A model generated the notes under the pieces. The model was not told where the DNA came from. It did not search any database and saw nothing but the letters and a program-made list of their open reading frames with translations. A stretch of 64,000 nucleotides of DNA from Collinsella intestinalis DSM 13280. GTDB taxonomy: Bacteria; Actinomycetota; Coriobacteriia; Coriobacteriales; Coriobacteriaceae. Below are positions 1 to 64,000 of the stretch, one piece after another. Position numbers and translations under genes: made by a program. The number at the start of each line of letters is the position of its first letter. Position 1 is the stretch's first letter. The stretch is taken from contig NZ_GG692711.1 of the NCBI RefSeq assembly GCF_000156175.1, positions 85,119-149,118 on the forward strand, given 5' to 3'.

Positions 1-192
1 GCATGCACGGAGGGGATGTTCGGCCACCTGAAGGACGAGTTCCTCCGCGGGCGCGACTGGGACACGTTCGAGGAGTTCAAGGCGGACCTGGAGGACTACA
101 TCCACCACTGGAACAACGTGAGGCGCCAGGTCAAGCTGAAGGGCCTGACCCCGGTGGAGTTCCGGGGGCAGGCCCTTCGGGGGGCCGCTTAG
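1..192 (+). CDS. IS3-family transposase (OrfB), C-terminal fragment
   Basis: This frame is open from the window edge to TAG at 190-192 and gives the last 63 residues of an rve-type DDE transposase. Family hallmarks are FGHLKDEF, a YIHHWNNVRRQ segment and the closing KGLTPVEFR. The Glu in TEGMFGHLK probably corresponds to the third acidic residue of the DDE catalytic triad. The 5' part is outside the window. The enzyme would cut and join IS ends. It is not functionally linked to the pfl genes next to it, but its presence shows that this edge has received insertions. Confidence 0.85.
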   Translation, partial: ACTEGMFGHLKDEFLRGRDWDTFEEFKADLEDYIHHWNNVRRQVKLKGLTPVEFRGQALRGAA

Positions 193-233
193 CGGTTATG
201 ATTTATCGCGTCCAAGTTTCGGGGCGCAGTTCA
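1..233 (+). mobile_element. IS3-family insertion sequence, right end only
   Basis: The window opens inside an IS. The transposase 3' end is followed by a terminal-repeat-like sequence at 208-233 that ends ...GGGGCGCAGTTCA. Read on the other strand this begins TGAACTGCGCCCC, the TG...CA style of end typical of the IS3 family. The left end lies outside the window, so intactness and target duplication cannot be judged. Confidence 0.75.
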
Positions 234-254
234 GAGCTTTCCCGCCGCTTTTGC

Positions 255-1073
255 TTAACCCTGGCAGTTGTGTTCCGCCGCACGGCCTGCGCGCAACCCG
301 CGCATAACCGCCTCGCGAAGGGCGGGCATGCGGCCCTTGTCCATCGCGGGCACACCCTTGAGCGGATATTCCAAGCCAAGCTGCTCATATTTGACGATGC
401 CCATCGTGTGATAAGGCAGCATCTCGAGACCCACCACGTTGTGCCATGGGGCGATGAGGCGTCCGAGCGCCTCGCACTCCTCTTCCGTGTCCGTGATTCC
501 GGGAACCACTACGTGGCGGATCACGACCTTGATCTTGCGCCTGGCGAGTTCGTCGCCGAACGCGATGATGCGGTCGGGCTCGCATCCGGTCAGGGCCTTA
601 TGCCCCACAGGGTCGCTGTGCTTGATGTCGAGCAGGACCATATCGGTCTCGCTCAGAAGCTTCTCAAAACGCTCCGGCTTCTTGGGGTTATACGCGTATC
701 CACAGCTGTCCAGGCATGTGTGGATACGGCCCGCAGGCGCCGCATGGGCGGCCGCGAACAGATCTCCCACGAACTCGGGCTGAAGCAACGGCTCGCCGCC
801 CGTGACGGTCAGACCGCCGGTACGGTAAAACGGCCTGTTGCTCTCGTACTCTCCCAACAGGCGCTCGACCGACACGCACGTACCGGCCCCCTCGCCCGTG
901 GTCCACGTGTCCGGGTTGTGGCAATACGCGCAGCGCATGGGGCACCCCTGGGTGAACACCACGAAACGCACACCCGGCCCGTCCACGGTGCCCATGCTCT
1001 CGATGGAGTGGATGCGCCCGAGCGCATATCTGGACTCGACGTCCCTATCCTCATCTAGCTGAACACGTGCCAT
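255..1073 (-). CDS. pflA: pyruvate formate-lyase activating enzyme
   Basis: A 272-residue cytosolic radical-SAM activase that installs the glycyl radical on pyruvate formate-lyase using SAM and a [4Fe-4S] cluster. The cluster motif CxxxCxxC is at Cys44, Cys48 and Cys51 (GCPMRCAYCHNPDTW), preceded by the typical SMGTVDGPGVRFVVF stretch; VTGGEPLLQPEF is the SAM-binding GGE motif. I chose the ATG at 1073 because it follows GGGGGAGA at good spacing and gives the usual family length; an upstream in-frame start would add 26 unrelated residues. It faces the same way as the split pfl genes but is separated from them by an oppositely oriented broken transporter gene, so it is probably transcribed on its own. 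Confidence 0.95.
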   Translation of the reverse strand: MARVQLDEDRDVESRYALGRIHSIESMGTVDGPGVRFVVFTQGCPMRCAYCHNPDTWTTGEGAGTCVSVERLLGEYESNRPFYRTGGLTVTGGEPLLQPEFVGDLFAAAHAAPAGRIHTCLDSCGYAYNPKKPERFEKLLSETDMVLLDIKHSDPVGHKALTGCEPDRIIAFGDELARRKIKVVIRHVVVPGITDTEEECEALGRLIAPWHNVVGLEMLPYHTMGIVKYEQLGLEYPLKGVPAMDKGRMPALREAVMRGLRAGRAAEHNCQG

Positions 1074-1195
1074 AATCGCATCTCCCCCTTTACCTGCAGA
1101 CACGGCTGCAGACGCTTTATTTCGCAAGTTATAATACCCCGTTGGCCGCATTCATCTCGGTCATTTTCGACTGTTGCCCGAACCTGAGGACCAGC

Positions 1196-2329
1196 ATGCA
1201 ACTCCCCCTCATCGATCGAATTCGCTCCTTCATCCAAGCTGAAGCCGTACTCGTCGTCGCCACCCTCGCAGCGCTCCTCTCGGCTTGCCTGTTCCCGCCC
1301 GTGCCGCAGAACTGGTCCGCATACGCCGAGGCAATCGATTGGCGCACCATCGGCCTTCTCTTCTGCCTCATGACCGTCGTGGCGGGCTTCACACGCGCCG
1401 GCCTGCTGGCACGTGTGCGGTCCCTTCTCACCCGCACCGAAGGCACGCAGTGACGCCTCTCGCTCCTGCTCGTCACGCTCTCTTTCTTCACCGCCATGAT
1501 TGTCACGAACGATGTCGCCCTCATCTCGTTCGCACCCCTCACCCTGTTGCTCTTCCAGGGCTCCGAACCGCGCTCGACGATCATCACGCTCGTCGCACAA
1601 ACCGTCGCGGCAAATCTCGGCTCGATGATGACGCCCATCGGCAACCCGCAGAACATCTACCTCTACTCCGCGTTCGAGCTCGAACTCGGCGAATTCCTCA
1701 CCGCAATCGCACCCTATGGCATCATCGGGTTCCTTGCCTCCATCACCCCATGTATGCTCATTCCCAATACGAAGGCAACGCTCGGCAAAGCCGCCGATTC
1801 CAAGGTCGATACACGACTCGCCCTCGCTTACGGCTTCCTATTCCTCCTCGCACTCGCCTGCGTTGGAAGGGTCGTGAGCTGGGAGCTCTGTGTGCTCATC
1901 ACTCTGATTGGCTGCCTCATATTCGATCGCAGCGTACTCAAACACCTCGACTACAGCCTTCTTATCACCTTTGCCTGCTTCTTCATCTTTGTGGGAAACA
2001 TCAAGCACGTTCAAGTCATCGCCAGCACCCTGCAGTCCATCGTCGTAGGGCGTGAGATCCTCGTCTCGGCACTGGCCAGCCAGGTCATAAGCAACGTCCC
2101 CGCCGCGATCATGCTCTCCGGGTTTAGCAGCAACGGCATCGGACTGCTTGTCGGCACCAATATCGGAGGCCTGGGAACACCGGTCGCCTCTCTCGCAAGC
2201 CTGATCACGCTACGTGTCTATGGACGTTCGCGTGACGCGCAAACCGGGCGCTACCTGCTCTGGTTCACCGCCATCAACCTCGCCCTCCTTGTCCTATTCC
2301 TCGGACTCGCATCCCTTCTCAGCCTGTAG
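1196..2329 (+). pseudogene. anion transporter (ArsB/NhaD-DASS type), interrupted by in-frame TGA
   Basis: One frame runs from ATG 1196 (after GAGGA) to the TAG at 2327-2329 and is broken only by TGA at 1451-1453. The two parts read continuously in the same frame and together look like a full multi-spanning anion/citrate-type transporter: hydrophobic helices, then FFTAMIVTNDVALISFAPL and MMTPIGNPQNIYLY, the two re-entrant-loop motifs of this superfamily. The TGA falls just before the first motif, where an Arg (CGA) would fit. A truncated 85-residue product or a downstream start at 1496 would lose essential helices. Likely a recent nonsense mutation, though a base-call error would look the same. 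Confidence 0.8.
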
Positions 2330-2345
2330 ACCCGCCCAGCAATGC

Positions 2346-2375
2346 AAAAAGGGACGCCGGCAATGCCGACGTCCC
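2346..2375 (-). terminator. terminator of the pfl genes
   Basis: GGGACG and CGTCCC arms with an inner CCGG/CCG stem form a hairpin. On the minus strand it is followed by TTTTTGC. It lies just downstream of the glycyl-radical gene and converges with the end of the transporter pseudogene, so it may serve both strands. Confidence 0.7.
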
Positions 2376-2406
2376 TCGCTTGAGCGGTGCCCGTGTGGGT
2401 GATCGC

Positions 2407-2658
2407 TTAGAAGCTATCGTGGAAGGTACGGGAGATAACCTCGTCCTGCTGAGCCTTGGTCAGGTTGTGGAAGTTCACAGCGTAACCGGAAACGCGAACG
2501 GTGAGCTGGGGGTACTTCTCCGGGTGAGCCTGGGCGTCGAGCAGCGTGTCACGGTTGAACACGTTGACGTTCAGGTGGTGGCCACCCTTCTCGGCGTAAG
2601 CGTCGATCATGCTCACGAGATTGTCGGCCTGAGCCTGCGGGATGTCAGCAACCTTCAT
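2407..2658 (-). CDS. grcA: separately encoded glycyl-radical domain of pyruvate formate-lyase (GrcA/YfiD-like)
   Basis: An 83-residue protein matching only the C-terminal radical domain of pyruvate formate-lyase. After an 11-residue lead-in it aligns with the last ~75 residues of E. coli Pfl[36 protein letters not shown], and a TFHDSF end. Gly58 in RVSGYAV is the residue that carries the radical. The start at 2658 follows AAGGAG at ideal spacing. In other bacteria GrcA/YfiD is a spare part that rescues oxygen-cleaved PFL; here the large chain has no radical domain of its own, so this small protein is probably an obligate subunit. It has a near-consensus promoter in the gap before it. Confidence 0.92.
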
Positions 2659-2717
2659 TGGTGCACTCCTTTTCATCTTCGACGCCCTCTCGCGCCGAAA
2701 TAGGAATTGTTACTGAA

Positions 2718-2746
2718 ATTATATCAGCATTGACCGCGCCGGTGAA
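2718..2746 (-). promoter_or_regulatory. sigma-70-type promoter for the glycyl-radical gene
   Basis: On the minus strand TTCACC (-35, 2741-2746) is separated by exactly 17 bp from TATAAT (-10, 2718-2723). It lies in the 142 bp between the large pfl gene and the radical-domain gene, about 60 bp before the latter's ATG. This suggests the small gene can be transcribed independently of the large one. Confidence 0.7.
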
Positions 2747-2800
2747 TAAGAATTACCACCAGCGCGGAAACATTACAGACGGACCGAATGTCCGATGGCC

Positions 2801-4915
2801 TTAGCGGTCCTCGGAGCCCTCGGGAGCGGAGGAATCGGTGCAGTCGCAGCAGGCAACCGGGTTCTCGAAGGAGACGTCACCGAGATCCAGATCGCCGAAC
2901 ATAACCTGGTCCTCCTTGCCGAGCGCGCCCGGGATGATGGAGAAGGTGTTGGAGATGCCGTCCTGAGCGTCACGGAAGGGAAGCTTCGAGACGGAGGACA
3001 GGGAGGCGATGGCACCGTGGGTGTCGCGCTGGTGCATGGGGTTGGCGCCAGGAGCGAACGGCACGCCGGCCTTACGGCCGTCGGGGGTGGCACCGGTCTT
3101 CTGGCCGTACACCACGTTGGAGGTGATGGTCAGGACGGAAGTGGTGGGCACCGAGTTGCGGTACGTGTCGTTCATGCGGATGTACTCCATGAACTGGTGC
3201 ACGATGTCGTGGGCGAGAACGTCAACGCGGTCGTCGTCGTTGCCGTACTTGGGGAAGTCGCCCTCGATGTTGAAGTCGACGATGACGCCATTCTCGTCGC
3301 GGACCGGGTGGACCTTGGCGTACTTGATGGCGGACAGGGAGTCGGCCACGACGGACAGGCCGGCGATGCCGGTGGCGAACCAACGGTGGACGTCCTTGTC
3401 GTGCAGGGCCATCTGGATGGACTCGTAGCAGTACTTGTCATGCATGTAGTGGATGACGTTCAGCGTGTTCACGTACACGCCGGCGAGCCACTTCATCATG
3501 TCGTTGTACTTGGCCATGACGTCGTCGAAATCAAGGGTGTCGCCCTCGACCGGACGGAACTTCGGGCCGACCTGCTTCTTGGAGACCTCGTCGACACCGC
3601 CGTTGAGTGCGTACAGGAGGCACTTGGCGAGGTTGGCGCGGGCGCCGAAGAACTGCATCTCCTTGCCGATGCGCATGGAGGACACGCAGCAGGCGATGGC
3701 GTAGTCGTCGCCGTGGTAGACGCGCATGACGTCGTCGTTCTCATACTGGATGGAAGAGGACGCGATGGAGGTCTTAGCGCAGAACTCCTTGAAGGCCTGG
3801 GGCAGGTGAGTGGACCACAGGACGGTCAGGTTCGGCTCCGGGGAGGTGCCCATGTTCTCCAGGGTGTGGAGGTAGCGGTAGCTCATCTTGGTGACGAGGG
3901 TACGGCCGTCGACACCCATGCCGCCGATGGACTCGGTGACCCACTGCGGGTCGCCGGAGAACAGGTTCTGGTACTCGGGGGTACGGGCGAACTTGACCAT
4001 ACGCAGCTTCATGATGAAGTGGTCGACGAACTCCTGGATCTGCTCCTCGGTGAAGGTGCCGTTCTTGAGGTCGCGCTCAGCGTAGATGTCGATGAAGGTG
4101 GAGGTGCGGCCGATGGACATGGCAGCGCCGTTCTGGTCCTTCACGGAAGCCAGGTAGGCGAGGTACATCCACTGGATGGCCTCCTGGGTGTTGGCGGCCG
4201 GACGGGCGATGTCGAAACCGTACAGCTTGCCGAGCTCGACGAGCTGCTTGAGGGAGCGGATCTGCTCGGACAGCTCCTCGCGATCGCGGATAGTCTCCTC
4301 GGTCATGACGGAGGGCGTGGAGGCCTTCTGGGCCTCCTTGTCGGCGATCAGGGCGTCGACGCCGTAGAGGGCGACGCGGCGGTAGTCGCCGATGATGCGG
4401 CCGCGGCCGTAGCCGTCGGGCAGACCGGTGATGATGTGAGCGGAGCGGCAGGCGCGCATCTCAGGGGTGTAGGCGTCGAACACGCCGGCGTTGTGCGTCT
4501 TGCGCTTGTTGGTGTAGAAGTCGACGATCTCGGGATCGACCTCGTAGCCGTGCTGGGCAGCGGCCTGGCAGGCGATGCGGATGCCGCCGTTGACGTGCAG
4601 GGCGCGCTTGAGCGGGGCGTCGGTCTGCAGGCCGACGATGGTCTCGCGCTCAGGGTGCTCGGCGTCGATGTAGCCGGCCTTGTGGGACAGAATGCCCGTC
4701 ACGACCTTGGTGTCCATGTCCAGGACGCCGCCCTGCTCGCGCTCCTTGAGAAGCAGCGACATGACGTCATCCCACAGCTTGACGGTACGCTCGGTGGGAC
4801 CCACCAGGAACGACTCGTCGCCCTCGTACGGGGTGTAGTTCTTCTGGATGAAGTCGCGGACGTCAATCTCGTTGAGCCAATTGCCGCCCTCGAAGCCTTC
4901 CCATGCCTCCTGCAT
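2801..4915 (-). CDS. pflB: pyruvate formate-lyase, large chain lacking the glycyl-radical domain
   Basis: Converts pyruvate and CoA to acetyl-CoA and formate in fermentation. The 704-residue protein follows E. coli PflB closely from [19 protein letters not shown] onward, including the [11 protein letters not shown] region and the catalytic Cys pair in [10 protein letters not shown]. Similarity stops after [13 protein letters not shown], and the chain ends with a novel acidic tail containing ACCDC. The RVSGYAV radical loop is absent from this ORF and is encoded by the next gene. The start at 4915 gives the family N-terminus, but GAGGAG lies about 13 bases upstream, rather far. The catalytic barrel is well conserved, so this looks like a working split enzyme, not decay. 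Confidence 0.93.
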
Positions 4916-5493
4916 TGCGTGACCACGCTCCTCGTCGTGCTCGCGGGGCGTCCCCGCCCCAAATTTGACATCCCCGGCAACAATCCCCGGACATTCGCAC
5001 GTGCCACTCGCCGAAAAAACGCTCGCGCCCATGTGAAAAAAGAGACCGTTGGCCGAAGATTTATTCACGTTTGCAAGGATACCATATGCACAGGTCCCAA
5101 AGGGTATCGCAAATGGGACTTTTTCTCATTCATTTCTATACGGGCACCGTCGCGTTTTGCGCCTCCGAACGCGCAGGTCCAATGCCCGCCCACGCACGAC
5201 GGCCGTCTTGCGTCCCGCCCTGGAATCATCGATATCGGCAAACGGCGCCTGACATTCGCTTCACACGAACCTGACGGGCGCGTTTCGAAACCCTCACCGC
5301 ATCTTCCAAGAGTGTTTTTTCCTTGAGGTGATTTGGCGCGGCTGGTGATTCGCTTTAGCAGGATAGACCATCTGACCTGGGCAACCGCTCGCTGAACGCA
5401 GCATCCTCCCACCGAATTCCGATAGCCAACCTCACGCGTAGGTGAGAAAGTGTACTCTGTTGTACCTACGACGCAAGGAGGCCTCGTCCCTTT
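4916..5493. other. 578-bp divergent intergenic region, pflB / deoD
   Basis: This stretch should hold the pflB promoter (minus strand) and the deoD promoter (plus strand). Apart from the inverted repeat at 5437-5470 I see no convincing FNR, Rex or -35/-10 pattern. The ORFs crossing it are in-frame extensions with poor composition. Confidence 0.5.
5437..5470 (+). promoter_or_regulatory. inverted repeat before deoD, candidate operator
   Basis: Seven-base arms CGTAGGT (5437-5443) and ACCTACG (5464-5470) enclose 20 bp that contain TGTACTCTGTTGTAC, itself a direct repeat of TGTAC. It ends a few bases before the deoD ribosome-binding site, a good position for a repressor site or 5'-UTR hairpin controlling the nucleoside cluster. 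The cognate regulator is unknown. Confidence 0.4.
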
Positions 5494-6213
5494 ATGGAAA
5501 GCACCCCTACGCCCCACAACGGGGCTCATTACGGCGATATCGCCAAAACGGTCCTGATGCCCGGAGACCCGCTCCGCGCCAAATACATCGCGGACCATTA
5601 CCTCGAGGATGTCCGCACCTTCAACGAGGTGCGCAACATGCTCGGCTTCACCGGCACGTACCAGGGCCAGCCCGTCTCGGTTATGGGCGGTGGCATGGGA
5701 ATGCCCTCGATCGGCATCTACTCCCACGAACTCTACGAGTTCTACGGCGTGGAATCCATCATCCGCGTGGGTTCCGCCGGCGGCATCGACCCGTCCATCA
5801 AGGTCCGCGACGTCGTGGCCGGCATGGGCGCCTGCACCGACTCCAACTACGCCGCCCAGTACAACCTCCCCGGCTCCTACGCCCCCATCGCAAGCTATGA
5901 GCTGCTCGAGCGCGCCGTTGCCGCGGGCCGCGCGCAGGGTGTCGATGTCAAGGTCGGCAACATCCTGTCTTCCGACCATTTCTACCTCGACGACCCCTCC
6001 TCCACCGCCACCTGGCAGAAAATGGGCGTCCTCGCCGTCGAGATGGAGGCCGCCGCGCTCTACATGAACGCCGCTCGCCTGGGCAAGAAGGCCCTGTGCC
6101 TGCTCACCGTCTCCGACCTGCCCCTCACCGGAGAGTCCCTCCCGGCCGGCGAGCGTCAGACGAGCTTCACCCAGATGATGGAGATCGCCCTCTCCCTCGC
6201 CCTGCCCGCATAA
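5494..6213 (+). CDS. deoD: purine-nucleoside phosphorylase, DeoD type
   Basis: A 239-residue cytosolic enzyme that splits purine (deoxy)nucleosides with phosphate to the base and (deoxy)ribose-1-phosphate. Typical hexameric DeoD signatures are visible: [13 protein letters not shown] at the phosphate site, [33 protein letters not shown] at the ribose site, and [10 protein letters not shown] with the catalytic Asp. Length is normal. The ATG follows AAGGAGG, with spacing a little long. It is the first gene of the nucleoside cluster; its product feeds deoB and deoC further along. Confidence 0.95.
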
Positions 6214-6220
6214 ATCCCCT

Positions 6221-6260
6221 CGTCCGCCCGGTCTCGCGCATCGCGAAGGCCGGGCGGACG
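6221..6260 (+). terminator. intercistronic hairpin after deoD
   Basis: CGTCCGCCCGG (6221-6231) pairs perfectly with CCGGGCGGACG (6250-6260), followed by CCTTTC rather than a clean T-run. It could be a leaky terminator or an mRNA-stabilising stem separating deoD from the lipoprotein gene. Confidence 0.5.
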
Positions 6261-6410
6261 CCTTTCGGTCCGGAGCGCGCGGCGCATCGAGCGCCGTCGC
6301 CCCGCATCCCCCATGGTCTTTCGCCATGCCCTTGCTCAGGCACGGCAGAAGATACGGCGCAGCTATGCGCCCATTTTGCAAGCGACAACCGTACGCAAGA
6401 AAGGAAGAAC

Positions 6411-7475
6411 ATGAAGAAGAATCGTCTCATGGGTCTCGCCCTTGCCGGCGTCCTCGCCCTTTCCGTCGCAGGCTGCGGCGGTGGCGACGAGGCCAAGCCC
6501 GCGGGCTCCGCTCCCGCCGACGCCTCTGCCGACTACAAGGTCCAGATGGTCACCGATATGGGTGGCGTGAACGATCAGTCCTTCAACCAGCTCGCCTGGG
6601 AGGGCCTGCAGCAGCTCAACAAGGACACCGGCATCGAGGTCGGCTACACCGAGTCCAAGCAGGAGTCCGACTACGCCACGAACCTGGACAAGGCCGTCGA
6701 CGACGGCGCCCAGACCGTGTGGGGCATCGGCTTCGCCATGGCCGAGGCGATCCAGAACACCGCCAAGACCAACCCTGACGTGCACTTCGCCATCATCGAC
6801 AACGCCTACCCCGAGGCCGACCTGCTCGATAACCTCACTGGCGTGACCTTCAAGACGCAGGAACCCTCCTTCGTGGCCGGCTATATCGCCGCCATGACCA
6901 CCCAGACCGGTAAGGTCGGCTTCATCGGCGGCATGAAGTCCGACGTCCTCGAGACCTTCGACTGGGGCTACCAGGCCGGCGTCGCCTACGCCAACGCCAC
7001 CGAGGGCACCAACGTCGAGGTCGTCTCCCAGTACATCGAGACCTTCACCGACGCCGCCAAGGGCAAGGCCGCTGGTCAGAAGATGTACTCCGACGGCTGT
7101 GACATCGTGTTCGCCTGCGCCGGCAACGCCGGCAACGGCGTCATCGAGGCCGCCCAGGATGCCGACAAGATGGTCATCGGCGTCGACAAGGACCAGTACG
7201 ATCTCGCCCCCGAGAACATGCTGACCTCCGTCATGAAGAACGTCGACAAGGCCGTCATCGAGGTCTCCACCATGGCTTCCAACGGTGAGAAGGTCGGCGG
7301 CAAGAACATCGAGCTCTCCGCCAAGGACGGCGCCGTGGCCGTTTCCACCCACCACGACCTCATGGAGCCCGGCGTGTACGACACCGCCGTCGAGCTGTTC
7401 GACAAGATCAAGAACGGCGAGATCGAGCCCCCCGCGACCGAGGAAGCGTTCAACGACTACGTCGCTTCGCTCTAA
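6411..7475 (+). CDS. bmpA: nucleoside-binding lipoprotein, BMP family
   Basis: A 354-residue extracellular substrate-binding lipoprotein for the ABC transporter encoded downstream. It has a lipoprotein signal peptide (MKKNR, hydrophobic core, VAGC with Cys22), a short Gly/Ala linker, then a BMP/Med fold: VTDMGGVNDQSFNQLAWEG near the start, GFIGGMKSDVLETFDWGYQAG in the middle and VIGVDKDQYD near the hinge. BMP lipoproteins next to paired permeases bind purine or pyrimidine nucleosides, which suits the deo genes on both sides. The ATG follows AAGGAAG. Hairpins before and after the gene may raise its expression above that of the membrane components, as is common for binding proteins. Confidence 0.92.
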   Translation: MKKNRLMGLALAGVLALSVAGCGGGDEAKPAGSAPADASADYKVQMVTDMGGVNDQSFNQLAWEGLQQLNKDTGIEVGYTESKQESDYATNLDKAVDDGAQTVWGIGFAMAEAIQNTAKTNPDVHFAIIDNAYPEADLLDNLTGVTFKTQEPSFVAGYIAAMTTQTGKVGFIGGMKSDVLETFDWGYQAGVAYANATEGTNVEVVSQYIETFTDAAKGKAAGQKMYSDGCDIVFACAGNAGNGVIEAAQDADKMVIGVDKDQYDLAPENMLTSVMKNVDKAVIEVSTMASNGEKVGGKNIELSAKDGAVAVSTHHDLMEPGVYDTAVELFDKIKNGEIEPPATEEAFNDYVASL

Positions 7476-7492
7476 CGTTTAACGTTTTGCCA

Positions 7493-7605
7493 GGCCGGCG
7501 ATGCGCCCTGCGGCGCCATCGCCGGCCCGCGTCGTTCACGGCTCGTGTGAGCAGACGAGCCGTCCCGCGCCGGGAGCGCCCGCAAGGACGCCCTCGGCGC
7601 GGGAC
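7493..7605 (+). other. stacked intercistronic hairpins after bmpA
   Basis: GGCCGGCGATG (7493-7503) pairs with CATCGCCGGCC (7517-7527). Two more stems follow: ACGGCTCGT/ACGAGCCGT, and CCCGCGCCG/CGGCGCGGG closing near 7605. There is no T-run, so these look like mRNA-stabilising or partially terminating stems rather than a full stop between the binding protein and the ATPase. Confidence 0.5.
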
Positions 7606-7661
7606 GAAGAGGGGCCGAAGGGCCCCGAACCCGAAGGAGAAATGGAAGGAGCGAACGGCCT

Positions 7662-9185
7662 ATGAAGCCAGATGCGCGCTACGCGGTGCAGATGAGCGGC
7701 ATCGTAAAGACGTTCGGCACGTTCACTGCACTCGACCATGTGGACCTCACCGTGCAGAAGGGCACGATCCACGCGGTCTTGGGCGAGAACGGCGCCGGCA
7801 AGAGCACGCTCATGAACGTGCTCTACGGTCTATACCAAGCCGACGAGGGCCAGATCTGCCTCAACGGCGAGCCCGTCGTCATCAACACCCCCAACGACGC
7901 CATCGCCCATGGCATCGGCATGGTCCACCAGCACTTCATGCTCGTGGACAATTTCACCGTGACCCAAAACATCGTGCTCGGCAGCGAAGTGTGCGGTGCA
8001 GCGGGCATCCTCGACATGAAAAAGGCACGTGAGAAGGTCTGCCAGATCATCGAGCAGTACGGCCTCGAGGTCGATCCCGATGCCAAGATCGAGGACATCT
8101 CGGTCGGCATGCAGCAGCGCGTCGAGATCTTGAAGGCGCTCTACCGCGGCGCCGACATCCTGATCCTGGACGAGCCCACCGCGGTTCTCACGCCCCAGGA
8201 GATCGACCGCCTCATCCAGATCATGCACGACCTCACCAGCGCGGGTAAGACCATCATCGTCATCACCCACAAGCTCAGGGAGATCAAGGCGTCCTCCAAC
8301 ACCTGCACGATCATCCGCCGCGGCCAGTACGTCGACGAAGTCACCGTCGCGGACGTCACGGAGGAGGACCTCGCCGACATGATGGTCGGACACCACGTGA
8401 ACCTCCAGGTCGAGAAGCAGCCCGCCACGCCCGGCAAGACCGTCTTCGAGATTCGCGACCTGCACGTGAACGACGAGCGCGGTATCGAAACCGTCAAGGG
8501 CCTCGACCTCGCGGTCCGCTCCGGCGAAATCGTCGGCATCGCAGGCATCGATGGCAACGGCCAAAAGGAGCTCGTCGAGGCCATCACCTGCCTGACCAAG
8601 GCCAACTCCGGAAAGATCCTCGTGAACGGCGAGGAGATCCAAAACACCACGCCGCGCAACGTCATCGACCACAAGGTCTCGACCATCCACGAAGACCGCC
8701 AGAAGCGCGGCCTGGTGCTGCCCTTCACCGTTGCCGAGAACGCCGTGCTCGAGAAGTACCGCACGCCCGAGTTCGGCAAGCACGGTATGCTCGACGGCGC
8801 CAAGATGCACGAATACACCGAGCAGCTCATCGCCGACTACGATGTCCGCCCCGCCGACTGCGCCGACAAAACCGCCGGCGGCCTGTCCGGCGGAAACCAG
8901 CAGAAGGTCATCATCGCCCGCGAGGTCTCCAACGATCCCGACGTGCTCATCGCCGTGCAGCCCACGCGCGGCCTGGACGTGGGCGCCATCGAATATGTTC
9001 ACAAAGCGCTCGTCGCCGAGCGCGACCGCGGCACGGCCATCCTGCTCATCTCACTCGAGCTCGACGAGGTCATGAGCGTGTCCGACACCATCGACGTCAT
9101 CTACGACGGCCGCATCACCGGTACATTCAAGCAGGGCGAGGTCGACGAGAACAAGATCGGCCTGCTCATGGCAGGAGGTGAATAG
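7662..9185 (+). CDS. nupA: nucleoside ABC transporter, double ATP-binding subunit
   Basis: A 507-residue ATPase with two ABC domains in one chain, the arrangement used by sugar and BMP-type nucleoside importers. The first domain has Walker A GENGAGKST, signature ISVGMQQRVEILKAL and Walker B ILILDEPTAVLTPQE. The second has the usual degenerate Walker A (GIDGNGQKE) and a canonical signature LSGGNQQKVIIAREV followed by QPTRGLDVGAIE. It would sit under the membrane with the two permeases that follow. Its stop is one base from the next ATG, and the next ribosome-binding site lies inside its last codons, indicating translational coupling. Confidence 0.93.
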   Translation: MKPDARYAVQMSGIVKTFGTFTALDHVDLTVQKGTIHAVLGENGAGKSTLMNVLYGLYQADEGQICLNGEPVVINTPNDAIAHGIGMVHQHFMLVDNFTVTQNIVLGSEVCGAAGILDMKKAREKVCQIIEQYGLEVDPDAKIEDISVGMQQRVEILKALYRGADILILDEPTAVLTPQEIDRLIQIMHDLTSAGKTIIVITHKLREIKASSNTCTIIRRGQYVDEVTVADVTEEDLADMMVGHHVNLQVEKQPATPGKTVFEIRDLHVNDERGIETVKGLDLAVRSGEIVGIAGIDGNGQKELVEAITCLTKANSGKILVNGEEIQNTTPRNVIDHKVSTIHEDRQKRGLVLPFTVAENAVLEKYRTPEFGKHGMLDGAKMHEYTEQLIADYDVRPADCADKTAGGLSGGNQQKVIIAREVSNDPDVLIAVQPTRGLDVGAIEYVHKALVAERDRGTAILLISLELDEVMSVSDTIDVIYDGRITGTFKQGEVDENKIGLLMAGGE

Positions 9186-9186
9186 C

Positions 9187-10404
9187 ATGGCATCCACTGC
9201 AACCGCAGGCGCGGCGCATACCGCCAAACCCCAGGAGAGCCTGCTCCAGCGCATCCTCAAGCGTCCCATCACCGCTACGCTCATCGCCATCGCGCTCGGA
9301 TTCGCCGTGGCGGCGGTCCTGCTCGCGGTAGCCGGCTACGACCCCGTCGCGTCCTTCGCGGCGCTGTTCGAGGGCGTGTTCTCCAAGCCCAAGTACATCT
9401 CCAACACCATCATCAAGGCCTCGCCCATCATCCTCACCGGAATCTCGGTGGCGTTCGCCTTCAAGACGGGCATGTTCAACATCGGCGCAGAGGGCCAGTA
9501 CGTGGCCGGCGCGGTGTGTGCCGTGCTCGTGGGCTCCACGCTCGACCTGCCCATGGTGCTGCAGGTGCCCGTCGTGATCCTCGCCGGCATCGCCGGCGGC
9601 GCCGCCATCGGCGCCATCACGGGCTTCCTCAAGGCGCGCTTCGGCATCCATGAGGTCATCACGGCCATCATGCTTAACTGGACGATGCTCTACCTCAACA
9701 ACTTCGTCGTGAACTCCGAGATGTTCCATCGCCCGAGCTCCACCTCGTCGATCCCGGTGAATCCCTCCAGCTACACCATGATCCTGCCCGAGTGGAAGCT
9801 CTCCGACCAGGGCCTCGAGACGCTCAGGAACGTGCCGTGGCTCTACGACTTCCTCGTCAAGGCCGACGTCAACATCGCCTTCATCGTGGCCATCCTCGTC
9901 GCCATCGCGATCTGGTTCGTCCTCTACCGTTCCAAGCTCGGCTTTGAGCTGCGCGCCGTGGGCTTCAACCGCGACGCCGCCGAGTTCGCCGGCATGCCCG
10001 TCGAGCGCAACACCGTGCTCGCCATGGTCATCGCGGGCGGCATCTCGGGCCTGGCCGGCGCCCTCATGATCACCGGCATCCAGCCGCACTGCATCTCGAC
10101 GCTCGCCGCGTTCGAGAACTACGGCTTCAACGGCTTCTCCGTCGCGCTTATCGCCGGCTCCTCCCCCATCGGGTGCATCTTCGCGGGCCTGCTGTTCGGC
10201 GGCCTGCTCTACGGCGGCACCTCCGTGCAGATGGCCGTGGGCGCCCCCACCGACATCATCAACATCATGATCGGCACGATCGTGTTCTTCGTCGCGCTCG
10301 CCCGCGTGGTCACCCTCATCGCCGAGCGCCTTGAGAAGCGCTCTGCCGAGAGGGCCCAAATCGCAGCGGCCACTTCCGACGCGCAGGAGGCCAACCATGC
10401 TTAA
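9187..10404 (+). CDS. nupB: nucleoside ABC transporter permease 1
   Basis: A 405-residue inner-membrane permease of the BPD_transp_2 (branched-chain amino acid/nucleoside) family. It has about ten hydrophobic segments, the conserved FNIGAEGQ motif after the third helix and a RAVGFNRDAAEFAGM cytoplasmic loop that contacts the ATPase. The start at 9187 directly follows GGAGGTG. It overlaps the second permease gene by eight bases, so the two are made together. Partners are the preceding ATPase and the BMP lipoprotein. Confidence 0.92.
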   Translation: MASTATAGAAHTAKPQESLLQRILKRPITATLIAIALGFAVAAVLLAVAGYDPVASFAALFEGVFSKPKYISNTIIKASPIILTGISVAFAFKTGMFNIGAEGQYVAGAVCAVLVGSTLDLPMVLQVPVVILAGIAGGAAIGAITGFLKARFGIHEVITAIMLNWTMLYLNNFVVNSEMFHRPSSTSSIPVNPSSYTMILPEWKLSDQGLETLRNVPWLYDFLVKADVNIAFIVAILVAIAIWFVLYRSKLGFELRAVGFNRDAAEFAGMPVERNTVLAMVIAGGISGLAGALMITGIQPHCISTLAAFENYGFNGFSVALIAGSSPIGCIFAGLLFGGLLYGGTSVQMAVGAPTDIINIMIGTIVFFVALARVVTLIAERLEKRSAERAQIAAATSDAQEANHA

Positions 10405-11320
10405 CAACGTCATGCTGCTCATCGGCATCACCCTCATGTATGCGACCCCGCTCGTCTTCGGCGCCCTGGGCGGCGTCATCTCCGAGCGCTCTGGCGTCGT
10501 CAACATCGGCATCGAGGGCATGATGACCGTCGGCGCCCTCGCCGGCGCCGCCGTCTCGTTCTACACCGGCAACCCCTGGATCGCGTTCCTGTGCGCAGGC
10601 ATCGCAGGCGGCGTCTTCGCGCTGCTGCACGCCGTCGCCGCGGTGACCTTCCGCGCCGACCAAAACGTCTCGGGCATCGCCCTCAACATGTTGGGACCGG
10701 GCCTCGCGCTCTTCCTCGCCCGCCTCATGTGGGATGGCGGCACGCAAAGCCCCTCCATCGAGACGCTGCCCAAGATCTTCGGGCGCGGCGCCTTTGCCGG
10801 CACCCCGTGGGCGAACCTCAACGTCGACGTCACCGTCGTGTTCGGCATCATCGCCGCCGCCGCGGTATGGTTCGTGCTCTACAAGACCAAGTGGGGCCTG
10901 CGCGTCCGCGCCGTGGGCGAGCACCCCGCCGCCGCCGACACCCTCGGCATCAACGTGAGCCGCACGCGTTTTATCTGCGTTGTGCTCTCCGGCGTCATGG
11001 CGGGATTCGGTGGCGCGTCCATCACGCTGGCGATCATCTCCCAGTTCACGCAGACGGCCGTGGCAGGTCAGGGCTTCATCGCGCTGGCCGCGGTGATCTT
11101 TGGCAAGTGGACCCCGCACGGCGCGTTCGGCGCGTGCCTGCTGTTCGGCATGGCACAGGCCCTCGTGATCATCCTGGGCGGCGGCGTTGTGCCGATCCCC
11201 AGCGAGATCCTCGCCATCATGCCCTACATCCTCACCCTCGTGGTGCTCGTGCTGTTCGTGGGCCGCTCCGTGGCGCCCAAGGCGGACGGCGTGCCCTACG
11301 AGAAGGGTTCGCGCGGGTAA
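10397..11320 (+). CDS. nupC: nucleoside ABC transporter permease 2
   Basis: A 307-residue membrane permease pairing with the previous one. It starts at 10397 inside the end of the upstream gene, after GGAGG. Features include GGVISERSGVVNIGIEGMM at the N-terminus, a run of helices and the coupling loop RAVGEHPAAADTLGIN. It is shorter than the first permease, as is usual for these pairs. It ends just before a long inverted-repeat element that separates the transporter genes from cdd. Confidence 0.92.
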   Translation: MLNNVMLLIGITLMYATPLVFGALGGVISERSGVVNIGIEGMMTVGALAGAAVSFYTGNPWIAFLCAGIAGGVFALLHAVAAVTFRADQNVSGIALNMLGPGLALFLARLMWDGGTQSPSIETLPKIFGRGAFAGTPWANLNVDVTVVFGIIAAAAVWFVLYKTKWGLRVRAVGEHPAAADTLGINVSRTRFICVVLSGVMAGFGGASITLAIISQFTQTAVAGQGFIALAAVIFGKWTPHGAFGACLLFGMAQALVIILGGGVVPIPSEILAIMPYILTLVVLVLFVGRSVAPKADGVPYEKGSRG

Positions 11321-11334
11321 TCCGGTCCCAACGG

Positions 11335-11445
11335 GAGGCCCGTCCTTTATGTCCTGCGCTCAGGCGGTCGTTTTGCACTCAACAAACAGCCCACTGGACT
11401 GTTTGGCGTGCAGAACTCGCTCAGGATAAAAAGGACGGGCCTCCC
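11335..11445. repeat. 111-bp element with perfect 16-bp inverted ends
   Basis: GGGAGGCCCGTCCTTT (11335-11350) is exactly inverted at 11430-11445. The interior holds a second stem (AAACAG...CTGTTT around a central CCCACTGGA) and partial pairing of GTTTTGCAC with GTGCAGAAC, so the whole element can fold into one long hairpin. It sits between nupC and cdd. It may be a MITE-like insertion or a structured RNA; on the plus strand the second arm lacks a following T-run, so it is not a standard terminator. Confidence 0.65.
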
Positions 11446-11523
11446 TGCGTTGTCTTTAGCTTGCTCGAGCTAGTTGTTTTTCTCTGGCACGTGCCGGCCC
11501 CCTGGGGGATGGAAAGGAGCATC

Positions 11524-11940
11524 ATGAACGACCTTGAACTTGTGCGAGCTGCCATCGCGGCTCGGGAAAACTCGTATTCCCCGTATTCGAACTTCGCCGT
11601 CGGTGCGGCGCTGCTGTGCGCCGATGGGACCGTGTACGGCGGGTGCAATATCGAAAACGCGGCCTATTCGCCGGGCAATTGCGCCGAGCGCACAGCGTTT
11701 TTCCGCGCCATCTTCGACGGGCATCGGGACTTCACAGCCATCGCCGTGGTCGGAGGCCCCGCAGGTGAGCCCATCAGCGAGTTGTGCGCGCCATGCGGCG
11801 TATGCCGGCAGGTAATGCGCGAGTTCTGCGACCCGGCCACCTTCCGCATCCTCATGGGGACGAGCCCCGATGCATTCGTCGAGGCCACCCTCGAAGAGCT
11901 TCTCCCCTACGGCTTTGGCCCGGAGAACCTCGGGCGCTAA
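11524..11940 (+). CDS. cdd: cytidine deaminase
   Basis: A 138-residue cytosolic zinc enzyme that deaminates cytidine and deoxycytidine to uridine and deoxyuridine, preparing them for the pyrimidine phosphorylase encoded next. Zinc and catalytic residues are visible: Cys53-Ala-Glu55 (NCAERTAFF) and the PCGVC pair Cys91/Cys94, which mark the small homotetrameric class. The YSPYSNFAVGAALL substrate loop is also present. The ATG follows GGAAAGGAG. Length matches the family. Confidence 0.95.
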   Translation: MNDLELVRAAIAARENSYSPYSNFAVGAALLCADGTVYGGCNIENAAYSPGNCAERTAFFRAIFDGHRDFTAIAVVGGPAGEPISELCAPCGVCRQVMREFCDPATFRILMGTSPDAFVEATLEELLPYGFGPENLGR

Positions 11941-12002
11941 CCCCATCTCGCCAACGGCTCCGGCGGCGCCCCTTTGCCGCCATATGGAAATGAGGCAACC
12001 CT

Positions 12003-13334
12003 ATGCGCATGTACGACATCATTGAAAAGAAACGCGACGGCGGCGCGCTCAGCGACGCCGAGATCGGCTTCTTTGTGGATGGCTACACCTCCGGGCGCAT
12101 CCCCGACTATCAGGCAAGCGCCCTGCTCATGGCCATCTACCTACGCGGCATGACGCCCGAGGAGACGCGCCTGCTCACCATGCACATGATGAACTCGGGC
12201 GATGTCATGGACCTCTCGAGCATCCCGGGCGCCACCGTGGACAAGCACTCCACTGGAGGCGTTGGGGATAAGACCTCGCTCGCCGTCGTGCCCATGCTTG
12301 CGGCCATGGACCCCGGGCACACATTCGTTGCCAAGATGACCGGGCGCGGTCTTGGCCACACGGGCGGCACCGTGGACAAGCTCGAGAGCATCCCTGGATT
12401 CGACACCGCCCTCACAGATGACGCATTCCTCTCCTGCGTGCGGGAGCACGGCGCCTCCATCATCGGCCAGACAGGCAACCTCGTCCCGGCCGACAAGCTC
12501 ATCTATGCCCTGCGCGACGTCACCGCGACCGTGAGCTGCATACCGCTCATCGCCAGCTCGATCATGAGCAAGAAGCTCGCCGCGGGTTCGGGCTGCATCC
12601 TGCTCGACGTCAAGGTCGGTTCCGGCGCATTCATGAAGACCGTGCCCGAAGCCATCGAACTCGCGCAGGCCATGGTCGAGATCGGCGAGGGCATGGGACG
12701 CCGCGTAAAGGCGCTCATCACCAATATGGACCGCCCGCTGGGACGCAACATCGGCAATGCCCTCGAGGTCGTAGAGGTCATCGAGACCCTGCAGGGACAA
12801 GGACCCGCCGACCTCACGCATGAGGCGATCATGCTCGCGAGCGACCTGCTCGAGCTCACGGGGCGCTTTGACCACAACGAGGCCGAGGCACGAGCGCGTC
12901 GCGTGATCGAGGACGGCTCGGCGCTCGCCAAGCTCAAGGAGATCGTCGTCGCCCAGGGCGGAGACGTGCGCGTTATAGACGACCCCTCCCTGCTCCCACA
13001 GGCAAGCCTGCACGAGACGCTGTGCGCACCGCGCGCGGGCTTTGTTGCGCATATCGATACCGAGCGCGTGGGCGTGGCATCGGCCGAACTCGGAGGCGGG
13101 CGCCTGACCCTCGACGACGAGATCGACCACAGCTGCGGCATCACGCTGCTCAAAAACTACGGCGACCCCGTGGAAGACGGGGAGCCCGTCGCCATCGTCC
13201 ACGCCAACGATGCGGGGAAGCTCGCAACCGGCCTGGCCACACTCGCCGGCGCCTACACGTACGGACCGCAAGAGCCGCCCGTCGAGCCCCTGCTCTACGC
13301 GAGTGTGACGGCTGCGGGCGTTGCGTACGCGTAG
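12003..13334 (+). CDS. pdp: pyrimidine-nucleoside phosphorylase
   Basis: A 443-residue cytosolic enzyme that cleaves uridine, thymidine and deoxyuridine with phosphate. The family signature [13 protein letters not shown] is present near residue 80, with [18 protein letters not shown] following and GSGAFMKT in the central domain. Length fits the Gram-positive Pdp/DeoA group. Two candidate start codons lie six bases apart (12003 and 12009); I used the first, after ATGAGG. It lies between cdd and deoC, so deoxyribose-1-phosphate produced here can pass through DeoB to DeoC. Confidence 0.95.
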
Positions 13335-13416
13335 CCGGACACTCCTCGGGGTATACGCCCCACATACGCATCTGCAACCACCGCCCCACCCGGGGCTTCA
13401 AATGAAAGGAACCACC

Positions 13417-14088
13417 ATGTCCCTCACCAAATCCGAACTCGCCAAGTACATGGACCACACCCTGCTCAAGGCCGACGCCACCGCCGAGCAAATCGACCGC
13501 GTCGCCGCCGAGGCACGCGAGCTGAACACCGCCTCCGTGTGCGTGAACGGCTATTGGGTCCCGCGCGTCGCCGCCGCGCTGGAGGGCACCGATGTCATGA
13601 CCTGCGCCGTCATCGGCTTCCCGCTGGGCGCCATGTCCACCACCGCCAAGGCCGCCGAGACCGCCGACGTGGTGGCCGCCGGTGCGCGCGAGGTCGACAT
13701 GGTCATCAACATCGGCGAGCTCAAGGCCGGCAACGACGACGTGGTGCGCGCCGACATCGCAGCCGTGGCCGAGGCCGCTCACGCCGGCGGCGCCCACCTC
13801 AAGGTGATCATCGAGTGCTGCCTGCTCACCGAGGAGGAGAAGGTCCGCGCGAGCCGTCTCACCGTCGAGGGCGGCGCGGACTTTGTGAAGACCTCCACCG
13901 GCTTCTCCACCGGCGGCGCCACCGTCGAGGACGTGCGCCTCATGCGCGAGACCGTCGGACCCGACTTCGGCGTGAAGGCCGCGGGCGGCATTCGCACCCT
14001 CGCCGACGCCGAGGCCATGATCGAGGCCGGCGCTAACCGCCTGGGCGTCTCCGCGAGCATCGCCATCCTGAGCGAGCTCAACGCCTAA
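13417..14088 (+). CDS. deoC: deoxyribose-phosphate aldolase
   Basis: A 223-residue class I aldolase splitting 2-deoxyribose-5-phosphate into glyceraldehyde-3-phosphate and acetaldehyde. The Schiff-base Lys158 is in [14 protein letters not shown]. Other landmarks are [21 protein letters not shown] with the catalytic Asp94 and [10 protein letters not shown] with the second lysine. The ATG at 13417 follows GAAAGGA; a longer frame would start inside the end of pdp without a ribosome-binding site. It completes deoxynucleoside catabolism into glycolysis. Confidence 0.96.
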
Positions 14089-14107
14089 GCACCGCACCTG
14101 CACCGTC

Positions 14108-14141
14108 GCCCCGAGCACCGCAATCGCGCGCTCGGGGCTTT
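14108..14141 (+). terminator. hairpin between deoC and deoB
   Basis: GCCCCGAGC (14108-14116) pairs with GCTCGGGGC (14130-14138), followed by TTTC. This is terminator-like but with a short T-run, so it may only reduce read-through into deoB. Confidence 0.55.
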
Positions 14142-14163
14142 CATCGTTCTCAAAGGACCTTTC

Positions 14164-15375
14164 ATGGCATCTCAGAAGTATCGCCGCATCCTGACCATCG
14201 TCATCGACTCGATCGGCGTGGGCGACGCACCCGACGCCGACAAGTACAACTCAGACGGCGCCGACACCCTCGGCCATATGTCCCAATGGTGGGTCGACAA
14301 CCAGGGGCGTCCGCTCACGCTCCCCAACATGGAGCGTCTCGGCCTGGGCCGCGTGCGCCCCGGCAAGCCGTTCGCCGGCGTAAGCGCAGACACCGGGCCC
14401 GCCGGCGGCTTTGGCCGCATGCGCATCATCAGCCTGGGCAACGACTCGCTCGACGGCCACTGGGAGATGATGTGCCTGCCCACGCGCTTTGAGGTGGATT
14501 ACTTCCCGCAGGGCTTCCCCGACGAGTTGCTCGACAAGCTCCGTGCATTCAGCGGCCGCAACATCGTGTGCAACAAGCCCTACTCCGGCACCGAAGTGCT
14601 CAAGGACTACGGCGAGCACCAACTGGCCACGGGCGACCTGATCGTCTACACCTCTGGCGACTCGGTCTTGCAGATCGCCGCGCATGAGGATGTGATTCCG
14701 CTCGAGGAGCTCTACCGCATCTGCGAGTACGCGCGCACCCTCATCAACGGCCCCGAGATCACCATGGGTCGCGTCATCGCGCGCCCGTACGTGGGCACGC
14801 GCGCCGCAGATTTCACCCGCACCGCCAATCGCCACGACTATGGCCTGACCCCCACCGGCCCCACGGTCGTCGACTTCCTGCGCGACGCGGGACTCGACAC
14901 CATCGCCGTGGGCAAGACCTACGACCTGCTGTGCGGCAACGGTTTTTCAGAGAGCTATCACAACGAGAGCAACTCCGATGGCATGGACCATGTGGACGAG
15001 GTCATGGCGCGCGATTGGCACGGCCTGTGCTTCACCAACCTGGTCGATTTCGACGCCGTGTACGGGCACCGCCGTGACCCGCTCGGCGACGGCCTGGCGC
15101 TCGAGGACTTCGACCGGCGCCTCGGCGGCGTCATGGACGCTATGCGCGACGACGACCTGCTGATCATCACCGCCGACCACGGCAACGACCCCACCTACCG
15201 CGGTACCGACCATACGCGCGAGCTCGTACCGCTGCTCGCCTGGAGCCCCTCCATGCACGGCGGCGTCGACCTGGGGCTTCGCCCAACCGCCTCGGATATC
15301 GGTGCCACAATCTTGGAGAACTTCGGCGTCCCTGGCAACGGCGAAGGTACGAGCTTCCTCAGTGAGCTCCAGTAG
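14164..15375 (+). CDS. deoB: phosphopentomutase
   Basis: A 403-residue cytosolic metalloenzyme of the alkaline-phosphatase superfamily that interconverts (deoxy)ribose-1-phosphate and -5-phosphate. Metal-site motifs are seen at the N-terminus (IVIDSIGVGDAPDADKY, GADTLGHM) and C-terminus (ITADHGNDPT, DHTRELVPLLAW). Length agrees with the DeoB family. It starts after AAAGGACC and closes the nucleoside cluster, linking the phosphorylases to DeoC and the pentose-phosphate pool. A strong terminator follows. Confidence 0.96.
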   Translation: MASQKYRRILTIVIDSIGVGDAPDADKYNSDGADTLGHMSQWWVDNQGRPLTLPNMERLGLGRVRPGKPFAGVSADTGPAGGFGRMRIISLGNDSLDGHWEMMCLPTRFEVDYFPQGFPDELLDKLRAFSGRNIVCNKPYSGTEVLKDYGEHQLATGDLIVYTSGDSVLQIAAHEDVIPLEELYRICEYARTLINGPEITMGRVIARPYVGTRAADFTRTANRHDYGLTPTGPTVVDFLRDAGLDTIAVGKTYDLLCGNGFSESYHNESNSDGMDHVDEVMARDWHGLCFTNLVDFDAVYGHRRDPLGDGLALEDFDRRLGGVMDAMRDDDLLIITADHGNDPTYRGTDHTRELVPLLAWSPSMHGGVDLGLRPTASDIGATILENFGVPGNGEGTSFLSELQ

Positions 15376-15419
15376 CACGCCAAGCACCCACCATCAGATC
15401 AACCTGGCGCCATCAACAC

Positions 15420-15463
15420 CGCCGCTTACCGCATGCACCACCCATTCGGTAGGCGGCGTTTTT
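15420..15463 (+). terminator. terminator of the deo cluster
   Basis: CGCCGCTTACCG (15420-15431) and CGGTAGGCGGCG (15447-15458) form a stem with one bulge, followed by TTTTTAT. It lies about 45 bp after deoB. Confidence 0.85.
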
Positions 15464-15631
15464 ATGCACCTGGAAAGCTCCGACCGATTCTGTGATTGCC
15501 AAATTCTCAAGATGTGTGACCGATGAGCGCATGTGGGCCGCTGCCGCGCGAGACTTCAGCGCGAAATGACCACGAATCATCCGGCCATGCGTCGCACGGG
15601 CGCTCTTTTTTTCTTTTTCCCATCCCCATTC
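15464..15631. other. gene-free stretch between convergent deoB and arsC-like gene
   Basis: Apart from the two flanking terminators I see no gene, repeat or RNA here; a T-rich run near 15604-15618 stands out from the local composition but forms no hairpin. Confidence 0.4.
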
Positions 15632-15661
15632 GACAAAAAGGCGCCCCTAGCAAGGGGCGCC
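15632..15661 (-). terminator. terminator of the ArsC-like gene
   Basis: GGCGCCCC and GGGGCGCC (15640-15661) form a perfect stem; on the minus strand it is followed by TTTTTGTC. Confidence 0.85.
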
Positions 15662-15717
15662 GGTCACACTTCTTTTGAATTTGGCAAAATCGCTCTCGCG
15701 CAGATGCGGCAGCGGGC

Positions 15718-16059
15718 CTACTCCCAGCCCTTCCAGGTATCGGGGCAGTAACCCACGGTCGCCTTGGCGCCGTTGCGCACGATGGGCTCGCGCAGGACCT
15801 GCTGGTTCTCGAGCAGCTTGTCGAACTTCTGGCTCTCGGCGAGATAGGTGATGAGCGCCACGGTGTCCTGATCCTTCGCGTCCGGGTCGATCACGGCGTC
15901 GATGCCGCCCACGGCGCGCATCACGCTCTGTAACTCGCCCTTGCTCATCTCCTTCTCTTTGAGATCGATGAACTGGAACTTGATGCGACGCTCCTTGAAA
16001 TAGCGCTGGGCCTTCTTGGTGTCGAAGCTCTTTTTAGTACCGAAGATCTGGATGTTCAT
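15718..16059 (-). CDS. ArsC/Spx-family protein without the N-terminal redox cysteine
   Basis: A 113-residue thioredoxin-fold protein of the ArsC family. The first strand and helix read IQIFGTKKSFDTKKAQRYF. At the place where arsenate reductases and relatives carry the nucleophilic Cys (pattern TKKCxDT) this protein has Ser11-Phe12. The rest of the fold is kept, including REPIVRNG with the usual cis-Pro region and a late Cys in GYCPDTWKGWE. Without the Cys it is unlikely to be a classical arsenate reductase; a regulatory or binding role is possible. It ends with its own terminator and stands alone on the minus strand. Confidence 0.75.
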   Translation of the reverse strand: MNIQIFGTKKSFDTKKAQRYFKERRIKFQFIDLKEKEMSKGELQSVMRAVGGIDAVIDPDAKDQDTVALITYLAESQKFDKLLENQQVLREPIVRNGAKATVGYCPDTWKGWE

Positions 16060-16092
16060 ATCGGCTCCGTGGGGTCGAAGGATCGATGGGTC

Positions 16093-17037
16093 TCAGTACA
16101 GGGCCGGAGCGGCCGACATCGCCAGCTCGTCGACGAGCGCGTAGAAGCGCTTGGGGTCGGCGTGCGTCACGAGCGTCACCTCGCGACCCTCGTCGCAGCG
16201 GAAGGTCCGGCCGGCCGCGGCGCCGTCCACGCGGACATCGCAGCGGACGCGCTCAACCTCGGCGATCTCGGGGTACAGGCAGTAGACGGTGGTGAGCACA
16301 TCCCACAGGTAGTACACGTTGTTCGCCGCCACATTCAGGACCAGCGCATATCCCTGGCCGATCAGGTCGATGGCCGGGTAACGGCGCAGCTCGGCCCAGT
16401 GCTGGCAGAGGTCGCGCGTGAGCGGCAGCTCCTCGGTGCTCTCCAGACCCACCATGTGGATCTCGAGCGACGAGTCCCACACGCGCTTGACCGCCTCGGG
16501 GTCCCAAAAGGCGTTCCACTCGGCGGTGCCGTCAAAACACGGGTCCACCACGTTGCCATGACCGTCAAGCGAACCGCCCATCCAAAAGAGCGTCTCGATC
16601 TTCTCCTCGATGGCGGGCTCAGCGTCCAGCGCGCGGGCGAGGTCGGTCAGGGGGCCGGTGAACAGCAGGGTCGTCTTGCCCTCCTCGGCCATGACCTTAT
16701 CCACCAGGTCGAGATGGGCCGGGCGCGCGGCGATCGGCGTGCGGGGCGCGCCGTGCTCGTTCAGCATGGGCAGCGCATCGAAGGTGAAGGCGGAGCCCCT
16801 CCACTCCGAGGGGAATTGATGATGCGGGCGAGAGTCCGACGCCGCAACCTCGAGAGCCGCCTGCTTACCCCCAAAGAGATCGATGATTTTGCGAGACGCC
16901 TCGAGGGCCGCCTCGATCTGGCAATCGCCGTCCACAACCGAGACGCCCGTCACGCGGGCCTCGGGCATCTGCAGCAACAGCAGCAGGCTCACCAGGTCGT
17001 CAACGCCGCCGTCATGGTTGAAATACACGTTCGTCAT
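16093..17037 (-). CDS. inosine/uridine-preferring nucleoside hydrolase
   Basis: A 314-residue hydrolase that would release the base and free ribose from nucleosides. The N-terminal calcium-binding Asp cluster is recognisable as FNHDGGVDDLVSL; the FTGPLTDLARAL, WMGGSLDGHGNV and AEWNAFWDPEA motifs are typical of the IUNH family. The first Asp of the usual DTDPG is replaced (NHDGG). The ATG at 17037 follows GAAAGG; longer frames add a cysteine-rich run unlike the family. It is an alternative salvage route to the deo phosphorylases upstream. Confidence 0.88.
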   Translation of the reverse strand: MTNVYFNHDGGVDDLVSLLLLLQMPEARVTGVSVVDGDCQIEAALEASRKIIDLFGGKQAALEVAASDSRPHHQFPSEWRGSAFTFDALPMLNEHGAPRTPIAARPAHLDLVDKVMAEEGKTTLLFTGPLTDLARALDAEPAIEEKIETLFWMGGSLDGHGNVVDPCFDGTAEWNAFWDPEAVKRVWDSSLEIHMVGLESTEELPLTRDLCQHWAELRRYPAIDLIGQGYALVLNVAANNVYYLWDVLTTVYCLYPEIAEVERVRCDVRVDGAAAGRTFRCDEGREVTLVTHADPKRFYALVDELAMSAAPALY

Positions 17038-17142
17038 ACGAAACCTTTCAAAAGAAAATGACACGCACCCAGTATGCCAGAGTACGTGCCATATACATGC
17101 AAAGGATTCGCACGGTGCGCATCGCACCGTGCAGCAAGTCAC

Positions 17143-18078
17143 TTACACCAGCATGAAGTACGCCAGCACCGCGACGCCGAGCACGATGCGGTAGATGCCA
17201 AACGCCGTGAAGTCGTGGCGACGGACGAAGCCCATGAGCCACTTGATCGCGACGAGCGAGACGATGAACGCGACAACGCAACCGACCGCGAGGATGGCAA
17301 CGCCGCTCGGGTCGAACACGCCGCCCTTGAGGAAGAACTTCACAAGCTTGAGGAAGCTCGCGCCGAACATGACGGGAATCGCCAGGAAGAAGGTGAACTT
17401 GGCCGCCACAGAGCGCGTGGTGCCCAGCAACAAGCCGCCGATGATGGTGGATCCGGAACGCGAGGTACCGGGAATGAGCGAGAGCACCTGGAAGCAGCCG
17501 ATGCCGAAGGCGGTCTTATAAGAGAGATCGTCGAGCGTGGTGATGGAACCGAAGTCGCCACCCTCGGTGGGCTCGACAGCGGAGGCGGGGGCGGCGAAAT
17601 GCGAGCCCATGGGCCTACCGCCCGGCGCCACAGCCTCGGCAGCCACGCGCGCGGCGAGCTTATTGGCGCGCCAACGCTCGATCACAATGAAGGCGATGCC
17701 GTAGACGATGAGCGCGGCGGCAACAACCCAGGCGTTGTAGAGGTGCTCCTCCATGAAGTCGTCGAGCGGGATGCCGATGATGGCCGCGGGCAGGCAGCCC
17801 ACGATGATCTTGCCCCACAGATTCCAGGTAGAACGGCATTCCTGTCGCGTCTTTCCAAAGCCGAACGGCAGCAGGTCACGTATGAACAGCACGCATACGG
17901 CGAGAATGGCGCCAAGCTGGATGACGACGAGGAACATGTTCCAGAATTCCTCGGTGACGTTCAGCTTGATGAACTCGTCCACCAAGATCATGTGACCCGT
18001 CGACGAGATGGGCAGCCACTCCGTGATGCCCTCGACCAGGCCAAGGAAGGCGGATTTGAGCAGCTCGATAATATCCAC
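17143..18078 (-). CDS. uppP: undecaprenyl-diphosphatase
   Basis: A 311-residue integral membrane phosphatase (UppP/BacA) that recycles undecaprenyl pyrophosphate for cell-wall synthesis and confers bacitracin tolerance. Both catalytic motifs are present: [14 protein letters not shown] near residue 16 and [10 protein letters not shown] near residue 205. About eight membrane segments are visible. A hydrophilic insert of roughly 40 residues between them (after [12 protein letters not shown]) makes it longer than the usual ~270. It starts after GAGGAGG. A hairpin with a T-run lies in its 5' leader. Confidence 0.95.
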
Positions 18079-18123
18079 GTGTCCTCCTCAGGGGCGTGAC
18101 GGTGCGCGCCGAGCATGTCGATA

Positions 18124-18150
18124 CAAAAAGCGCCGCCCTGCGGCGCGATA
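18124..18150 (-). terminator. hairpin with T-run upstream of uppP
   Basis: On the minus strand GCGCCGC-AGG-GCGGCGC is followed by TTTTTGTATC, about 45 bp before the uppP start. No gene precedes it on this strand in the divergent gap, so it may be a leader attenuator or the end of a short RNA. Confidence 0.5.
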
Positions 18151-18196
18151 TCCTATTATCACCCGACACGATGCGCTGCACCGAAAATGCGCGCCG

Positions 18197-18239
18197 TTTG
18201 CGATATATCGAACGCAAATGTAAGCCGAATGGGTATAAC
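18197..18239 (+). promoter_or_regulatory. inverted repeat and -10 before uspA
   Basis: TTTGCG (18197-18202) and CGCAAA (18213-18218) form an inverted repeat around ATATATCGAA, 15 bp before TATAAC (18234-18239), a likely -10 for uspA. A TTGCGA inside the repeat could not be placed at a standard -35 distance, so the promoter call is tentative. Confidence 0.4.
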
Positions 18240-18302
18240 TGTGGCATGGTAAAGCACCATGAGACGGGCGCGTGAAAGCCCGCATAGACCAAGGAGGTCA
18301 CC

Positions 18303-18740
18303 ATGCACGAGGGTTATTCCAAGGTATTCGTCGCCCTTGACGGCACCGAGCAGCAGGACTTCGTCCTCGCCCGCGCGATCAAAGTCGCCGCGAACAACGG
18401 CGCCGCACTCATCATCGGCCATGTCATCGACTCCACGGCGCTTGAGTCCGCCGGATCCTACCCCGCCGACCTGGTCCAGGGGCTTCAGGACGCCTTCACC
18501 AATTCCATCGCCGCCCAGGTCGAGCAGGCCAAGGCCAACCCCGCCATCCCCTCCGTCGACGTTGTGATTCGCGCCGGTCGCATCCGCGAAACCCTGAAGG
18601 ACGAGATGCTCGACGTCATCGAGCCCGACCTGGTCCTCTGCGGTGCCCGCGGCCTGTCCTCCATCAAGTACGCGCTGCTCGGCTCCATCTCGACGTTCCT
18701 GCTGCGCAACACCGACTGCGACATCCTGGTCGTCAAGTAG
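18303..18740 (+). CDS. uspA: universal stress protein
   Basis: A 145-residue UspA-fold cytosolic protein. It begins with the strand YSKVFVALDGTEQQDF, contains the conserved GHVID strand, and ends with the nucleotide-binding loop GARGLSSIKYALLGSIS and the closing DILVVK strand. The G-2x-G-9x-G-S pattern marks the ATP-binding subgroup. Start codon follows AAGGAGG at good spacing. It is monocistronic, divergent from uppP and followed by a clear terminator. Role: stress survival, exact partner unknown. Confidence 0.92.
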   Translation: MHEGYSKVFVALDGTEQQDFVLARAIKVAANNGAALIIGHVIDSTALESAGSYPADLVQGLQDAFTNSIAAQVEQAKANPAIPSVDVVIRAGRIRETLKDEMLDVIEPDLVLCGARGLSSIKYALLGSISTFLLRNTDCDILVVK

Positions 18741-18781
18741 CGCCAAGCGGAACACGCCGCGCACCCACATACCCCCAACTT

Positions 18782-18813
18782 AGAAGGCCGCCCCTTTCGG
18801 ACGGCCTTCTTCA
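18782..18813 (+). terminator. terminator of uspA
   Basis: AGAAGGCCG (18782-18790) pairs with CGGCCTTCT (18802-18810), then TCAT. The stem is strong and the T-run short; it is placed 40 bp after uspA. Confidence 0.7.
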
Positions 18814-18814
18814 T

Positions 18815-18919
18815 GTCTCACTTGGGGACAGGCACAAAATGAGACTCTCGTCATCGGCTCGGCCGGCAACCTGCCAGAACCGCGAAAAGTCTCAATTTGT
18901 GCCTGTCCCCAATTGAGAC
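18815..18919. repeat. GGGAC-core palindromes, inverted pair 1
   Basis: Two 31-bp units (18815-18845 and 18889-18919) are inverted copies of each other, 43 bp apart. Each has GTCTCA/TGAGAC outer arms and the inner core TTGGGGACAGGCACAAA. The second abuts the stop of the LacI-type gene. They belong to the dispersed family listed in the findings. Confidence 0.85.
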
Positions 18920-18920
18920 G

Positions 18921-19940
18921 TTAGGGGCGGGAGACGCTGGCGTTTTGAACCAAGCGTGGCGGGAGCACCCGCTCCTCGAACGGGCCCGGAGTGCCGTCCT
19001 TGGCCTCGACTCGGGCGAGCAACAGCTCGAGCGCATGATCGGCCAGCTCCTCGACGTCCTGCTCGATAGCGGTGAGCGCAGGCTCGAACAGCGCATCGGC
19101 GGCGGAGTTGTCGTAGCTTACAAGCGAGTAGTCGCGCGGCACGCGCTTGCCGTGCGCGTGCAGGCACTTGAGCACGCCGAGGGCGATGTTGTCGGAGCTC
19201 GCGAAAATCGCCGTGGCGTCGGAGGCCACAATGCGCTCAGCGGCGCGGCAGCCGTCGGCGATGTAATAGTCGCTCTCGAACACCAGGTCCTCGCCAAAGG
19301 GCGCGCCGGCCTCGGCAAACGCGCGCCGGCAGCCGGCCAGACGATCGCGGCCGGTGTGCGATGCGGTGTTCACCACGCACGCGATACGGCGATGTCCCTC
19401 GTCGAGCAGGTGCTTGGTTGCCAGGTATCCGCCGAGCTCGCTGTCGAATCGAACCTTGTCGCCAGGCGCGTTCTCAATCGAGCGGTCGACCATCACCACG
19501 GGCACGATGCCCGCCTCGAGCTGCTCCATGAGCGGGGGATCGGGCGAGACCTCCTCCGCGGCGACGAGGAAGATGCCGTCGACACCGCGGTTGATCAACA
19601 GGCGAACCAGGTCGGCGTCGTTCTCGGTCTTGCCATCGGAGTTCATGATGAACAGGGCGTATCCGCGCTCGCGGCAGCGCACCTCGAGGTTGCGGGCAAA
19701 CGAGGAGAAGAAGCGACTCATGATGTTCGGCACGATGAGACCGAGGGTCCTCGACTGCTGCATGACGAGGCTGCGCGCGATCTGATTGGGCACATAGCGC
19801 TTCCGCGCGGCGACTTCCTTGATGCGCCGACGATTCTCATCCGAGATGCGGCAGGGACGGTCGTTGAGAACGAGCGACACTGCCGACGGCGACAGCCCGA
19901 CCTCCTGCGCGATTTCCTTGAGCGTGACCTTTGTCGCCAT
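18921..19940 (-). CDS. LacI-family transcriptional regulator
   Basis: A 339-residue repressor: N-terminal LacI helix-turn-helix (VTLKEIAQEVGLSPSAVSLV), hinge with ARSLVMQQSRTLGLIVPN, and a periplasmic-binding-protein-like effector domain with LINRGVDGIFLVAA and DSELGGYLATKHLLDEGHRRIA. The ATG at 19940 follows a weak GGGGGTG; a longer frame would add 16 residues without support. The effector is probably a sugar or nucleoside, but no transporter or enzyme operon is adjacent on its strand, so the target is unknown. Confidence 0.9.
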   Translation of the reverse strand: MATKVTLKEIAQEVGLSPSAVSLVLNDRPCRISDENRRRIKEVAARKRYVPNQIARSLVMQQSRTLGLIVPNIMSRFFSSFARNLEVRCRERGYALFIMNSDGKTENDADLVRLLINRGVDGIFLVAAEEVSPDPPLMEQLEAGIVPVVMVDRSIENAPGDKVRFDSELGGYLATKHLLDEGHRRIACVVNTASHTGRDRLAGCRRAFAEAGAPFGEDLVFESDYYIADGCRAAERIVASDATAIFASSDNIALGVLKCLHAHGKRVPRDYSLVSYDNSAADALFEPALTAIEQDVEELADHALELLLARVEAKDGTPGPFEERVLPPRLVQNASVSRP

Positions 19941-20091
19941 GCTACACCCCCATAAACGAACGAAGGACGTACGTTCCCATACGTCCAACGGTTCATTTTC
20001 CTCTTTTGCGGGTGATGGTCAACGCCTTTACCACTGAGCGGCGCCCCACACACGACGGGCGGTCGGCTCGTCTTGGGCCCTCACAAAGCAA

Positions 20092-21156
20092 TCATTCGAA
20101 GTAGTGCATCTTGTTCGTCGGAAACGCGATGGTCACCGCGAAGTACTCCCCCGGCGCCGATTGTGCGCGCACCGCGAGCCCCATCTTGTCGCACAGGCGC
20201 TTGACCAGGTACAGGCCTATGCCCGTGGCGCGCTTGCCCAAGCGTCCGTTCTCGCCGGTGAAGCCGCGATCGAACACACGCGCCAGATCGGCCTGCTCGA
20301 CACCACAGCCGTTATCGCGCACCTCCAACTCGATGCGCTCGCTCGACAGCCCCTCATCGCACAGGCGACTTGAGAACACCAGCTCGGCACCCTCGCCCGC
20401 AGCGTATTTCGCGCTGTTCTGAATGAGCTGCCCCAAGATGAAGTTCATCCATTTCTCGTCCGTGAACACCGTCTGCTCCAGATCGATGCGATACGGAGCC
20501 ACGTGCGCCCCCATCAGCACGCGCGCATTGGCGCGCACCGCATCGCCCACGAGTTTTTGCAAGCTATAGGGGCGGATCAGGTAGTCGCGGTCGAGCGACT
20601 CGGACCGAGCGAAGAACAGCGCCTGCTCGATGAAGCCCTCGACGCGGTCGAGCTCCTCGCCGAGCGCCTCGGTCTTCTCGAGCAGCACCTCGCCCGTCTC
20701 GTCGGCGGGCAGACTCTCCATGAGGTTCTCGAGCATGAGGTGCGCAGCGGCCAGGGGCGACTTTGCCTCGTGGACCCAGGTCTCGACGTATTCGCGATAA
20801 TCCTGAGCCTGACGGCGATACTCCGAGACGTCGTCGTTGGCGGCCTTCGACACGGCGCTCAGGGCCTCGTAGGCAAGCCTGCCCTCCGGGTAGTCGGGCT
20901 CGTCCACCATCTCAAAGATCCACAGCGGATGCTCGAGGTCGTCGGTGCAGGCGGCGAGGTCCCCATAGAACGGGCGCTTGCGACGATAGTCGATGGCGAT
21001 CGAGAGAAGCCCCGCCCCCACGACCACGCCCGCCACGAGCAGGGAGAGACCCGCGCTCGCACCCGAGACCAGCAAAACGAACGCGCTGAGAGCCGCGGCC
21101 GCGACCGACAGGGCGAGCGTGGGCCAATGCGACCCCATGAATGTCACGAAGCTCAT
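20092..21156 (-). CDS. sensor histidine kinase, BceS-like (intramembrane-sensing)
   Basis: A 354-residue membrane kinase with two helices in the first ~55 residues, separated by only a few residues (no real extracellular domain), as in BceS-type kinases that read the state of a peptide-antibiotic transporter. The phosphoacceptor is in YVETWVHEAKSPLAA. ATP-binding boxes are present: N-box LIQNSAKYA, G1 DNGCG and G2 TGIGLYLVK. It follows its response regulator by 13 bp on the same strand. No BceAB permease is in the window, which is unusual for this class. Confidence 0.9.
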   Translation of the reverse strand: MSFVTFMGSHWPTLALSVAAAALSAFVLLVSGASAGLSLLVAGVVVGAGLLSIAIDYRRKRPFYGDLAACTDDLEHPLWIFEMVDEPDYPEGRLAYEALSAVSKAANDDVSEYRRQAQDYREYVETWVHEAKSPLAAAHLMLENLMESLPADETGEVLLEKTEALGEELDRVEGFIEQALFFARSESLDRDYLIRPYSLQKLVGDAVRANARVLMGAHVAPYRIDLEQTVFTDEKWMNFILGQLIQNSAKYAAGEGAELVFSSRLCDEGLSSERIELEVRDNGCGVEQADLARVFDRGFTGENGRLGKRATGIGLYLVKRLCDKMGLAVRAQSAPGEYFAVTIAFPTNKMHYFE

Positions 21157-21169
21157 AGCCTGCGCTCCC

Positions 21170-21844
21170 CTACACCGAGTACCCGCGTCCGCGGTGCGTG
21201 GTGAGATAGCCCGTGATGCCGATCTTCTCGAGCGTCGCGCGCAGGCGGTTGATGTTCACCGTGAGGGTGTTGTCGTCCACGAACGCATCGGAGTCCCATA
21301 GGTCGCGCATGATGGCCTCGCGGCTCACGATCGCGCCCGCGTGGCCGATGAGCAGGGAGAGGATGCGCATCTCGTTTTTGGTGAGCTCGATGCTTCGACC
21401 GGTGTCGACGGCGGTGGCCATGGATCGAGACAGATCGAGCGACACCCCGTTATGCGCAAGTTCATGAGAGGCCTCGCCAGAGCCCTGCACACGGCGAAGC
21501 AGCGCCTGCACGCGCGCAACGAGCACACGGGCGCTGTACGGCTTGGGAATGAAATCGTCCGCGCCCATGGTCATGCTCATGACCTCGTCGACCTCGGTCA
21601 CACGCGAGGTGAGAACGATGACGGGGATATCGGACTGCTGGCGCAACTCGCGGCAGATGAGCTGGCCGTCCGTACCGGGCAGGGTGAGGTCGAGCAGCAC
21701 GAGGTCGGGTCGGGCGGCGAGGATATCGTCGACCACGCAATCGAACGTGAGGCAGTAGGACACCTCGAAGCCCTGGCGCTCGAGCACCTCGATAACCTCG
21801 TTGCGAATGGGTGCGTCGTCCTCGACCACGAATATGCGCGCCAT
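21170..21844 (-). CDS. response regulator, OmpR/BceR-like
   Basis: A 224-residue DNA-binding response regulator. Receiver domain: acidic pair in VEDDAPIRNE, phospho-Asp in LVLLDLTLPGTDG, Thr/Ser in VIVLTSRV and Lys in FIPKPYSA. A C-terminal winged helix follows, with LTKNEMRILSLL and NTLTVNINRLR ending in TTHRGRGYSV. The ATG at 21844 gives the normal N-terminus; longer frames lack support. It is the first gene of a two-gene operon with the BceS-like kinase; the expected targets are cell-envelope or bacitracin-type resistance genes. Confidence 0.93.
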   Translation of the reverse strand: MARIFVVEDDAPIRNEVIEVLERQGFEVSYCLTFDCVVDDILAARPDLVLLDLTLPGTDGQLICRELRQQSDIPVIVLTSRVTEVDEVMSMTMGADDFIPKPYSARVLVARVQALLRRVQGSGEASHELAHNGVSLDLSRSMATAVDTGRSIELTKNEMRILSLLIGHAGAIVSREAIMRDLWDSDAFVDDNTLTVNINRLRATLEKIGITGYLTTHRGRGYSV

Positions 21845-22074
21845 TCCCCTGTCGCCTTCCTCTTCATCACCTTGGCAGCCGTTGTGAAACGTCCGCCCTA
21901 CGTTGCTTTGGTCCATTATGACGCGACCCGCCGCATGCGAAGGCGGCGGGTCGGCGAGGTTTCAGCAATGTAAGCCTCATGGGCGCGAGCCGTGATCGAG
22001 AGGCGCCGTGGCAACAGCGGCAGTGCGACCGGCGCATCGGGAAACGCGGAGACGGGACCGCAGCGCAAGCAGAG

Positions 22075-22818
22075 CTACTTGAAGAGCTTTGCCAGACCAT
22101 CTGCGAAGGCGTGGGCTGTCGCCAGGGCCTCGGCGGAAACGGGTACGGGAGCCGCTCGCTCATCTTCGACCACCACACCATGCTCGTCCGAGATGAGGAA
22201 GACGACGCTCCCCTCTTCGACAACGGCGAGGGCGTCCGCAAGACGGGCGCCGCCCCCCAAGGCGCGCACGGCCTCTCGGCCCTGCGTGGCGGCAAGCTGC
22301 TCCACAAGGGTCGCAGTGCCGCAGAGATGCTCATCGGGCGCGGCGAAAACCAGCATGCGCCCCTCGGGCGTCACCGCGGCCAGCAGCTCGGGGGCAATGC
22401 CGGTCTTGACCTGCTCGCGGCGGGCTTCCTCCGCACGGGCAACCAGGGCATCGCGGGACCGGTCGGTGAGCGGCTCATAGGGGCCCACACTCATGAGAGC
22501 GTCGCCGTTGACGTCGATCACCGTCATGAGCACGCCATTCGGATCTTGATAGTCGCCGGCGGCAAGAGACCATTCGACGTGCTGCTTGGCCCAGGAGAGC
22601 ATGTTGGTGGTGAGCGGAGCACCGTTCACCACACGCTGGGAAAGCGCGCGGATGTGCCTGTTCAGCATGGGCACGCCGCGACGAGCCATGCGCCAGCGAC
22701 ACACGAGCGCCGGCTCGGCGAGCTCGAACCTCCCGCCGCCGCGCTCCTGCTCGGCGCAAAACTGCTCGTACGTGGCGCACTCCTCAGCTGAATTGAAAAA
22801 CGGCTCAAGCTCGCTCAA
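22075..22818 (-). CDS. protein of unknown function downstream of purH
   Basis: I do not recognise this family. The longest frame starts further upstream inside a repeat, but TTG at 22818 follows GGAGAGGAG at ideal spacing and gives a 247-residue soluble protein starting (M)SELEPFFNSAEECATY. It has no signal peptide or membrane segment. It is rich in Glu/Ala, with a VLMTVIDVNGDALMSVGPY strand pattern in the middle and a conserved-looking MLVFAAPDEHLCG segment later. It lies after purH on the same strand, separated by 154 bp filled with an inverted pair of palindromic repeats, so co-transcription is uncertain. Confidence 0.65.
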   Translation of the reverse strand: MSELEPFFNSAEECATYEQFCAEQERGGGRFELAEPALVCRWRMARRGVPMLNRHIRALSQRVVNGAPLTTNMLSWAKQHVEWSLAAGDYQDPNGVLMTVIDVNGDALMSVGPYEPLTDRSRDALVARAEEARREQVKTGIAPELLAAVTPEGRMLVFAAPDEHLCGTATLVEQLAATQGREAVRALGGGARLADALAVVEEGSVVFLISDEHGVVVEDERAAPVPVSAEALATAHAFADGLAKLFK

Positions 22819-22836
22819 CGCTGCTCCTCTCCTGCC

Positions 22837-22941
22837 ATGTGTAATGAGGGACGGGCGAATTACACATCGAGCCGCACGTGGCGGCCCGATGCGCTCTAAT
22901 GCGCCGGGATGTGTAATTCGCACCCGTCCCTCATTACACAT
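22837..22941. repeat. GGGAC-core palindromes, inverted pair 2
   Basis: Units at 22837-22867 and 22909-22941 are inverted relative to each other. Outer arms are ATGTGTAAT/ATTACACAT; the core is GAGGGACGGGTGCGAAT or a shorter variant. The arms differ from pair 1 but remain self-complementary. Confidence 0.85.
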
Positions 22942-22972
22942 CCCGGTGCTCGGCAAACGCTGTTTTGTCGCC

Positions 22973-24613
22973 TTAGTGGCGGAAGTGGCGCGTGCCGGTG
23001 AAGACCATTGCGATGCCGTGCTCGTTGCAGGCGTCGATGGACTCCTCGTCGCGCACGGAACCGCCGGGCTGGATGATGGCGGTCACGCCATGGGCGGCCA
23101 GGGTGTCCACGTTGTCGCGGAACGGGAAGAACGCGTCGGAAGCGCAGGCGTAACCGCCGGCCTCCTGGCCAAGGCGCTCGCAGACCTCATCGGCGCGCTG
23201 GCAGGCCAGCAGCGCGGAATCGACGCGGTTGGGCTGACCGGGGCCCATGCCGATGCCCATCTCGTTCTTGGCGATAAGGATGGCGTTGGACTTGACGGTC
23301 TTGCAGACCTTCCAGGCGAACATGAGGTCGCGCATCTCGGCGTCCGTGGGCTTGCGCTCCGTGGGGAACGTGAAGGTCGCGGGGTCCTCCTCGACCGTGT
23401 CGACGCGCTGGACGAGCATGCCGCCGTCGACGGTGCGCATCTCGAGCTTGGCGTGGCCCGCGGCACCGCCGGTGGCCAGAACGCGCAGGTTGGCGCGCTT
23501 GGAGAGGCGCTCGAGGGCCTCGGGCGTGAAGCTCGGGGCGATGAGAACCTCGACGAAGAGCTTGTCACGGTCGGCGAAGTGCTCGACGAGCGACAGCGGG
23601 ACCTCACGATTTACGGCGACGATGCCGCCGAAGGCGCTCTTGGGATCGCAGGCGAAGGCGCGATCGTAGGCCTCGGTCACGTCGGCGGCGACGGCGGAAC
23701 CGCAGGGGTTCTGGTGCTTGAGAATCACCACGCCGGGCTCGTCGAGCTCACGCACGGCGTTCCAGGCGGCCTCGGCGTCGAGGAAGTTGTTGTAGGACAG
23801 CGGCTTGCCCTGGAGCTGCTCGGCGCCCACGAGCGGGGCCTCCGAGGAGAAGAGCGGGGCGTTGGCGGCGTCGAAACGGTAGACCGCGGCGGCCTGATGC
23901 GGGTTCTCGCCGTAGCGCAGGTCCTGGGCCTTCTCGAGCTTGACGGACATCGCGGCGGGGGCGGCGAACTCGCCATCGGCGGTGAGGACCGCGTCGGCGC
24001 AACCGGACTCGGCCTGGGCGGCGAGCCAGGTGGAAATGGCGCCGTCATAGGCAGCCGTGGTGGTGTAGACCTTCACCTGGAGACGGCGGCGCGTCTCGAG
24101 CGTGGTGGCACCATCGTTGGCGCGCATCTCGGCGAGGACCGTCTCGTAATCGGCCGGGTCGGAAACCACGGTCACGGCGTCGGCGTTCTTGGCAGCGGAG
24201 CGCAGCATGGACGGGCCGCCGATATCGATGTGCTCGATGGCGTCCGCGAAGGTGACGTCGGGGTTGGCAACGGTCTTCTCGAACTCATAGAGATTCACGA
24301 CCACCATGTCGATCATACCGATGCCATGCTCGGCAGCCTCGGCCATGTGCTGCTCGGAATCGCGACGGGCCAGCAGGCCGCCGTGGACCTTGGGGTGCAG
24401 CGTCTTGACGCGGCCGTCCATCATCTCGGGGAACCCGGTGTACTCCTCGATGGGCGTCACGGGAACGCCACCGTCGACCAGAGCCTTTGCCGTACCGCCG
24501 GTCGAGATGATCTCGACGCCGAACTCCTCCTTGAGCGCACGGGCGAACTCGACCACGCCGGTCTTGTCCGTCACCGAGATCAACGCGCGGGAAACCTTCC
24601 CCTGGGAAGCCAT
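22973..24613 (-). CDS. purH: bifunctional AICAR transformylase / IMP cyclohydrolase
   Basis: A 546-residue cytosolic enzyme catalysing the last two steps of de novo IMP synthesis. The N-terminal cyclohydrolase domain starts [18 protein letters not shown] with [15 protein letters not shown]; the C-terminal transformylase domain has [15 protein letters not shown], the catalytic [11 protein letters not shown] and [12 protein letters not shown] near the end. It is slightly longer than typical (~515-530) owing to short insertions. The ATG at 24613 follows AAGGAGGG. No other pur gene is adjacent in the window. Confidence 0.96.
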
Positions 24614-24848
24614 GGACCCTCCTTCGCACAGGTGGGGCCGCCTCATCCGGCAACCCCCCGTTACATACGCCTCTACTGTACCGCAGGCGGCGGGGCGCGC
24701 GCGGCTCGCCAGGGGCCCTTTTGGATTACTTGCCGAGAAAACATGGCCTTTGCGCGGAGAATCTGAGAGTGCGGGGCGACTTCACGCGTACGACACACAC
24801 AACCCGCGGGCAGGTGGTACAAACAGTGGTGATATGACAGGAGGTTCC

Positions 24849-25484
24849 ATGGTCTCGCGCGTCACGTACCGACCCTTCGAGGAAGAAGACTTCGAAGAGC
24901 TCGCCGCCATCTTGCAACAGACTTGGCACAACGAGGGTCCCTCGCCCGAATACGGCTTTCTCGAGGCGTGCAACGACCTCTCCTATTCGCTTTCCATTTC
25001 CACGTTCTCCCAGGTTGCGCTTGTCGATGACAAGCCGTGCGGCATCGTGCTCGCCTGCCCTGACCCTTCGCGCCCGCGCTCGAATAAGCGCTGGTTCACC
25101 ATCTCCAAGGACTACTTCCGCCGCATGCGCGAGCTCGAGCCCGAGGCGGCGGCCGCGTACTGGCATGGCGTCCAGCTGACCGAATCCAAGAACGACTCCC
25201 TGCTCGCCAAGAGTGGCTACGCCGGTTCGACCGAGATCACCCTCCTCGTCGTGAGCAGCTCCGCACGCGGTATGGGCATTGGCAGCGTGTTGGTGGACGC
25301 CGCAACGACCCACCTCACCGAACTTGGTGCCAACCGCGCCTTCCTCTACACCGACACCGACTGCACCTGGCAGTTCTACGAGCACCACGGCTTCAAGCGC
25401 GCAGGCACCTACCGCAGCACGCGCGATGAGCGCCGGCTGCTCCCCAAGGAGATGTACGTCTACGGGCTCGACCTGAGCGCGTAG
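24849..25484 (+). CDS. GNAT-family N-acetyltransferase
   Basis: A 211-residue protein with a GNAT fold: N-terminal YRPFEEEDFEELAAIL, acetyl-CoA loop VSSSARGMGIGSVLVDAA (R-x-x-G-x-G/A pattern) and the C-terminal YTDTDCTWQFYEHHGFKRAGTY motif. The ATG at 24849 follows CAGGAGG. The substrate is unknown; the wide spacing between the first helix pair and the acetyl-CoA loop resembles small-molecule acetyltransferases rather than the ribosomal-protein type. It is divergent from purH and monocistronic. Confidence 0.85.
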   Translation: MVSRVTYRPFEEEDFEELAAILQQTWHNEGPSPEYGFLEACNDLSYSLSISTFSQVALVDDKPCGIVLACPDPSRPRSNKRWFTISKDYFRRMRELEPEAAAAYWHGVQLTESKNDSLLAKSGYAGSTEITLLVVSSSARGMGIGSVLVDAATTHLTELGANRAFLYTDTDCTWQFYEHHGFKRAGTYRSTRDERRLLPKEMYVYGLDLSA

Positions 25485-25550
25485 GCAGGTGGAACCGGGC
25501 GACGCGGGTGTCCGCGCCCGTTGCGCCCACGGCTTCGGCGCATCCCGAAA

Positions 25551-25700
25551 ACTTCGGAGCGCCCTAAACATCTTCGGTGCACCTTTTAAAACTCGGAGCA
25601 CCTGGTAACCATTTTCGCGCATGAATTTGGTCACCAGGTGCTCCGAAGTTTTATATGTGCACCGAAGTTCTCAGAGCGCGCCGAACACACTCGGAACGCC
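25551..25700. repeat. iterated CTTCGGNGCRCC motif in a long imperfect palindrome
   Basis: The motif (A)CTTCGGAGCGCCC occurs in variants around 25551, 25571 and 25591, then inverted at 25632, 25657 and 25673, with one more direct-oriented copy near 25690. The best-paired core is ACTCGGAGCACCTGGTAACC (25591-25610) against 25628-25649. The array fills the space between two convergent genes. It could act as a terminator, a repeat-protein target or a decayed MITE. Confidence 0.6.
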
Positions 25701-25726
25701 CCGCATCGACCGGGCCGAACGGGCGG

Positions 25727-27706
25727 TTAGAATGTGCCGCCGCCACCTCCGCCGACACCGCCGCCTCCGCCACCGGAGAAGCCTCCGCCAAATCCACCGG
25801 CGGAGCTATTGGAACTCGAGGCGAGCTCCGCAACCGTGGCCTGATATACATCGTGCATCTCGCTCATCGGCGAATGCAAGCTGCCATGCGAGTAATACCA
25901 CCAGTAGCTCGGGTAGTAGTACATTCCGTTCTCGTCCACCCGACGGTCGACCGGCACGGCGTCCGCCAGCTGGCGCAGAACCTCGTCGCTCACACCAAAG
26001 GCGACGGCCAGGACGAGCATCTTGTTCCACAGGATGAGGTCATCGGGAACCGCGTCGTCCAGATTGGTGAAGTCCTCGAGCCAACGCTCGAGCGCCTGGC
26101 AGCGATTGAGCAGCTCAACGGCCTCGGGCGAATGGACATTCGTGCGCTCGGCGATAACCGCCGCAGCGATGGCAAGAGCGCCGCCAAGGATGATGAGCGG
26201 TAAATTGACGCCATCGGTGAAAATCGCAAAGGCTATGCACCCGAACACGATGAGGGCGGCGAGGGCCGCCGGGGCATACCTGAAGGTATCGGGTGCGAGG
26301 TTGGTGAGATTACGGCGCTCGAGTTCCGCCAGAACCTGGTCCTTGAAGGACTGCATGTACTCGCCCACGCTCTCCTGGTTTTGGAAAGCGCCGAACCGCA
26401 CCTCGTCGCCGTTCTTGGCATCGGGCCCAAAGCACAAATCGATCGCCGCCAAATCAATCGGATCGGTGATGCGTTCGCGCGCCGCAAGCTCGATCGAGTA
26501 CTCCTCGACCTTCTTCTCGCCCAAGCCGAGGAACCTGTCCTCGGTGCGCGTCTCGTGCTTGATCTTGATCACGCGGTCGTCTGTGAGCTTCATCAGAGTC
26601 GCCACGAATGCGCAATCCTGCACCGTGCCGCCGTACACCAGGGCCGAGAGGACCGCCGGGTGATCGTTCGACGGCAAGTCGCGGAAGTACGTCTCGTCAA
26701 AAACGGGCTTGGGGCTCGCATACCTGGTTTTACGCAGGTAGACAACGACGCCGAGCATGATTGCGGGCGCGACGGTCAATGCGGCGGTACCCGCAAAGGC
26801 CACCTGCCGTGCGCCCTCGCGCTGGGCGTTGGCCTCCTCCGCCCATGCCGCTTCCTCGGACAGCACGCTCTCGAGGCGAGGCTCGCCGGACGCGGCCAGA
26901 CCTGGCACCCAATCCGTCGGGAACGTCGCACGGACCTCGGCGAACTGGCCGGCATGCACCATGGGGGCCCCGAGCACCACATGCGGGTTTGCCGGGTCCG
27001 TCGCGTCGAGGGAAACCTCGCCGTCGAGGGGGCCATGGCCCCAAGCGCGCAGATTCGCGTCGCTGGAGCTCGAGGTTGCCGGCGTGCCCGCGGCAGCACC
27101 GGCGAACGTCACGTCCAAGCGAACGTCTTCGGCGTCCTCCTCCCATTCGGACCCGATGAACTGCCAGTAGAGCTCGGCGGTATCGGGCCACGCCATGACG
27201 GCCCCCTCGATCATGTAGCTGACCCACACGGTCGCCTCGTCGCCGTCCTCGCGCGGGATGAAAACCTTGAGGCGCAGAGAATCATCCAGGTTCTCGACCG
27301 TATAGACATGACCATCGCCGGAGTTCGCCGAGGAAACCTCCTGCATGGGCTGCGAAGCGCGACGGGCATCGGCCTCGTCCTCGGGGGCGTCGTCGAGCTC
27401 GCGCACGTCGAGCACCGAAACCGCGGACGCGCTCCCCTGCTCGTTGTCGGCGAAGGGAATGTCCCAGTACACGCCGTTGACCGTGTCCTCGAAGGCGAAG
27501 GTGCGGGCCTCGGTCACGAACAGGTCGCCATTCTCCATGACCTGCGCCTGAATGTGCACGCTCGGCAAGGCATACGTGTCGGCGTGGGCGGCATGGGGAA
27601 ATGCAAGCGTCGCAGCAAAGGCGACAAGGATGGTCAGCGCGGGCAGCAGAAGCGCACGCAGCGCGGCGCGAACGAGCGGGCGAGGGCGTGAAAGGAAGGT
27701 GGGCAT
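25727..27706 (-). CDS. DUF2207-family membrane protein with glycine-rich tail
   Basis: A 659-residue predicted membrane protein of the DUF2207 (YciQ-like) family. It has an N-terminal signal peptide (hydrophobic run ending AHAAHADTYALP), an extracellular beta-rich domain with VQAQ- and VYWDIPF-type strands, a transmembrane helix near residue 310 (AALTVAPAIMLGVVVYL), cytoplasmic DHPAVLSALVYGGTVQ, two further helices near 490-530 and a final low-complexity stretch of glycines ending GGGGGGTF. These proteins are often next to lemA; here lemA lies 36 kb away. Function unknown. The start at 27706 follows AAAGGCGG. Confidence 0.85.
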   Translation of the reverse strand: MPTFLSRPRPLVRAALRALLLPALTILVAFAATLAFPHAAHADTYALPSVHIQAQVMENGDLFVTEARTFAFEDTVNGVYWDIPFADNEQGSASAVSVLDVRELDDAPEDEADARRASQPMQEVSSANSGDGHVYTVENLDDSLRLKVFIPREDGDEATVWVSYMIEGAVMAWPDTAELYWQFIGSEWEEDAEDVRLDVTFAGAAAGTPATSSSSDANLRAWGHGPLDGEVSLDATDPANPHVVLGAPMVHAGQFAEVRATFPTDWVPGLAASGEPRLESVLSEEAAWAEEANAQREGARQVAFAGTAALTVAPAIMLGVVVYLRKTRYASPKPVFDETYFRDLPSNDHPAVLSALVYGGTVQDCAFVATLMKLTDDRVIKIKHETRTEDRFLGLGEKKVEEYSIELAARERITDPIDLAAIDLCFGPDAKNGDEVRFGAFQNQESVGEYMQSFKDQVLAELERRNLTNLAPDTFRYAPAALAALIVFGCIAFAIFTDGVNLPLIILGGALAIAAAVIAERTNVHSPEAVELLNRCQALERWLEDFTNLDDAVPDDLILWNKMLVLAVAFGVSDEVLRQLADAVPVDRRVDENGMYYYPSYWWYYSHGSLHSPMSEMHDVYQATVAELASSSNSSAGGFGGGFSGGGGGGVGGGGGGTF

Positions 27707-27820
27707 GCAAGCCGCCTTTCTCCGAGTCGAACATGCGCACATTGTACCCGCACGTATGCACCGCGGATCCAAGTGTTTCGCAAACGGCAATTCGGCAAAC
27801 GAGCCCGTGCGCAGACTTAT

Positions 27821-28062
27821 AAGCGAGCCTCATGGGCTCGCTTCTTAATTTCGACTGGCGGAGAGCTGGGGATTCGCCGGGCGGCTGGCGCCGCCCTCCT
27901 CCCGCTGCGCGCCTGCGGCGCTTGCGGGCTTCGCTGGAAAACGGCTCCGCCGTTTCCTCAGCTCCGCACCCCTAATGGGGTTCGAATCCACGGAGCGGCA
28001 ACAAAAAAGCGAGCCTCATGGGCTCGCTTCTTAATTTCGACTGGCGGAGAGCTGGGGATTCG
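27821..28062 (-). repeat. tRNA-Ser(GCU)-associated element with 56-bp flanking direct repeats
   Basis: A perfect 56-bp repeat (27821-27876 and 28007-28062) contains the tRNA 3' end from the T-loop outward plus the tRNA terminator hairpin. Between the copies lies a GC-rich element whose ends are GGATTCG (27870-27876) and CGAATCC (27983-27989), i.e. the two halves of a T-arm in inverted orientation. The interior forms several stems. Bases 27901-27942 are identical, in reverse complement, to 62576-62617 beside the other tRNA-Ser gene. Confidence 0.85.
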
Positions 28063-28133
28063 AACCCCAGAAGGGCTTTGCGGCCCTTACTCGCTTAGCA
28101 GGCGAGCACCTTCGGCCTCTCGGTCAGCTCTCC
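28042..28133 (-). tRNA. tRNA-Ser(GCU)
   Basis: The minus strand reads GGAGAGCTGACCGAGAGGCC at the 5' end. The anticodon stem CTCGC/GCGAG encloses loop CTGCTAA (anticodon GCT), followed by a long class II variable arm, T-arm GGGGTTCGAATCCCC, acceptor GCTCTCC, discriminator G and encoded CCA. Confidence 0.97.
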
Positions 28134-28200
28134 GGAACAGCCAGACGATAATAACGCACTTCCGCGGGCTTGACCAGGGCGTGGAAGCAACAATTCAAAA

Positions 28201-29259
28201 CTAGCCCAAGAAACCGGGCACCACCACGAAGTTATCGCGGTGCGCTCGCACTTGGTTCCATTTGAATCCCTCGACCAAGTGTGCCGCGGAACACGGTGCA
28301 GCGTCGGGCTTTAGGCCCAGCGCATGCGCGAGGCGCCCCAAAAGCTCCTCGGGTGTGCCGAAGCGGCGACGCAGCTCCCTCATATCGAGATCGCGATCGC
28401 GCTTGGACAGACGCCGCCCGTCCGGCGCCACCAGCAGCGGAACGTGCGCATACTCGGGATGCCCATAGCCGAGCATATCCTGCAGATATAGCTGACGCGC
28501 CGTCGACCCCAATAGATCGCAGCCTCGCACAACCTCCGTGACACCCATGGCGGCATCGTCCACGACGACGGCGAGTTGGTAGGCAAAGACGCCGTCGCTG
28601 CGCCGCACGAGAAAGTCTCCGCACTCACGTGCAAGGTCCTCGACATGCACGCCATACGTGCGGTCGGTGAACCTCACCGTACGCGACGGCGAGGCTACAG
28701 GCATGCGAGGTGCCATGGCGAGCGCGTCCGAGCCATCCGCCGCAGGCACCCTCAGGCGCATCGCGGGCGGCCGGACAGCCGAACGCTCCGCCACCTGCTC
28801 AGGCGTTAGATTCCTACACGTCCCCGCATACACGGGCGTGCCGTCACTGGCATGAGGGGCACTCGCGGCATGGAGCTCGGCCCGCGTGCAAAAACAGGGG
28901 TATACCAGCCCAAGCGAATCGAGCCTCCGCAACGCATCTTCATAGAGGTCAAGCCGCTCGGTCTGGTAATACGGACCCTCATCCCAATCGAGCCCCAACC
29001 AGCGCAGATCGTCCATGAGCAACTCGGCCCACGGACCGCTGCGGGCACGGTCGTCCAGATCCTCGATGCGCAGCACGAGCTTGCCACCCTGGCTGCGAAC
29101 CGAAAGCCATGCCAAAAGCGAAGCCGCGACGTTCCCTAAATGCATGCGACCCGTCGGCGACGGGGCGAAGCGTCCAACGACCGGCCGCGCATCGGCCGCC
29201 CGCGCACCTTGCGAAAACACCCCGCGAACACCCTCGAGGTTTTCTGCCGATCCCATCAT
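28201..29259 (-). CDS. gluQ: glutamyl-Q tRNA(Asp) synthetase
   Basis: A 352-residue GluRS paralogue lacking the anticodon-binding domain. It glutamylates queuosine in tRNA(Asp). The HIGH-like motif is FAPSPTGRMHLGN and the KMSKS-like motif LSKRDRD. A zinc site of the GluQ type is visible as CFC...Y..GTC (YPCFCTRAEL, then YAGTCRNL). The start is uncertain: two adjacent ATGs (29259, 29256) follow the stop of a small acidic ORF by about 8 bp with a weak ribosome-binding site, suggesting translational coupling. The first ~35 residues are outside the conserved domain. Confidence 0.88.
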   Translation of the reverse strand: MMGSAENLEGVRGVFSQGARAADARPVVGRFAPSPTGRMHLGNVAASLLAWLSVRSQGGKLVLRIEDLDDRARSGPWAELLMDDLRWLGLDWDEGPYYQTERLDLYEDALRRLDSLGLVYPCFCTRAELHAASAPHASDGTPVYAGTCRNLTPEQVAERSAVRPPAMRLRVPAADGSDALAMAPRMPVASPSRTVRFTDRTYGVHVEDLARECGDFLVRRSDGVFAYQLAVVVDDAAMGVTEVVRGCDLLGSTARQLYLQDMLGYGHPEYAHVPLLVAPDGRRLSKRDRDLDMRELRRRFGTPEELLGRLAHALGLKPDAAPCSAAHLVEGFKWNQVRAHRDNFVVVPGFLG

Positions 29260-29266
29260 GCGACCG

Positions 29267-29422
29267 CTACGCCCACGGGTCGCGCTCGAACAGGGGCTCG
29301 GGATCAGGGCGACGATCGGAATACGGGTCGTAACCGTCGTCGTCCTCATTCTCCGCGCGGATGCACGGATCGTCGTACTCCGAAACGCCAGTTTCCTCGC
29401 CCGTCCTCTGCGGCTCGGCCAT
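29267..29422 (-). CDS. small acidic protein upstream of gluQ
   Basis: A 51-residue ORF, MAEPQRTGEETG at the start and very rich in Asp/Glu, ending RDPWA. The ATG follows GGGGAGGG at good spacing, and the stop lies 7-10 bases before gluQ, so it is probably translated and coupled to gluQ. There is no motif or membrane segment. It could be a small regulatory protein or simply a leader ORF. I do not recognise a family. Confidence 0.55.
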   Translation of the reverse strand: MAEPQRTGEETGVSEYDDPCIRAENEDDDGYDPYSDRRPDPEPLFERDPWA

Positions 29423-29594
29423 GAGCCCTCCCCTCGCAAAGGCCGACCCTCCGTGCGAACGCACGTGGGCCGGCACCTCTTCAGTTCTCCGTATCAGCAG
29501 GATATACGATAGCGGCTGCAGCTGCTTCTATGCCGGCAATCGCGATCGGCATAAAACTGTTGCTGCCAACCATCCCGACAGGACGTCGACGGCA

Positions 29595-30710
29595 TCACCC
29601 AACATCGACGACGACTATGCCCGCCGTTGCGACACTAGGCTCTCCAAGCGGCAGACTCGTGTCGGAGGGCCACGTGAGCATCGCGGGATCGATCGCCACC
29701 GTCACATGCTTGTCCTGATAGGCGCCCCAGGCCAGCTCACTCGTGTCCCGCTCAATAAGAATCAAACGCGTCTCGCCCTCGCGCGTGTCCGGACCGCCGC
29801 CGCTCATGGCGGTCAGGGTCGCGGGCTCGTCGAGCTCGAGCACCGCGTGCATCACGAGGTCGTCGCTTGGAGGGTTGGGGTTCTCGATGCCCTGCAGCGC
29901 GGCGATACCGCGATCATCAAGCTCGCGCACCGTGCCAGTCAGAGTGATGAGCCCGAATTGCTCTGCCGCTGCCGAGCGGTCCTTGTCCTCGCGCACGGCG
30001 GTCGACTGCCACGTGCCGTCCGCAAGTGCCTTCAGACTGGCGAGGTCGTCGAGATTCGCACCCGAAGGCGGGCAAGGCTCCCAGGGTATGGGCACGAATT
30101 CCTCCGCAGCAACCTTGGCCGCCATCGAATCAGACCCCCCTCGCAATTCGCACACGGGCTCCGGACGCATGGCATCCGCCTCGAAGCGACGGCGCCAAAC
30201 AACGCCCTCACCCGTCGATCGATTCATGTCCTCGACGAGCAGGCCGTCGCCGCACGCAGACGCCATAACGCTCCTCTGCCGCTCTTCCGCCTGGGAGATG
30301 TCCTCCCATAGCGGCGCGACCCCAGCTGAAAGCCCGTCCCCGGCATCGTTCACGGTCAGGGGCACGATCTCCGCTGTGTCGGCCCATCGCCCATCCGAAC
30401 CCATGGCGCGCAGAAGCAGCGCGGGGAGCTCACCGGGCTTGACGGCCACCAAAGCGTAGTCGAATGTCGGAACATCAGATCCACCCGCACCCTCAGGATG
30501 CTCGGGGAGACCGAAATACGATTGAGGGTGAGAGACCGCTTCTTGGTACAAGGCCGCGGCGCGCTGGGCGGGTGTCGCACTTGCGTCCAAGCCCTGTGAT
30601 GAACCGGGCGCTGCGGAGCCAGCGGGGCCAGTCGAACCCCCGCATCCGACAAGGCCGATCATCAGCGCAATACAGGCGACGATCAGGCGGGCAATTCGCT
30701 TGGCGTTCAT
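29595..30710 (-). CDS. lipoprotein of unknown function
   Basis: A 371-residue secreted lipoprotein. The signal peptide is MNAKRIARL followed by a hydrophobic core and LVGC, then a Gly/Ser/Ala-rich linker, the usual spacer for a surface-anchored domain. The mature part has no recognised domain; it contains several tryptophans and acidic segments and three Cys (SACGD, PVCEL, WEPCPP) that could form disulfides. The ATG at 30710 follows GGAGGTCGTG. It is monocistronic between gluQ and the clpB terminator. Function unknown. Confidence 0.75.
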   Translation of the reverse strand: MNAKRIARLIVACIALMIGLVGCGGSTGPAGSAAPGSSQGLDASATPAQRAAALYQEAVSHPQSYFGLPEHPEGAGGSDVPTFDYALVAVKPGELPALLLRAMGSDGRWADTAEIVPLTVNDAGDGLSAGVAPLWEDISQAEERQRSVMASACGDGLLVEDMNRSTGEGVVWRRRFEADAMRPEPVCELRGGSDSMAAKVAAEEFVPIPWEPCPPSGANLDDLASLKALADGTWQSTAVREDKDRSAAAEQFGLITLTGTVRELDDRGIAALQGIENPNPPSDDLVMHAVLELDEPATLTAMSGGGPDTREGETRLILIERDTSELAWGAYQDKHVTVAIDPAMLTWPSDTSLPLGEPSVATAGIVVVDVG

Positions 30711-30776
30711 CACGACCTCCGATCTGAAAGCGTCATTACGAGTATTCCCACAAGCCCGGGCTTCCAATCGGGTCTT

Positions 30777-30813
30777 AAAAAACGGGCGCCGGCTGCAGCA
30801 CGCAACCGGCGCC
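30777..30813 (-). terminator. terminator of clpB
   Basis: On the minus strand GGCGCCGG and CCGGCGCC (arms at 30806-30813 and 30785-30792) form a stem followed by CGTTTTTT. It sits 21 bp after the clpB stop. Confidence 0.85.
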
Positions 30814-30833
30814 TGTCGTCAATGCGGCATTTC

Positions 30834-33407
<2,574 letters not shown>

Positions 33408-33440
33408 GGAATCACCCTCTCTCGCAACCCTTTTGGCCAT

Positions 33441-33475
33441 CACCTCAATTGAGGGACTGTCCCTCAATTGAGGTG
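33441..33475. repeat. GGGAC-core palindrome, single unit
   Basis: Perfect palindrome with CACCTCAATTGAGGGAC on one side, a single central T, and its complement on the other. Located 34 bp upstream of the clpB start codon, so inside its 5' leader. Confidence 0.85.
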
Positions 33476-33567
33476 GCCGAGTCGAACCAGGCCACGGGTT
33501 GCATCCGGCCGCCCTACGGGGCGGCGCACTGTGTTATCGAGAGGTATTGTTGCCGAGGCGCGCTTGA

Positions 33568-33604
33568 TTTATACCAGAATCTAAGTCTCCATACATAAGA
33601 TTTT
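33568..33604 (-). promoter_or_regulatory. HspR-type operator and promoter of clpB
   Basis: In gene orientation AAATCTTATG...ACTTAGATT is followed by TATAAA, a likely -10 (33568-33573). The same arrangement stands before dnaK, with an almost identical operator and -10. The inverted TCTTA/TAAGA-type halves resemble a diverged HAIR site for HspR, whose gene is 0.4 kb away from clpB. Confidence 0.65.
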
Positions 33605-33777
33605 CTTAGTGTATGAATGAGGGGTCAGTCATGCTCGACGCACGCCGGACCCGCAGGATGAGCAGCACGATCCCGCAAGGCCGGCGCCGCCGCCCAACAT
33701 CACTCGAGCATCCGTCGGGTCGCGGCGCGCCATTGCGCGCAGCGCCCAGCGTTACGCCCCCCGGCCAAAGCCATCCT

Positions 33778-34062
33778 TTATTCCGAAGTCAGCCGATTCA
33801 AAATGTAGTCGTAATTCTCGCGCCGATGCGGCACGGTGCAGGCGCTGCAATCCTTGATGCGCGCACCATCGGCACCGTCTATATAGGTGAAGTTCCCACC
33901 GCAATCCTCGCCCAGGCGATACAGCGGGCAAAAGCAGAACAGGCAGTTCAGATCTTCGGCCGGCATATCGTGACACGGGTAGAACTCGCAGGCGCTGTGA
34001 TTGAAAAAGCGATAATTCTCGCTTAAGGGCGCATCGCTCATGTCGCCATTCTCCCCAACCAT
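33778..34062 (-). CDS. cysteine-rich small domain protein
   Basis: A 94-residue protein with the Cys-rich small domain pattern: FFNHSACEFYPCHDM, then LNCLFCFCPLYRLGEDCGG, then KDCSACTVPH and a YDYIL end. The spacing of about nine Cys and two His suggests a metal (Zn or Fe-S) site. Start chosen at 34062 after AAGGAG; a second ATG 21 bases on is possible. It follows hspR on the same strand, separated by a palindromic repeat. Members of this family are sometimes near cobalamin genes; here the neighbours are heat-shock genes, and the function is unknown. Confidence 0.8.
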   Translation of the reverse strand: MVGENGDMSDAPLSENYRFFNHSACEFYPCHDMPAEDLNCLFCFCPLYRLGEDCGGNFTYIDGADGARIKDCSACTVPHRRENYDYILNRLTSE

Positions 34063-34107
34063 CGCCGTTCTCCTTTTCGCCCGCATCCCTTTCGTTCCGC
34101 GCCGGGA

Positions 34108-34140
34108 ACCTCAATTGAGGGACTGTCCCTAAATTGAGGT
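34108..34140. repeat. GGGAC-core palindrome, single unit
   Basis: ACCTCAATTGAGGGAC, central T, then GTCCCTAAATTGAGGT; one mismatch breaks the perfect palindrome. It abuts the hspR stop codon. Confidence 0.85.
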
Positions 34141-34141
34141 T

Positions 34142-34555
34142 TTATAGGTCGCCGCCGCCGAGCAAGCCGCGCAGGACCTTTTCGGGGTCGGCGGAGCCGT
34201 CGCGCGGGGCGAGCGCGGTGATGCGCTTTTGCATCTTGAGCTCATGGAGCTCATCCTCAAGCTGCCGCACGCGAGAGCGCAGCTTTTCGGCCTCGAGCTC
34301 ACGAGCCTCGGCGCGCTCCTTCATGTCCAGGATGCGCACCACGCCAGCGAGGTTGATGCCCTCGTCGGTGAGCTGGTTGATGAGTTCGAGGCGTTCGATG
34401 TCGGCTTGGGAGTACAGGCGCGTATTTCCGCCCGAGCGCTTGGGATTCACCAGGCCCTTGGACTCGTACACGCGCAGCGTCTGGGGATGCATGCCCGTGA
34501 GCTCCGCGGCAACGGAGATCATATACAGCGGTTTGTTACGGCTCTCTTCGGTCAT
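34142..34555 (-). CDS. hspR: heat-shock repressor HspR (MerR family)
   Basis: A 137-residue MerR-type regulator. It has helix-turn-helix and wing with YMISVAAELTGMHPQTLRVYE and GGNTRLYSQADIERL, then a coiled-coil dimerisation segment (RAEARELEAEKLRSRVRQL) and a short Gly-rich tail. In actinobacteria HspR with DnaK as co-repressor shuts off the dnaK operon and clpB. Here it is the last gene after dnaK, grpE and dnaJ, and matching palindromes lie before dnaK and clpB. The ATG at 34555 follows GGGGGAAGC. Confidence 0.93.
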   Translation of the reverse strand: MTEESRNKPLYMISVAAELTGMHPQTLRVYESKGLVNPKRSGGNTRLYSQADIERLELINQLTDEGINLAGVVRILDMKERAEARELEAEKLRSRVRQLEDELHELKMQKRITALAPRDGSADPEKVLRGLLGGGDL

Positions 34556-34633
34556 GCTTCCCCCATCCGATCGAATCATCGAATCCTATTGTACGCGTCG
34601 CGCGCCGGGGTGCAGCGACCCGGCGCGCGACGC

Positions 34634-34715
34634 TGTGTAAAATGCACCCGTCCCCAAATTACACATGTGGACTGGAGCGGGTGGTGCAATTTGCACCCGT
34701 CCCCAATTGCACAAC
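34634..34715. repeat. GGGAC-core palindromes, direct pair
   Basis: Units 34634-34665 (arms TGTGTAA/TTACACA) and 34681-34715 (arms GTGCAATT/AATTGCAC) share the core GCACCCGTCCCC in the same orientation. They lie between the end of dnaJ and the start of hspR. Different arms on an identical core show that arms vary while pairing is kept. Confidence 0.85.
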
Positions 34716-34716
34716 G

Positions 34717-35655
34717 TTACAGGGAGGGGCGATAGGTGCGCTCATCGGCGTCGCGGAGCTTCTCCAGGGCCGCGCGCTCCTTTTCCGTCAGGCTCATGGG
34801 CACCTTCACGCTCACCGTGGCGAGCAGGGCGCCGGTATGGCCCGAGCGCTTCACATCGGGCATGCCCATGTCCTTAAAGCGGAAACTCTTGCCCGACTGG
34901 GTCCCCGCGGGAACCTTGAGGCGCAGCGTCTTGCCCGAGGGCGTGGGCACGTCGACCGTGCAACCCAGGGCGGCCTCGTACATGGACACCGGCACGTCAA
35001 TCGAAACGTCGGCGGACTTGCCGCGGCGCTTGAACACCGGGTGCTCCGCCACGCGGAACTCGACGAGCATGCTGCCGCGCGGACCGCCGTTCACGCCGTA
35101 CTCGCCATGATTCTTGTACCGCAGCTTCATACCGTCGTAGCAACCGGCGGGTATGGTCACCTCGATGGTGTCGCTCTCCCCCGTCGAGGGGATGCGATGC
35201 GTCACACTGCGCTTGGCGCCGTGCAGGGCCTCGTCGAACGTCACATCGATCACAGCGCGCAGATCGTTGCCCTTGCGAGCGCGAGCGCGGCCGCCGCCAA
35301 ACATGTCGCCGAAATCGAACGACGTGGGATCGGCGCCATATGCGCCGCTCACACCCTCGCCGCGGAACATGCTGCCAAAGATATCGGCCATCGACGGACC
35401 GCCGGCGCCACCGGCATACGTATAGCCACCCTGGCCGGGAATGCCGCCGAACTGCAGCATCATGTCGTACTCTTTGCGCTTGTCCGGATTGGACAGCGTC
35501 TCATACGCCTCGGAGATCTCCTTGAACTTCGCCTCGTCGCCACCGCGATCGGGATGGTACTTCTGAGCCAGCTTACGAAACGCCGACTTGATCTCCTTGT
35601 CGGAGGCGTTCTTGCTTACGCCCAGCACATCGTAAAAGCTCTTAGATGAAGGCAT
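34717..35655 (-). CDS. dnaJ: DnaJ-family co-chaperone without zinc fingers
   Basis: A 312-residue Hsp40 with an N-terminal J domain (HPD at residues 34-36, [20 protein letters not shown]), a Gly/Phe-rich linker ([18 protein letters not shown]) and two C-terminal substrate-binding domains. The CxxCxGxG zinc-finger repeats of type I DnaJ are missing, so this is a type II (CbpA-like) protein. It stimulates DnaK ATPase and delivers substrates. It is third in the dnaK operon, starting after AGGGAGG, with a hairpin in the gap before it. Confidence 0.94.
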
Positions 35656-35676
35656 GTGAACCCTCCCTTCTCAAAG

Positions 35677-35706
35677 AGGGCCCCGGGCGTCTCATCCCAG
35701 GGCCCT
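35677..35706 (-). other. intercistronic hairpin grpE-dnaJ
   Basis: AGGGCCC (35677-35683) and GGGCCCT (35700-35706) pair; no T-run on the minus strand. Probably a processing or stability element in the chaperone mRNA. Confidence 0.4.
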
Positions 35707-35739
35707 GCCTGAATCGTGCATATGTGCAACCGCGAGCCG

Positions 35740-36495
35740 CTATTCGGTCTCGGCCTCGGCGTCCTCGTCGTCCTCGACGATCACCGGGCGGGTCTCGCCG
35801 CCGTAGGTCACGGTGACCATGGCGGGACGCAGCACCTTGCCGCCCATGCGGTAGCCCTTCTGGTACACGTCGTTGACGGTCTCGTCATACTGAGACGCGT
35901 CCTCCACGCGACCGACGGCCTGGTGAATATTGCAGTCGAAGGCCTCCCCCTTGGGGTCGATCGCCTCGACGCCCTCACCGTCGAACACGCTGAGCAGCTT
36001 GGAGCGAACCGCGTCCACGCCGTCGACGAACTGCTTGAAGTCATCGGCAAGCTCCTGGGTGCGGGCGTGATCGAGCGCGCGCTCCATATCGTCCACCACG
36101 GGCAACAGGGCCTCGATGAGCTTCTCGGTGGCGCGGGCGCGCTCGTCCAGGCGCTCCTGGGCGGTACGGCGACGGTAATTCTCCCAATCGGCCTGCAGGC
36201 GGGCGTGACGGTTCACGGCATCGGTAGCCTTTGCCTCGGCAGCCTCACGGGCGTCCTCGGCGGCGGCAAGCTGCTCGCGGGCCTCGGCCAGATCCGCTGC
36301 GGCCTTCTCGTACTTCAACTTGAAATCGTTGTCCGCAGCCTCCTCACCGGCGCGGATGGCGGCCTCGACCATCTCCTCCTCGGTCATCTCCTCGGTTTCG
36401 TCGGCCATGACGGCTGCCTCCTTCTCAATGGTTGTATCGGCGGAATCAGGTGCCTGCGCGGATGCCTCGACGGCGTCCTCCACGGGTATCTTCAC
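35740..36495 (-). CDS. grpE: nucleotide exchange factor GrpE
   Basis: A 251-residue co-chaperone that releases ADP from DnaK. It has a long acidic N-terminus, a coiled coil (residues ~55-135, LAEAREQLAAAEDAREAAEAK) and the conserved C-terminal beta domain starting RLQADWENYRRRT and ending VYQKGYRMGGKVLRPAMVTV. The start is GTG at 36495, chosen because AAGGAG lies 6 bases upstream; the longer TTG frame has no ribosome-binding site. It is second in the dnaK operon. Confidence 0.93.
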   Translation of the reverse strand: MKIPVEDAVEASAQAPDSADTTIEKEAAVMADETEEMTEEEMVEAAIRAGEEAADNDFKLKYEKAAADLAEAREQLAAAEDAREAAEAKATDAVNRHARLQADWENYRRRTAQERLDERARATEKLIEALLPVVDDMERALDHARTQELADDFKQFVDGVDAVRSKLLSVFDGEGVEAIDPKGEAFDCNIHQAVGRVEDASQYDETVNDVYQKGYRMGGKVLRPAMVTVTYGGETRPVIVEDDEDAEAETE

Positions 36496-36517
36496 GTCCG
36501 TCTCCTTATCATGCAAA

Positions 36518-36553
36518 GGGCGGCCGGCTCGCCAGCTGGCAGGCCGGCCGCCC
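36518..36553 (-). other. intercistronic hairpin dnaK-grpE
   Basis: GGGCGGCCGG pairs with CCGGCCGCCC. On the minus strand it precedes CTTTGC, so it may be a weak terminator that keeps dnaK expression above that of the co-chaperones. Confidence 0.5.
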
Positions 36554-36608
36554 GAACTCTCATGCGGCGCTCACGCGCGGGGCGCGCGGCGGATGCGTCT
36601 CAAGGAGC

Positions 36609-38495
<1,887 letters not shown>

Positions 38496-38837
38496 GATTA
38501 CTTCCCTTCGTTGGGTTGCGTGACGCGCATGTGCGGATGCCCACGGCGCTTCGGCGTTTGTTCATGGCATAGTGTATCCCCTTATGACGCGCCTTATACA
38601 AAATCTAAGTCAATTCATATAAGATTTCCTATCCTCCACATTGATAAGGGCGCTCCGCGCCAGGCTGCGGTGCAAACGAAGGGTCCCCACTCTAAGTTTG
38701 CAAGGGCTAACTCGGTGAACGGCAGTGGAAAGCCGCTGCAAGGCCTTGCGCTCGCGGCGGTGCGTGGTATGTTTTTGACCGAAAAAGACCCGTTGCCTCT
38801 TCGCCTGTGGCACCGGGCGCTACAGAGGAGGTTTACC
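38496..38837. other. 342-bp divergent region dnaK / ferredoxin
   Basis: Contains the dnaK promoter/operator (38593-38627). The remaining ~200 bp toward the ferredoxin gene show no clear motif besides its ribosome-binding site AGAGGAGG. Confidence 0.55.
38593..38627 (-). promoter_or_regulatory. HspR-type operator and promoter of dnaK
   Basis: In gene orientation AAATCTTATATGAATTGACT leads into TAGATTT and then TATAAG, a likely -10 (38593-38598). The copy before clpB matches in nearly every position, including the distance to the -10, so both promoters probably answer to the same repressor. Confidence 0.7.
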
Positions 38838-39023
38838 ATGGCTCATCCGATCATCGATGCCGACGAGTGCATCGCCTGCGGCGTCTGCGTCGACGCTTGC
38901 CCGGCCGGCGTTCTCGAGCTGAACGACGTCGCCACCGTTGCCGACGAGGATTCCTGCGTTGCCTGCGGCGCTTGCCAGGACGCCTGCCCCGCCGGCGCCA
39001 TCACCGAGATCGCCGAGGACTAG
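38838..39023 (+). CDS. 2[4Fe-4S] ferredoxin
   Basis: A 61-residue bacterial ferredoxin carrying electrons in anaerobic metabolism. Both clusters are intact: Cys11, 14, 17, 21 (CIACGVCVDACPAG) and Cys40, 43, 46, 50 (CVACGACQDACPAG). The start follows AGAGGAGG. The last 110 bp, covering the second cluster motif, are repeated exactly at 40739-40848 on the far side of a small island, so the gene stayed intact while its 3' end was duplicated. Confidence 0.95.
   Translation: MAHPIIDADECIACGVCVDACPAGVLELNDVATVADEDSCVACGACQDACPAGAITEIAED
38914..39023 (+). repeat. 110-bp direct repeat, left copy (ferredoxin 3' end)
   Basis: Identical to 40739-40848. It begins TCGAGCTGAACGACG and ends at the ferredoxin stop codon. 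This copy is part of the functional gene. Confidence 0.97.
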
Positions 39024-39089
39024 CACCCAACCTGAGCGCGGCTCGCGCATCTTGTGCGCAGCTTGCACAAGCCTTGCTCATTGAGCAAC

Positions 39090-39126
39090 AAAAAAGCTTG
39101 GCTCCCGTTTGGAGCCAAGCTTTTTT
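39090..39126. terminator. bidirectional terminator after the ferredoxin
   Basis: AAAAAAGCTTGGCTCC (39090-39105) and its exact complement GGAGCCAAGCTTTTTT (39111-39126) form a symmetric stem with A- and T-runs, usable on both strands. Confidence 0.9.
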
Positions 39127-39305
39127 GTGCTCTGCAACCCTGCCGCCGGCACACATCATTCCGGCTTATAGGACAAAAGTAGGGTTATAGTTTTGATGTG
39201 CCGCTCACCGAATGCTTTTTCCATCTGCCGAATGAGTGCCATTGGAGACTTCAAGATGGCCGAATGTTTCGGGCATGGAGTGCCAGCGCTTGATGGGTGG
39301 AGATT

Positions 39306-39917
39306 ATGAAGAAGCTGAAGTTTAAGACGATCGTCTCAGTATTTCTTTCTGCTGTCGTTTTTTGGTCTTTAGCTGTTCCGATGATGTCGTATGCTACGCC
39401 AGCTGATTTTAGTGGCAACCAAGGATTTCTTCTAGCTGAAGATATTGAAGAACTTGAGCAGAAGGTTGCTCCTGGTCCTGATTATGAGGAAGGGGACTTG
39501 ATAGCCTTTAAGGTTATTGATGTCCCACTTGAGACTTTTGATACCGTCGGACAAACCCCTTCTTTGCGTGCCGACTGCACCGAAAAACCAACGTGCCAGG
39601 TGGTTCTGCATAAGATTGCCACGAGTAATGGAAAATGCCAGATTGACTTCCGCTGCACACTCGCATCTATGATGACTTGCGTTCGTATCAAAGGCGTGAG
39701 TGGATCCTACACGTGCAAGGACACTTCTAATGGGGATAGCTATCGTCAATCCTTTAATGAGGACCAGATTGTTCCCAGCGGCGGGTTTACCGCATATGTG
39801 GATGGCGAACACGAGTTTAATGCGAGCCACCGCATTTGGGTCAGTTGGCAATTTACCGCTCAGGTATACAACTACGCATATGGTAACCCTGGCTATAGCG
39901 GAACAGAGTCTCTGTGA
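39306..39917 (+). CDS. secreted protein of unknown function (island gene 1)
   Basis: A 203-residue exported protein. The signal peptide is MKKLKFKTIVSVFLSAVVFW and onward, ending PMMSYA with cleavage likely after residue 30. The mature chain has an acidic start (LAEDIEELEQ), then five Cys between residues ~85 and 145 (ADCTEKPTCQVV, GKCQIDFRC, TCVRI, YTCKD) that could form disulfides, and a tail rich in Tyr/Trp/Gly. No family recognised. The ATG at 39306 follows GGTGGAG. Low GC compared with all neighbours. It overlaps the next gene by 4 bases, so the two are co-expressed. Confidence 0.8.
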   Translation: MKKLKFKTIVSVFLSAVVFWSLAVPMMSYATPADFSGNQGFLLAEDIEELEQKVAPGPDYEEGDLIAFKVIDVPLETFDTVGQTPSLRADCTEKPTCQVVLHKIATSNGKCQIDFRCTLASMMTCVRIKGVSGSYTCKDTSNGDSYRQSFNEDQIVPSGGFTAYVDGEHEFNASHRIWVSWQFTAQVYNYAYGNPGYSGTESL

Positions 39918-40648
39918 TTAACCTATGCTTTGATGGTAGTGTGAGCTCCGTTCTGAGAGCTGCGCGAGCCGCTGCAATTCAGCAGGGAGAATGCTTCGGA
40001 GACGTGCTATGGTTTCCGGATAACCTAACAATTGGTCGTCTTTCCCCATTTACTGCAAAAAGCAGGCTTTCAGAGTTGTCTCGTATAGAGGGTGTCTTTA
40101 AGGCCGATCGTGAGAAATCTTGGAATGAGTTTCATGAACGGTTGTCAGCAGTCGATGGAGAGATTAGGGCATGGTCAACCAACGCCACCCATGAGAAGCT
40201 TGCCCTTTGCTACACCTGCTCAATTCTGCATACGCACAGCCTTAAGCTCTTGGTGCTTGAACGCAAGTATCCAGAAAACATGGATTGGGATAAGCCATTT
40301 CCAATAACTACCACTAGGATTCATCTAGTTGATTGCCGGAGCTGCGCGAACGAATGGAATGAAGTTGTTGCGGCGGAACGGGACGTTTTCGACCGAAGGA
40401 TTCGCATATGCGAAAACAATCGCATAAAGAGTGTGTCCGAAAATCATTTTGATTTGTTTATTAGAGACTATCTTACGAAGTGCAAGCTGGACGACGGTGA
40501 TGTCTACACTATGCTCCCCTTTCTAATGACCGATGAAATCGAGCGTATGACAGGAAACCTTATTCTTCCGGAGTTTTTCTCCATAAGGCTATGCCGAATC
40601 TTCGGATACGACAGAAACCCTTGGTGTCCCACTGTTGGGGTTTGGTAG
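39914..40648 (+). CDS. DUF1835-like protein (island gene 2)
   Basis: A 244-residue cytosolic protein beginning with GTG that overlaps the previous stop (GTGA). The N-terminus, INLCFDGSVSSVLRAARAAA then DVLWFPDNLTIGRLSPF, fits the DUF1835 pattern (a start strand with G-S, then V-x-F-x-D-x-L-x-I-G). The C-terminal half may correspond to the companion DUF3658 region, but I am less sure. The role of this family is unknown; the pairing with a secreted protein suggests a two-part accessory system, possibly effector and cytoplasmic partner. Codon use is unlike the chromosomal background. Confidence 0.65.
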   Translation: MINLCFDGSVSSVLRAARAAAIQQGECFGDVLWFPDNLTIGRLSPFTAKSRLSELSRIEGVFKADREKSWNEFHERLSAVDGEIRAWSTNATHEKLALCYTCSILHTHSLKLLVLERKYPENMDWDKPFPITTTRIHLVDCRSCANEWNEVVAAERDVFDRRIRICENNRIKSVSENHFDLFIRDYLTKCKLDDGDVYTMLPFLMTDEIERMTGNLILPEFFSIRLCRIFGYDRNPWCPTVGVW

Positions 40649-40671
40649 AAGCTCTTAAAGGAGACAGACAA

Positions 40672-40704
40672 ATGAATCACGTTATTCTTATCTCGGCTTG
40701 GTGA
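40672..40704 (+). other. ten-codon ORF with strong ribosome-binding site, possible gene remnant
   Basis: AAAGGAG stands 9 bases before an ATG that encodes MNHVILISAW and stops. It may be a truncated third island gene cut off by the recombination that placed the right repeat 34 bp later, or a very short peptide. Confidence 0.35.
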
Positions 40705-40738
40705 GCGAGCTTTCTTGCTGAACGAACAATCACAGGAG

Positions 40739-40848
40739 TCGAGCTGAACGACGTCGCCACCGTTGCCGACGAGGATTCCTGCGTTGCCTGCGGCGCTTGC
40801 CAGGACGCCTGCCCCGCCGGCGCCATCACCGAGATCGCCGAGGACTAG
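40739..40848 (+). repeat. 110-bp direct repeat, right copy
   Basis: Exact copy of 38914-39023 without the ferredoxin 5' end, so it encodes only the second cluster motif and is probably not expressed as a protein. Confidence 0.97.
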
Positions 40849-40880
40849 TCTCTCGCGCATCCGAATATGGATCCCATGAG

Positions 40881-40918
40881 AACCGGGTCCGACCCCTTGC
40901 TGGGTCGGACCCGGTTTT
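40881..40918 (+). terminator. terminator after the right repeat (original ferredoxin terminator)
   Basis: AACCGGGTCCGACC pairs with GGTCGGACCCGGTT, followed by TTCG. Strong GC stem. Confidence 0.8.
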
Positions 40919-40976
40919 CGCATATATATAGATGGTATCGACCGGGACCTCACGCGCGGGCGAACGCGCGATAAGG

Positions 40977-41003
40977 CTCAATTTGCACCTGTCCCCAATT
41001 GAG
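40977..41003. repeat. GGGAC-core palindrome, single unit
   Basis: CTCAATTTGCACCTGTCCCC then AATTGAG; same family as the unit at 18889-18919. It lies 22 bp after the niaR stop codon. Confidence 0.85.
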
Positions 41004-41025
41004 ACTTGGCGAGCACGCGGTGGGA

Positions 41026-41577
41026 CTACTGGAAATCATCCTCATAGGGCATGAGCTCGGCGAGGTAACCGCGCGCGGCAAGGGCGGCTTCGATGCGGTC
41101 GAGCGCCTCCTCGCTCTCGGCCGCGATGCGATGAAAGTGATACCCGCTTGTCACAGTCATGAGCGGCGTGGACTTGCCCGTGCGAATATCGTCGAGATAC
41201 CGCGCGGTCCCGCTGCGGCTGCGGATGTCGAGGTCCGCGGTGATCTTGCCGTACGCACGATGATTGACCATCACGCTTTGAACCGTACCGCCCAGATCGA
41301 CGATGGTGTTGAGCTCATCCTCGAGCTGCTCGACCGTATGGCGCACCTTGACCAGGCGCGTGGGGATATCCGCATCCGAAGAACCCTCACGCAGCACATA
41401 GCCGCGGTTGGTCGCCACGATATCGTGCCCGTCGGCGCGCAGCAGGGCGATATCCTGCACGATCACCTGGCGGCTCACACCCGCGGCGTCGGCCAGGGCC
41501 GTCCCGCTCACAGGCCGCTCGGCCCCGCGCAGGCTCTGCAGGATCGCGTTCCTGCGCTCATGTCCCATCAACGGCAT
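41026..41577 (-). CDS. niaR: NAD-biosynthesis repressor NiaR
   Basis: A 183-residue repressor with an N-terminal winged helix (RNAILQSLRGAERPVSGTALADAAGVSRQVIVQDI region) and a C-terminal 3H domain named for its three conserved His, seen here in VKVRHTVEQLEDEL, MVNHRAYG and SGYHFHRI. Nicotinic acid acts as co-repressor in this family. The ATG at 41577 follows GGAGGTG. It is the last gene of nadA-nadB-nadC-niaR and probably controls that operon through the repeat at 45066-45088. Confidence 0.92.
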   Translation of the reverse strand: MPLMGHERRNAILQSLRGAERPVSGTALADAAGVSRQVIVQDIALLRADGHDIVATNRGYVLREGSSDADIPTRLVKVRHTVEQLEDELNTIVDLGGTVQSVMVNHRAYGKITADLDIRSRSGTARYLDDIRTGKSTPLMTVTSGYHFHRIAAESEEALDRIEAALAARGYLAELMPYEDDFQ

Positions 41578-41676
41578 CCGCCGCACCTCCCATCCGTATC
41601 TGGCAAGCCCATCTCGCCCGTGTGCGAGGGGCGCCGGACCAAGCCGCACGCGGCCCCTCTCCACCAAAGATGCCGG

Positions 41677-42528
41677 CTACACCATGCGCAGATGCTTGAG
41701 GGACAGGTCGAGAATGGGCGCCGAATGCGTGAGGGCGCCGGACGAGATGAAGTCGACTCCCAGATCGGCGAGGGCGCGGATGTTGCCCGCGTCCACATTG
41801 CCCGAGGCCTCCACCTTGGCCCGGCCGTCGATGAGCGCAACCGCCTCGGCCATCTGCTCGTGCGTCATATTGTCAAGCATGATGATATCGGCTCCGGCTT
41901 CGAGCGCCTCGCGCACCATGCCCAGGTCCTCGCACTCGACCTCGACCGTGCAGACGAACGGCGCGTGCGCGCGGGCGCCCGCCACCGCAGCGGCGATACC
42001 GCCTGCAGCGTCGATGTGATTGTCCTTGAGCATGACCGCTTGGGAGAGGTTGTAGCGGTGATTGGCACCGCCGCCCGCCTCGACCGCGGCCTTTTCGAAG
42101 ATGCGCAGGCACGGCGTGGTCTTGCGCGTGTCGACGAGCCTGGTCTTCGTCCCCTCCAGGGCTGCGGCCATACGGCGTGTGTACGTCGCGATGCCGCTCA
42201 TGCGCTGCAGGAAATTCAAGGCCACGCGCTCGCCCGAGAGCAGGACGCGTGCGTCGCCGCGCACGATGCCCAGCAGCTGGCCGGGCTCGACCGCATCGCC
42301 GTCGGCGACGCGAGCATCAAAGCTCGTGCGCGGGTCGAGCAGGGTGAAGGCGCGCTCGAACACATCGAGACCCGCGATCACGCCCTCGGCCTTGGCGATG
42401 AGCTGCACCTCGGCCTCGCGACGCTCGGGGCAGACGGACTCGGTCGACAGGTCGCCCGCGTTCATGTCCTCACGTAGGGCGAAGCGGATGATGTCGTCGG
42501 CCACCAGGTTCATGGTGATGGGATTCAT
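41677..42528 (-). CDS. nadC: nicotinate-nucleotide pyrophosphorylase (carboxylating)
   Basis: A 283-residue quinolinate phosphoribosyltransferase that makes nicotinate mononucleotide from quinolinate and PRPP. Typical segments: REDMNAGDLSTES, LNFLQRMSGIATYTRRM, VDTRKTTPCLRIFEKAAV and KDNHIDAAGGI with catalytic residues, ending in VEASGNVDAGNIRALADLG. The start follows AGGAGG, 9 bp after the nadB stop. Confidence 0.96.
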   Translation of the reverse strand: MNPITMNLVADDIIRFALREDMNAGDLSTESVCPERREAEVQLIAKAEGVIAGLDVFERAFTLLDPRTSFDARVADGDAVEPGQLLGIVRGDARVLLSGERVALNFLQRMSGIATYTRRMAAALEGTKTRLVDTRKTTPCLRIFEKAAVEAGGGANHRYNLSQAVMLKDNHIDAAGGIAAAVAGARAHAPFVCTVEVECEDLGMVREALEAGADIIMLDNMTHEQMAEAVALIDGRAKVEASGNVDAGNIRALADLGVDFISSGALTHSAPILDLSLKHLRMV

Positions 42529-42537
42529 GCGAGCCTC

Positions 42538-43953
42538 CTATATAAGAGTGTCGATGTTCAGCTCGAACGACGGAAGACCAGGGAACAGGTCGCACGGCGC
42601 GCGGTGCACGCCATCGAGAGCCGGGGCACCGGTCTCCTCCACGGGCAGGCTTTCGCCCGTCGCCATCTTCCACGCCGCACGGCGGGCGAACACCAAAGAC
42701 TCAAGCAGCGAATTGCTCGCCAAACGGTTCTTGCCGTGCACGCCGTTGCAGGCGGTCTCCCCCGCCGCGTACAGATGCGGCATGCTCGTGGCCGAATCGC
42801 GATCGACGCGCACGCCACCCATGAAGTAATGCTGCGTTGGGACGACCGGAATGGGCTCGGCGAGGATGTCACGTCCCTTTTCCAGGCAATGCGCGTGGAT
42901 GTTGGCGAAGTGCGCGGTCACGACCTGCGGATCGACCGGGGCGAAGCTCAGCCACTCGTACTCGGTGCCCTCTTTGCGCATCTCATCCTGGATGGCGCGC
43001 GCCACCACATCGCGCGGCTGGAGCTCGTCGGTAAAGCGCTCCTGGGCATGATTCAACAAGATCGCGCCCTCGCCGCGACAACTCTCGGACACAAGGAAGG
43101 TGCGGCCGGGCTCGGCGGAATACAGACCGGTGGGGTGAATCTGCACGTACTCGAGATGCTCTTGCTTGATGCCGTAAGCGCTGGCAAGGAAGCACGCATC
43201 ACCCGTGAGCTGGGGGTAATTCGTCGAATGCTGATACACGCCGCCGATGCCGCCCGTAGCGAGCAGGGTATTCCCCGCATGGATGCAGAAGGGTTCACCG
43301 CACTCAAGATCGGCGGGGGCGGCGTCGAGGGACTCGCCCACACCGGCGACGGCGCGCAGCTCTTCAATCGTGGCCGTCGAGGATGCAGCAGTGACGGGAA
43401 GTGCCAGCACGCCCGTGCAGGCGGGCGCGCCATCCGCATCCGCCCCGCCGCCCTCGTGCGCATCGAACAACAGGTCGACCATGGCGACATGCTCGAGAAT
43501 CCGCACGTTGGGCAGGCGTTTGACCGCCGCCAGCAGCGCCTCGGTGATCTCCTTGCCCGTCACGTCGGCATGAAACGCGATGCGCGCCCGGGCGTGCGCG
43601 CCCTCACGCGTGAAGGCCAGCGAGCCGTCCTCCTCGCGCTCGAACTCCGCACCCAGCGCAATCAGGTCGTTGATGACCGCGCGCGAGGAACGGATCATGA
43701 TGTCCACGCTCTCGCGGCGGTTCTCGCCGTGCCCGGCGTGAAGCGTGTCCTCAAAGAACGAGTCGTAATCCTCGGCCTCGGGCAGCACGCAGATGCCGCC
43801 CTGGGCGAGCATCGAATCGCACTCGTCGAGGGCGCCCTTCGACAGCATCACGATCTTGGCACTCGCCGGCGCGGTGAGCGCGGCATACAAGCCCGCCACG
43901 CCGCATCCGACAATCGCGATATCGCACGTCATGTCCATATGGTTCGCCGCCAT
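42538..43953 (-). CDS. nadB: L-aspartate oxidase
   Basis: A 471-residue FAD enzyme that oxidises aspartate to iminoaspartate, probably with fumarate as acceptor in this anaerobe. FAD-binding DIAIVGCGVAGLYAAL at the N-terminus, SMLAQGGICV, THPTGLY-type segment (QIHPTGLYSAEPGRTFLVSE, split here) and the C-terminal RLASNSLLESLVFARRAA. It is somewhat shorter than E. coli NadB (540), lacking part of the C-terminal helical domain. It is the second gene of the NAD operon. Confidence 0.93.
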   Translation of the reverse strand: MAANHMDMTCDIAIVGCGVAGLYAALTAPASAKIVMLSKGALDECDSMLAQGGICVLPEAEDYDSFFEDTLHAGHGENRRESVDIMIRSSRAVINDLIALGAEFEREEDGSLAFTREGAHARARIAFHADVTGKEITEALLAAVKRLPNVRILEHVAMVDLLFDAHEGGGADADGAPACTGVLALPVTAASSTATIEELRAVAGVGESLDAAPADLECGEPFCIHAGNTLLATGGIGGVYQHSTNYPQLTGDACFLASAYGIKQEHLEYVQIHPTGLYSAEPGRTFLVSESCRGEGAILLNHAQERFTDELQPRDVVARAIQDEMRKEGTEYEWLSFAPVDPQVVTAHFANIHAHCLEKGRDILAEPIPVVPTQHYFMGGVRVDRDSATSMPHLYAAGETACNGVHGKNRLASNSLLESLVFARRAAWKMATGESLPVEETGAPALDGVHRAPCDLFPGLPSFELNIDTLI

Positions 43954-44036
43954 CCGCGGCCCCTTTCATTCCGGCGCCCCACGCAAGGGACGCATCCGAG
44001 CGGGCGCCGCTCATGCGGAACCCTGCCGGATGCGTC

Positions 44037-45008
44037 CTAGCGGGCTGCGTATTCCAGCATGCGGTCGAGCGTGCACTGCGCGGCGCGGGCGGCGTCCTCA
44101 TCAACCGAGATATCCACGGCGCCCGAACCGCTCTCGAGACACGCCACGAGCTTATCGAGCGTGATACCGTCCATATCGGCGCAGGTGGGCGGAGTCTTGG
44201 TCACATAGAAGCGCTTGCCCTGACCGGCGCATCGCCGCTCCAGCTCGTAGAGCACGCCATCGACCGTCACGATGATGAACTCGCTCGCCGCGCTCGCCTC
44301 CGCAAAGCCGATAATATCGGCGGTCGAGCCGATGAACTCGGCCTCCGCCAGAATCGCCTCGGTGCACTCGGGGTGCGCCAGCGTGAGCGCCTCGGGATGC
44401 GCCGACTTGAGCTCGCGCAGCTCGGCAAGGGAAATCGCCTCATGGCGCGGGCAGCATCCGTCATTCAGGATCACGTGCTTCTCGGGCACCTGCTGCGCGA
44501 CATGGCGACCAAGGTTCCGATCGGGAATGAACAGGATATGGTGCTGCGGCAGCTCGCGCACGATCTTGACCGCGTTGGATGAAGTCACGCAGACGTCACT
44601 CCAGCTCTTGATCTCCATGGTCGAGTTGACGTAGCAAACCACCGCAAGATCGTCGCCGTACTCGGCACGGGCGGCGTCGATCGTCGCCCGGCTCACCATA
44701 TGGGCCATGGGGCAATCCGCCGCAGGCTCCGGCAAGAGCACGGTCTTATCGCGATTGAGGAGCTTGGCGCTTTCGCCCATGAATTCCACGCCGCACAAGA
44801 CGATGGTCTGTTGCGGCAAGGTCTTAGCGAGCTTTGCGAGGTAGAACGAATCGCCCACGTAATCGGCGACGGCCTGCACCTCGGGCTCGACATAGTAATG
44901 CGCAAGTATCACCGCATCACGCTTTGATTTGAGTTCCTCGATGCGCTCGCGCGTCTCGGCGGGCACCGCCGCCGCGCGCTCCAGGGCCCCGCCCCTCGTC
45001 TGTGCCAT
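44037..45008 (-). CDS. nadA: quinolinate synthase
   Basis: A 323-residue [4Fe-4S] enzyme condensing iminoaspartate with dihydroxyacetone phosphate. Motifs: AHYYVEPEVQAVADYVGDS, VLCGVEFMGESAKLLN with the first cluster Cys, VVCYVNSTMEIKSWSDVCVT, ILNDGCCPRHEA with the second Cys and later HPECTEAI. The third cluster Cys is likely in PPTCADMDGI. The ATG at 45008 follows GGGAGGACC. First gene of the NAD operon, behind the candidate NiaR operator. Confidence 0.96.
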   Translation of the reverse strand: MAQTRGGALERAAAVPAETRERIEELKSKRDAVILAHYYVEPEVQAVADYVGDSFYLAKLAKTLPQQTIVLCGVEFMGESAKLLNRDKTVLLPEPAADCPMAHMVSRATIDAARAEYGDDLAVVCYVNSTMEIKSWSDVCVTSSNAVKIVRELPQHHILFIPDRNLGRHVAQQVPEKHVILNDGCCPRHEAISLAELRELKSAHPEALTLAHPECTEAILAEAEFIGSTADIIGFAEASAASEFIIVTVDGVLYELERRCAGQGKRFYVTKTPPTCADMDGITLDKLVACLESGSGAVDISVDEDAARAAQCTLDRMLEYAAR

Positions 45009-45043
45009 GCGGTCCTCCCGACATTCGCAGGTTCGTTGAGGGA

Positions 45044-45088
45044 AGTATGGCACTGGGGGCTTTCACTGACAAGACAGCTGACAAGACA
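45044..45088 (-). promoter_or_regulatory. nadA promoter overlapped by candidate NiaR operator
   Basis: Two perfect copies of CTGACAAGACA (45066-45076 and 45078-45088) stand 12 bp apart. On the minus strand the nearer copy supplies TTGTCA, a good -35, followed by 17 bp and CATACT (-10, 45044-45049). NiaR sites in other bacteria contain a TGTCTTG-type element, so repression by occlusion is likely. Confidence 0.65.
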
Positions 45089-45127
45089 CCTATGGAATCA
45101 GCGAATCGCAGCGGCACGGGAACCCAT

Positions 45128-45715
45128 TTAGTACGGCGCCCCCAGCGGTGGCATCTGCTTGAGATATGCCCACATACGCTGCTTTTCCGCCGGCTGGGAC
45201 AGCGCGGCCTCAAAACCATCGAGCGCGAGCACACGGCGGCCAAGAACCGGCGCAATGAGCCCGGGCTTGAGCATGGCGGTATCGAAGTCCTCGATGATCG
45301 CGAGGGCGTCGGCATAGGTCTCGCGCAAAAGATCGGCGGCCGCATCATCCAACAGGATGACCGCCTCGGGATCGAGCGCCTCAAGCGCCTCGCGGAACAG
45401 ATCGACGGGCAGCGGCTCACCCGCCGTCAGACCGCCCGCCACGGCCTCGTCGCCCGAGCCGGCAACCGCAGCCAGCACGCAAAGATCCTGCGGCTCCCAA
45501 CCGATGGCGCCGAGCGCCGCACGCAGGGCCGTACCGTCCGCGCCCGAAAGCAGCGGATCGCCCGAACGCTCGGCATCGTTGAGCTCGCCTTTGACAAGCA
45601 CGACCGGCGAAAACGCGTTGCCCGCCATGCGGACCCTGCGCGCTTCGAGTCCCTTGAGCTCCTGCTCGGCTGCAGCCGCCAGCGCCTCCTTGCGCTCCTG
45701 TGTGGTGATGGCCAT
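45128..45715 (-). CDS. protein of unknown function, remotely UDG-like
   Basis: A 195-residue soluble protein. The segment VVLVKGELNDAERSGDPLLSG followed by DGTALRAALGAIGW recalls the GExPG/PF-x-G strand-loop-helix start of uracil-DNA glycosylase-like folds, but the catalytic residues and Cys ligands are not evident. Later EALDPEAVILLDDAAADLL fits the matching strand in that fold. This is a weak structural inference. The start at 45715 gives MAITTQERKEAL. It lies upstream of nadA on the same strand but is separated by the nadA promoter, so it is probably its own unit. Confidence 0.6.
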   Translation of the reverse strand: MAITTQERKEALAAAAEQELKGLEARRVRMAGNAFSPVVLVKGELNDAERSGDPLLSGADGTALRAALGAIGWEPQDLCVLAAVAGSGDEAVAGGLTAGEPLPVDLFREALEALDPEAVILLDDAAADLLRETYADALAIIEDFDTAMLKPGLIAPVLGRRVLALDGFEAALSQPAEKQRMWAYLKQMPPLGAPY

Positions 45716-45888
45716 CCGTCGAACACCCGCCCCTACGATCGCACCCCGGCCCGCGAGCCAGGCGAAAAGAATCACACCGAATCATTCTACTCCCGGTGTA
45801 ACGGGCGCGCAGGCATGGGTATAACGTCCTCGATTCAAAAGACCTCCGTCGGCAGGCGCCGACGGGAACGCGTATATAGGAGGAATCC

Positions 45889-46209
45889 ATGTCCAACGTC
45901 ACCGAGGTGAATGCCACCAACTTCGACTCCATGCTCGCAGGCGAGCTGCCCGTCCTCGTCGATTTCTGGGCCCCGTGGTGCGGCCCGTGCCGCATGCTCT
46001 CCCCCGTTGTGGATGAGCTGGCCGGCGAGCTCGAAGGCAAGGTCACCGTCGTCAAGTGCAATGTCGACGAGAACCAGGACCTGGCCATGCGCTTCGGCGT
46101 CATGTCCATCCCCACCGTCGTCCTGCTGAAGGGCGGCGCCGAAGCCATGCGCTCCGTGGGCGCTGTTCCCAAGCCCAAGCTCAAGGCCGACATCGAGGCG
46201 AACCTGTAA
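45889..46209 (+). CDS. trxA: thioredoxin
   Basis: A 106-residue cytosolic disulfide reductant. The active site WCGPC is at residues 30-34 (VDFWAPWCGPCRML), the cis-Pro loop is MSIPTVVLLKGG. Length is typical. The start follows TAGGAGGAATCC. It is monocistronic, divergent from the unknown gene upstream, with a strong terminator. No thioredoxin reductase gene is adjacent. Confidence 0.96.
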   Translation: MSNVTEVNATNFDSMLAGELPVLVDFWAPWCGPCRMLSPVVDELAGELEGKVTVVKCNVDENQDLAMRFGVMSIPTVVLLKGGAEAMRSVGAVPKPKLKADIEANL

Positions 46210-46253
46210 GGATTGCCGCCGCGCATGGCGCGCATCTGAACCGCAGCCCCCTC

Positions 46254-46289
46254 AACGACCGCGCTCCCCTCATCGGCGCGGTCGTTTTT
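46254..46289 (+). terminator. terminator of trxA
   Basis: AACGACCGCGC (46254-46264) pairs with GCGCGGTCGTT (46276-46286), followed by TTT. Confidence 0.85.
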
Positions 46290-46469
46290 CGTGCAGAACC
46301 ATTCACCGCAACAAAACGAAAGACCCTGCTGTACTTTATGCGGAGCCGTCGGCACTCTTGGTAGACTGTATGATGTATGCCGCGCGAAGGCACTCGTTCT
46401 CCCGCGCGCATGAAGACGCGCCGTGCGGCCTGTAAGTCCGCAGCGTGCGCCAGGTTGTAAGGGGATCTC

Positions 46470-47378
46470 ATGGAACCCATTTCGCAGGGAATGCAAGGGC
46501 CTGCCGTCGAGGACGTGCAGACGCGCCTTTCCTCGCTTGGATATATGATCGACGCCGCCGAGATGACGGCGAAAGAGTTCGGCGCAACCACAGCTGCGGC
46601 CGTTCGCGCGTTTCGCGCCCAGCAGGGACTGGATGCGGGCGAGGATGTGGACGGCACGTGCTGGAGCGCGCTGGTGGACGAGTCTTATAAGCTCGGCGAT
46701 CGCACGCTGTACCTGCGCCTTCCCAATTTCCACGGCGCCGATGTCCGCGCCCTGCAGCGCGCCCTCAACACGCTCGGCTTTGCCTGCGGCGTGGATGACG
46801 GCTACTTCGGCCCGCATACCGAGGCCGCTTTGCAGCAGTTCCAGGAGAACGTGGGGCTGTTCGCCGATGGCATGGCGTTCCAGGACACCTTCAACTACGT
46901 GAACCGGCTGCACCATGTGTGGGAGGGCAAGCCCTCTGTGATCGATGTCGAGGCCGAGGCCCGCATGGGGTTCGCCCGCGCCGCGAGCGTGCTCGAAAGC
47001 TGGAGCATCGCCATCGGCGGTGAGGACGCAATCGCCCGCAACGTCGCCTCGCGCGTGTGGAATATCGCAACCGCCACGACCGATGGTAGCGGCATCGTGC
47101 TGTATGACGACGTCGCGCCCGAGGATGTGGACCTGACGGTCGAGATTGCCTCCGATGCGCTGCCCGACGACGCCGAGCCGCGCGCCACGATCACCCTGGC
47201 CGAGTGCAACAACCTCTCACTGCGCATCAAGACGGCGGTCGCCGCGGCGGCCACCCGTCCGATCAAGCTCCGCATCGAGCTCACGGGCATCACCGGCTAC
47301 GGCACGTTCACTTCAAGTGATGCGCAAACTCTGGCCGTTCGCCTTCTCGACGGCCTGTGTGATGCGCTGAGCGACTAG
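46470..47378 (+). CDS. peptidoglycan-binding domain protein
   Basis: A 302-residue protein with two PG_binding_1 repeats. The first spans residues ~5-70 (GMQGPAVEDVQTRLSSLGY, AVRAFRAQQGLDAGEDVDG), the second ~75-145 (GADVRALQRALNTLGFACG, FGPHTEAALQQFQENVGL). The C-terminal half has no recognised catalytic domain; its TATTDGSGIVLYDD and LRIKTAVAAAATRPIK segments suggest an alpha/beta fold, perhaps a degenerate amidase. There is no signal peptide, so export would need a non-classical route. It lies just before tRNA-Gln. Confidence 0.85.
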   Translation: MEPISQGMQGPAVEDVQTRLSSLGYMIDAAEMTAKEFGATTAAAVRAFRAQQGLDAGEDVDGTCWSALVDESYKLGDRTLYLRLPNFHGADVRALQRALNTLGFACGVDDGYFGPHTEAALQQFQENVGLFADGMAFQDTFNYVNRLHHVWEGKPSVIDVEAEARMGFARAASVLESWSIAIGGEDAIARNVASRVWNIATATTDGSGIVLYDDVAPEDVDLTVEIASDALPDDAEPRATITLAECNNLSLRIKTAVAAAATRPIKLRIELTGITGYGTFTSSDAQTLAVRLLDGLCDALSD

Positions 47379-47420
47379 GTACGCTACACTAGAGCGGCGC
47401 GCTTGCGCGCCCACACCCAT

Positions 47421-47495
47421 TTGGGGCATCGTCCAGCGGCAGGACCCTGGTTTTTGGTACCAGTTACGGGGGTTCGAATCCCTCTGCCCCAGCCA
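47421..47495 (+). tRNA. tRNA-Gln(UUG)
   Basis: TGGGGCA acceptor with CTGCCCCA complement, D-arm GTCCAGCGGCAGGAC, anticodon loop TTTTGGT between CTGGT and ACCAG giving anticodon TTG, T-arm GGGGTTCGAATCCCT, then G and encoded CCA. Confidence 0.96.
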
Positions 47496-47505
47496 TGATA
47501 GACAG

Positions 47506-47534
47506 GCCCGGTCACGTATGTGGCCGGGCTTTTT
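47506..47534 (+). terminator. terminator of tRNA-Gln
   Basis: GCCCGGTCAC and GTGGCCGGGC form a stem with a GTAT loop (one bulge-free 10-bp pairing with a T:G), followed by TTTTT. It ends 15 bp before the HAD gene start. Confidence 0.85.
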
Positions 47535-47548
47535 CGAAGGGGCTGTCC

Positions 47549-48202
47549 ATGACCTACACCCACGTGATATTCGACCTTGACGGCACGCTGCTCAATACCC
47601 TTGAGGACCTCACCATCGCCGGCAACCATGTATGCGAATCCCGCGGATGGCCCACCTACACGGCGGAGCAATTCCGCTATAAAGTCGGCAACGGGCAGAT
47701 CAAGCTCATCGAGCGCCTTATTCCCGCCGAATTCATGGGGAACGGCCGCGTCTTTGAGCAGGCACTCGCCGACTTCCGCGCCTTCTACGCCGAGCACAAG
47801 GAGGACCACACGGCCCCCTACCCCGGCATCCTCGAGCTTTTAGACGAACTTCGCGAGCGTGGCGTGACCTGCGCCGTTCTTTCCAATAAAGACCACGCGG
47901 CAACGGTCCCACTTGTCGAGCGCTACTTTGGCGACCGCGTGGCCCTGGCACAAGGACGCATCGACACCTTTCCGCCCAAGCCCGACCCGGCAATCACCGC
48001 GCACGTCCTCGAACAGCTCGACACAGATCCGAAGACCGCCCTGTACGTGGGAGACTCCAATGTCGATATCGCCTGCGGACACAACGCGGGCATGCGTTCA
48101 TGTGGCGTGGCGTGGGGCTTTCGCGGCCGCGCGGAGCTCGAGGGCGCCGGCGCCGATTACGTGATCGAAACTCCCGAGGAGCTGCTCGACATCGTTTTGT
48201 AG
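47549..48202 (+). CDS. HAD-superfamily phosphatase, Gph-like
   Basis: A 217-residue cytosolic hydrolase. HAD motif I DLDGTL contains Asp9 and Asp11 in VIFDLDGTLLNT, motif II is AVLSNKD, motif III includes KPDPA, and motif IV is YVGDSNVDIACGHNAG. An alpha-helical cap of the phosphoglycolate phosphatase type lies between motifs I and II. The start at 47549 follows GAAGGGG. The substrate is unknown; it may detoxify phosphoglycolate or act on other sugar phosphates. Confidence 0.9.
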   Translation: MTYTHVIFDLDGTLLNTLEDLTIAGNHVCESRGWPTYTAEQFRYKVGNGQIKLIERLIPAEFMGNGRVFEQALADFRAFYAEHKEDHTAPYPGILELLDELRERGVTCAVLSNKDHAATVPLVERYFGDRVALAQGRIDTFPPKPDPAITAHVLEQLDTDPKTALYVGDSNVDIACGHNAGMRSCGVAWGFRGRAELEGAGADYVIETPEELLDIVL

Positions 48203-48613
48203 CGACCCTCCCGCCGTGCGCCCCTTCGGCCCCTCCCGTGCGCGGTTCCAAGGAGCGCCGATGGGGGAGTATGCATCTTCCAACTGCTTATGGCTCGTAT
48301 TATTCAGTATGCGAATGCCGTGCATTTCACTCAGTCGACTTTTGGTAATTGGAATCCGAATACATGGGGAACATCGCGCAAGATGATGCTTAAAATCCCA
48401 GTTCGCTTAAGCATCGGATGGGTCGCTCATCGGCAAATCGGCAAACTAATTACCAAAAGTCGATGAATTGATTTCAAGGCGGGACGAACGCCGCAAAAGG
48501 CCCCTTCGTCAAAAGCGGAACGATGAAAACAAGGGCCACAGTAAACGGGCGCGCAGAGCCGAAGCCCCACGCGCCCCCATGCGCTCATTCCCGCAGGTAT
48601 GTCAGTCTACAAG
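48203..48613. other. 411-bp convergent intergenic region
   Basis: Contains the MITE-like element at 48334-48463. The left ~130 bp and right ~150 bp show no gene with a ribosome-binding site and no other repeat. Confidence 0.5.
48334..48463. mobile_element. 130-bp MITE-like element with 16-bp terminal inverted repeats
   Basis: TCGACTTTTGGTAATT (48334-48349) is exactly inverted at 48448-48463. The interior is lower in GC than its surroundings and carries an inner hairpin GATGCTTAA/TTAAGCATC (48385-48393, 48407-48415). There is no ORF inside. The outermost TCGA may be part of the target. The matching autonomous transposon is not in the window. Confidence 0.7.
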
Positions 48614-49174
48614 CTACATCATGGCATCGAGAATCTGCTGCTCCGCGCTATCGGTGGCGGACCAAGTGTTCTCATCGTCCTTCTCGTACGTGAACACGCA
48701 CTCGCTCTCCTCGGGCTCGGCGTTCTTCACAGCCTCCATGAGCATGGCGCCCGCCTCCTCGTACAGGGCCTCCTCGCTCTCCACGGTCTGAGGATCGATC
48801 GTGGTCAGATACTCCTGGAACTTGCCGGTGAACTCGGACATGATTGCGGTGAGGGACTTCATCTTGAGCACAACCGTGGCATCGGCGGTGCCGGCCTCCT
48901 CGTCGACCGCGACCTCCTTGATCTCGTGGGTAAACCCGTCGAGATAGGCCTTCGCGAACTCCTGGGTATCGATGCCGAGCGTCTCGAACCCGCCATCCGA
49001 ACTATCCGTCATGGCGGTGAGCAGTTCCTCGTTATCCGGAGAGACCTCGGAAAACGCCGTCTCGAGATCCTCGCGGATGAGCTCCTCGACCGAAGGACCG
49101 CCGCAACCTCCCAGGAACACGGTGCAGGCCACGGCGAGCACCATCAACGGGATCGTCCAAAACCTCTTCTTCAT
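48614..49174 (-). CDS. lipoprotein, DUF5105-like
   Basis: A 186-residue exported lipoprotein. The signal peptide is MKKRFWTIPL with a hydrophobic core and FLGGC (Cys24). The mature part is acidic and helical, starting PSVEELIREDLETAF, with LDGFTHEIKEVAVDEEAGTA then DATVVLKMKSL strands, and ending WSATDSAEQQILDAMM. This arrangement resembles small Gram-positive DUF4878/DUF5105 lipoproteins, a weak assignment. The ATG follows GGGAGGA. It sits between pyrE and the MITE-like element. Function unknown. Confidence 0.75.
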   Translation of the reverse strand: MKKRFWTIPLMVLAVACTVFLGGCGGPSVEELIREDLETAFSEVSPDNEELLTAMTDSSDGGFETLGIDTQEFAKAYLDGFTHEIKEVAVDEEAGTADATVVLKMKSLTAIMSEFTGKFQEYLTTIDPQTVESEEALYEEAGAMLMEAVKNAEPEESECVFTYEKDDENTWSATDSAEQQILDAMM

Positions 49175-49355
49175 GTCTTTTCCTCCCAACAGCGGAATGC
49201 AACCCCGTACGGCACGCACCACCGAGGCGAACGTTGGCCTGATGATACGCGAAGGATTCCATGCAGACGGCAGCGTCTCGGTGAACGGCCGGCGCAAAAA
49301 GCGGGCACCGGCAAACCGCCGACGCCCGCCTCACCAAATCGCTCGAATGCAAACA

Positions 49356-50039
49356 CTACTCGCGCGCACCGTACTGCTCATAATATGCATCGATGGCGGC
49401 CTTGAGCTCGTCATCGATCACCACACGACCGGCCACCTCGCGGTTGTACAGGTGCTCGGTCACCTCGGCCATGGACACGATGCTCGCCACGGGGAACCCG
49501 TACTTGGCCTCGATTTCCTTCTGCGCGGTGGTGACGCCGCCCTTGCCGACCTCCATGCGGTTGAGGGAGACGATCAGACCATTGACCTCGACGTTGGCGG
49601 CATTCATGAGCTTGGGGTACGTCTCATCGATGGACTTGCCGGACGTGGTCACGTCCTCGACCATCACCACGCGGTCGCCGTCCTTGAGCTCGTAGCCCAG
49701 CATGCCGCCCTTATCGGCGCCGTGATCCTTGACCTCCTTGCGGTCGGAGCAGTAACGGACCTCCTTGCCATACAGCTTGTGCATGGCGATGGCAGTGACC
49801 ACGGACAGCGGGATGCCCTTGTACGCCGGACCGAACACGACATCGAAATCCAGGCCGAAGTTATCGTGAATGGCGCGGGCGTAGTACTCGCCCAGGCGCA
49901 TGAGCTGCTCGCCCGTCACATAGGCGCCGGCGTTCATGAAGAACGGGGACTTGCGGCCGCTCTTGAGGGTGAAGTCGCCGAACTTGAGGACGTCGGACTC
50001 GACCATGAACTCGATGAACTCCTGCTTGTAAGCCTCCAT
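49356..50039 (-). CDS. pyrE: orotate phosphoribosyltransferase
   Basis: A 227-residue enzyme of pyrimidine synthesis making OMP from orotate and PRPP. The PRPP-binding motif is VVMVEDVTTSGKS; other landmarks are LKSGRKSPFFMNAG at the N-terminus and FGPAYKGIPLSV. The ATG at 50039 follows AAGGAGG; the longer frame adds a basic segment with no support. No other pyr gene is adjacent. It lies downstream of ilvE, behind that gene's terminator. Confidence 0.95.
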   Translation of the reverse strand: MEAYKQEFIEFMVESDVLKFGDFTLKSGRKSPFFMNAGAYVTGEQLMRLGEYYARAIHDNFGLDFDVVFGPAYKGIPLSVVTAIAMHKLYGKEVRYCSDRKEVKDHGADKGGMLGYELKDGDRVVMVEDVTTSGKSIDETYPKLMNAANVEVNGLIVSLNRMEVGKGGVTTAQKEIEAKYGFPVASIVSMAEVTEHLYNREVAGRVVIDDELKAAIDAYYEQYGARE

Positions 50040-50105
50040 GAGGCCTCCTTCCATGCGGGCGCGTCCACCGCGCTCACCCATTTGTTTGACCGACTCAAGG
50101 GTAGC

Positions 50106-50142
50106 AGAAAAGCGCCCCTTGCCGCGAACGAGCAAGGGGCGC
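50106..50142 (-). terminator. terminator of ilvE
   Basis: GCGCCCCTTGC (50112-50122) and GCAAGGGGCGC (50132-50142) pair; the minus strand continues TTTTCT. Confidence 0.85.
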
Positions 50143-50228
50143 AAAACGACGAAGCGTTTCCGCCGCGGCAGCGATTTTGCGCGCCGCCATCGATATGCAT
50201 GGGCGAAACCGAATCGCCCCACGTTCTT

Positions 50229-51269
50229 CTAGCAGATCTTGCAGACCCAGCCGTGCGTATCCTCGATCTGACCGCCCTGAATACCGGTCAAGGTCTCGCG
50301 CAGACGCTTCATGACGGGGCCGGAGGACTCGTGACCGCCCGGGAAGACGACGACCGTATCGTCATCGTGGATCTCGCCCACCGGCGAGATGACGGCCGCA
50401 GTACCGCACAGGCCGCACTCGACGAAGGTGCCGGAAGCAACCTCATCCCAGGTAACCGGACGCTCGTCGACGGCGATCCCCAGGTCCTGAGCCACCTGCA
50501 CGAGCGAACGGCGCGTGATGGAGGGCAGGATCGAGTCCGTATGGGACTTGGGCACCACGAGCGTACCGTCCTTGGCGACGAACAGCACGTTGGCACCGCC
50601 GGTCTCCTCGACATAGGTGCGGGACTCGGAGTCGAGATACAGGTTCTCGGCATAACCCGCGGCATGCGCCTCCATGCCCGCCTTGAGGCTCATGGCGTAG
50701 TTGAGGCCGGCCTTGATGTTGCCGGTACCATGCGGGGCAGCGCGATCGTACTTGGAAACGCACAGCTTGACGGTGGTGTCGCCACCCTTGAAGTACGGGC
50801 CCACGGGCGTCACGAGGATACGGAACTGGTACTCGTCGGCAGGCTTCACGCCGATGACGTCGCCCGTGGCGATCATGAGCGGGCGGACGTAGAGCGTCGC
50901 GCCGGAACCGAACGGGGGCACCCACGCGGCGTTGGCCTCAACGACCTGCTTGACCGCCTCGACGAAGCGGTCCTGCGGGAAGGCGGGCATGACCAGGCGC
51001 TCGGCGGAATCGGCCATGCGCTGGGCGTTCATGTCGGGACGGAAGCACACGATGGACCCATCGGCGGTGGTATAGGCCTTGAGCCCCTCGAAGACCTCCT
51101 GGCAATAATGGAAGATGCCCGCGCACTCTGACAGCGTGATGCTGTGATCGGTGGTCAGGGCGCCCTCATCCCATGCGCCATCCTTGTAGTTGGACACATA
51201 GCTATAGTCGGTCTTGCGATAGCTGAAATCGAGGTTTCCCCAGTCCAGGTCCTTCTTCTCAACGGTCAT
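50229..51269 (-). CDS. ilvE: branched-chain-amino-acid aminotransferase
   Basis: A 346-residue PLP class IV transaminase interconverting Leu/Ile/Val and their 2-oxo acids with glutamate. The PLP lysine is in GNIKAGLNYAMSL; YVEETGGANVLFV and FVECGLCGTAAVISPVG are family hallmarks, the latter matching the CxxC redox pair of eukaryote-like BCATs. The N-terminus (LDWGNLDFSYRKTDYSYVSN) also fits the eukaryote-like subgroup. The ATG at 51269 follows GAGGAG. It is monocistronic with its own terminator. Confidence 0.95.
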   Translation of the reverse strand: MTVEKKDLDWGNLDFSYRKTDYSYVSNYKDGAWDEGALTTDHSITLSECAGIFHYCQEVFEGLKAYTTADGSIVCFRPDMNAQRMADSAERLVMPAFPQDRFVEAVKQVVEANAAWVPPFGSGATLYVRPLMIATGDVIGVKPADEYQFRILVTPVGPYFKGGDTTVKLCVSKYDRAAPHGTGNIKAGLNYAMSLKAGMEAHAAGYAENLYLDSESRTYVEETGGANVLFVAKDGTLVVPKSHTDSILPSITRRSLVQVAQDLGIAVDERPVTWDEVASGTFVECGLCGTAAVISPVGEIHDDDTVVVFPGGHESSGPVMKRLRETLTGIQGGQIEDTHGWVCKIC

Positions 51270-51360
51270 GGTGAACTCCTCACTCGATGCGGGCACCCTC
51301 GCCGAAGGCGCCCTCTCAACATAAAGGCCCGTCCGACGGAAGGCCCTTGCATACTACAAG

Positions 51361-51385
51361 AATGCCGGGCACATGGCCCGGCATT
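51361..51385 (-). terminator. hairpin downstream of dedA-family gene
   Basis: AATGCCGGGC and GCCCGGCATT form a 10-bp stem with a 5-base loop; on the minus strand it is followed by CTTGTAG, a poor T-run. It may end the DedA-family transcript or lie in the ilvE leader. Confidence 0.5.
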
Positions 51386-51485
51386 GGCATGTTCGCTTGA
51401 TTGTACTCCGCCGCGATGGAGTGGCGGCAGAATTAATCGGCAGGAAATGGTTCGCGCGCCGATGCGCCCCGGCGCGCCAGAGGCG

Positions 51486-52136
51486 CTACTTGCCCTCGGC
51501 CTCGCGGCGCTTCTGCTCGGCGCGCGCCGGCAGGATGCGGAACTTGACCCACCATGCCACAACGCCCACGGCGACGACGATGATGACGCCCTTCACCACG
51601 TCGGACACCCACTCGGCCTGAGCGGTGATCTGCTCCCAGGCACCGCCGGCGAAGAAGCCAAGCGTGCACAGGATGGCGTTCCACACGAGCGAACCCACCA
51701 GCGTGTAGAGGGCGAAGCGCACCATGTTCATCTTGGCGGTGCCGGCGGGGATGGAGATGAGACTGCGCACCACGGGGATGCAGCGGCAGATGAGCACCGT
51801 GATCTGGCCCTTGCGGTCGAACCAGCCGATAGCCTTGGCCACATCGTCGGAATGGAAGCCCAGCATACGCATAGGCTTGGTGTCGAAGAACCCCTCAAGA
51901 CGCTCCTGGGAGAGCAGACGGCCGATGCCGTAGAGGAAATACGCGCCAACAACCGAGCCGACCGTCGCGGCGATGATGACACCGGGGAGCGTCATCTCGG
52001 TCTGCGTGGCGAGAAAGCCCGACAGCGGCAGGATGAGCTCGCTGGGGATAGGCGGGAACACGTTCTCGAAAAGGATGAGCGCGGCGACCGCAAGGTAGCC
52101 GAACTGGCTGATGAAGCCGAAAAATGCCTCCTGCAT
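51486..52136 (-). CDS. DedA-family membrane protein
   Basis: A 216-residue inner-membrane protein of the DedA/SNARE-associated (VTT) family, a group involved in lipid-carrier flipping and envelope homeostasis. The re-entrant motif is FENVFPPIPSELILPLSGFL; the second conserved stretch is ICRCIPVVRSLISIPAGTAKM. About four to five helices are visible, ending in a basic tail (ARAEQKRREAEGK). The start follows AAAGG. It lies upstream of ilvE on the same strand. Confidence 0.93.
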   Translation of the reverse strand: MQEAFFGFISQFGYLAVAALILFENVFPPIPSELILPLSGFLATQTEMTLPGVIIAATVGSVVGAYFLYGIGRLLSQERLEGFFDTKPMRMLGFHSDDVAKAIGWFDRKGQITVLICRCIPVVRSLISIPAGTAKMNMVRFALYTLVGSLVWNAILCTLGFFAGGAWEQITAQAEWVSDVVKGVIIVVAVGVVAWWVKFRILPARAEQKRREAEGK

Positions 52137-52414
52137 GGGATGCCTTTCTGATCATGCTGCAAACGCAAGTGCCACCATGATACCGAGCAGGCGTAAAAAC
52201 GAGGTAATGTCCGCAGTCTTTCCAAAACCTCTCGGCGCGGGCGAGCGCGGGGCACACGGGGCGCGCGGGGGCGTGTCGGGGCACACGGGGCGGGCGCGCC
52301 CGCCGATGTTAATCCTACCGATTCTCTCGACATTAGCGAAACGGGCGCGTACACTTGCAGCTCACACACTATGGGAGTCGCGCCACAACCGCGCGCACGC
52401 ACCAAAGGAGGGAC

Positions 52415-53119
52415 ATGGGAGCCATCGCCACCGTCCGCGAGGACATTGCCGCCGTCAAGGCAAACGACCCAGCGGCCCAAAGTTCACTCGTGATCTTCCT
52501 GTCCTATCCGGGACTGCACGCCAAATGGATGCATACGCCGGAGCACTGGCTGTGGAACCATGGCATGCACGGGCTCGCACGCGTTCTCTCGCAAATCACC
52601 CGTTTTTTCACCGGCGTCGAAATCCACCCCGCCGCGCGCATCGGACGGCGCCTGTTCATCGACCACGCCATGGGGGTCGTGATCGGCGAGACCACCGTGG
52701 TGGGCGATGACTGCGTGCTCTACCAGGGTGTCACACTCGGCGGCACGGGCAACGAATGCGGCAAGCGCCATCCCACCCTGGGCAACAACGTCACCGTTGG
52801 AACGGGCGCCAAGGTGCTCGGCAACATCCATATCGGGGACAACGTGCGCATCGGCGGAAACTCGGTCGTCGTGAAGGACGTACCGAGTGACAGCACCGTG
52901 GTGGGCATCCCGGGGCGCGTGGTGCGCCGTAACGGGTGCCGCGTCCTCGCCGAGTCCTTTGACGCGACCCACCACCGTGAGACCATGCCCGATCCCGTCG
53001 AGGAGGCCTCGATCATGAACCGCGAGGGCATCGCCGACAATGCCCGCCGTATCGCCGAGCTCGAGGCGCAGGTGACCGAGCTTGGGACATTGGTGAAGAA
53101 GCTCGCGGGCGCCGAGTAA
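52415..53119 (+). CDS. cysE: serine O-acetyltransferase
   Basis: A 234-residue acetyltransferase starting cysteine synthesis from serine and acetyl-CoA. The left-handed beta-helix region contains [50 protein letters not shown] and [19 protein letters not shown]. The N-terminal helical domain is short, as in Gram-positive CysE. The C-terminus carries a coiled-coil-like tail ([20 protein letters not shown]). The start follows AAAGGAGGGAC. No cysK is adjacent. A strong terminator follows. Confidence 0.95.
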
Positions 53120-53138
53120 TCACACCCCTGCTCAACAA

Positions 53139-53174
53139 GAAACCCCATCGGGCCGTTTCGCCCGATGGGGTTTC
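53139..53174. terminator. terminator between convergent cysE and hypA
   Basis: GAAACCCCATCGGG (53139-53152) is inverted at 53161-53174 (CCCGATGGGGTTTC); moderate A/T flanks allow use on both strands. Confidence 0.8.
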
Positions 53175-53191
53175 CTGCACGTCCATCGCTC

Positions 53192-53563
53192 CTACCGCGC
53201 GACCTCGGACCTCTCCTCATCCGGCGTGGCGATCTCCTTGATAGTCGTCTCGTCTCCTTGGATCAGGTACGTTCTCTCGCTCCCGCAGTGCGGGCAGATG
53301 CGACCGTGCTCGACCGTGCCATAGGTGCTGTCGCACGCTTCGCAGTATGTGACTGCGGGAACTTCCTCGACCACCAGCTCGGCCCCGCGCATGAGGTCGT
53401 TCTTGGCGCACGCCCAATCCCAACAATCGGTCAGATAGCTCGGGATGACACCCGAGACCTCCCCGAGCTCGAGCGTCACCGAGGAGACACGGCGCAAGTT
53501 GTTCTCCCGTGCCACGCCCTCGACGCTGCGGATGATGTGGAAAACGATGCCCAGTTCGTGCAT
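53192..53563 (-). CDS. hypA: hydrogenase nickel incorporation protein HypA
   Basis: A 123-residue nickel metallochaperone delivering Ni to [NiFe] hydrogenase (or urease). The nickel-binding N-terminus MHE is intact, and a zinc site is formed by Cys74/Cys77 (CEAC) and Cys90/Cys93 (CPHC). The start follows GGGGGAG. The C-terminal extension (ATPDEERSEVAR) is slightly longer than usual. It is separated from the FAD/Fe-S gene by a palindromic repeat and lies in line with hypB further upstream. No hydrogenase structural gene is in the window. Confidence 0.95.
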   Translation of the reverse strand: MHELGIVFHIIRSVEGVARENNLRRVSSVTLELGEVSGVIPSYLTDCWDWACAKNDLMRGAELVVEEVPAVTYCEACDSTYGTVEHGRICPHCGSERTYLIQGDETTIKEIATPDEERSEVAR

Positions 53564-53582
53564 GCGAAAACTCCCCCATTGA

Positions 53583-53617
53583 GATCTCGATCGAGGGACG
53601 GTCCCCCGATCGAGGTC
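53583..53617. repeat. GGGAC-core palindrome, single unit
   Basis: GATCTCGATCGAGGGAC, then GGTCCCCCGATCGAGGTC. Arms use GATCGAG instead of AATTGAG; one T:G mismatch. Located between hypA and the FAD/Fe-S oxidoreductase gene. Confidence 0.85.
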
Positions 53618-53650
53618 TTGCGGCCGCCTTATCCGAAACGCCGCTATCGG

Positions 53651-56437
53651 CTATTTCTTCCCAAAGCGAATCTTGATCTCGCGCTTGAGCGCGTACTTCG
53701 CGAGGCTCGGGACCTTCTTCTCGTACTTCACCATGTTGGAGCACTCGGGATGCTCGCGATGCAGGTGAATCGCATCGAACGCGCACTTAGTGGTGCACAG
53801 ACCGCAGCCGATGCACTTGTTCTCATCCACGACGCTCGCGCCGCAGCCCAGGCAGCGGGCGGTCTCGGCGCGCACCTGCTCCTCGGTGAACGTCTTCACG
53901 TACTCGCGGAACGGCTCTGCCTTCTCACGCTCGTAGTCGTGCACCGCGTCGCCGCGGCTCGCCGTATCGTAGCTGCCAAAGTCGACGTCGTCCTTGTTCA
54001 ACTCGCGGTAAGAGCGCGGGTTGCGCCCGATGGTGAGCGTCGCATCCTGCACGAAGCGATGAATGGACACCGCGGCCTCGTGGCCGGCGGCGATGGCGTC
54101 GATGGCGAACTTGGGGCCGGTGTAGACGTCGCCGCCCACGAAGATGTCGGGCTGTGCGGTCTGATACGTCTTGGGATCGGCGACGGCGCCCTGGCCGCGA
54201 CCGAGCTCGACCGCCTCCCCCTCGAGCAGGTCGCCCCAGACGATCGACTGACCGATGGAGAACACGACGCGATCGGCAGCGACGGTTCGCAGTTCGTTCT
54301 CGTCATACTGCGGGTCGAAGCGCCCCTCGTCGTTGAACACGCGCAGGCAGCGCTTGAAAACGACCTCGCTCACGCGACCATTCTCGCCCGTGCGAACCTC
54401 GACCGGGCCCCAGCCACAGGAGATGTGCACGCCGTCCTCATTGGCCTCGACAACTTCCTCGGTGCTGGCCGGCATGTCCTCGGAGCTCTCCAGGCAGAAC
54501 ATCTCCACGTGCTCGGAACCCAGGCGCGCTGCGGTGCGGGCCACATCGATGGCCACGTTGCCGCCGCCCACCACGATGGTGCGACCGCACATCGGCTCGG
54601 CCTTGCCACCGTCGTCTTGCTGCTCGGCCACGCCACGCAGGAAATCAACGGCGACGGACACGCCCTCGGCGCCCTCGCCCGGGATGCCGGGCAGGCGGCC
54701 GCCCTGGCAGCCAATCGCCACATAAAACGCCTTGAACCCCTGCTCGCGCAGCTCATCGAGGGTGACGTCGCGACCCACCTCGACGCCCAGACGGATGTCG
54801 ACGCCCATCTCGCGAATGATATCGACCTCGGCTTCGATCACGTCCTTCTCGAGCTTATAGCTGGGGATGCCGTAGGTGAGCATGCCGCCGGGGCGCGCGT
54901 TCTTCTCGAAGATGACCGGCTTGTAGCCCTTCTCTGCCAGGTAGAACGCACAGGAAAGGCCCGCGGGACCGGCGCCGATCACCGCGATCTTGTCGTCGAA
55001 GCCCCCAGTGCGCGTGGGCGTCACCACCTCGGGGACGTAGCGATGCTCAGCCGCAAGGTCCTGCTCGGCGATGAACTTCTTCACCTCGTCGATGGCAACC
55101 GCCGAATCGATGCGCCCGCGCGTGCAGGCGTCCTCACAACGGCGGTTGCAGATGCGGCCGCAAATCGCCGGCAGCGGGTTCTCGCGCTTGATGAGGGCGA
55201 GCGCGTCGCGATAACGCCCCTGCGCCGCGAGCTTGAGGTACCCCTGCACCGCGATGTGAGCCGGGCACGCAGTCTTGCACGGGGCCGTTCCCGTGTCATA
55301 GGTCTCGATGCGGTTCTTGTTCCGATAATCGGGGCTCCACTTCTCCGGACCCCACTTCACGGTGTCGGGCAGCTCCTGCTTGGGATACTCCGGCACCTCC
55401 CCCGTGCTCGCGGCGCACAGCTTCTGGCCGAGCTTTACCGCGCCCGCGGGGCACACCTCGACGCATCGGCCGCAGGCCACGCACTTGTCGGTCTCGGTGC
55501 GCGCCACATATGCGGAGCGGGACAGGTTCGGCGTGTTGAACAGCTGCGAGGTGCGCAGCGCATAGCACACGTTCACGTTGCAGTTGCAGATGGCGAAGAT
55601 CTTGTCCTCGCCGTCGATGTTGGTGATCTGATGCACAAAGCCGTTGGCCTCGGCCTGGCGAAGCGTCTCGTAGACCTCCTCGCGCGTGATGTAGTGGCCG
55701 CGATCGGTCTCCACCACGTAGTCGGCCATGTCGCCCACCGCGATGCACCAGTCGTTCGGGTCGTCACCGCAGCCCTCGCCCAACTTCGCGCGGCTCATGC
55801 GGCAGCTGCACGGGCTCGCTGCGTACTTGCCCTCATACTTGTCGAGCCAATGCTCGATGTGCTCGATAGAGACGGAGCGGTCCTCCATCTGGATCGCCTG
55901 CTCGACCGGGATGACGTGCATGCCGATTCCCGCGCCTCCGGGCGGCACCATCGGCGTGGCCCTGGCAAGGGCCCCCTTGGAGGCCTGCTCAAAAAACTTC
56001 GCCACAGCAGGATGCTCGTCGATCTGGGACTGGCGCATGTTGAGGAACTCGGCCGAACCGGGCACGAGCATGGGCAGCACCCATTGCTTCGTGCGGGTGG
56101 GGTTTTCCCAGTTGTACTCGAGCAGACCGATGTAGCTCATCTCATCGAGCAGCTTCTCGAGCGGCTCGGCCTCCAGCCCGGTGGCCTTGACCGCATCGGC
56201 AAGCGTGTAGGGTCGGCGCATCTTCATCTTAAGCAGAACGTCGGCCATCTCGTCGGTCGTCACCTCGGCGAACGCCCAGTACTCAAAAGGCTTGAGCTCC
56301 TTGCGCCCCAACAGGCGGTTGGTGCAGTGCTCGCACAGCGCCACGATTTTGGGACGCGGGTTCTCGGGGATCGGCGGGACGAACTCGGAGCCGATATCCG
56401 GCTCGGTGAACGAGATGCCAGGGCCGTTGACGATCAT
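53651..56437 (-). CDS. FAD-dependent Fe-S oxidoreductase (GltD-like) with N-terminal winged-helix/ferredoxin region
   Basis: A 928-residue cytosolic electron-transfer protein. In order: an N-terminal region with LCEHC near residue 35 and a winged-helix-like segment (~60-110); a Cys-rich domain ~208-292 (SPCSCRMSRAKLGEGCG, ICNCNVNVCYAL); a [4Fe-4S] motif at Cys319-329 (CVACGRCVEVCP); then a GltD-type module with Fe-S Cys (CKTACPAHI, ICGRICNRRCEDAC), FAD site VIGAGPAGLSCAFYLAEKG (~488), NAD(P) site VVGGGNVAIDVARTAA (~635) and a C-terminal ferredoxin domain CIGCGLCTTKCAFDAI. Likely moves electrons between NAD(P)H and ferredoxin or a hydrogenase. It sits between hypB and hypA, so a hydrogen-metabolism role is plausible. 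Exact partner unknown. Confidence 0.88.
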   Translation of the reverse strand: MIVNGPGISFTEPDIGSEFVPPIPENPRPKIVALCEHCTNRLLGRKELKPFEYWAFAEVTTDEMADVLLKMKMRRPYTLADAVKATGLEAEPLEKLLDEMSYIGLLEYNWENPTRTKQWVLPMLVPGSAEFLNMRQSQIDEHPAVAKFFEQASKGALARATPMVPPGGAGIGMHVIPVEQAIQMEDRSVSIEHIEHWLDKYEGKYAASPCSCRMSRAKLGEGCGDDPNDWCIAVGDMADYVVETDRGHYITREEVYETLRQAEANGFVHQITNIDGEDKIFAICNCNVNVCYALRTSQLFNTPNLSRSAYVARTETDKCVACGRCVEVCPAGAVKLGQKLCAASTGEVPEYPKQELPDTVKWGPEKWSPDYRNKNRIETYDTGTAPCKTACPAHIAVQGYLKLAAQGRYRDALALIKRENPLPAICGRICNRRCEDACTRGRIDSAVAIDEVKKFIAEQDLAAEHRYVPEVVTPTRTGGFDDKIAVIGAGPAGLSCAFYLAEKGYKPVIFEKNARPGGMLTYGIPSYKLEKDVIEAEVDIIREMGVDIRLGVEVGRDVTLDELREQGFKAFYVAIGCQGGRLPGIPGEGAEGVSVAVDFLRGVAEQQDDGGKAEPMCGRTIVVGGGNVAIDVARTAARLGSEHVEMFCLESSEDMPASTEEVVEANEDGVHISCGWGPVEVRTGENGRVSEVVFKRCLRVFNDEGRFDPQYDENELRTVAADRVVFSIGQSIVWGDLLEGEAVELGRGQGAVADPKTYQTAQPDIFVGGDVYTGPKFAIDAIAAGHEAAVSIHRFVQDATLTIGRNPRSYRELNKDDVDFGSYDTASRGDAVHDYEREKAEPFREYVKTFTEEQVRAETARCLGCGASVVDENKCIGCGLCTTKCAFDAIHLHREHPECSNMVKYEKKVPSLAKYALKREIKIRFGKK

Positions 56438-56467
56438 GTGGATTCCTTTCCTGGGGTTCGAAGGTGT

Positions 56468-56496
56468 CTCAATTTAGGGACTGTCCCTAAATTGAG
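56468..56496. repeat. GGGAC-core palindrome, single unit
   Basis: CTCAATTTAGGGAC, central T, GTCCCTAAATTGAG: perfect palindrome. It fills the gap between the hypB stop and the start of the FAD/Fe-S gene. Confidence 0.88.
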
Positions 56497-56501
56497 GTTT
56501 G

Positions 56502-57191
56502 CTAGGCCTGCTTCCAGGCGGCGACGCGCGCGCGCAGCCAGTCCGCCCAGACATCGATGCCCTCGCCCGTCTTGGCGCTCATGGGGATGATGGTCGCGTT
56601 AGGATTTCGCATGAGGATGTTCTCGCGCACGCGCTCCATGCTGAACGTGTCGAACACGGGCAGAGCGTCGATCTTATTCACAAGCACCACGTCGCAGACG
56701 CTAAACATGAGCGGATACTTGAGCGGCTTGTCATCGCCCTCGGGCACGGACAGAATCATCGCGTTGGCCGATGCGCCGGTATCGAACTCGGCGGGGCATA
56801 CGAGATTGCCCACGTTCTCGAGAATGGCCAGATCCGTACGGCCCGCCCCGTCCTCATCGCAGAACAGTTCATTGAGACCCTGCTCGGTCATATAGGCATC
56901 TAGGTGGCACATGCCACCGGTGTGCAACTGGATGGCGCGTGCACCCGTACCCAAGATGGTGCGCGTATCGACGTCGGAATCGATGTCGGCCTCCATCACC
57001 GCAATGGACATTTCGTCCTTGAGCGCTGCGATCGTGCGCGAAAGCGTGGTCGTCTTGCCGGAACCCGGACTCGACATCAGATTCAGCAGGAAGGTCCCCC
57101 TCTCGCGCAACTCCTCTCGCAGCTCATCGGCCTTGCGGTCATTGTCGGCGAACACGCTCTCTTTGACCTCGATCACGCGGACATCGCTCAT
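56502..57191 (-). CDS. hypB: hydrogenase nickel incorporation GTPase HypB
   Basis: A 229-residue SIMIBI-class GTPase that drives nickel transfer with HypA. P-loop LMSSPGSGKTTTL, switch region VMEADIDSDVDT, IQLHTGGMCHLDAYM containing the G-interface Cys/His nickel site, ENVGNLVCPAEFD and VLVNKIDALP (NKxD guanine site). No His-rich N-terminal nickel store. The ATG at 57191 follows GGAGG. First gene on the minus strand of the hyp group, behind two TTGAC-N5-GTCAA operators shared with the divergent TetR gene. Confidence 0.95.
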   Translation of the reverse strand: MSDVRVIEVKESVFADNDRKADELREELRERGTFLLNLMSSPGSGKTTTLSRTIAALKDEMSIAVMEADIDSDVDTRTILGTGARAIQLHTGGMCHLDAYMTEQGLNELFCDEDGAGRTDLAILENVGNLVCPAEFDTGASANAMILSVPEGDDKPLKYPLMFSVCDVVLVNKIDALPVFDTFSMERVRENILMRNPNATIIPMSAKTGEGIDVWADWLRARVAAWKQA

Positions 57192-57290
57192 GGGTCCTCC
57201 CCCTATTCCGGAAGCTCCGCTCAACAACCCCTCTGGTCGCCAGCGCACATGCACTCCCCGCAATCGCCTCGCACCGCTCGGCGAAACTTG

Positions 57291-57328
57291 TTGACACTTC
57301 GTCAAATTACATATTGACGTTTTGTCAA
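57291..57328. promoter_or_regulatory. two TTGAC-N5-GTCAA operators between hypB and tetR
   Basis: TTGACACTTCGTCAA (57291-57305) and TTGACGTTTTGTCAA (57314-57328) are palindromes 23 bp apart centre to centre, in the divergent gap. A third copy stands before the membrane protein gene. Their spacing suggests cooperative binding of the adjacent TetR repressor. Confidence 0.75.
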
Positions 57329-57381
57329 CAGAGGTCAAGACTGTAATCGGTAAATGAGCGACTTTGACGGAGAGGGGCCCC

Positions 57382-58014
57382 ATGGCTTCCGATGCGAACA
57401 GACATCACGAACGTTTGACGCACGACGACCGTCGTGACGAGATCCTCGCGGCCGTACGCCAAACCGTGGTCGAAGATGGGCTGAGCCGTCTGTCGATCTC
57501 GGCCGTCGCATCGCGCGCGGGATGCACAAGATCGCTGTTTTACCACTACTTCCCCACCAAGGAAGACGCACTGCAGGCCGTTCTCGACCTGAGCATCGAT
57601 TCGTTTGTCGAGCAACTCACTGCGTGGAACGAATCGCGTGTCAGCGGGGATATCGAGGGGTCTCTGGACTCCGTCGCTCATATGCTCAAGAACATGATCG
57701 TGAAAAAGGGCGACGTCATGTCGCAATCGGTCGTCCACAGCGGCAATGCCGCCCTGTATGCCTCGTTCGTCCATCGCGCGGCCGACCGTCTCGCCCGATA
57801 CATGTGCTCGTCGACCGTGGTCGACTTCGCCGCGCATCATGAAGTGCAGATCGACCACCTCTATGAGACGTTCTACGTCCTCATCACCGGACTCATCATG
57901 TTTGTGCGCACCCATCCCGATGCGCCGGAGGGCACCATCAAAGACATCATCGCAAGCACCCTGCATATCGAGGGTTACACCGCGAAATATCCGGAGCGCC
58001 GCCCCGAGCGGTAG
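57382..58014 (+). CDS. TetR-family regulator of the hyp/membrane-protein genes
   Basis: A 210-residue repressor. TetR N-terminal helix-turn-helix: DEILAAVRQTVVEDGLSRLS then RAGCTRSLFYHYFPTKEDAL. The C-terminal ligand domain is all-alpha, with two Met-rich helices (MLKNMIVKKGDVMSQ). The ATG at 57382 follows GAGAGGGG. It is divergent from hypB and upstream of a membrane protein gene; palindromes of one type lie before all three genes, so it likely controls itself, hypB and the membrane gene. The inducing ligand is unknown. Confidence 0.9.
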   Translation: MASDANRHHERLTHDDRRDEILAAVRQTVVEDGLSRLSISAVASRAGCTRSLFYHYFPTKEDALQAVLDLSIDSFVEQLTAWNESRVSGDIEGSLDSVAHMLKNMIVKKGDVMSQSVVHSGNAALYASFVHRAADRLARYMCSSTVVDFAAHHEVQIDHLYETFYVLITGLIMFVRTHPDAPEGTIKDIIASTLHIEGYTAKYPERRPER

Positions 58015-58084
58015 CCCACCCATTTTCGCATGGGGCCGGACGCATCCAAGGCACCGCCCCGCGCATTCCTTCATGCCGTAAACT

Positions 58085-58099
58085 TTGACACTTTGTCAA
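58085..58099 (+). promoter_or_regulatory. third TTGAC-N5-GTCAA operator
   Basis: TTGACACTTTGTCAA, differing in one base from the 57291 copy, 38 bp before the membrane protein start. Confidence 0.75.
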
Positions 58100-58136
58100 C
58101 AGGCCCATAGGGGGCTTTGTATAGAAAGGGGAACCT

Positions 58137-59111
58137 ATGTTGTTCCAGGTGTATGGCGAAAACGCCATGTATCAATGGCTTGGCTGGATCATGGTCTTCG
58201 TGAGCCTGATCGCCGCCAACGAAGTCGCACGCCGCTCGAAAACCGGCGGCATCGTGTGTTTCCTCGGCATTCCCGCCGTGCTCACGGTGTACTTCATCGC
58301 GATTTATGTGTGCGCCGGCATGGGCATGGAGTGGGCTCTCAACAATCCCACGTATCTGCACATGGGCAGCTGGTTCCACTATGCCAAACTCTACGCCGCG
58401 ACCGCCGGCTGCATCGGCTTCATGATGCTCAAGTACGGCTGGGGCAAACTCGGCCGCAGCGAGGCTTTCAAGGTGTTCCCCTTTGCCATCGTCGCCATCA
58501 ACATCCTCATCGCGGTTGCCTCTGATTTCGAGAGCGCCATGCGTGCCTTCGGCACCACCTGGGTGTCCACCGAGGGCGTCGTCCTCATGGGCGGATGGCA
58601 CAATGTCTTCAACGGCATTGCCGGCCTCATCAACATCTTTTGCATGACCGGCTGGTGGGGCATCTACCGCTCCAAGAAGGGCGACGACATGCTCTGGCCC
58701 GATATGACCTGGGTCTACATCCTCGCCTATGACCTGTGGAACTTCTGCTACACCTACAATTGCCTCCCCACGCATGCGTGGTACTGCGGCCTTGCCCTGC
58801 TGCTCGCGCCCACCGTCGCCAACTTCTTCTGGAACAAGGGCGGCTGGATTCAGAACCGCGCGAACACCCTTGCTCTGTGGTGCATGTTCGCCCAGGTGTT
58901 CCCCATGTTCCAGGATTACAGCGTCTTCTCCGTCAGCTCCGTGAACAACCCGAGCGTCAACCTCATCGTCTCCCTTATCGCTCTCATCGTGAACGTCGTT
59001 GCATTCGCCTACATCATGCGCCGCGCCAAGAAGCTCGGCGTGAGCCCCTTTAAGCACGAGGTCTTCAAGGGGACCCGCGATTTCGACCAGGCCATGGCTC
59101 GCGCTGCATAA
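58137..59111 (+). CDS. polytopic membrane protein (probably DUF5692)
   Basis: A 324-residue membrane protein with about eight to nine hydrophobic segments and many aromatic residues (Trp, Tyr, Phe) in the helices: MYQWLGWIMVFVSLIAANEV, WFHYAKLYAATAGCIGFMML, YILAYDLWNFCYTYNCLP, WCMFAQVFPMFQDYSVF. I believe this is the DUF5692 group found in Coriobacteria, from memory only. A charged motif RRAKKLGVSPFKHEVF ends the chain on the cytoplasmic side. The start follows GAAAGGGG. An operator like those before hypB suggests TetR control. A transport or redox role is possible; function unknown. Confidence 0.75.
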   Translation: MLFQVYGENAMYQWLGWIMVFVSLIAANEVARRSKTGGIVCFLGIPAVLTVYFIAIYVCAGMGMEWALNNPTYLHMGSWFHYAKLYAATAGCIGFMMLKYGWGKLGRSEAFKVFPFAIVAINILIAVASDFESAMRAFGTTWVSTEGVVLMGGWHNVFNGIAGLINIFCMTGWWGIYRSKKGDDMLWPDMTWVYILAYDLWNFCYTYNCLPTHAWYCGLALLLAPTVANFFWNKGGWIQNRANTLALWCMFAQVFPMFQDYSVFSVSSVNNPSVNLIVSLIALIVNVVAFAYIMRRAKKLGVSPFKHEVFKGTRDFDQAMARAA

Positions 59112-59150
59112 GCTGGCGCCATCTCCATGCGCCCCTGACCGAGGAACGCG

Positions 59151-59184
59151 AAACGCCCATCCGGTTCGATCCGGATGGGCGTTT
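59151..59184 (+). terminator. terminator of the membrane protein gene
   Basis: AACGCCCATCCGG (59151-59163) pairs with CCGGATGGGCGTT (59170-59182), followed by TT. Confidence 0.9.
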
Positions 59185-59280
59185 TACTTCTCGCATTCAA
59201 ATTCACTCTGCAACGAATTCGTGCTGTAAAGAGGCGCTACAAAAGAAAAGCCCCCGTTTCCGGGGGCTCTCAAATTCGAC

Positions 59281-59357
59281 TGGTGCGGCGTACAGGATTC
59301 GAACCTGTGACGTTCTGATTCGTAGTCAGACCCTCTATCCAGCTGAGGTAACGCCGC
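59281..59357 (-). tRNA. tRNA-Arg(ACG), copy 1
   Basis: Minus strand GCGGCGTTACCTCAGCTGG start, anticodon loop CTACGAA between TCTGA and TCAGA (anticodon ACG), T-arm CAGGTTCGAATCCTG, acceptor complement ACGCCGC, then A and encoded CCA. ACG needs A34-to-inosine editing by TadA. Confidence 0.97.
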
Positions 59358-59495
59358 AACGCGTGGTATATATTGCCATTGCACCCCAGTGGCGTCAACC
59401 CACAATTTCAATTTTTTTCTGGCAGGAGGTCAGAGCCAAAAGCCGATGGCTCGGCAAGAGAAAAGCCCCCGTTTCCGGGGGCTCTCAAATTCGAC

Positions 59496-59572
59496 TGGTG
59501 CGGCGTACAGGATTCGAACCTGTGACGTTCTGATTCGTAGTCAGACCCTCTATCCAGCTGAGGTAACGCCGC
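59496..59572 (-). tRNA. tRNA-Arg(ACG), copy 2
   Basis: Identical in sequence to copy 1 over the whole tRNA, so the duplication is recent or kept identical by conversion. Confidence 0.97.
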
Positions 59573-59665
59573 AACGTGTGGTATATATTGCCATCAGTGA
59601 TGCATCGCGTCAAGGAAAAATTAGCATTTTTTCCAATTATTGTAATCTCACATCAAGACTGACAA

Positions 59666-60013
59666 CTATCTCACGATCGCAGCCTCCCTGATCTCATACG
59701 GGATACCGAGGCGCTTCATCAGGTCGCATAGGTTTGAGAAGCACTCATAACCCGTGTACTCCAAACGCAATACCGCGGGCAGTTGATGCGCGGCATCCAG
59801 ATGGAAATAGCCCAAAAGCTCGCCGACGCCCGCCGGATCTATCATCGCCTCGACCGTATGAGGACTCTCCCTGAAGCTCCACTGCGTCAATGGACCTGAA
59901 CTTTCCTGCACGATACGAAGCGACCCCTCTGACGTGACCGTGCACTCGATCCTCAGGTGCTCCCCCTCCTCCTCGCTCGCGAACAACACCGCACCGCTGT
60001 CGAATACATCCAT
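59666..60013 (-). CDS. small protein of unknown function
   Basis: A 115-residue soluble protein beginning MDVFDSGAVLFASEEEG. The start at 60013 has AAAGGGG six bases upstream; another ATG two codons earlier sits directly on the ribosome-binding site and is less likely. The pattern of short strands (LRIECTVTSEGSLRIVQES) and a closing helix (ECFSNLCDLMKRLGIPYEI) suggests an alpha/beta fold. No family recognised. It lies between the tRNA-Arg pair and SRP RNA and looks monocistronic. Confidence 0.65.
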   Translation of the reverse strand: MDVFDSGAVLFASEEEGEHLRIECTVTSEGSLRIVQESSGPLTQWSFRESPHTVEAMIDPAGVGELLGYFHLDAAHQLPAVLRLEYTGYECFSNLCDLMKRLGIPYEIREAAIVR

Positions 60014-60220
60014 CGCCATCCCCTTTCTCTCGCCTGTCTCCGTGCAATCAGTATACCCAAAAATAGAACGTATGTTCGTGTATATACTGTCGAGAAACTC
60101 AACCGTGCGGGCAATTTTGTCCGCACGGCATGATAGGCGCTCCAGGAACGCCATCGCATCTATTGCTCTGGGAGGGGTATCGGCTGCCCCAGGGGGCATC
60201 GGCACAGAAAAACGCCCCGT

Positions 60221-60320
60221 GTGCTCGATGGGAACGGGTGCCCGTCAGAGGCTCCTTATGGCTGCTTCCTTCCGGACCTGACCAGGTTCGGAACATATCG
60301 TCACCCGAACCCATCGAACG
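60221..60320 (-). ncRNA. ffs: signal recognition particle RNA, small bacterial type
   Basis: The minus strand contains the universal SRP core GGTCAGGTCCGGAAGGAAGC followed by AGCC, flanked by a long hairpin stem: TCGATGGG-TTCGGGTG on the 5' side pairs with CACCCGTT-CCCATCGA on the 3' side. Ends are approximate (within about 5 bases). No Alu domain, as in most Gram-negative and actinobacterial SRP RNAs. Confidence 0.93.
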
Positions 60321-60406
60321 CGCGAGGCGTGCTTGACTATAGTAGCCGCTCGGGCGCGACTCGTCCAGCTCCAACACGGCGAGCCCACACCCCGAGTGCG
60401 GATACC

Positions 60407-62305
60407 TTACGTCATTGTCGCCAGGCGGTAGACGGTCTCACCCGCCATCCGAAGGTTCCTGCGAGCACAATCGGGGTCCAGGGCCTCATCGAGCGCCTGC
60501 GGAGCCGCCCCCACGGGAAGCACCGCATCGACACCCGCGGCATACACTGCCTCGAGCTCATCTTCGCGAGAGCCGCATACCGCAATCACAGGCACGTCGG
60601 GACGCAGATGCTTCGCACGGCGGGCCACTCCCACGGGGACCTTGCCCTGGGCGGTCTGCGCGTCGACGGCGCCCTCGCCCGTAACCACCAGATCGGCAGC
60701 GCGAACAGCGTCGTCAAACCCGGCCATGCCGAGCACGGCCTCGATGCCGGGCACGAGCTCGGCGCCAAGCGCGAGCAGTGCGGCCCCCAGGCCGCCCGCA
60801 GCACCGGAGCCGGGGACGCCGAGTAGGGACTTGGGCCGAGCGCCGGGGCGCCCCACCTGCTCGGCACTCCCGTCAAGCGCATCGCGCGCCGCCGTAAGGC
60901 GTGCCCCGTACGCAGCCATCCAACCGTCGCATGCCGCGAGCACCTCATCGCGCTCAGCCTCGGAAAGGCCGACGCCCAAGCCCTTCTGGGGGCCGAACAT
61001 GCGCGCGGCGCCGCGTGGACCCACGAGTGGGCTCTTCACGTCCGACAGCGCGACAAGCCGCACACCGGCGAGCGCAGCCCGTGCGGGGGCCAAGTCGATT
61101 GCATCGATGTCGCGAACGCCATCAAGCCCGTGGACGACCTGCCCGCCCGACGCATCGAGCACGCGCGCCCCCAGCGCTTGCAGCATCCCAACACCGCCAT
61201 CCACGGTGGCGCTGCCGCCGAGGCCGACATACACCGTCTCGGCGCCCCGCGATACCGCATCGGCAATCAGCTCCCCCACGCCGCGGGTCGTTGCGGCACA
61301 TGCCGCCTCATGACTCCGGGGGGACAGGCCGATTCCAGCAGCCTGGGCCATCTCTATCACGGCGCTACGACCCTGGGCATCATCGAAAAGCAGGTAGGAT
61401 GCATCGACATGCCCGGCAACCGGCGCGGGCACAGACATGCTGCGCATCTCGCCGCCGAGCGGGTGCCGCAGGGCCTCGACGGTGCCCTCTCCCCCATCTG
61501 CCACGGGAATCTCCGCAACGCGCACGTCATCGCCCGCGCGGTGCATGCCCTCGGCAAGCCACATTTCGACCTGCGAGCTCGTAGCGCACCCCTTGAACGA
61601 ATCGATGGCGAGCACCACATTGAGGGGGCCCCGCATCTCACCTTTGCGCGCCGGAGCCGTCGGGCGATGGGAGCGCATGGGCGGACGGCATACGGCCGCG
61701 GAAGCTTTCATCGGGGTCGGCATGGGCGTTTTCCCGTAATCGCCGCCCAGAGCGTCCTCCAGGGCCTCCAGGCGCGAAACGTCATGCGGGCCCTCGGCCC
61801 CCTCCTCGCGATGCGCACCCCGCAACCTGCGGAAAAACGAACGCAATTCCGCTGCGCACTCGTCTTCCAGAATGCCCGAGACAACCGGGAACGCATGGTT
61901 CAGGCGAGGGTCGGCACTCACGTCGTAGAGCGTTCCGAGCGCGCCGCCCTTGGGGTCGGTCGCACCGTATACGCACCGGTCGATGCGCGCGTTGACCATG
62001 AGGCCCGAGCACATGAGACAAGGCTCAAGCGTGACGTAGACGGTGCAGCCACTCAGGCGCCACCTTCCAAGCGTGCGCGCCGCCTGCATCATGGCGAGGA
62101 ACTCGGCGTGCGCCGAGGGGTCTTCGTCCAGCTCGCGCCTATTGTGGGCTCGGGCGATGATCGTGCCCTTGTGGACCACAACCGCGCCGATCGGCACCTC
62201 GCCAACCTCAGCGGCAGCACGCGCCTCGGCGAGCGCCTCGCGCATGAAGCGCTCGTCATCTTCGCGCGACACCGCTGGCCTCGGCATCTCATCGGCTGGC
62301 TTCAT
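60407..62305 (-). CDS. tadA: fused tRNA-adenosine deaminase TadA and glycerate 2-kinase
   Basis: A 632-residue ORF with two enzymes. Residues ~10-165: a TadA-type deaminase with zinc/catalytic His66 and Glu68 (SAHAEF) and Cys96/Cys99 (EPCLMC), which edits A34 to inosine in tRNA-Arg(ACG). Residues ~225-630: a type I glycerate kinase (GlxK/GarK family) starting NVVLAIDSFKGCATSSQV and containing VADGGEGTVEAL, YVGLGGSATVDGGVGML, KSPLVGPRGAARMFGPQKG and VVTGEGAVDAQTAQGKVPVG. A ~55-residue linker joins them. The ATG at 62305 is preferred over a longer TTG frame. An internal ATG at 61636, 4 bases after AAAGG, could start the kinase alone. No frameshift is visible at the junction, so this is a true fusion or two nested proteins in one frame. 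Confidence 0.88.
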   Translation of the reverse strand: MKPADEMPRPAVSREDDERFMREALAEARAAAEVGEVPIGAVVVHKGTIIARAHNRRELDEDPSAHAEFLAMMQAARTLGRWRLSGCTVYVTLEPCLMCSGLMVNARIDRCVYGATDPKGGALGTLYDVSADPRLNHAFPVVSGILEDECAAELRSFFRRLRGAHREEGAEGPHDVSRLEALEDALGGDYGKTPMPTPMKASAAVCRPPMRSHRPTAPARKGEMRGPLNVVLAIDSFKGCATSSQVEMWLAEGMHRAGDDVRVAEIPVADGGEGTVEALRHPLGGEMRSMSVPAPVAGHVDASYLLFDDAQGRSAVIEMAQAAGIGLSPRSHEAACAATTRGVGELIADAVSRGAETVYVGLGGSATVDGGVGMLQALGARVLDASGGQVVHGLDGVRDIDAIDLAPARAALAGVRLVALSDVKSPLVGPRGAARMFGPQKGLGVGLSEAERDEVLAACDGWMAAYGARLTAARDALDGSAEQVGRPGARPKSLLGVPGSGAAGGLGAALLALGAELVPGIEAVLGMAGFDDAVRAADLVVTGEGAVDAQTAQGKVPVGVARRAKHLRPDVPVIAVCGSREDELEAVYAAGVDAVLPVGAAPQALDEALDPDCARRNLRMAGETVYRLATMT

Positions 62306-62390
62306 CCCGGCAACCCCGTACCTCTCGCACCGCGCGGGCAAACCCCGCGCACGTCACATCGCGTTCGATGCTATCATTACCCAACGCGCC

Positions 62391-62480
62391 GGAGAGATGG
62401 CAGAGCGGTTGAATGCGGCGGTCTTGAAAACCGTTGAGCACGCAAGTGTTCCGAGGGTTCGAATCCCTCTCTCTCCGCCA
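62391..62480 (+). tRNA. tRNA-Ser(UGA)
   Basis: GGAGAGATGGCAGAGCGG start, anticodon loop CTTGAAA between CGGT and ACCG (anticodon TGA), long class II variable arm, T-arm GGGTTCGAATCCC, acceptor complement TCTCTCC, G and encoded CCA. Confidence 0.97.
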
Positions 62481-62493
62481 GGTTGATTGCAGA

Positions 62494-62520
62494 AGCGGGC
62501 CCGAACGGCTCGCTTTTTTG
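62494..62520 (+). terminator. terminator of tRNA-Ser(UGA)
   Basis: AGCGGGCC and GGCTCGCT form a stem with a G:T pair, followed by TTTTTTG, 13 bp after the tRNA CCA. Confidence 0.85.
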
Positions 62521-62531
62521 TTGGCCGCATA

Positions 62532-62658
62532 GGGATTCGAACCCGCAAGGGTGCGGAGCTGAGGAAACGCGGAGCGTTTTCCAGCGAAGCCCGCAAGCGC
62601 CGCAGGCGCGCAGCGGGCCGAGGGCGGCCAAGCCGCCCGGCGAATCCCTCTCTCGCCA
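62532..62658 (+). repeat. tRNA-Ser(UGA)-associated element and copy of the tRNA 3' end
   Basis: It starts with an inverted T-arm (GGGATTCGAACCC, 62532-62544), continues with stems AAACGCGGAGCGTTT and GGGCGGC/GCCGCCC plus a GC-rich core, and ends with CGAATCCC and a near-copy of this tRNA's 3' end (CTCTCTCGCCA). Bases 62576-62617 are identical to the element next to tRNA-Ser(GCU) at 28 kb (reverse complement). Confidence 0.85.
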
Positions 62659-62669
62659 AGCTGATTAAA

Positions 62670-62699
62670 AAAGCGAGCCCGGAAAGGCTCGCTTTTGTC
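62670..62699. terminator. bidirectional terminator after the element
   Basis: AAGCGAGCC and GGCTCGCTT pair around CGGAAA. Plus strand continues TTGTC; minus strand continues TTTTAATC. It resembles the tRNA terminator at 62494 and also ends the TetR gene at 62701 on the other strand. Confidence 0.85.
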
Positions 62700-62700
62700 A

Positions 62701-63309
62701 TTACCGACTCAAGACGCGCAGGACCATGGTCTCCGCGGTGTTCACCAAATCGTCCTCGGTCTGTGGATCATGGCCGCGCATCCACCACTTACCGAACAGA
62801 CGCACGATGCCGCCGGCGGCGAACTCGGAGGCGGAGGCGAACGCGAGTGGATCCTCCCCGCGCGCCTTGGAGTGAGCATGGTAGCGCTCGCGCAGGATCT
62901 CTGCCACGCGGTCCTCGATCATGAGCAGCATCATTCCGCTCATGGAGCTGTCCAGGATGTTGTCGACGAGCTGGGCGTGCTCGAGCAGGAAATCGACCAA
63001 AGCCCGCAGAATCGCAATGCCCTCCTCGACATTCACGACAAGGGGATCGTCCTCCGCCGATTCGCCCTTCGCCAGACGCAGCTCCTCTGCCCTGGCCTCG
63101 CCATACTTGACCAGTTCGATGCGAAGGCTGTCCACAAAGAAGCTGAAGAACTCGGATTTATCGGCAAAGTGCTTGTAAAACGTCGTGCGGCGGATCATCG
63201 CCTCTTCGCACAGCATGGCAACGCTCACGTCCTCGTAGCGGTGCTTTTCGAGCAGCTTGGTAAATGCCGTCAGAAGCGAGCGATACGTTTTCTGAATGCG
63301 CAGGTCCAT
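62701..63309 (-). CDS. TetR-family regulator
   Basis: A 202-residue regulator of the type with N-terminal TYRSLLTAFTKLLEKHRYEDVSV and HTH AMIRRTTFYKHFADKSEFF (the DhaS/TetR_C_7-like group), then an all-helical ligand domain and GGIVRLFGKWWMRG near the end. The start at 63309 is ATG; a GTG two codons earlier is also possible. A palindrome at 63339-63368 just upstream is a likely autoregulatory site. It is divergent from lemA. The ligand is unknown. Confidence 0.85.
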   Translation of the reverse strand: MDLRIQKTYRSLLTAFTKLLEKHRYEDVSVAMLCEEAMIRRTTFYKHFADKSEFFSFFVDSLRIELVKYGEARAEELRLAKGESAEDDPLVVNVEEGIAILRALVDFLLEHAQLVDNILDSSMSGMMLLMIEDRVAEILRERYHAHSKARGEDPLAFASASEFAAGGIVRLFGKWWMRGHDPQTEDDLVNTAETMVLRVLSR

Positions 63310-63338
63310 GTCCACCGTCTCCGTTGTTCATCCGTACG

Positions 63339-63368
63339 CTATCTATCCTCGTCTCGTTAGATAGATAG
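63339..63368. promoter_or_regulatory. inverted repeat between tetR and lemA, candidate operator
   Basis: CTATCTATC (63339-63347) pairs with GATAGATAG (63360-63368), 12 bp apart, 30 bp upstream of the TetR start. Probably its own operator; lemA lies 205 bp away on the other side. Confidence 0.55.
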
Positions 63369-63573
63369 ATAAGTGATATCTGTCACCTATCCTAGTACGC
63401 AATGTGAATATCGCAAGGGCCCTTCAACAATTTGCCCACCGCTTATCAGGTTTGATGAACGAATGTTGCCAACCGCTGGCAGAGCGCTCGAGGATGCACC
63501 TTGACGCGACGGGTATACTGGACCACGAACAACAAGCTCGGCGCCTAAGCGCCATCACGGAAATGGGGCACAC

Positions 63574-64000
63574 ATGGGACTCCCGTTCATCATCGGCGTC
63601 ATCGTCGTCGTGGCCATCGTCATGGGCATCGCCGGCATCTACAACAACCTCGTCACCCTGCGCAACCGCGTCGACAACGCATGGCAGAACATCGATACGC
63701 AGCTGCAGCGTAGGAACGACCTCATCCCCAACCTCGTGGAAACCGTCAAGGGCTACGCCGCCCATGAGCAGGAGACGCTCGACGCCGTGACCCAGGCCCG
63801 CACTGCCGCGACCACCGCCGCCACTCCCGAAGAGAAGATGGCCGCGGACAACGCCCTCACCGGGGCGCTGCGCCAGCTGCTCATGGTTGCCGAAGCCTAC
63901 CCCGATCTCAAGGCCAACGCCAACTTCACGCAGCTCCAGGCTTCGCTTGAGGACACCGAGAACAAGATCTCCTACGCCCGTCAGAGCTACAACGACTGCG
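63574..64000 (+). CDS. lemA: LemA-family protein, 3' end outside the window
   Basis: The visible 142 residues start with one transmembrane helix ([19 protein letters not shown]) and the LemA signature [20 protein letters not shown], followed by [20 protein letters not shown] and an antiparallel helical bundle with [14 protein letters not shown]. The ATG follows GGGGCA. LemA is a membrane-anchored coiled-coil protein of unclear function, often paired with DUF2207 proteins; such a protein is at 25.7 kb in this window. The frame is still open at 64000. Confidence 0.95.

Follow-up and report, generated by a model that had tools for sequence, protein, structure and literature searches.

A putative RtT-like element behind the tRNA genes of Collinsella with ends that fit the local tRNA

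Why should the 3' end of a tRNA gene be present twice, with a GC-rich palindromic core held between the two copies, and how do the ends of that core come to match the tRNA beside which it lies? The question is raised by the tRNA-Ser(GCU) gene of Collinsella intestinalis DSM 13280, which falls within a stretch of 64,000 nucleotides (contig NZ_GG692711.1, positions 85,119 to 149,118) referred to here as the window. A preliminary description of the locus proposed either a tiny element that targets the T-loop of serine tRNAs or a duplication mechanism that acts on tRNA ends. On the evidence set out below we think it reasonably probable that this is an RtT-like tRNA-tail element, that is, a non-coding unit of ~185 bp that lies 3' of a tRNA gene, in most cases past the terminator, and rebuilds the tRNA tail.

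Organisation of the element at the serine tRNA genes

The host gene, as called by ARAGORN, occupies 28042-28133 on the minus strand, and the features of the element described here lie on that strand. A repeat search gave a direct repeat of 56 bp, of which the proximal copy (28007-28062) runs from the T-loop through the acceptor 3' strand and CCA, across the spacer and into the terminator stem, with the distal copy (27821-27876) at a spacing of 186. The two copies are identical, and the perfect duplication of the tRNA 3' end and terminator stem that had been described is exact. In the sense of the tRNA, the spacer and the terminator (a hairpin and T-run at 28004-28032, seen as inverted repeat I3 and in the sequence) are followed by GTGGATTCGAACCCCATTAGGGG, by the hairpin core and by a second tRNA end. 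In this arrangement GGATTCGAACCCC is the reverse complement of the T-arm, and the last letters of the core, ...GGCGAATCCCC, are the T-arm 3' half. The inverted T-arm, recognised from the sequence and from local-match statistics, is found at 27976-27989, where it reads GGATTCGAACCCCA in the tRNA sense and TGGGGTTCGAATCC on the plus strand. Both ends of the element had been taken for inverted T-arm halves; the right end is indeed the T-arm 3' half, whereas the left end, in the tRNA sense, is an entire inverted T-arm.

The core is made up of a series of hairpins. Hairpin A (27969-27982, from the fold) is formed from the 3' part of the inverted T-arm, and hairpin B (27932-27964, GAGCTGAGGAAACGG...CCGTTTTCCAGCG) has the highest conservation of all the parts, as judged from alignment A1 and covariation. 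These are followed by hairpin C (27901-27928), with a conserved internal loop supported by alignment, fold and covariation, and by hairpin D (27879-27896), which is variable in sequence and recognised from folds. The unit closes at 27856-27876 with the copied tRNA end, which extends from the T-arm 3' half as far as CCA (sequence and repeat search). A covariance model, R1, which was made from 43 diverse elements, matches the complete element at 27856-27993 (G000:C2:112974-113111) with an E value of 1.6e-20. Automated ORF calls across the locus had been suspected of giving false proteins and, in keeping with this, the plus strand has an ORF of 143 amino acids (27773-28204) that spans the tRNA, the core and both tail copies in the antisense direction and is likely a false protein in the annotation.

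A matching element had been reported at tRNA-Ser(UGA) (62391-62480, plus strand, ARAGORN), and it is present with that tRNA's own T-arm. Its inverted T-arm, AGGGATTCGAACCC, at 62531-62544 (plus strand, inverted repeat I2), is the reverse complement of the local T-arm in 14 of 14 positions, and the local tRNA 3' end is copied imperfectly, with 17 nt at 94% (62641-62658, plus strand, from the sequence and the repeat search). Model R1 matches this second element at 62529-62658 on the plus strand (G000:C2:147647-147776; E 1.2e-21). A 23-bp core probe allowing up to three mismatches found the two serine loci and no other place in the 64-kb window, the chance expectation being none, and two more remnants are found elsewhere in the genome, at tRNA-Lys and tRNA-Val. 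The flanks, as read, of the window's two tRNA-Arg genes and of its tRNA-Gln gene hold no element. Two identical tRNA-Arg(ACG) genes of the window (59281-59572) stand 215 bp apart from start to start, each with a similar upstream sequence, AATATATACCAC, and a near-identical terminator, and the pair is, to judge from its sequence, a recent tandem duplication.

Across the loci the unit consists of a tRNA 3' end (T-loop to CCA), a spacer with terminator, an inverted local T-arm and a GC-rich hairpin core, after which another tRNA 3' end follows. Units occur in tandem with a period near 180-190 bp, and the distal unit is often truncated, cut anywhere from the tail to hairpin C, which we read as distal erosion. 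The length of the direct repeat is variable, from the tail alone to tail, spacer and inverted arm together, and there is therefore no clean target-site duplication. Terminators may differ between the units of one array. At a tRNA-Ala(UGC) locus (L307, genome G124) two units of an array have differing cores with identical T-arm and tail, which could mean repeated use of the site or an exchange of cores. In many species an AT-rich conserved sequence, GTACTCATTTTTGCCATTTTTTGGCCACGG, comes after the final unit, at tRNA-Val and at tRNA-Glu alike; it was seen distal to the arrays at L006, L009, L021, L039 and other loci of the C. aerofaciens type.

Distribution, fit to the local tRNA and exchange between loci

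Is the element confined to serine tRNA genes, or indeed to Collinsella? The matches listed by a pattern scan of genome contigs came from Collinsella, related Coriobacteriaceae and Enorma, together with four chance hits outside Collinsella (L064, L124, L132 and L141) that are without the tRNA architecture. By DNA search the core is present in 32 of 37 Collinsella genomes, the source genome counted. Most of the 141 distinct cores (127) lie behind a tRNA, either at 66-87 nt or, a unit further on, at 255-287 nt; two of the other 14 are chance matches, and most of the remaining ones are cut by a contig end or have a tRNA tail beside the core. Model R1 matches 42 of 45 Collinsella genomes, with at most 19 matches per genome and none in G014, G033 and G068. 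Within the family it also matches all four of the other genera sampled and, beyond it, 20 genomes from the order's other families, many of the latter weakly; a sample of 297 genomes from the phylum gave two matches outside the family, both weak and both with the full layout on inspection.

Cores found away from tRNA genes and without T-arm ends would have spoken against a tie to tRNAs, as the preliminary description had pointed out; when 20 model matches were taken regardless of tRNAs, 19 were found directly behind a tRNA gene, beginning 47-66 nt after its CCA. Among the loci read, a tail copy and an inverted arm occur together at no fewer than 25 tRNA kinds, a count that measures breadth of range and not element frequency, given that the loci were mostly retrieved via the core. 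Related elements number in the hundreds in Collinsella and other gut Coriobacteriales. With elements at this many kinds, the suggested targeting of serine tRNAs is not borne out.

Some individual loci deserve mention. L080, in C. phocaeensis, has a core and an inverted T-arm but lacks a clear tail copy, and no tRNA was found in its vicinity; its core is probably a displaced remnant. In genome G361, the interval between tRNA-Leu(UAG) and a tail copy is a run of N (L276), and near-identical cores of another sequence type are found at a nearby tRNA-Arg and, on other contigs, at tRNA-Pro and tRNA-Asp. A search of viral contigs for an autonomous or viral version gave one match only, which was rejected as such an element and read instead as a prophage flank at tRNA-Lys.

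Several draft contigs terminate in these repeats, as might be expected of an assembly artefact or a chance repeat. That explanation is refuted by the presence of elements in the single-contig genomes G061, G026, G028 and G124 and in dozens of independent genomes.

The inverted arm tracks the T-arm of its own tRNA, for instance at Leu-CAG (GGACTTGAACCTT), Leu-UAA (GGACTCGAACCC), Ala-UGC (GGGATCGAACCCC), Lys-CUU (GGGGTCGAACCC) and Thr (GGAATCGAACCC). In 126 comparisons the local T-arm was the sole best fit to the inverted arm in 108 and joint best in 16 (124 of 126 in total), with a mean match of 12.48 out of 13 set against a maximum of 11.68 in 300 label shuffles. In some loci the inverted copy extends to 20-23 nt and takes in almost all of the tRNA 3' half. 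Of 125 tail copies, 107 agree with the tRNA at 15 or more of its final 18 bases.

Near-identical cores are present at different tRNAs of one genome, each with the local tail and inverted arm. This is seen in genomes from the order's other families, where the cores at Ser-CGA and Thr-UGU of G085 are 98% identical with tRNA tails at 61%, those at Leu-UAA and Gly-UCC of G103 are 96% identical with tails at 74%, and the spacer is common too in both pairs; the Ser-CGA and Leu-GAG cores of G077 are 94% identical (tails 67%) and the Arg and Glu cores of G099 90% (tails 78%). Because arm and tail fit the local tRNA while cores are 90-98% identical across the tRNAs of one genome, it would appear that cores spread and that their ends are refitted. 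A core found at different tRNAs, each with its own tail, also means that something moves or copies the core, and to this extent the earlier suggestion of a moving or duplicating element stands, with a unit built around the T-loop-to-CCA end. Duplication of a tRNA with subsequent decay of its body was rejected, since cores are common to unrelated tRNAs. The Ser-CGA copy of G085 has a distal tail of Ser-GCU type, and in C. provencensis (G034) a Gly-UCC element has a Thr-like distal tail.

How much of the distribution reflects spread and how much descent? Within the C. aerofaciens complex most copies are orthologous and have been inherited together with their tRNA, and much of the distribution is inheritance of this kind, by way of orthologous copies in closely related species. 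The preliminary description had held that identical elements at orthologous sites in distant species would indicate vertical descent; inherited orthologous copies are found within the complex, whereas over greater distances 48 of 58 cores are nearer to the core of another tRNA in the same genome than to that of the same tRNA in another species group, the groups having been assigned by hand. The empty sites that it proposed to look for do exist, in that tRNA-Ser(GCU) is occupied, empty or reduced depending on the species, with one or two units, none, the inverted arm alone, or other core sequences in the same layout. The sharing of cores could nevertheless reflect gene conversion between existing arrays and not new insertions.

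RNA structure and comparison with RtT RNA

The consensus structure obtained with RNAalifold has a closing helix of inverted arm and tail copy, the small hairpin A, the long hairpin B and hairpin C with its conserved internal loop, and hairpin D is clear in single-sequence folds. Because the inverted T-arm pairs with the tail copy in this fold, the 3' end of a transcript would resemble an acceptor/T-arm helix and carry the CCA of the tRNA itself. In the alignment 97.3% of cells are paired and 12 pairs are changed on both sides. There are 84 double-change cells against 22.7 in shuffles (0 of 500 reaching this), a comparison inflated by related sequences; slid controls, which are free of that inflation and favour a fold drawn from the same alignment, are far lower. 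In 46 of 49 cases the fold has greater stability on the tRNA-sense strand than on the antisense strand, and this predicted bias suggests selection on RNA of that strand, although it may be due in part to the T-arm pieces themselves.

These features recall the RtT RNA (RF00391). The repeats at tyrT of E. coli K-12 have a period of 178 bp, with a unit that starts GGGGAAGGAT and ends ATCCTTCCCCCACCACCA, the latter being the tRNA-Tyr tail, and the annotated RttR RNA terminates at the copied tRNA-Tyr CCA. RtT units are present in 4708 of 5426 E. coli genomes, at 1-10 each. In Salmonella they are found at tRNA-Pro; there the ends are of Pro type and the spacer holds a terminator. Four plasmid-labelled records (L217-L219 and L221) were rejected as evidence of RtT on plasmids, being tyrT regions beside purU with ychJ and mostly narI too, and are probably chromosomal DNA. 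In both systems tandem units stand behind a tRNA and each closes with the tRNA's T-arm 3' half and CCA, while an inverted T-arm that opens the unit pairs with the tail copy around GC-rich hairpins; the same scheme of a closing helix around several hairpins is predicted for E. coli and Salmonella. The two differ in that the core sequences are unlike and the Collinsella copies stand at far more tRNA kinds per genome. The RF00391 model, which gives four E. coli units 133-138 bits, finds no Collinsella locus at E ≤ 1; its best score in the source genome is 13 bits, at another place and below the Rfam gathering cut-off of 45 bits, and an Rfam scan of the window and the loci returned at cut-off only tRNAs and SRP RNA. 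In the other direction, model R1 matches RtT units over their full length and in register, but the matches are weak (E 0.005-0.065) and owe part of their score to the tRNA pieces. The layout is the same as that of the RtT repeats, and the Collinsella elements are a much broader variant of that kind. A literature search on tRNA-tail phenomena outside RtT gave nothing useful.

The covariation and the sense-strand bias would also fit a cis-acting or sRNA function under selection, in which the element is immobile today, has spread by descent and gene conversion, and keeps its inverted arm because in read-through transcripts this arm pairs with either the tRNA T-arm or the tail copy. The orthologous copies that the C. 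aerofaciens complex has retained point the same way, as do the Northern signals reported in Actinobacillus pleuropneumoniae for RtT family RNAs near tRNA-Asn and tRNA-Lys (PMC4986893). We regard this as unlikely, given that the elements are patchy at orthologous tRNAs and three Collinsella genomes have no match, and that the spacers common to different tRNAs and the Thr-like tail of the C. provencensis element indicate transfer between loci. As the Collinsella element lies behind a terminator, its transcription is not assured.

Possible modes of movement

If the sequences are RtT-like tRNA-tail elements, how might a core reach a new tRNA? Its movement would involve opening of the tRNA at the T-loop and duplication of the tail, so that the tRNA remains intact. 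Duplication of the tail from a fixed starting point in the T-loop accounts for a whole tRNA and a local tail; the inverted arm needs more. The local T-arm may afterwards act as template for copying or correcting the arm. The two form an inverted repeat whose loop is very roughly 75-100 nt, and template switching, which can bring one arm into line with the other in such a setting, is a plausible means. Arrays would expand and contract through unequal crossing-over and erode at the distal end, and a read-through RNA might be cut by tRNA 3' maturation at the copied CCA, as the annotated ends of E. coli RttR suggest. No enzyme, excised form or transposition event for the element was seen in the genomes and loci analysed.

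An event in the T-loop brings to mind the tRNA-targeting integrases, which commonly cross over there. Could the element be a minimal integrative element, mobilised in cis by tyrosine integrases of this type, with the tail copies as attL and attR and the tandem units as accretion products? Its att-like direct repeat begins in the tRNA T-loop, units of one array can differ in their terminators, and a stretch of ~37 kb within tRNA-Ser(GCU) of C. stercoris (G028) has displaced the tail and the element of that tRNA. Cis-mobilisable elements and tRNA prophages share with the Collinsella element this type of direct repeat, the target segment and the tandem arrangement; they differ from it in that the element is ~185 bp long, is without an integrase gene, carries the target's own tail and has an inverted T-arm. 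A circle imports its own tail, whereas the elements have the tail of the new host tRNA even where the core is 98% identical, and integration leaves the inverted T-arm copy unexplained. A tyrosine integrase alone therefore fails for jumps between tRNAs, and we consider this origin decidedly improbable.

The C. stercoris stretch (2400795-2438488; L177, L049, L310 and L311) is itself read as a prophage, with a tyrosine-integrase-like ORF (L311, 3103-4233) adjoining a displaced tRNA end of 27 bp and a displaced element, and with lysis-type and LysM-like ORFs at its opposite end, all of these ORFs having been identified by eye. At this locus the segment from the T-loop to CCA does seem to be used for attachment. 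A prophage in the distal tail copy of G035 was rejected, as no integrase-like ORF was found in the 13.8 kb behind it when the ORFs were read by eye.

The GC-rich palindromic hairpins are REP-like, and like REP/BIME sequences with their RAYT enzymes the elements are short and present in many copies per genome, which raises the possibility of a REP/RAYT- or retron/group-II-type repeat moved by a Y1 transposase or a reverse transcriptase. A Y1 transposase is present in 39 of 45 Collinsella genomes. However, G034, with 11 elements, has neither PF01797 nor PF00078, the element-bearing G000, G001 and G026 are without PF01797, and PF00078 occurs in only 13 of 45 Collinsella genomes, being absent from 32. 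REP elements, moreover, lack a tie to tRNAs, whereas the Collinsella elements are bound to tRNA 3' flanks and have host-tRNA ends, even in genomes without a Y1 transposase. Either enzyme as a constant requirement was rejected, with elements found in genomes that have neither; past help is possible, and as an account of the elements this is very improbable. A further likeness is with the tRNA operons of Photobacterium, where duplicated tRNA-like repeats are pieces of tRNA repeated behind tRNA genes; unlike the Collinsella elements, they have to our knowledge no core common to different tRNAs.

What, then, would RtT-like tRNA-tail elements mean for the bacteria that carry them? We suggest, with rather less than even confidence, that the RtT repeats and these elements form one broad class of mobile RNA with ends taken from the host tRNA, whose 3' half is copied in both directions around a structured core. 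If this is true, one class could settle behind almost any tRNA gene without harm to it, using tRNA 3' maturation for its own RNA. The tyrT repeats of E. coli have so far been a local oddity of unclear role; the same design is found at 25 tRNA kinds, mostly in Coriobacteriales, and shared cores with locally fitted ends make of RtT a class open to comparative tests. In Collinsella genomes the element accounts for some of the false protein calls and probably for some of the contig breaks seen at tRNA genes. It also raises the questions of how ends that match each new host tRNA are acquired, and of whether the copied T-arm/CCA tails enter into the maturation of tRNA or provide prophages with spare attachment sites.

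Follow-up and report, generated by a model that had tools for sequence, protein, structure and literature searches.

The repeats at the tyrT locus of E. coli have been known for decades, and to our knowledge their origin and role have been unclear for as long. At tyrT/tyrV there are four RtT units (RF00391, rttR), in which an arm, GGGGAAGGAT, is complementary to the repeated tRNA end, ATCCTTCCCC, together with hairpins and a tRNA 3' end that includes CCA. RtT copy number varies among E. coli strains; among the E. coli matches listed, 1 to 4 units are annotated behind tRNA-Tyr, and the lowest-coverage record that was checked is another tRNA-Tyr locus. RtT has also been reported near other tRNA genes in Pasteurellaceae (PMC4986893), and a similarity to interspersed repeats has been described (PMC2965389).

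The element described here is a folded sequence of about 110 bases just 3' of a serine tRNA gene in the gut bacterium Collinsella, within a window of 64,000 nucleotides (the whole stretch of DNA that was analysed). It resembles RtT in its position behind a tRNA gene, its organization in tandem units (178 bp in RtT), the repeated tRNA 3' end, the complementary upstream arm and the hairpins between them. It differs from RtT in that its core sequence is unlike, its hosts are many tRNAs and tmRNA, a terminator-like hairpin lies between the tRNA and the element, its arm covers the T-loop, and comparison reveals movement between tRNAs. With tRNA-targeting integrative elements (islands, prophages) it shares a target reaching from the T-loop to the 3' end of a tRNA or tmRNA gene, a host gene left intact and regenerated, and a direct repeat in the form of a partial tRNA copy at the far end. 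In contrast to these it is gene-free and measures about 185 bp, one core family serves many tRNAs, an inverted T-arm copy is present and units occur in tandem; the roughly 110 bp between T' and T3' are too short for an integrase gene. Integron cassettes (attC) are likewise short units in tandem arrays, with a folded site closed by end pairing and half of one end derived from the neighbour, but attC is a single hairpin whereas the Collinsella element is a four-hairpin junction, and its T-loop sequence GTTCGAA does not fit the integron core site GTTRRRY. REP/REPIN sequences are also short, hairpin-forming and non-autonomous; in contrast, the Collinsella element is strictly targeted to tRNA/tmRNA genes, has host-matched ends and is unlinked to RAYT genes. 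Finally, its arms follow the host tRNA, unlike the constant terminal inverted repeats that belong to a MITE.

Layout and fold of the element behind tRNA-Ser(UGA)

The general order is tRNA gene, trailer with terminator, T', a core of four hairpins and T3' (Table 1). The complete element spans positions 62,531-62,649 of the window, and the diverged repeat of the tRNA-Ser(UGA) 3' end and terminator comes next. All 14 of 14 positions of the inverted copy at 62531-62544 are complementary to the T-arm at 62455-62468. The terminator-like hairpin at about 62493-62519 was recognised by eye and was not called in a consensus scan; other weak Rfam matches on this copy are the tRNA gene itself or appear chance-like. 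Across the family the core measures roughly 85-105 bp, and a 34-nt word from it occurs exactly twice in the window, against zero occurrences expected by chance.

Table 1 Features of the two element copies, in window positions
Feature	Position	Strand	Basis
tRNA-Ser(UGA), host gene, intact; T-arm 62455-62468	62391..62480	+	ARAGORN, Rfam
Trailer: terminator-like hairpin (about 62493-62519), then short spacer up to T'	62481..62530	+	sequence
T' (AGGGATTCGAACCC): host tRNA T-arm copied inverted; 5' arm of closing helix P1	62531..62544	+	14/14 inverted repeat; T' matches the resident T-loop family-wide
Mobile core, hairpins P2-P5	62540..62640	+	MFE fold z -5.05, covariation, model match 122.7 bits
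T3': host tRNA 3' end, partial copy starting in the T-loop; first bases form the 3' arm of P1	62641..62658	+	direct repeat
Second trailer and terminator-like hairpin, diverged	62659..62696	+	whole repeat 79% identical to first copy
tRNA-Ser(GCU), host of the other copy	28042..28133	-	ARAGORN
T' (27976-27989) and core of the other copy	27877..27989	-	94/107 aligned core columns identical
Distal tRNA-Ser(GCU) 3' end, trailer and terminator	27821..27876	-	56/56 identical to 28007-28062

A copy with the same plan lies near 28 kb, at tRNA-Ser(GCU). The initial annotation had described the 62-kb locus as a second copy of this element at tRNA-Ser(UGA), with nearly exact coordinates, and the two copies do occupy the same relative position at different tRNA genes. 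The sharing of sequence that it noted is real, although the longest exact match between the copies is 43 nt and not 42. It had also placed both boundaries in the T-arm: the right one does lie in the T-loop, but the left one is not the T-arm of the tRNA itself but its inverted copy, some 50 bp past the tRNA. The diverged tRNA-Ser(UGA) 3' end and terminator that it reported downstream are present at 62641-62695, with 79% identity. Its expectation that the ends could be defined by comparing copies was justified; the terminal sequences are those of the resident tRNA, and the mobile part is therefore only the core between T' and T3'. Its view that the insertion is older than that at 28 kb is plausible from the repeat identities (79% versus 100%), but these cannot be used as a clock: dating from repeat divergence is merely indicative, because the distal repeat escapes the constraint that preserves the tRNA and because repeats can be exchanged. 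The perfect 56-bp repeat around the 28-kb copy reflects either a very recent event or exchange between the repeats. Elsewhere in the window, two tRNA-Arg(ACG) genes at 59281-59357 and 59496-59572 are 215 bp apart and have near-identical trailers; this pair is a simple gene duplication from which the element is absent.

In the fold, T' pairs with T3' to form helix P1, which encloses the four hairpins. The window copy folds with -75 kcal/mol (z -5.05), and the remaining copies have z values of -2.9 to -6.8. Compensatory change is seen at 33 of 41 pairs in a set of 98 distinct sequences, compared with a mean of 18.2 for shuffled controls (0/500) and 12-24 for slid structures; the count is far outside both controls. 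The proportion of paired cells in these 98 distinct sequences is 89.7%, a value that is biased upward because the model had guided the alignment.

In G014, the closest relative tested, the tRNA-Ser genes share 99-100% identity with their counterparts in the genome of the window. The tRNA-Ser(UGA) site of G014 is empty and has the matching gene downstream, which identifies the element as an insertion. The tRNA-Ser(GCU) gene of this relative is likewise without an element, and the downstream DNA there differs. In the window's own genome (G000), 51 tRNA genes comprise two with complete elements, both in the window, two with truncated ones and 47 with none. The truncated elements (C3:1317680-1317825 and C3:898136-898174) lie behind tRNA-Lys(UUU) and tRNA-Val(UAC), and the repeated tRNA end is absent from them.

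Distribution, host genes and matched ends

By BLAST, 31 of 34 other Collinsella genomes contain the element and 0 of 23 other genomes of the order do, and a pattern scan over named genomes gives matches in Collinsella only. The covariance model R1 reaches other orders, with matches in 27 of 149 genomes and 9 of 78 Coriobacteriia genera and up to 16 copies per genome; a search with R1 of 246 genomes drawn across the phylum gave no match beyond Coriobacteriia. In the additional fetched genomes, 59 of 59 match regions lie directly 3' of a same-strand tRNA (57) or tmRNA (2) gene. The hosts are 23 tRNA isoacceptors plus tmRNA, so that "tRNA-Ser element", as the initial annotation had it, is too narrow an identity. 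At the tmRNA (ssrA) loci L320 and L351 the inverted arm, GAGAATCGAACTCC, matches the tmRNA T-arm. The element sits in one orientation downstream of its host gene, and the host tRNA is intact. Coding DNA behind tRNA-Ser(GCU) in four genomes (G003, G008, G010, G030) was considered as an autonomous version and rejected, as it consists of ordinary chromosomal genes. In the openly licensed literature we found no description of the family, of its tRNA-matched ends or of its mobility.

The ends follow the host gene. Of 147 units, 125 have a T' that is the reverse complement of the T-loop of the host gene, against a permuted mean of 53.8 and maximum of 68, and at tRNAs with a minor T-loop T' matches exactly in 46 of 54 cases and has the majority form in none (0). 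Two elements that lie 411 bp apart in G088 have cores differing at 2 positions, while their T' and T3' differ exactly where the T-loops of tRNA-Gly and tRNA-Leu differ. Across genomes, tRNA-Gly(CCC) of G034 and tRNA-Ala(UGC) of G015 carry cores that share 88 of 97 columns, with T' sequences (GGACTCGAA and GGGATCGAA, respectively) that each match their own host. In all, there are five such pairs, each made up of cores that are 88-95% similar and stand at different tRNAs in different genomes, and in each of them T' follows its own host; T' has one mismatch in two of the four further pairs, as do a few T' family-wide.

Similar cores thus occur at different tRNAs across species with T' tracking the resident gene, which indicates that the core moves and that the target is the source of its ends or the sequence to which they are corrected. 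With the C. aerofaciens group left out, the nearest foreign relative of a core is at another tRNA for 61 of 82 cores; the 21 same-tRNA nearest neighbours are nevertheless commoner than chance (permuted mean 7.3). Both inter-tRNA movement and same-site inheritance therefore occur, and part of the spread is same-site inheritance or exchange. Matching ends could instead arise after arrival, through gene conversion of cores among resident elements or through selection on the closing helix. Such core conversion between residents could imitate movement inside one genome, less easily across genera.

Readings of the origin of the element

On balance we lean towards the view that the element is mobile but non-autonomous and specialises in tRNA/tmRNA 3' ends, with termini that are templated by the target. 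A single-stranded copy would land on any T-arm, since T-loop sequences are nearly universal. Its 3' arm would act as a primer, so that the 3' end of the resident tRNA and a variable stretch beyond are copied, yielding the direct repeat; the resident T-arm would serve as the template from which the 5' arm is written or against which it is corrected. Recombination between repeats would later give rise to tandem units and losses. The element itself codes for no enzyme; no transposing enzyme was found among the RAYT-like Y1 and reverse transcriptase genes examined, and no intermediate was found. Reverse transcriptases were rejected as the mobiliser: no more than 11 of 42 genomes have them, and the copy-rich genomes G015, G016, G021 and G034 lack them.

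Another explanation, which we consider unlikely, treats the unit (tRNA 3' end, terminator, T' and core, about 185 bp in all) as a site-specific integration cassette that is inserted by a tyrosine recombinase acting in trans with crossover in the T-loop, like tRNA-targeting islands or in an integron-like manner, arrays being built by serial integration. The layout is that of tRNA-integrated elements, with a regenerated host 3' end and a partial copy at the far end, and attachment at tRNA/tmRNA genes is classic. However, there is no integrase gene in the unit, and a cassette leaves unexplained how T' comes to match the new tRNA whenever a core switches tRNA. The trailers bear on both sides. Of 55 non-redundant loci, about 20 have two near-identical, hence local, trailers, which speaks against a cassette; in about 13 of the 55 the trailers are unrelated and little is repeated past the tRNA end, as would be the case for an incoming unit with a trailer of its own. 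The orthologous tRNA-Val loci of C. aerofaciens, which combine different terminators in different strains, also favour it. Taken together, the trailer patterns point to a local duplication, variable in length, and subsequent recombination; they are also compatible with serial integration. A native-trailer comparison at tRNA-Ser(GCU) of G033, once taken as support for cassette integration, was dropped, as the comparison loci in G024 and G027 apparently carry prophage DNA. In these two genomes tRNA-Ser(GCU) appears to be a prophage attachment site, and G033 has similar sequence beyond its element.

We think it decidedly improbable that tRNA operons have inherited the element vertically as a structured RNA, in line with a proposal made for RtT, with processing from the tRNA transcript, T' and T3' co-evolving under selection on the fold and patchiness due to loss. 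Strong covariation is what such an RNA would show, and the E. coli RtT RNA is described, in a study cited in PMC4986893, as released from the tRNA transcript. Against this, Collinsella usually has a terminator-like hairpin between tRNA and element, the nearest cores are mostly at other tRNAs, and sister genomes differ in the presence of the element.

Mobilisation of a REP/REPIN-like repeat by a RAYT (Y1) transposase is very doubtful. Y1 genes are present in most Collinsella and were not found in G001 and G031, both element-free by BLAST; on the other hand, none was found in the window's own genome or in G032, both of which carry the element. The 20 RAYT regions examined have other repeats in their flanks and no element at the gene, the sole element near a RAYT sits behind its own tRNA, and REPINs do not target tRNA ends. 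The Collinsella RAYT-like Y1 genes (L376-L395) have short flanking repeats of their own, which differ from gene to gene (e.g., GTTGGGGACGTGTTCC and CTCAGATTAGGGACAGGCAC). We give equally little credence to the idea that the element is a remnant of prophage or island attachment sites: tRNA 3' ends are commonly used for attachment and some empty tRNA-Ser(GCU) loci (G024, G027) apparently precede prophage DNA, but a single folded, covarying core stands at 23 isoacceptors without gene remnants, a search of 50,697 phage records gave no match (0) and the core pattern was not found in viral contigs. Among phages, viral contigs and plasmids, no carrier was found apart from one 900-kb C. aerofaciens record.

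Relation to RtT and significance

By covariance score the Collinsella element is not a member of RtT. The RtT model, with a gathering cut-off of 45 bits, has no match in the window's own genome (E<=1) or on the window copy (E<=10). The best score in the genus, 24.4 bits, is below this threshold, yet the match is full-length and falls exactly on an element in G007. At least one further sub-threshold match, in G018, was set aside as chance, as neither a tRNA nor an R1 match is present there. In the reverse direction, when R1 is run unfiltered on the E. coli locus, all four RtT units are within the top five matches, with scores of only 6.8-9.5 bits. In its layout, the Collinsella element has the RtT feature of a host tRNA 3'-end repeat paired with an upstream arm. 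Tandem arrays behind the tRNA, which in RtT consist of units of about 178 bp, occur in relatives with a spacing of mostly 180-203 bp, and the copies in the window are single units. The Collinsella element and RtT thus share a plan, and common descent is possible.

These results suggest that the element is an unrecognised mobile element whose plan is related to the E. coli tRNA-locus repeat. More tentatively, and with appreciable doubt, it might represent a class of bacterial mobile DNA that includes the E. coli tyrT/RtT repeats and in which the terminal repeats are rewritten from the target at each insertion, as an inverted T-arm on one side and a direct tRNA 3' end on the other; one core could then settle at any tRNA or tmRNA gene and leave it undamaged. 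Such target-templated termini would be a mode of insertion for which we know of no other example. For genome annotation, the extra tRNA 3' ends may mislead the prediction of attachment sites and genomic islands. If the termini are indeed templated by the target, this would account for harmless insertions at essential genes. The many hosts including tmRNA, the clean empty sites and the cores that hop between tRNAs make the question of the origin and role of the tyrT repeats testable by comparison.
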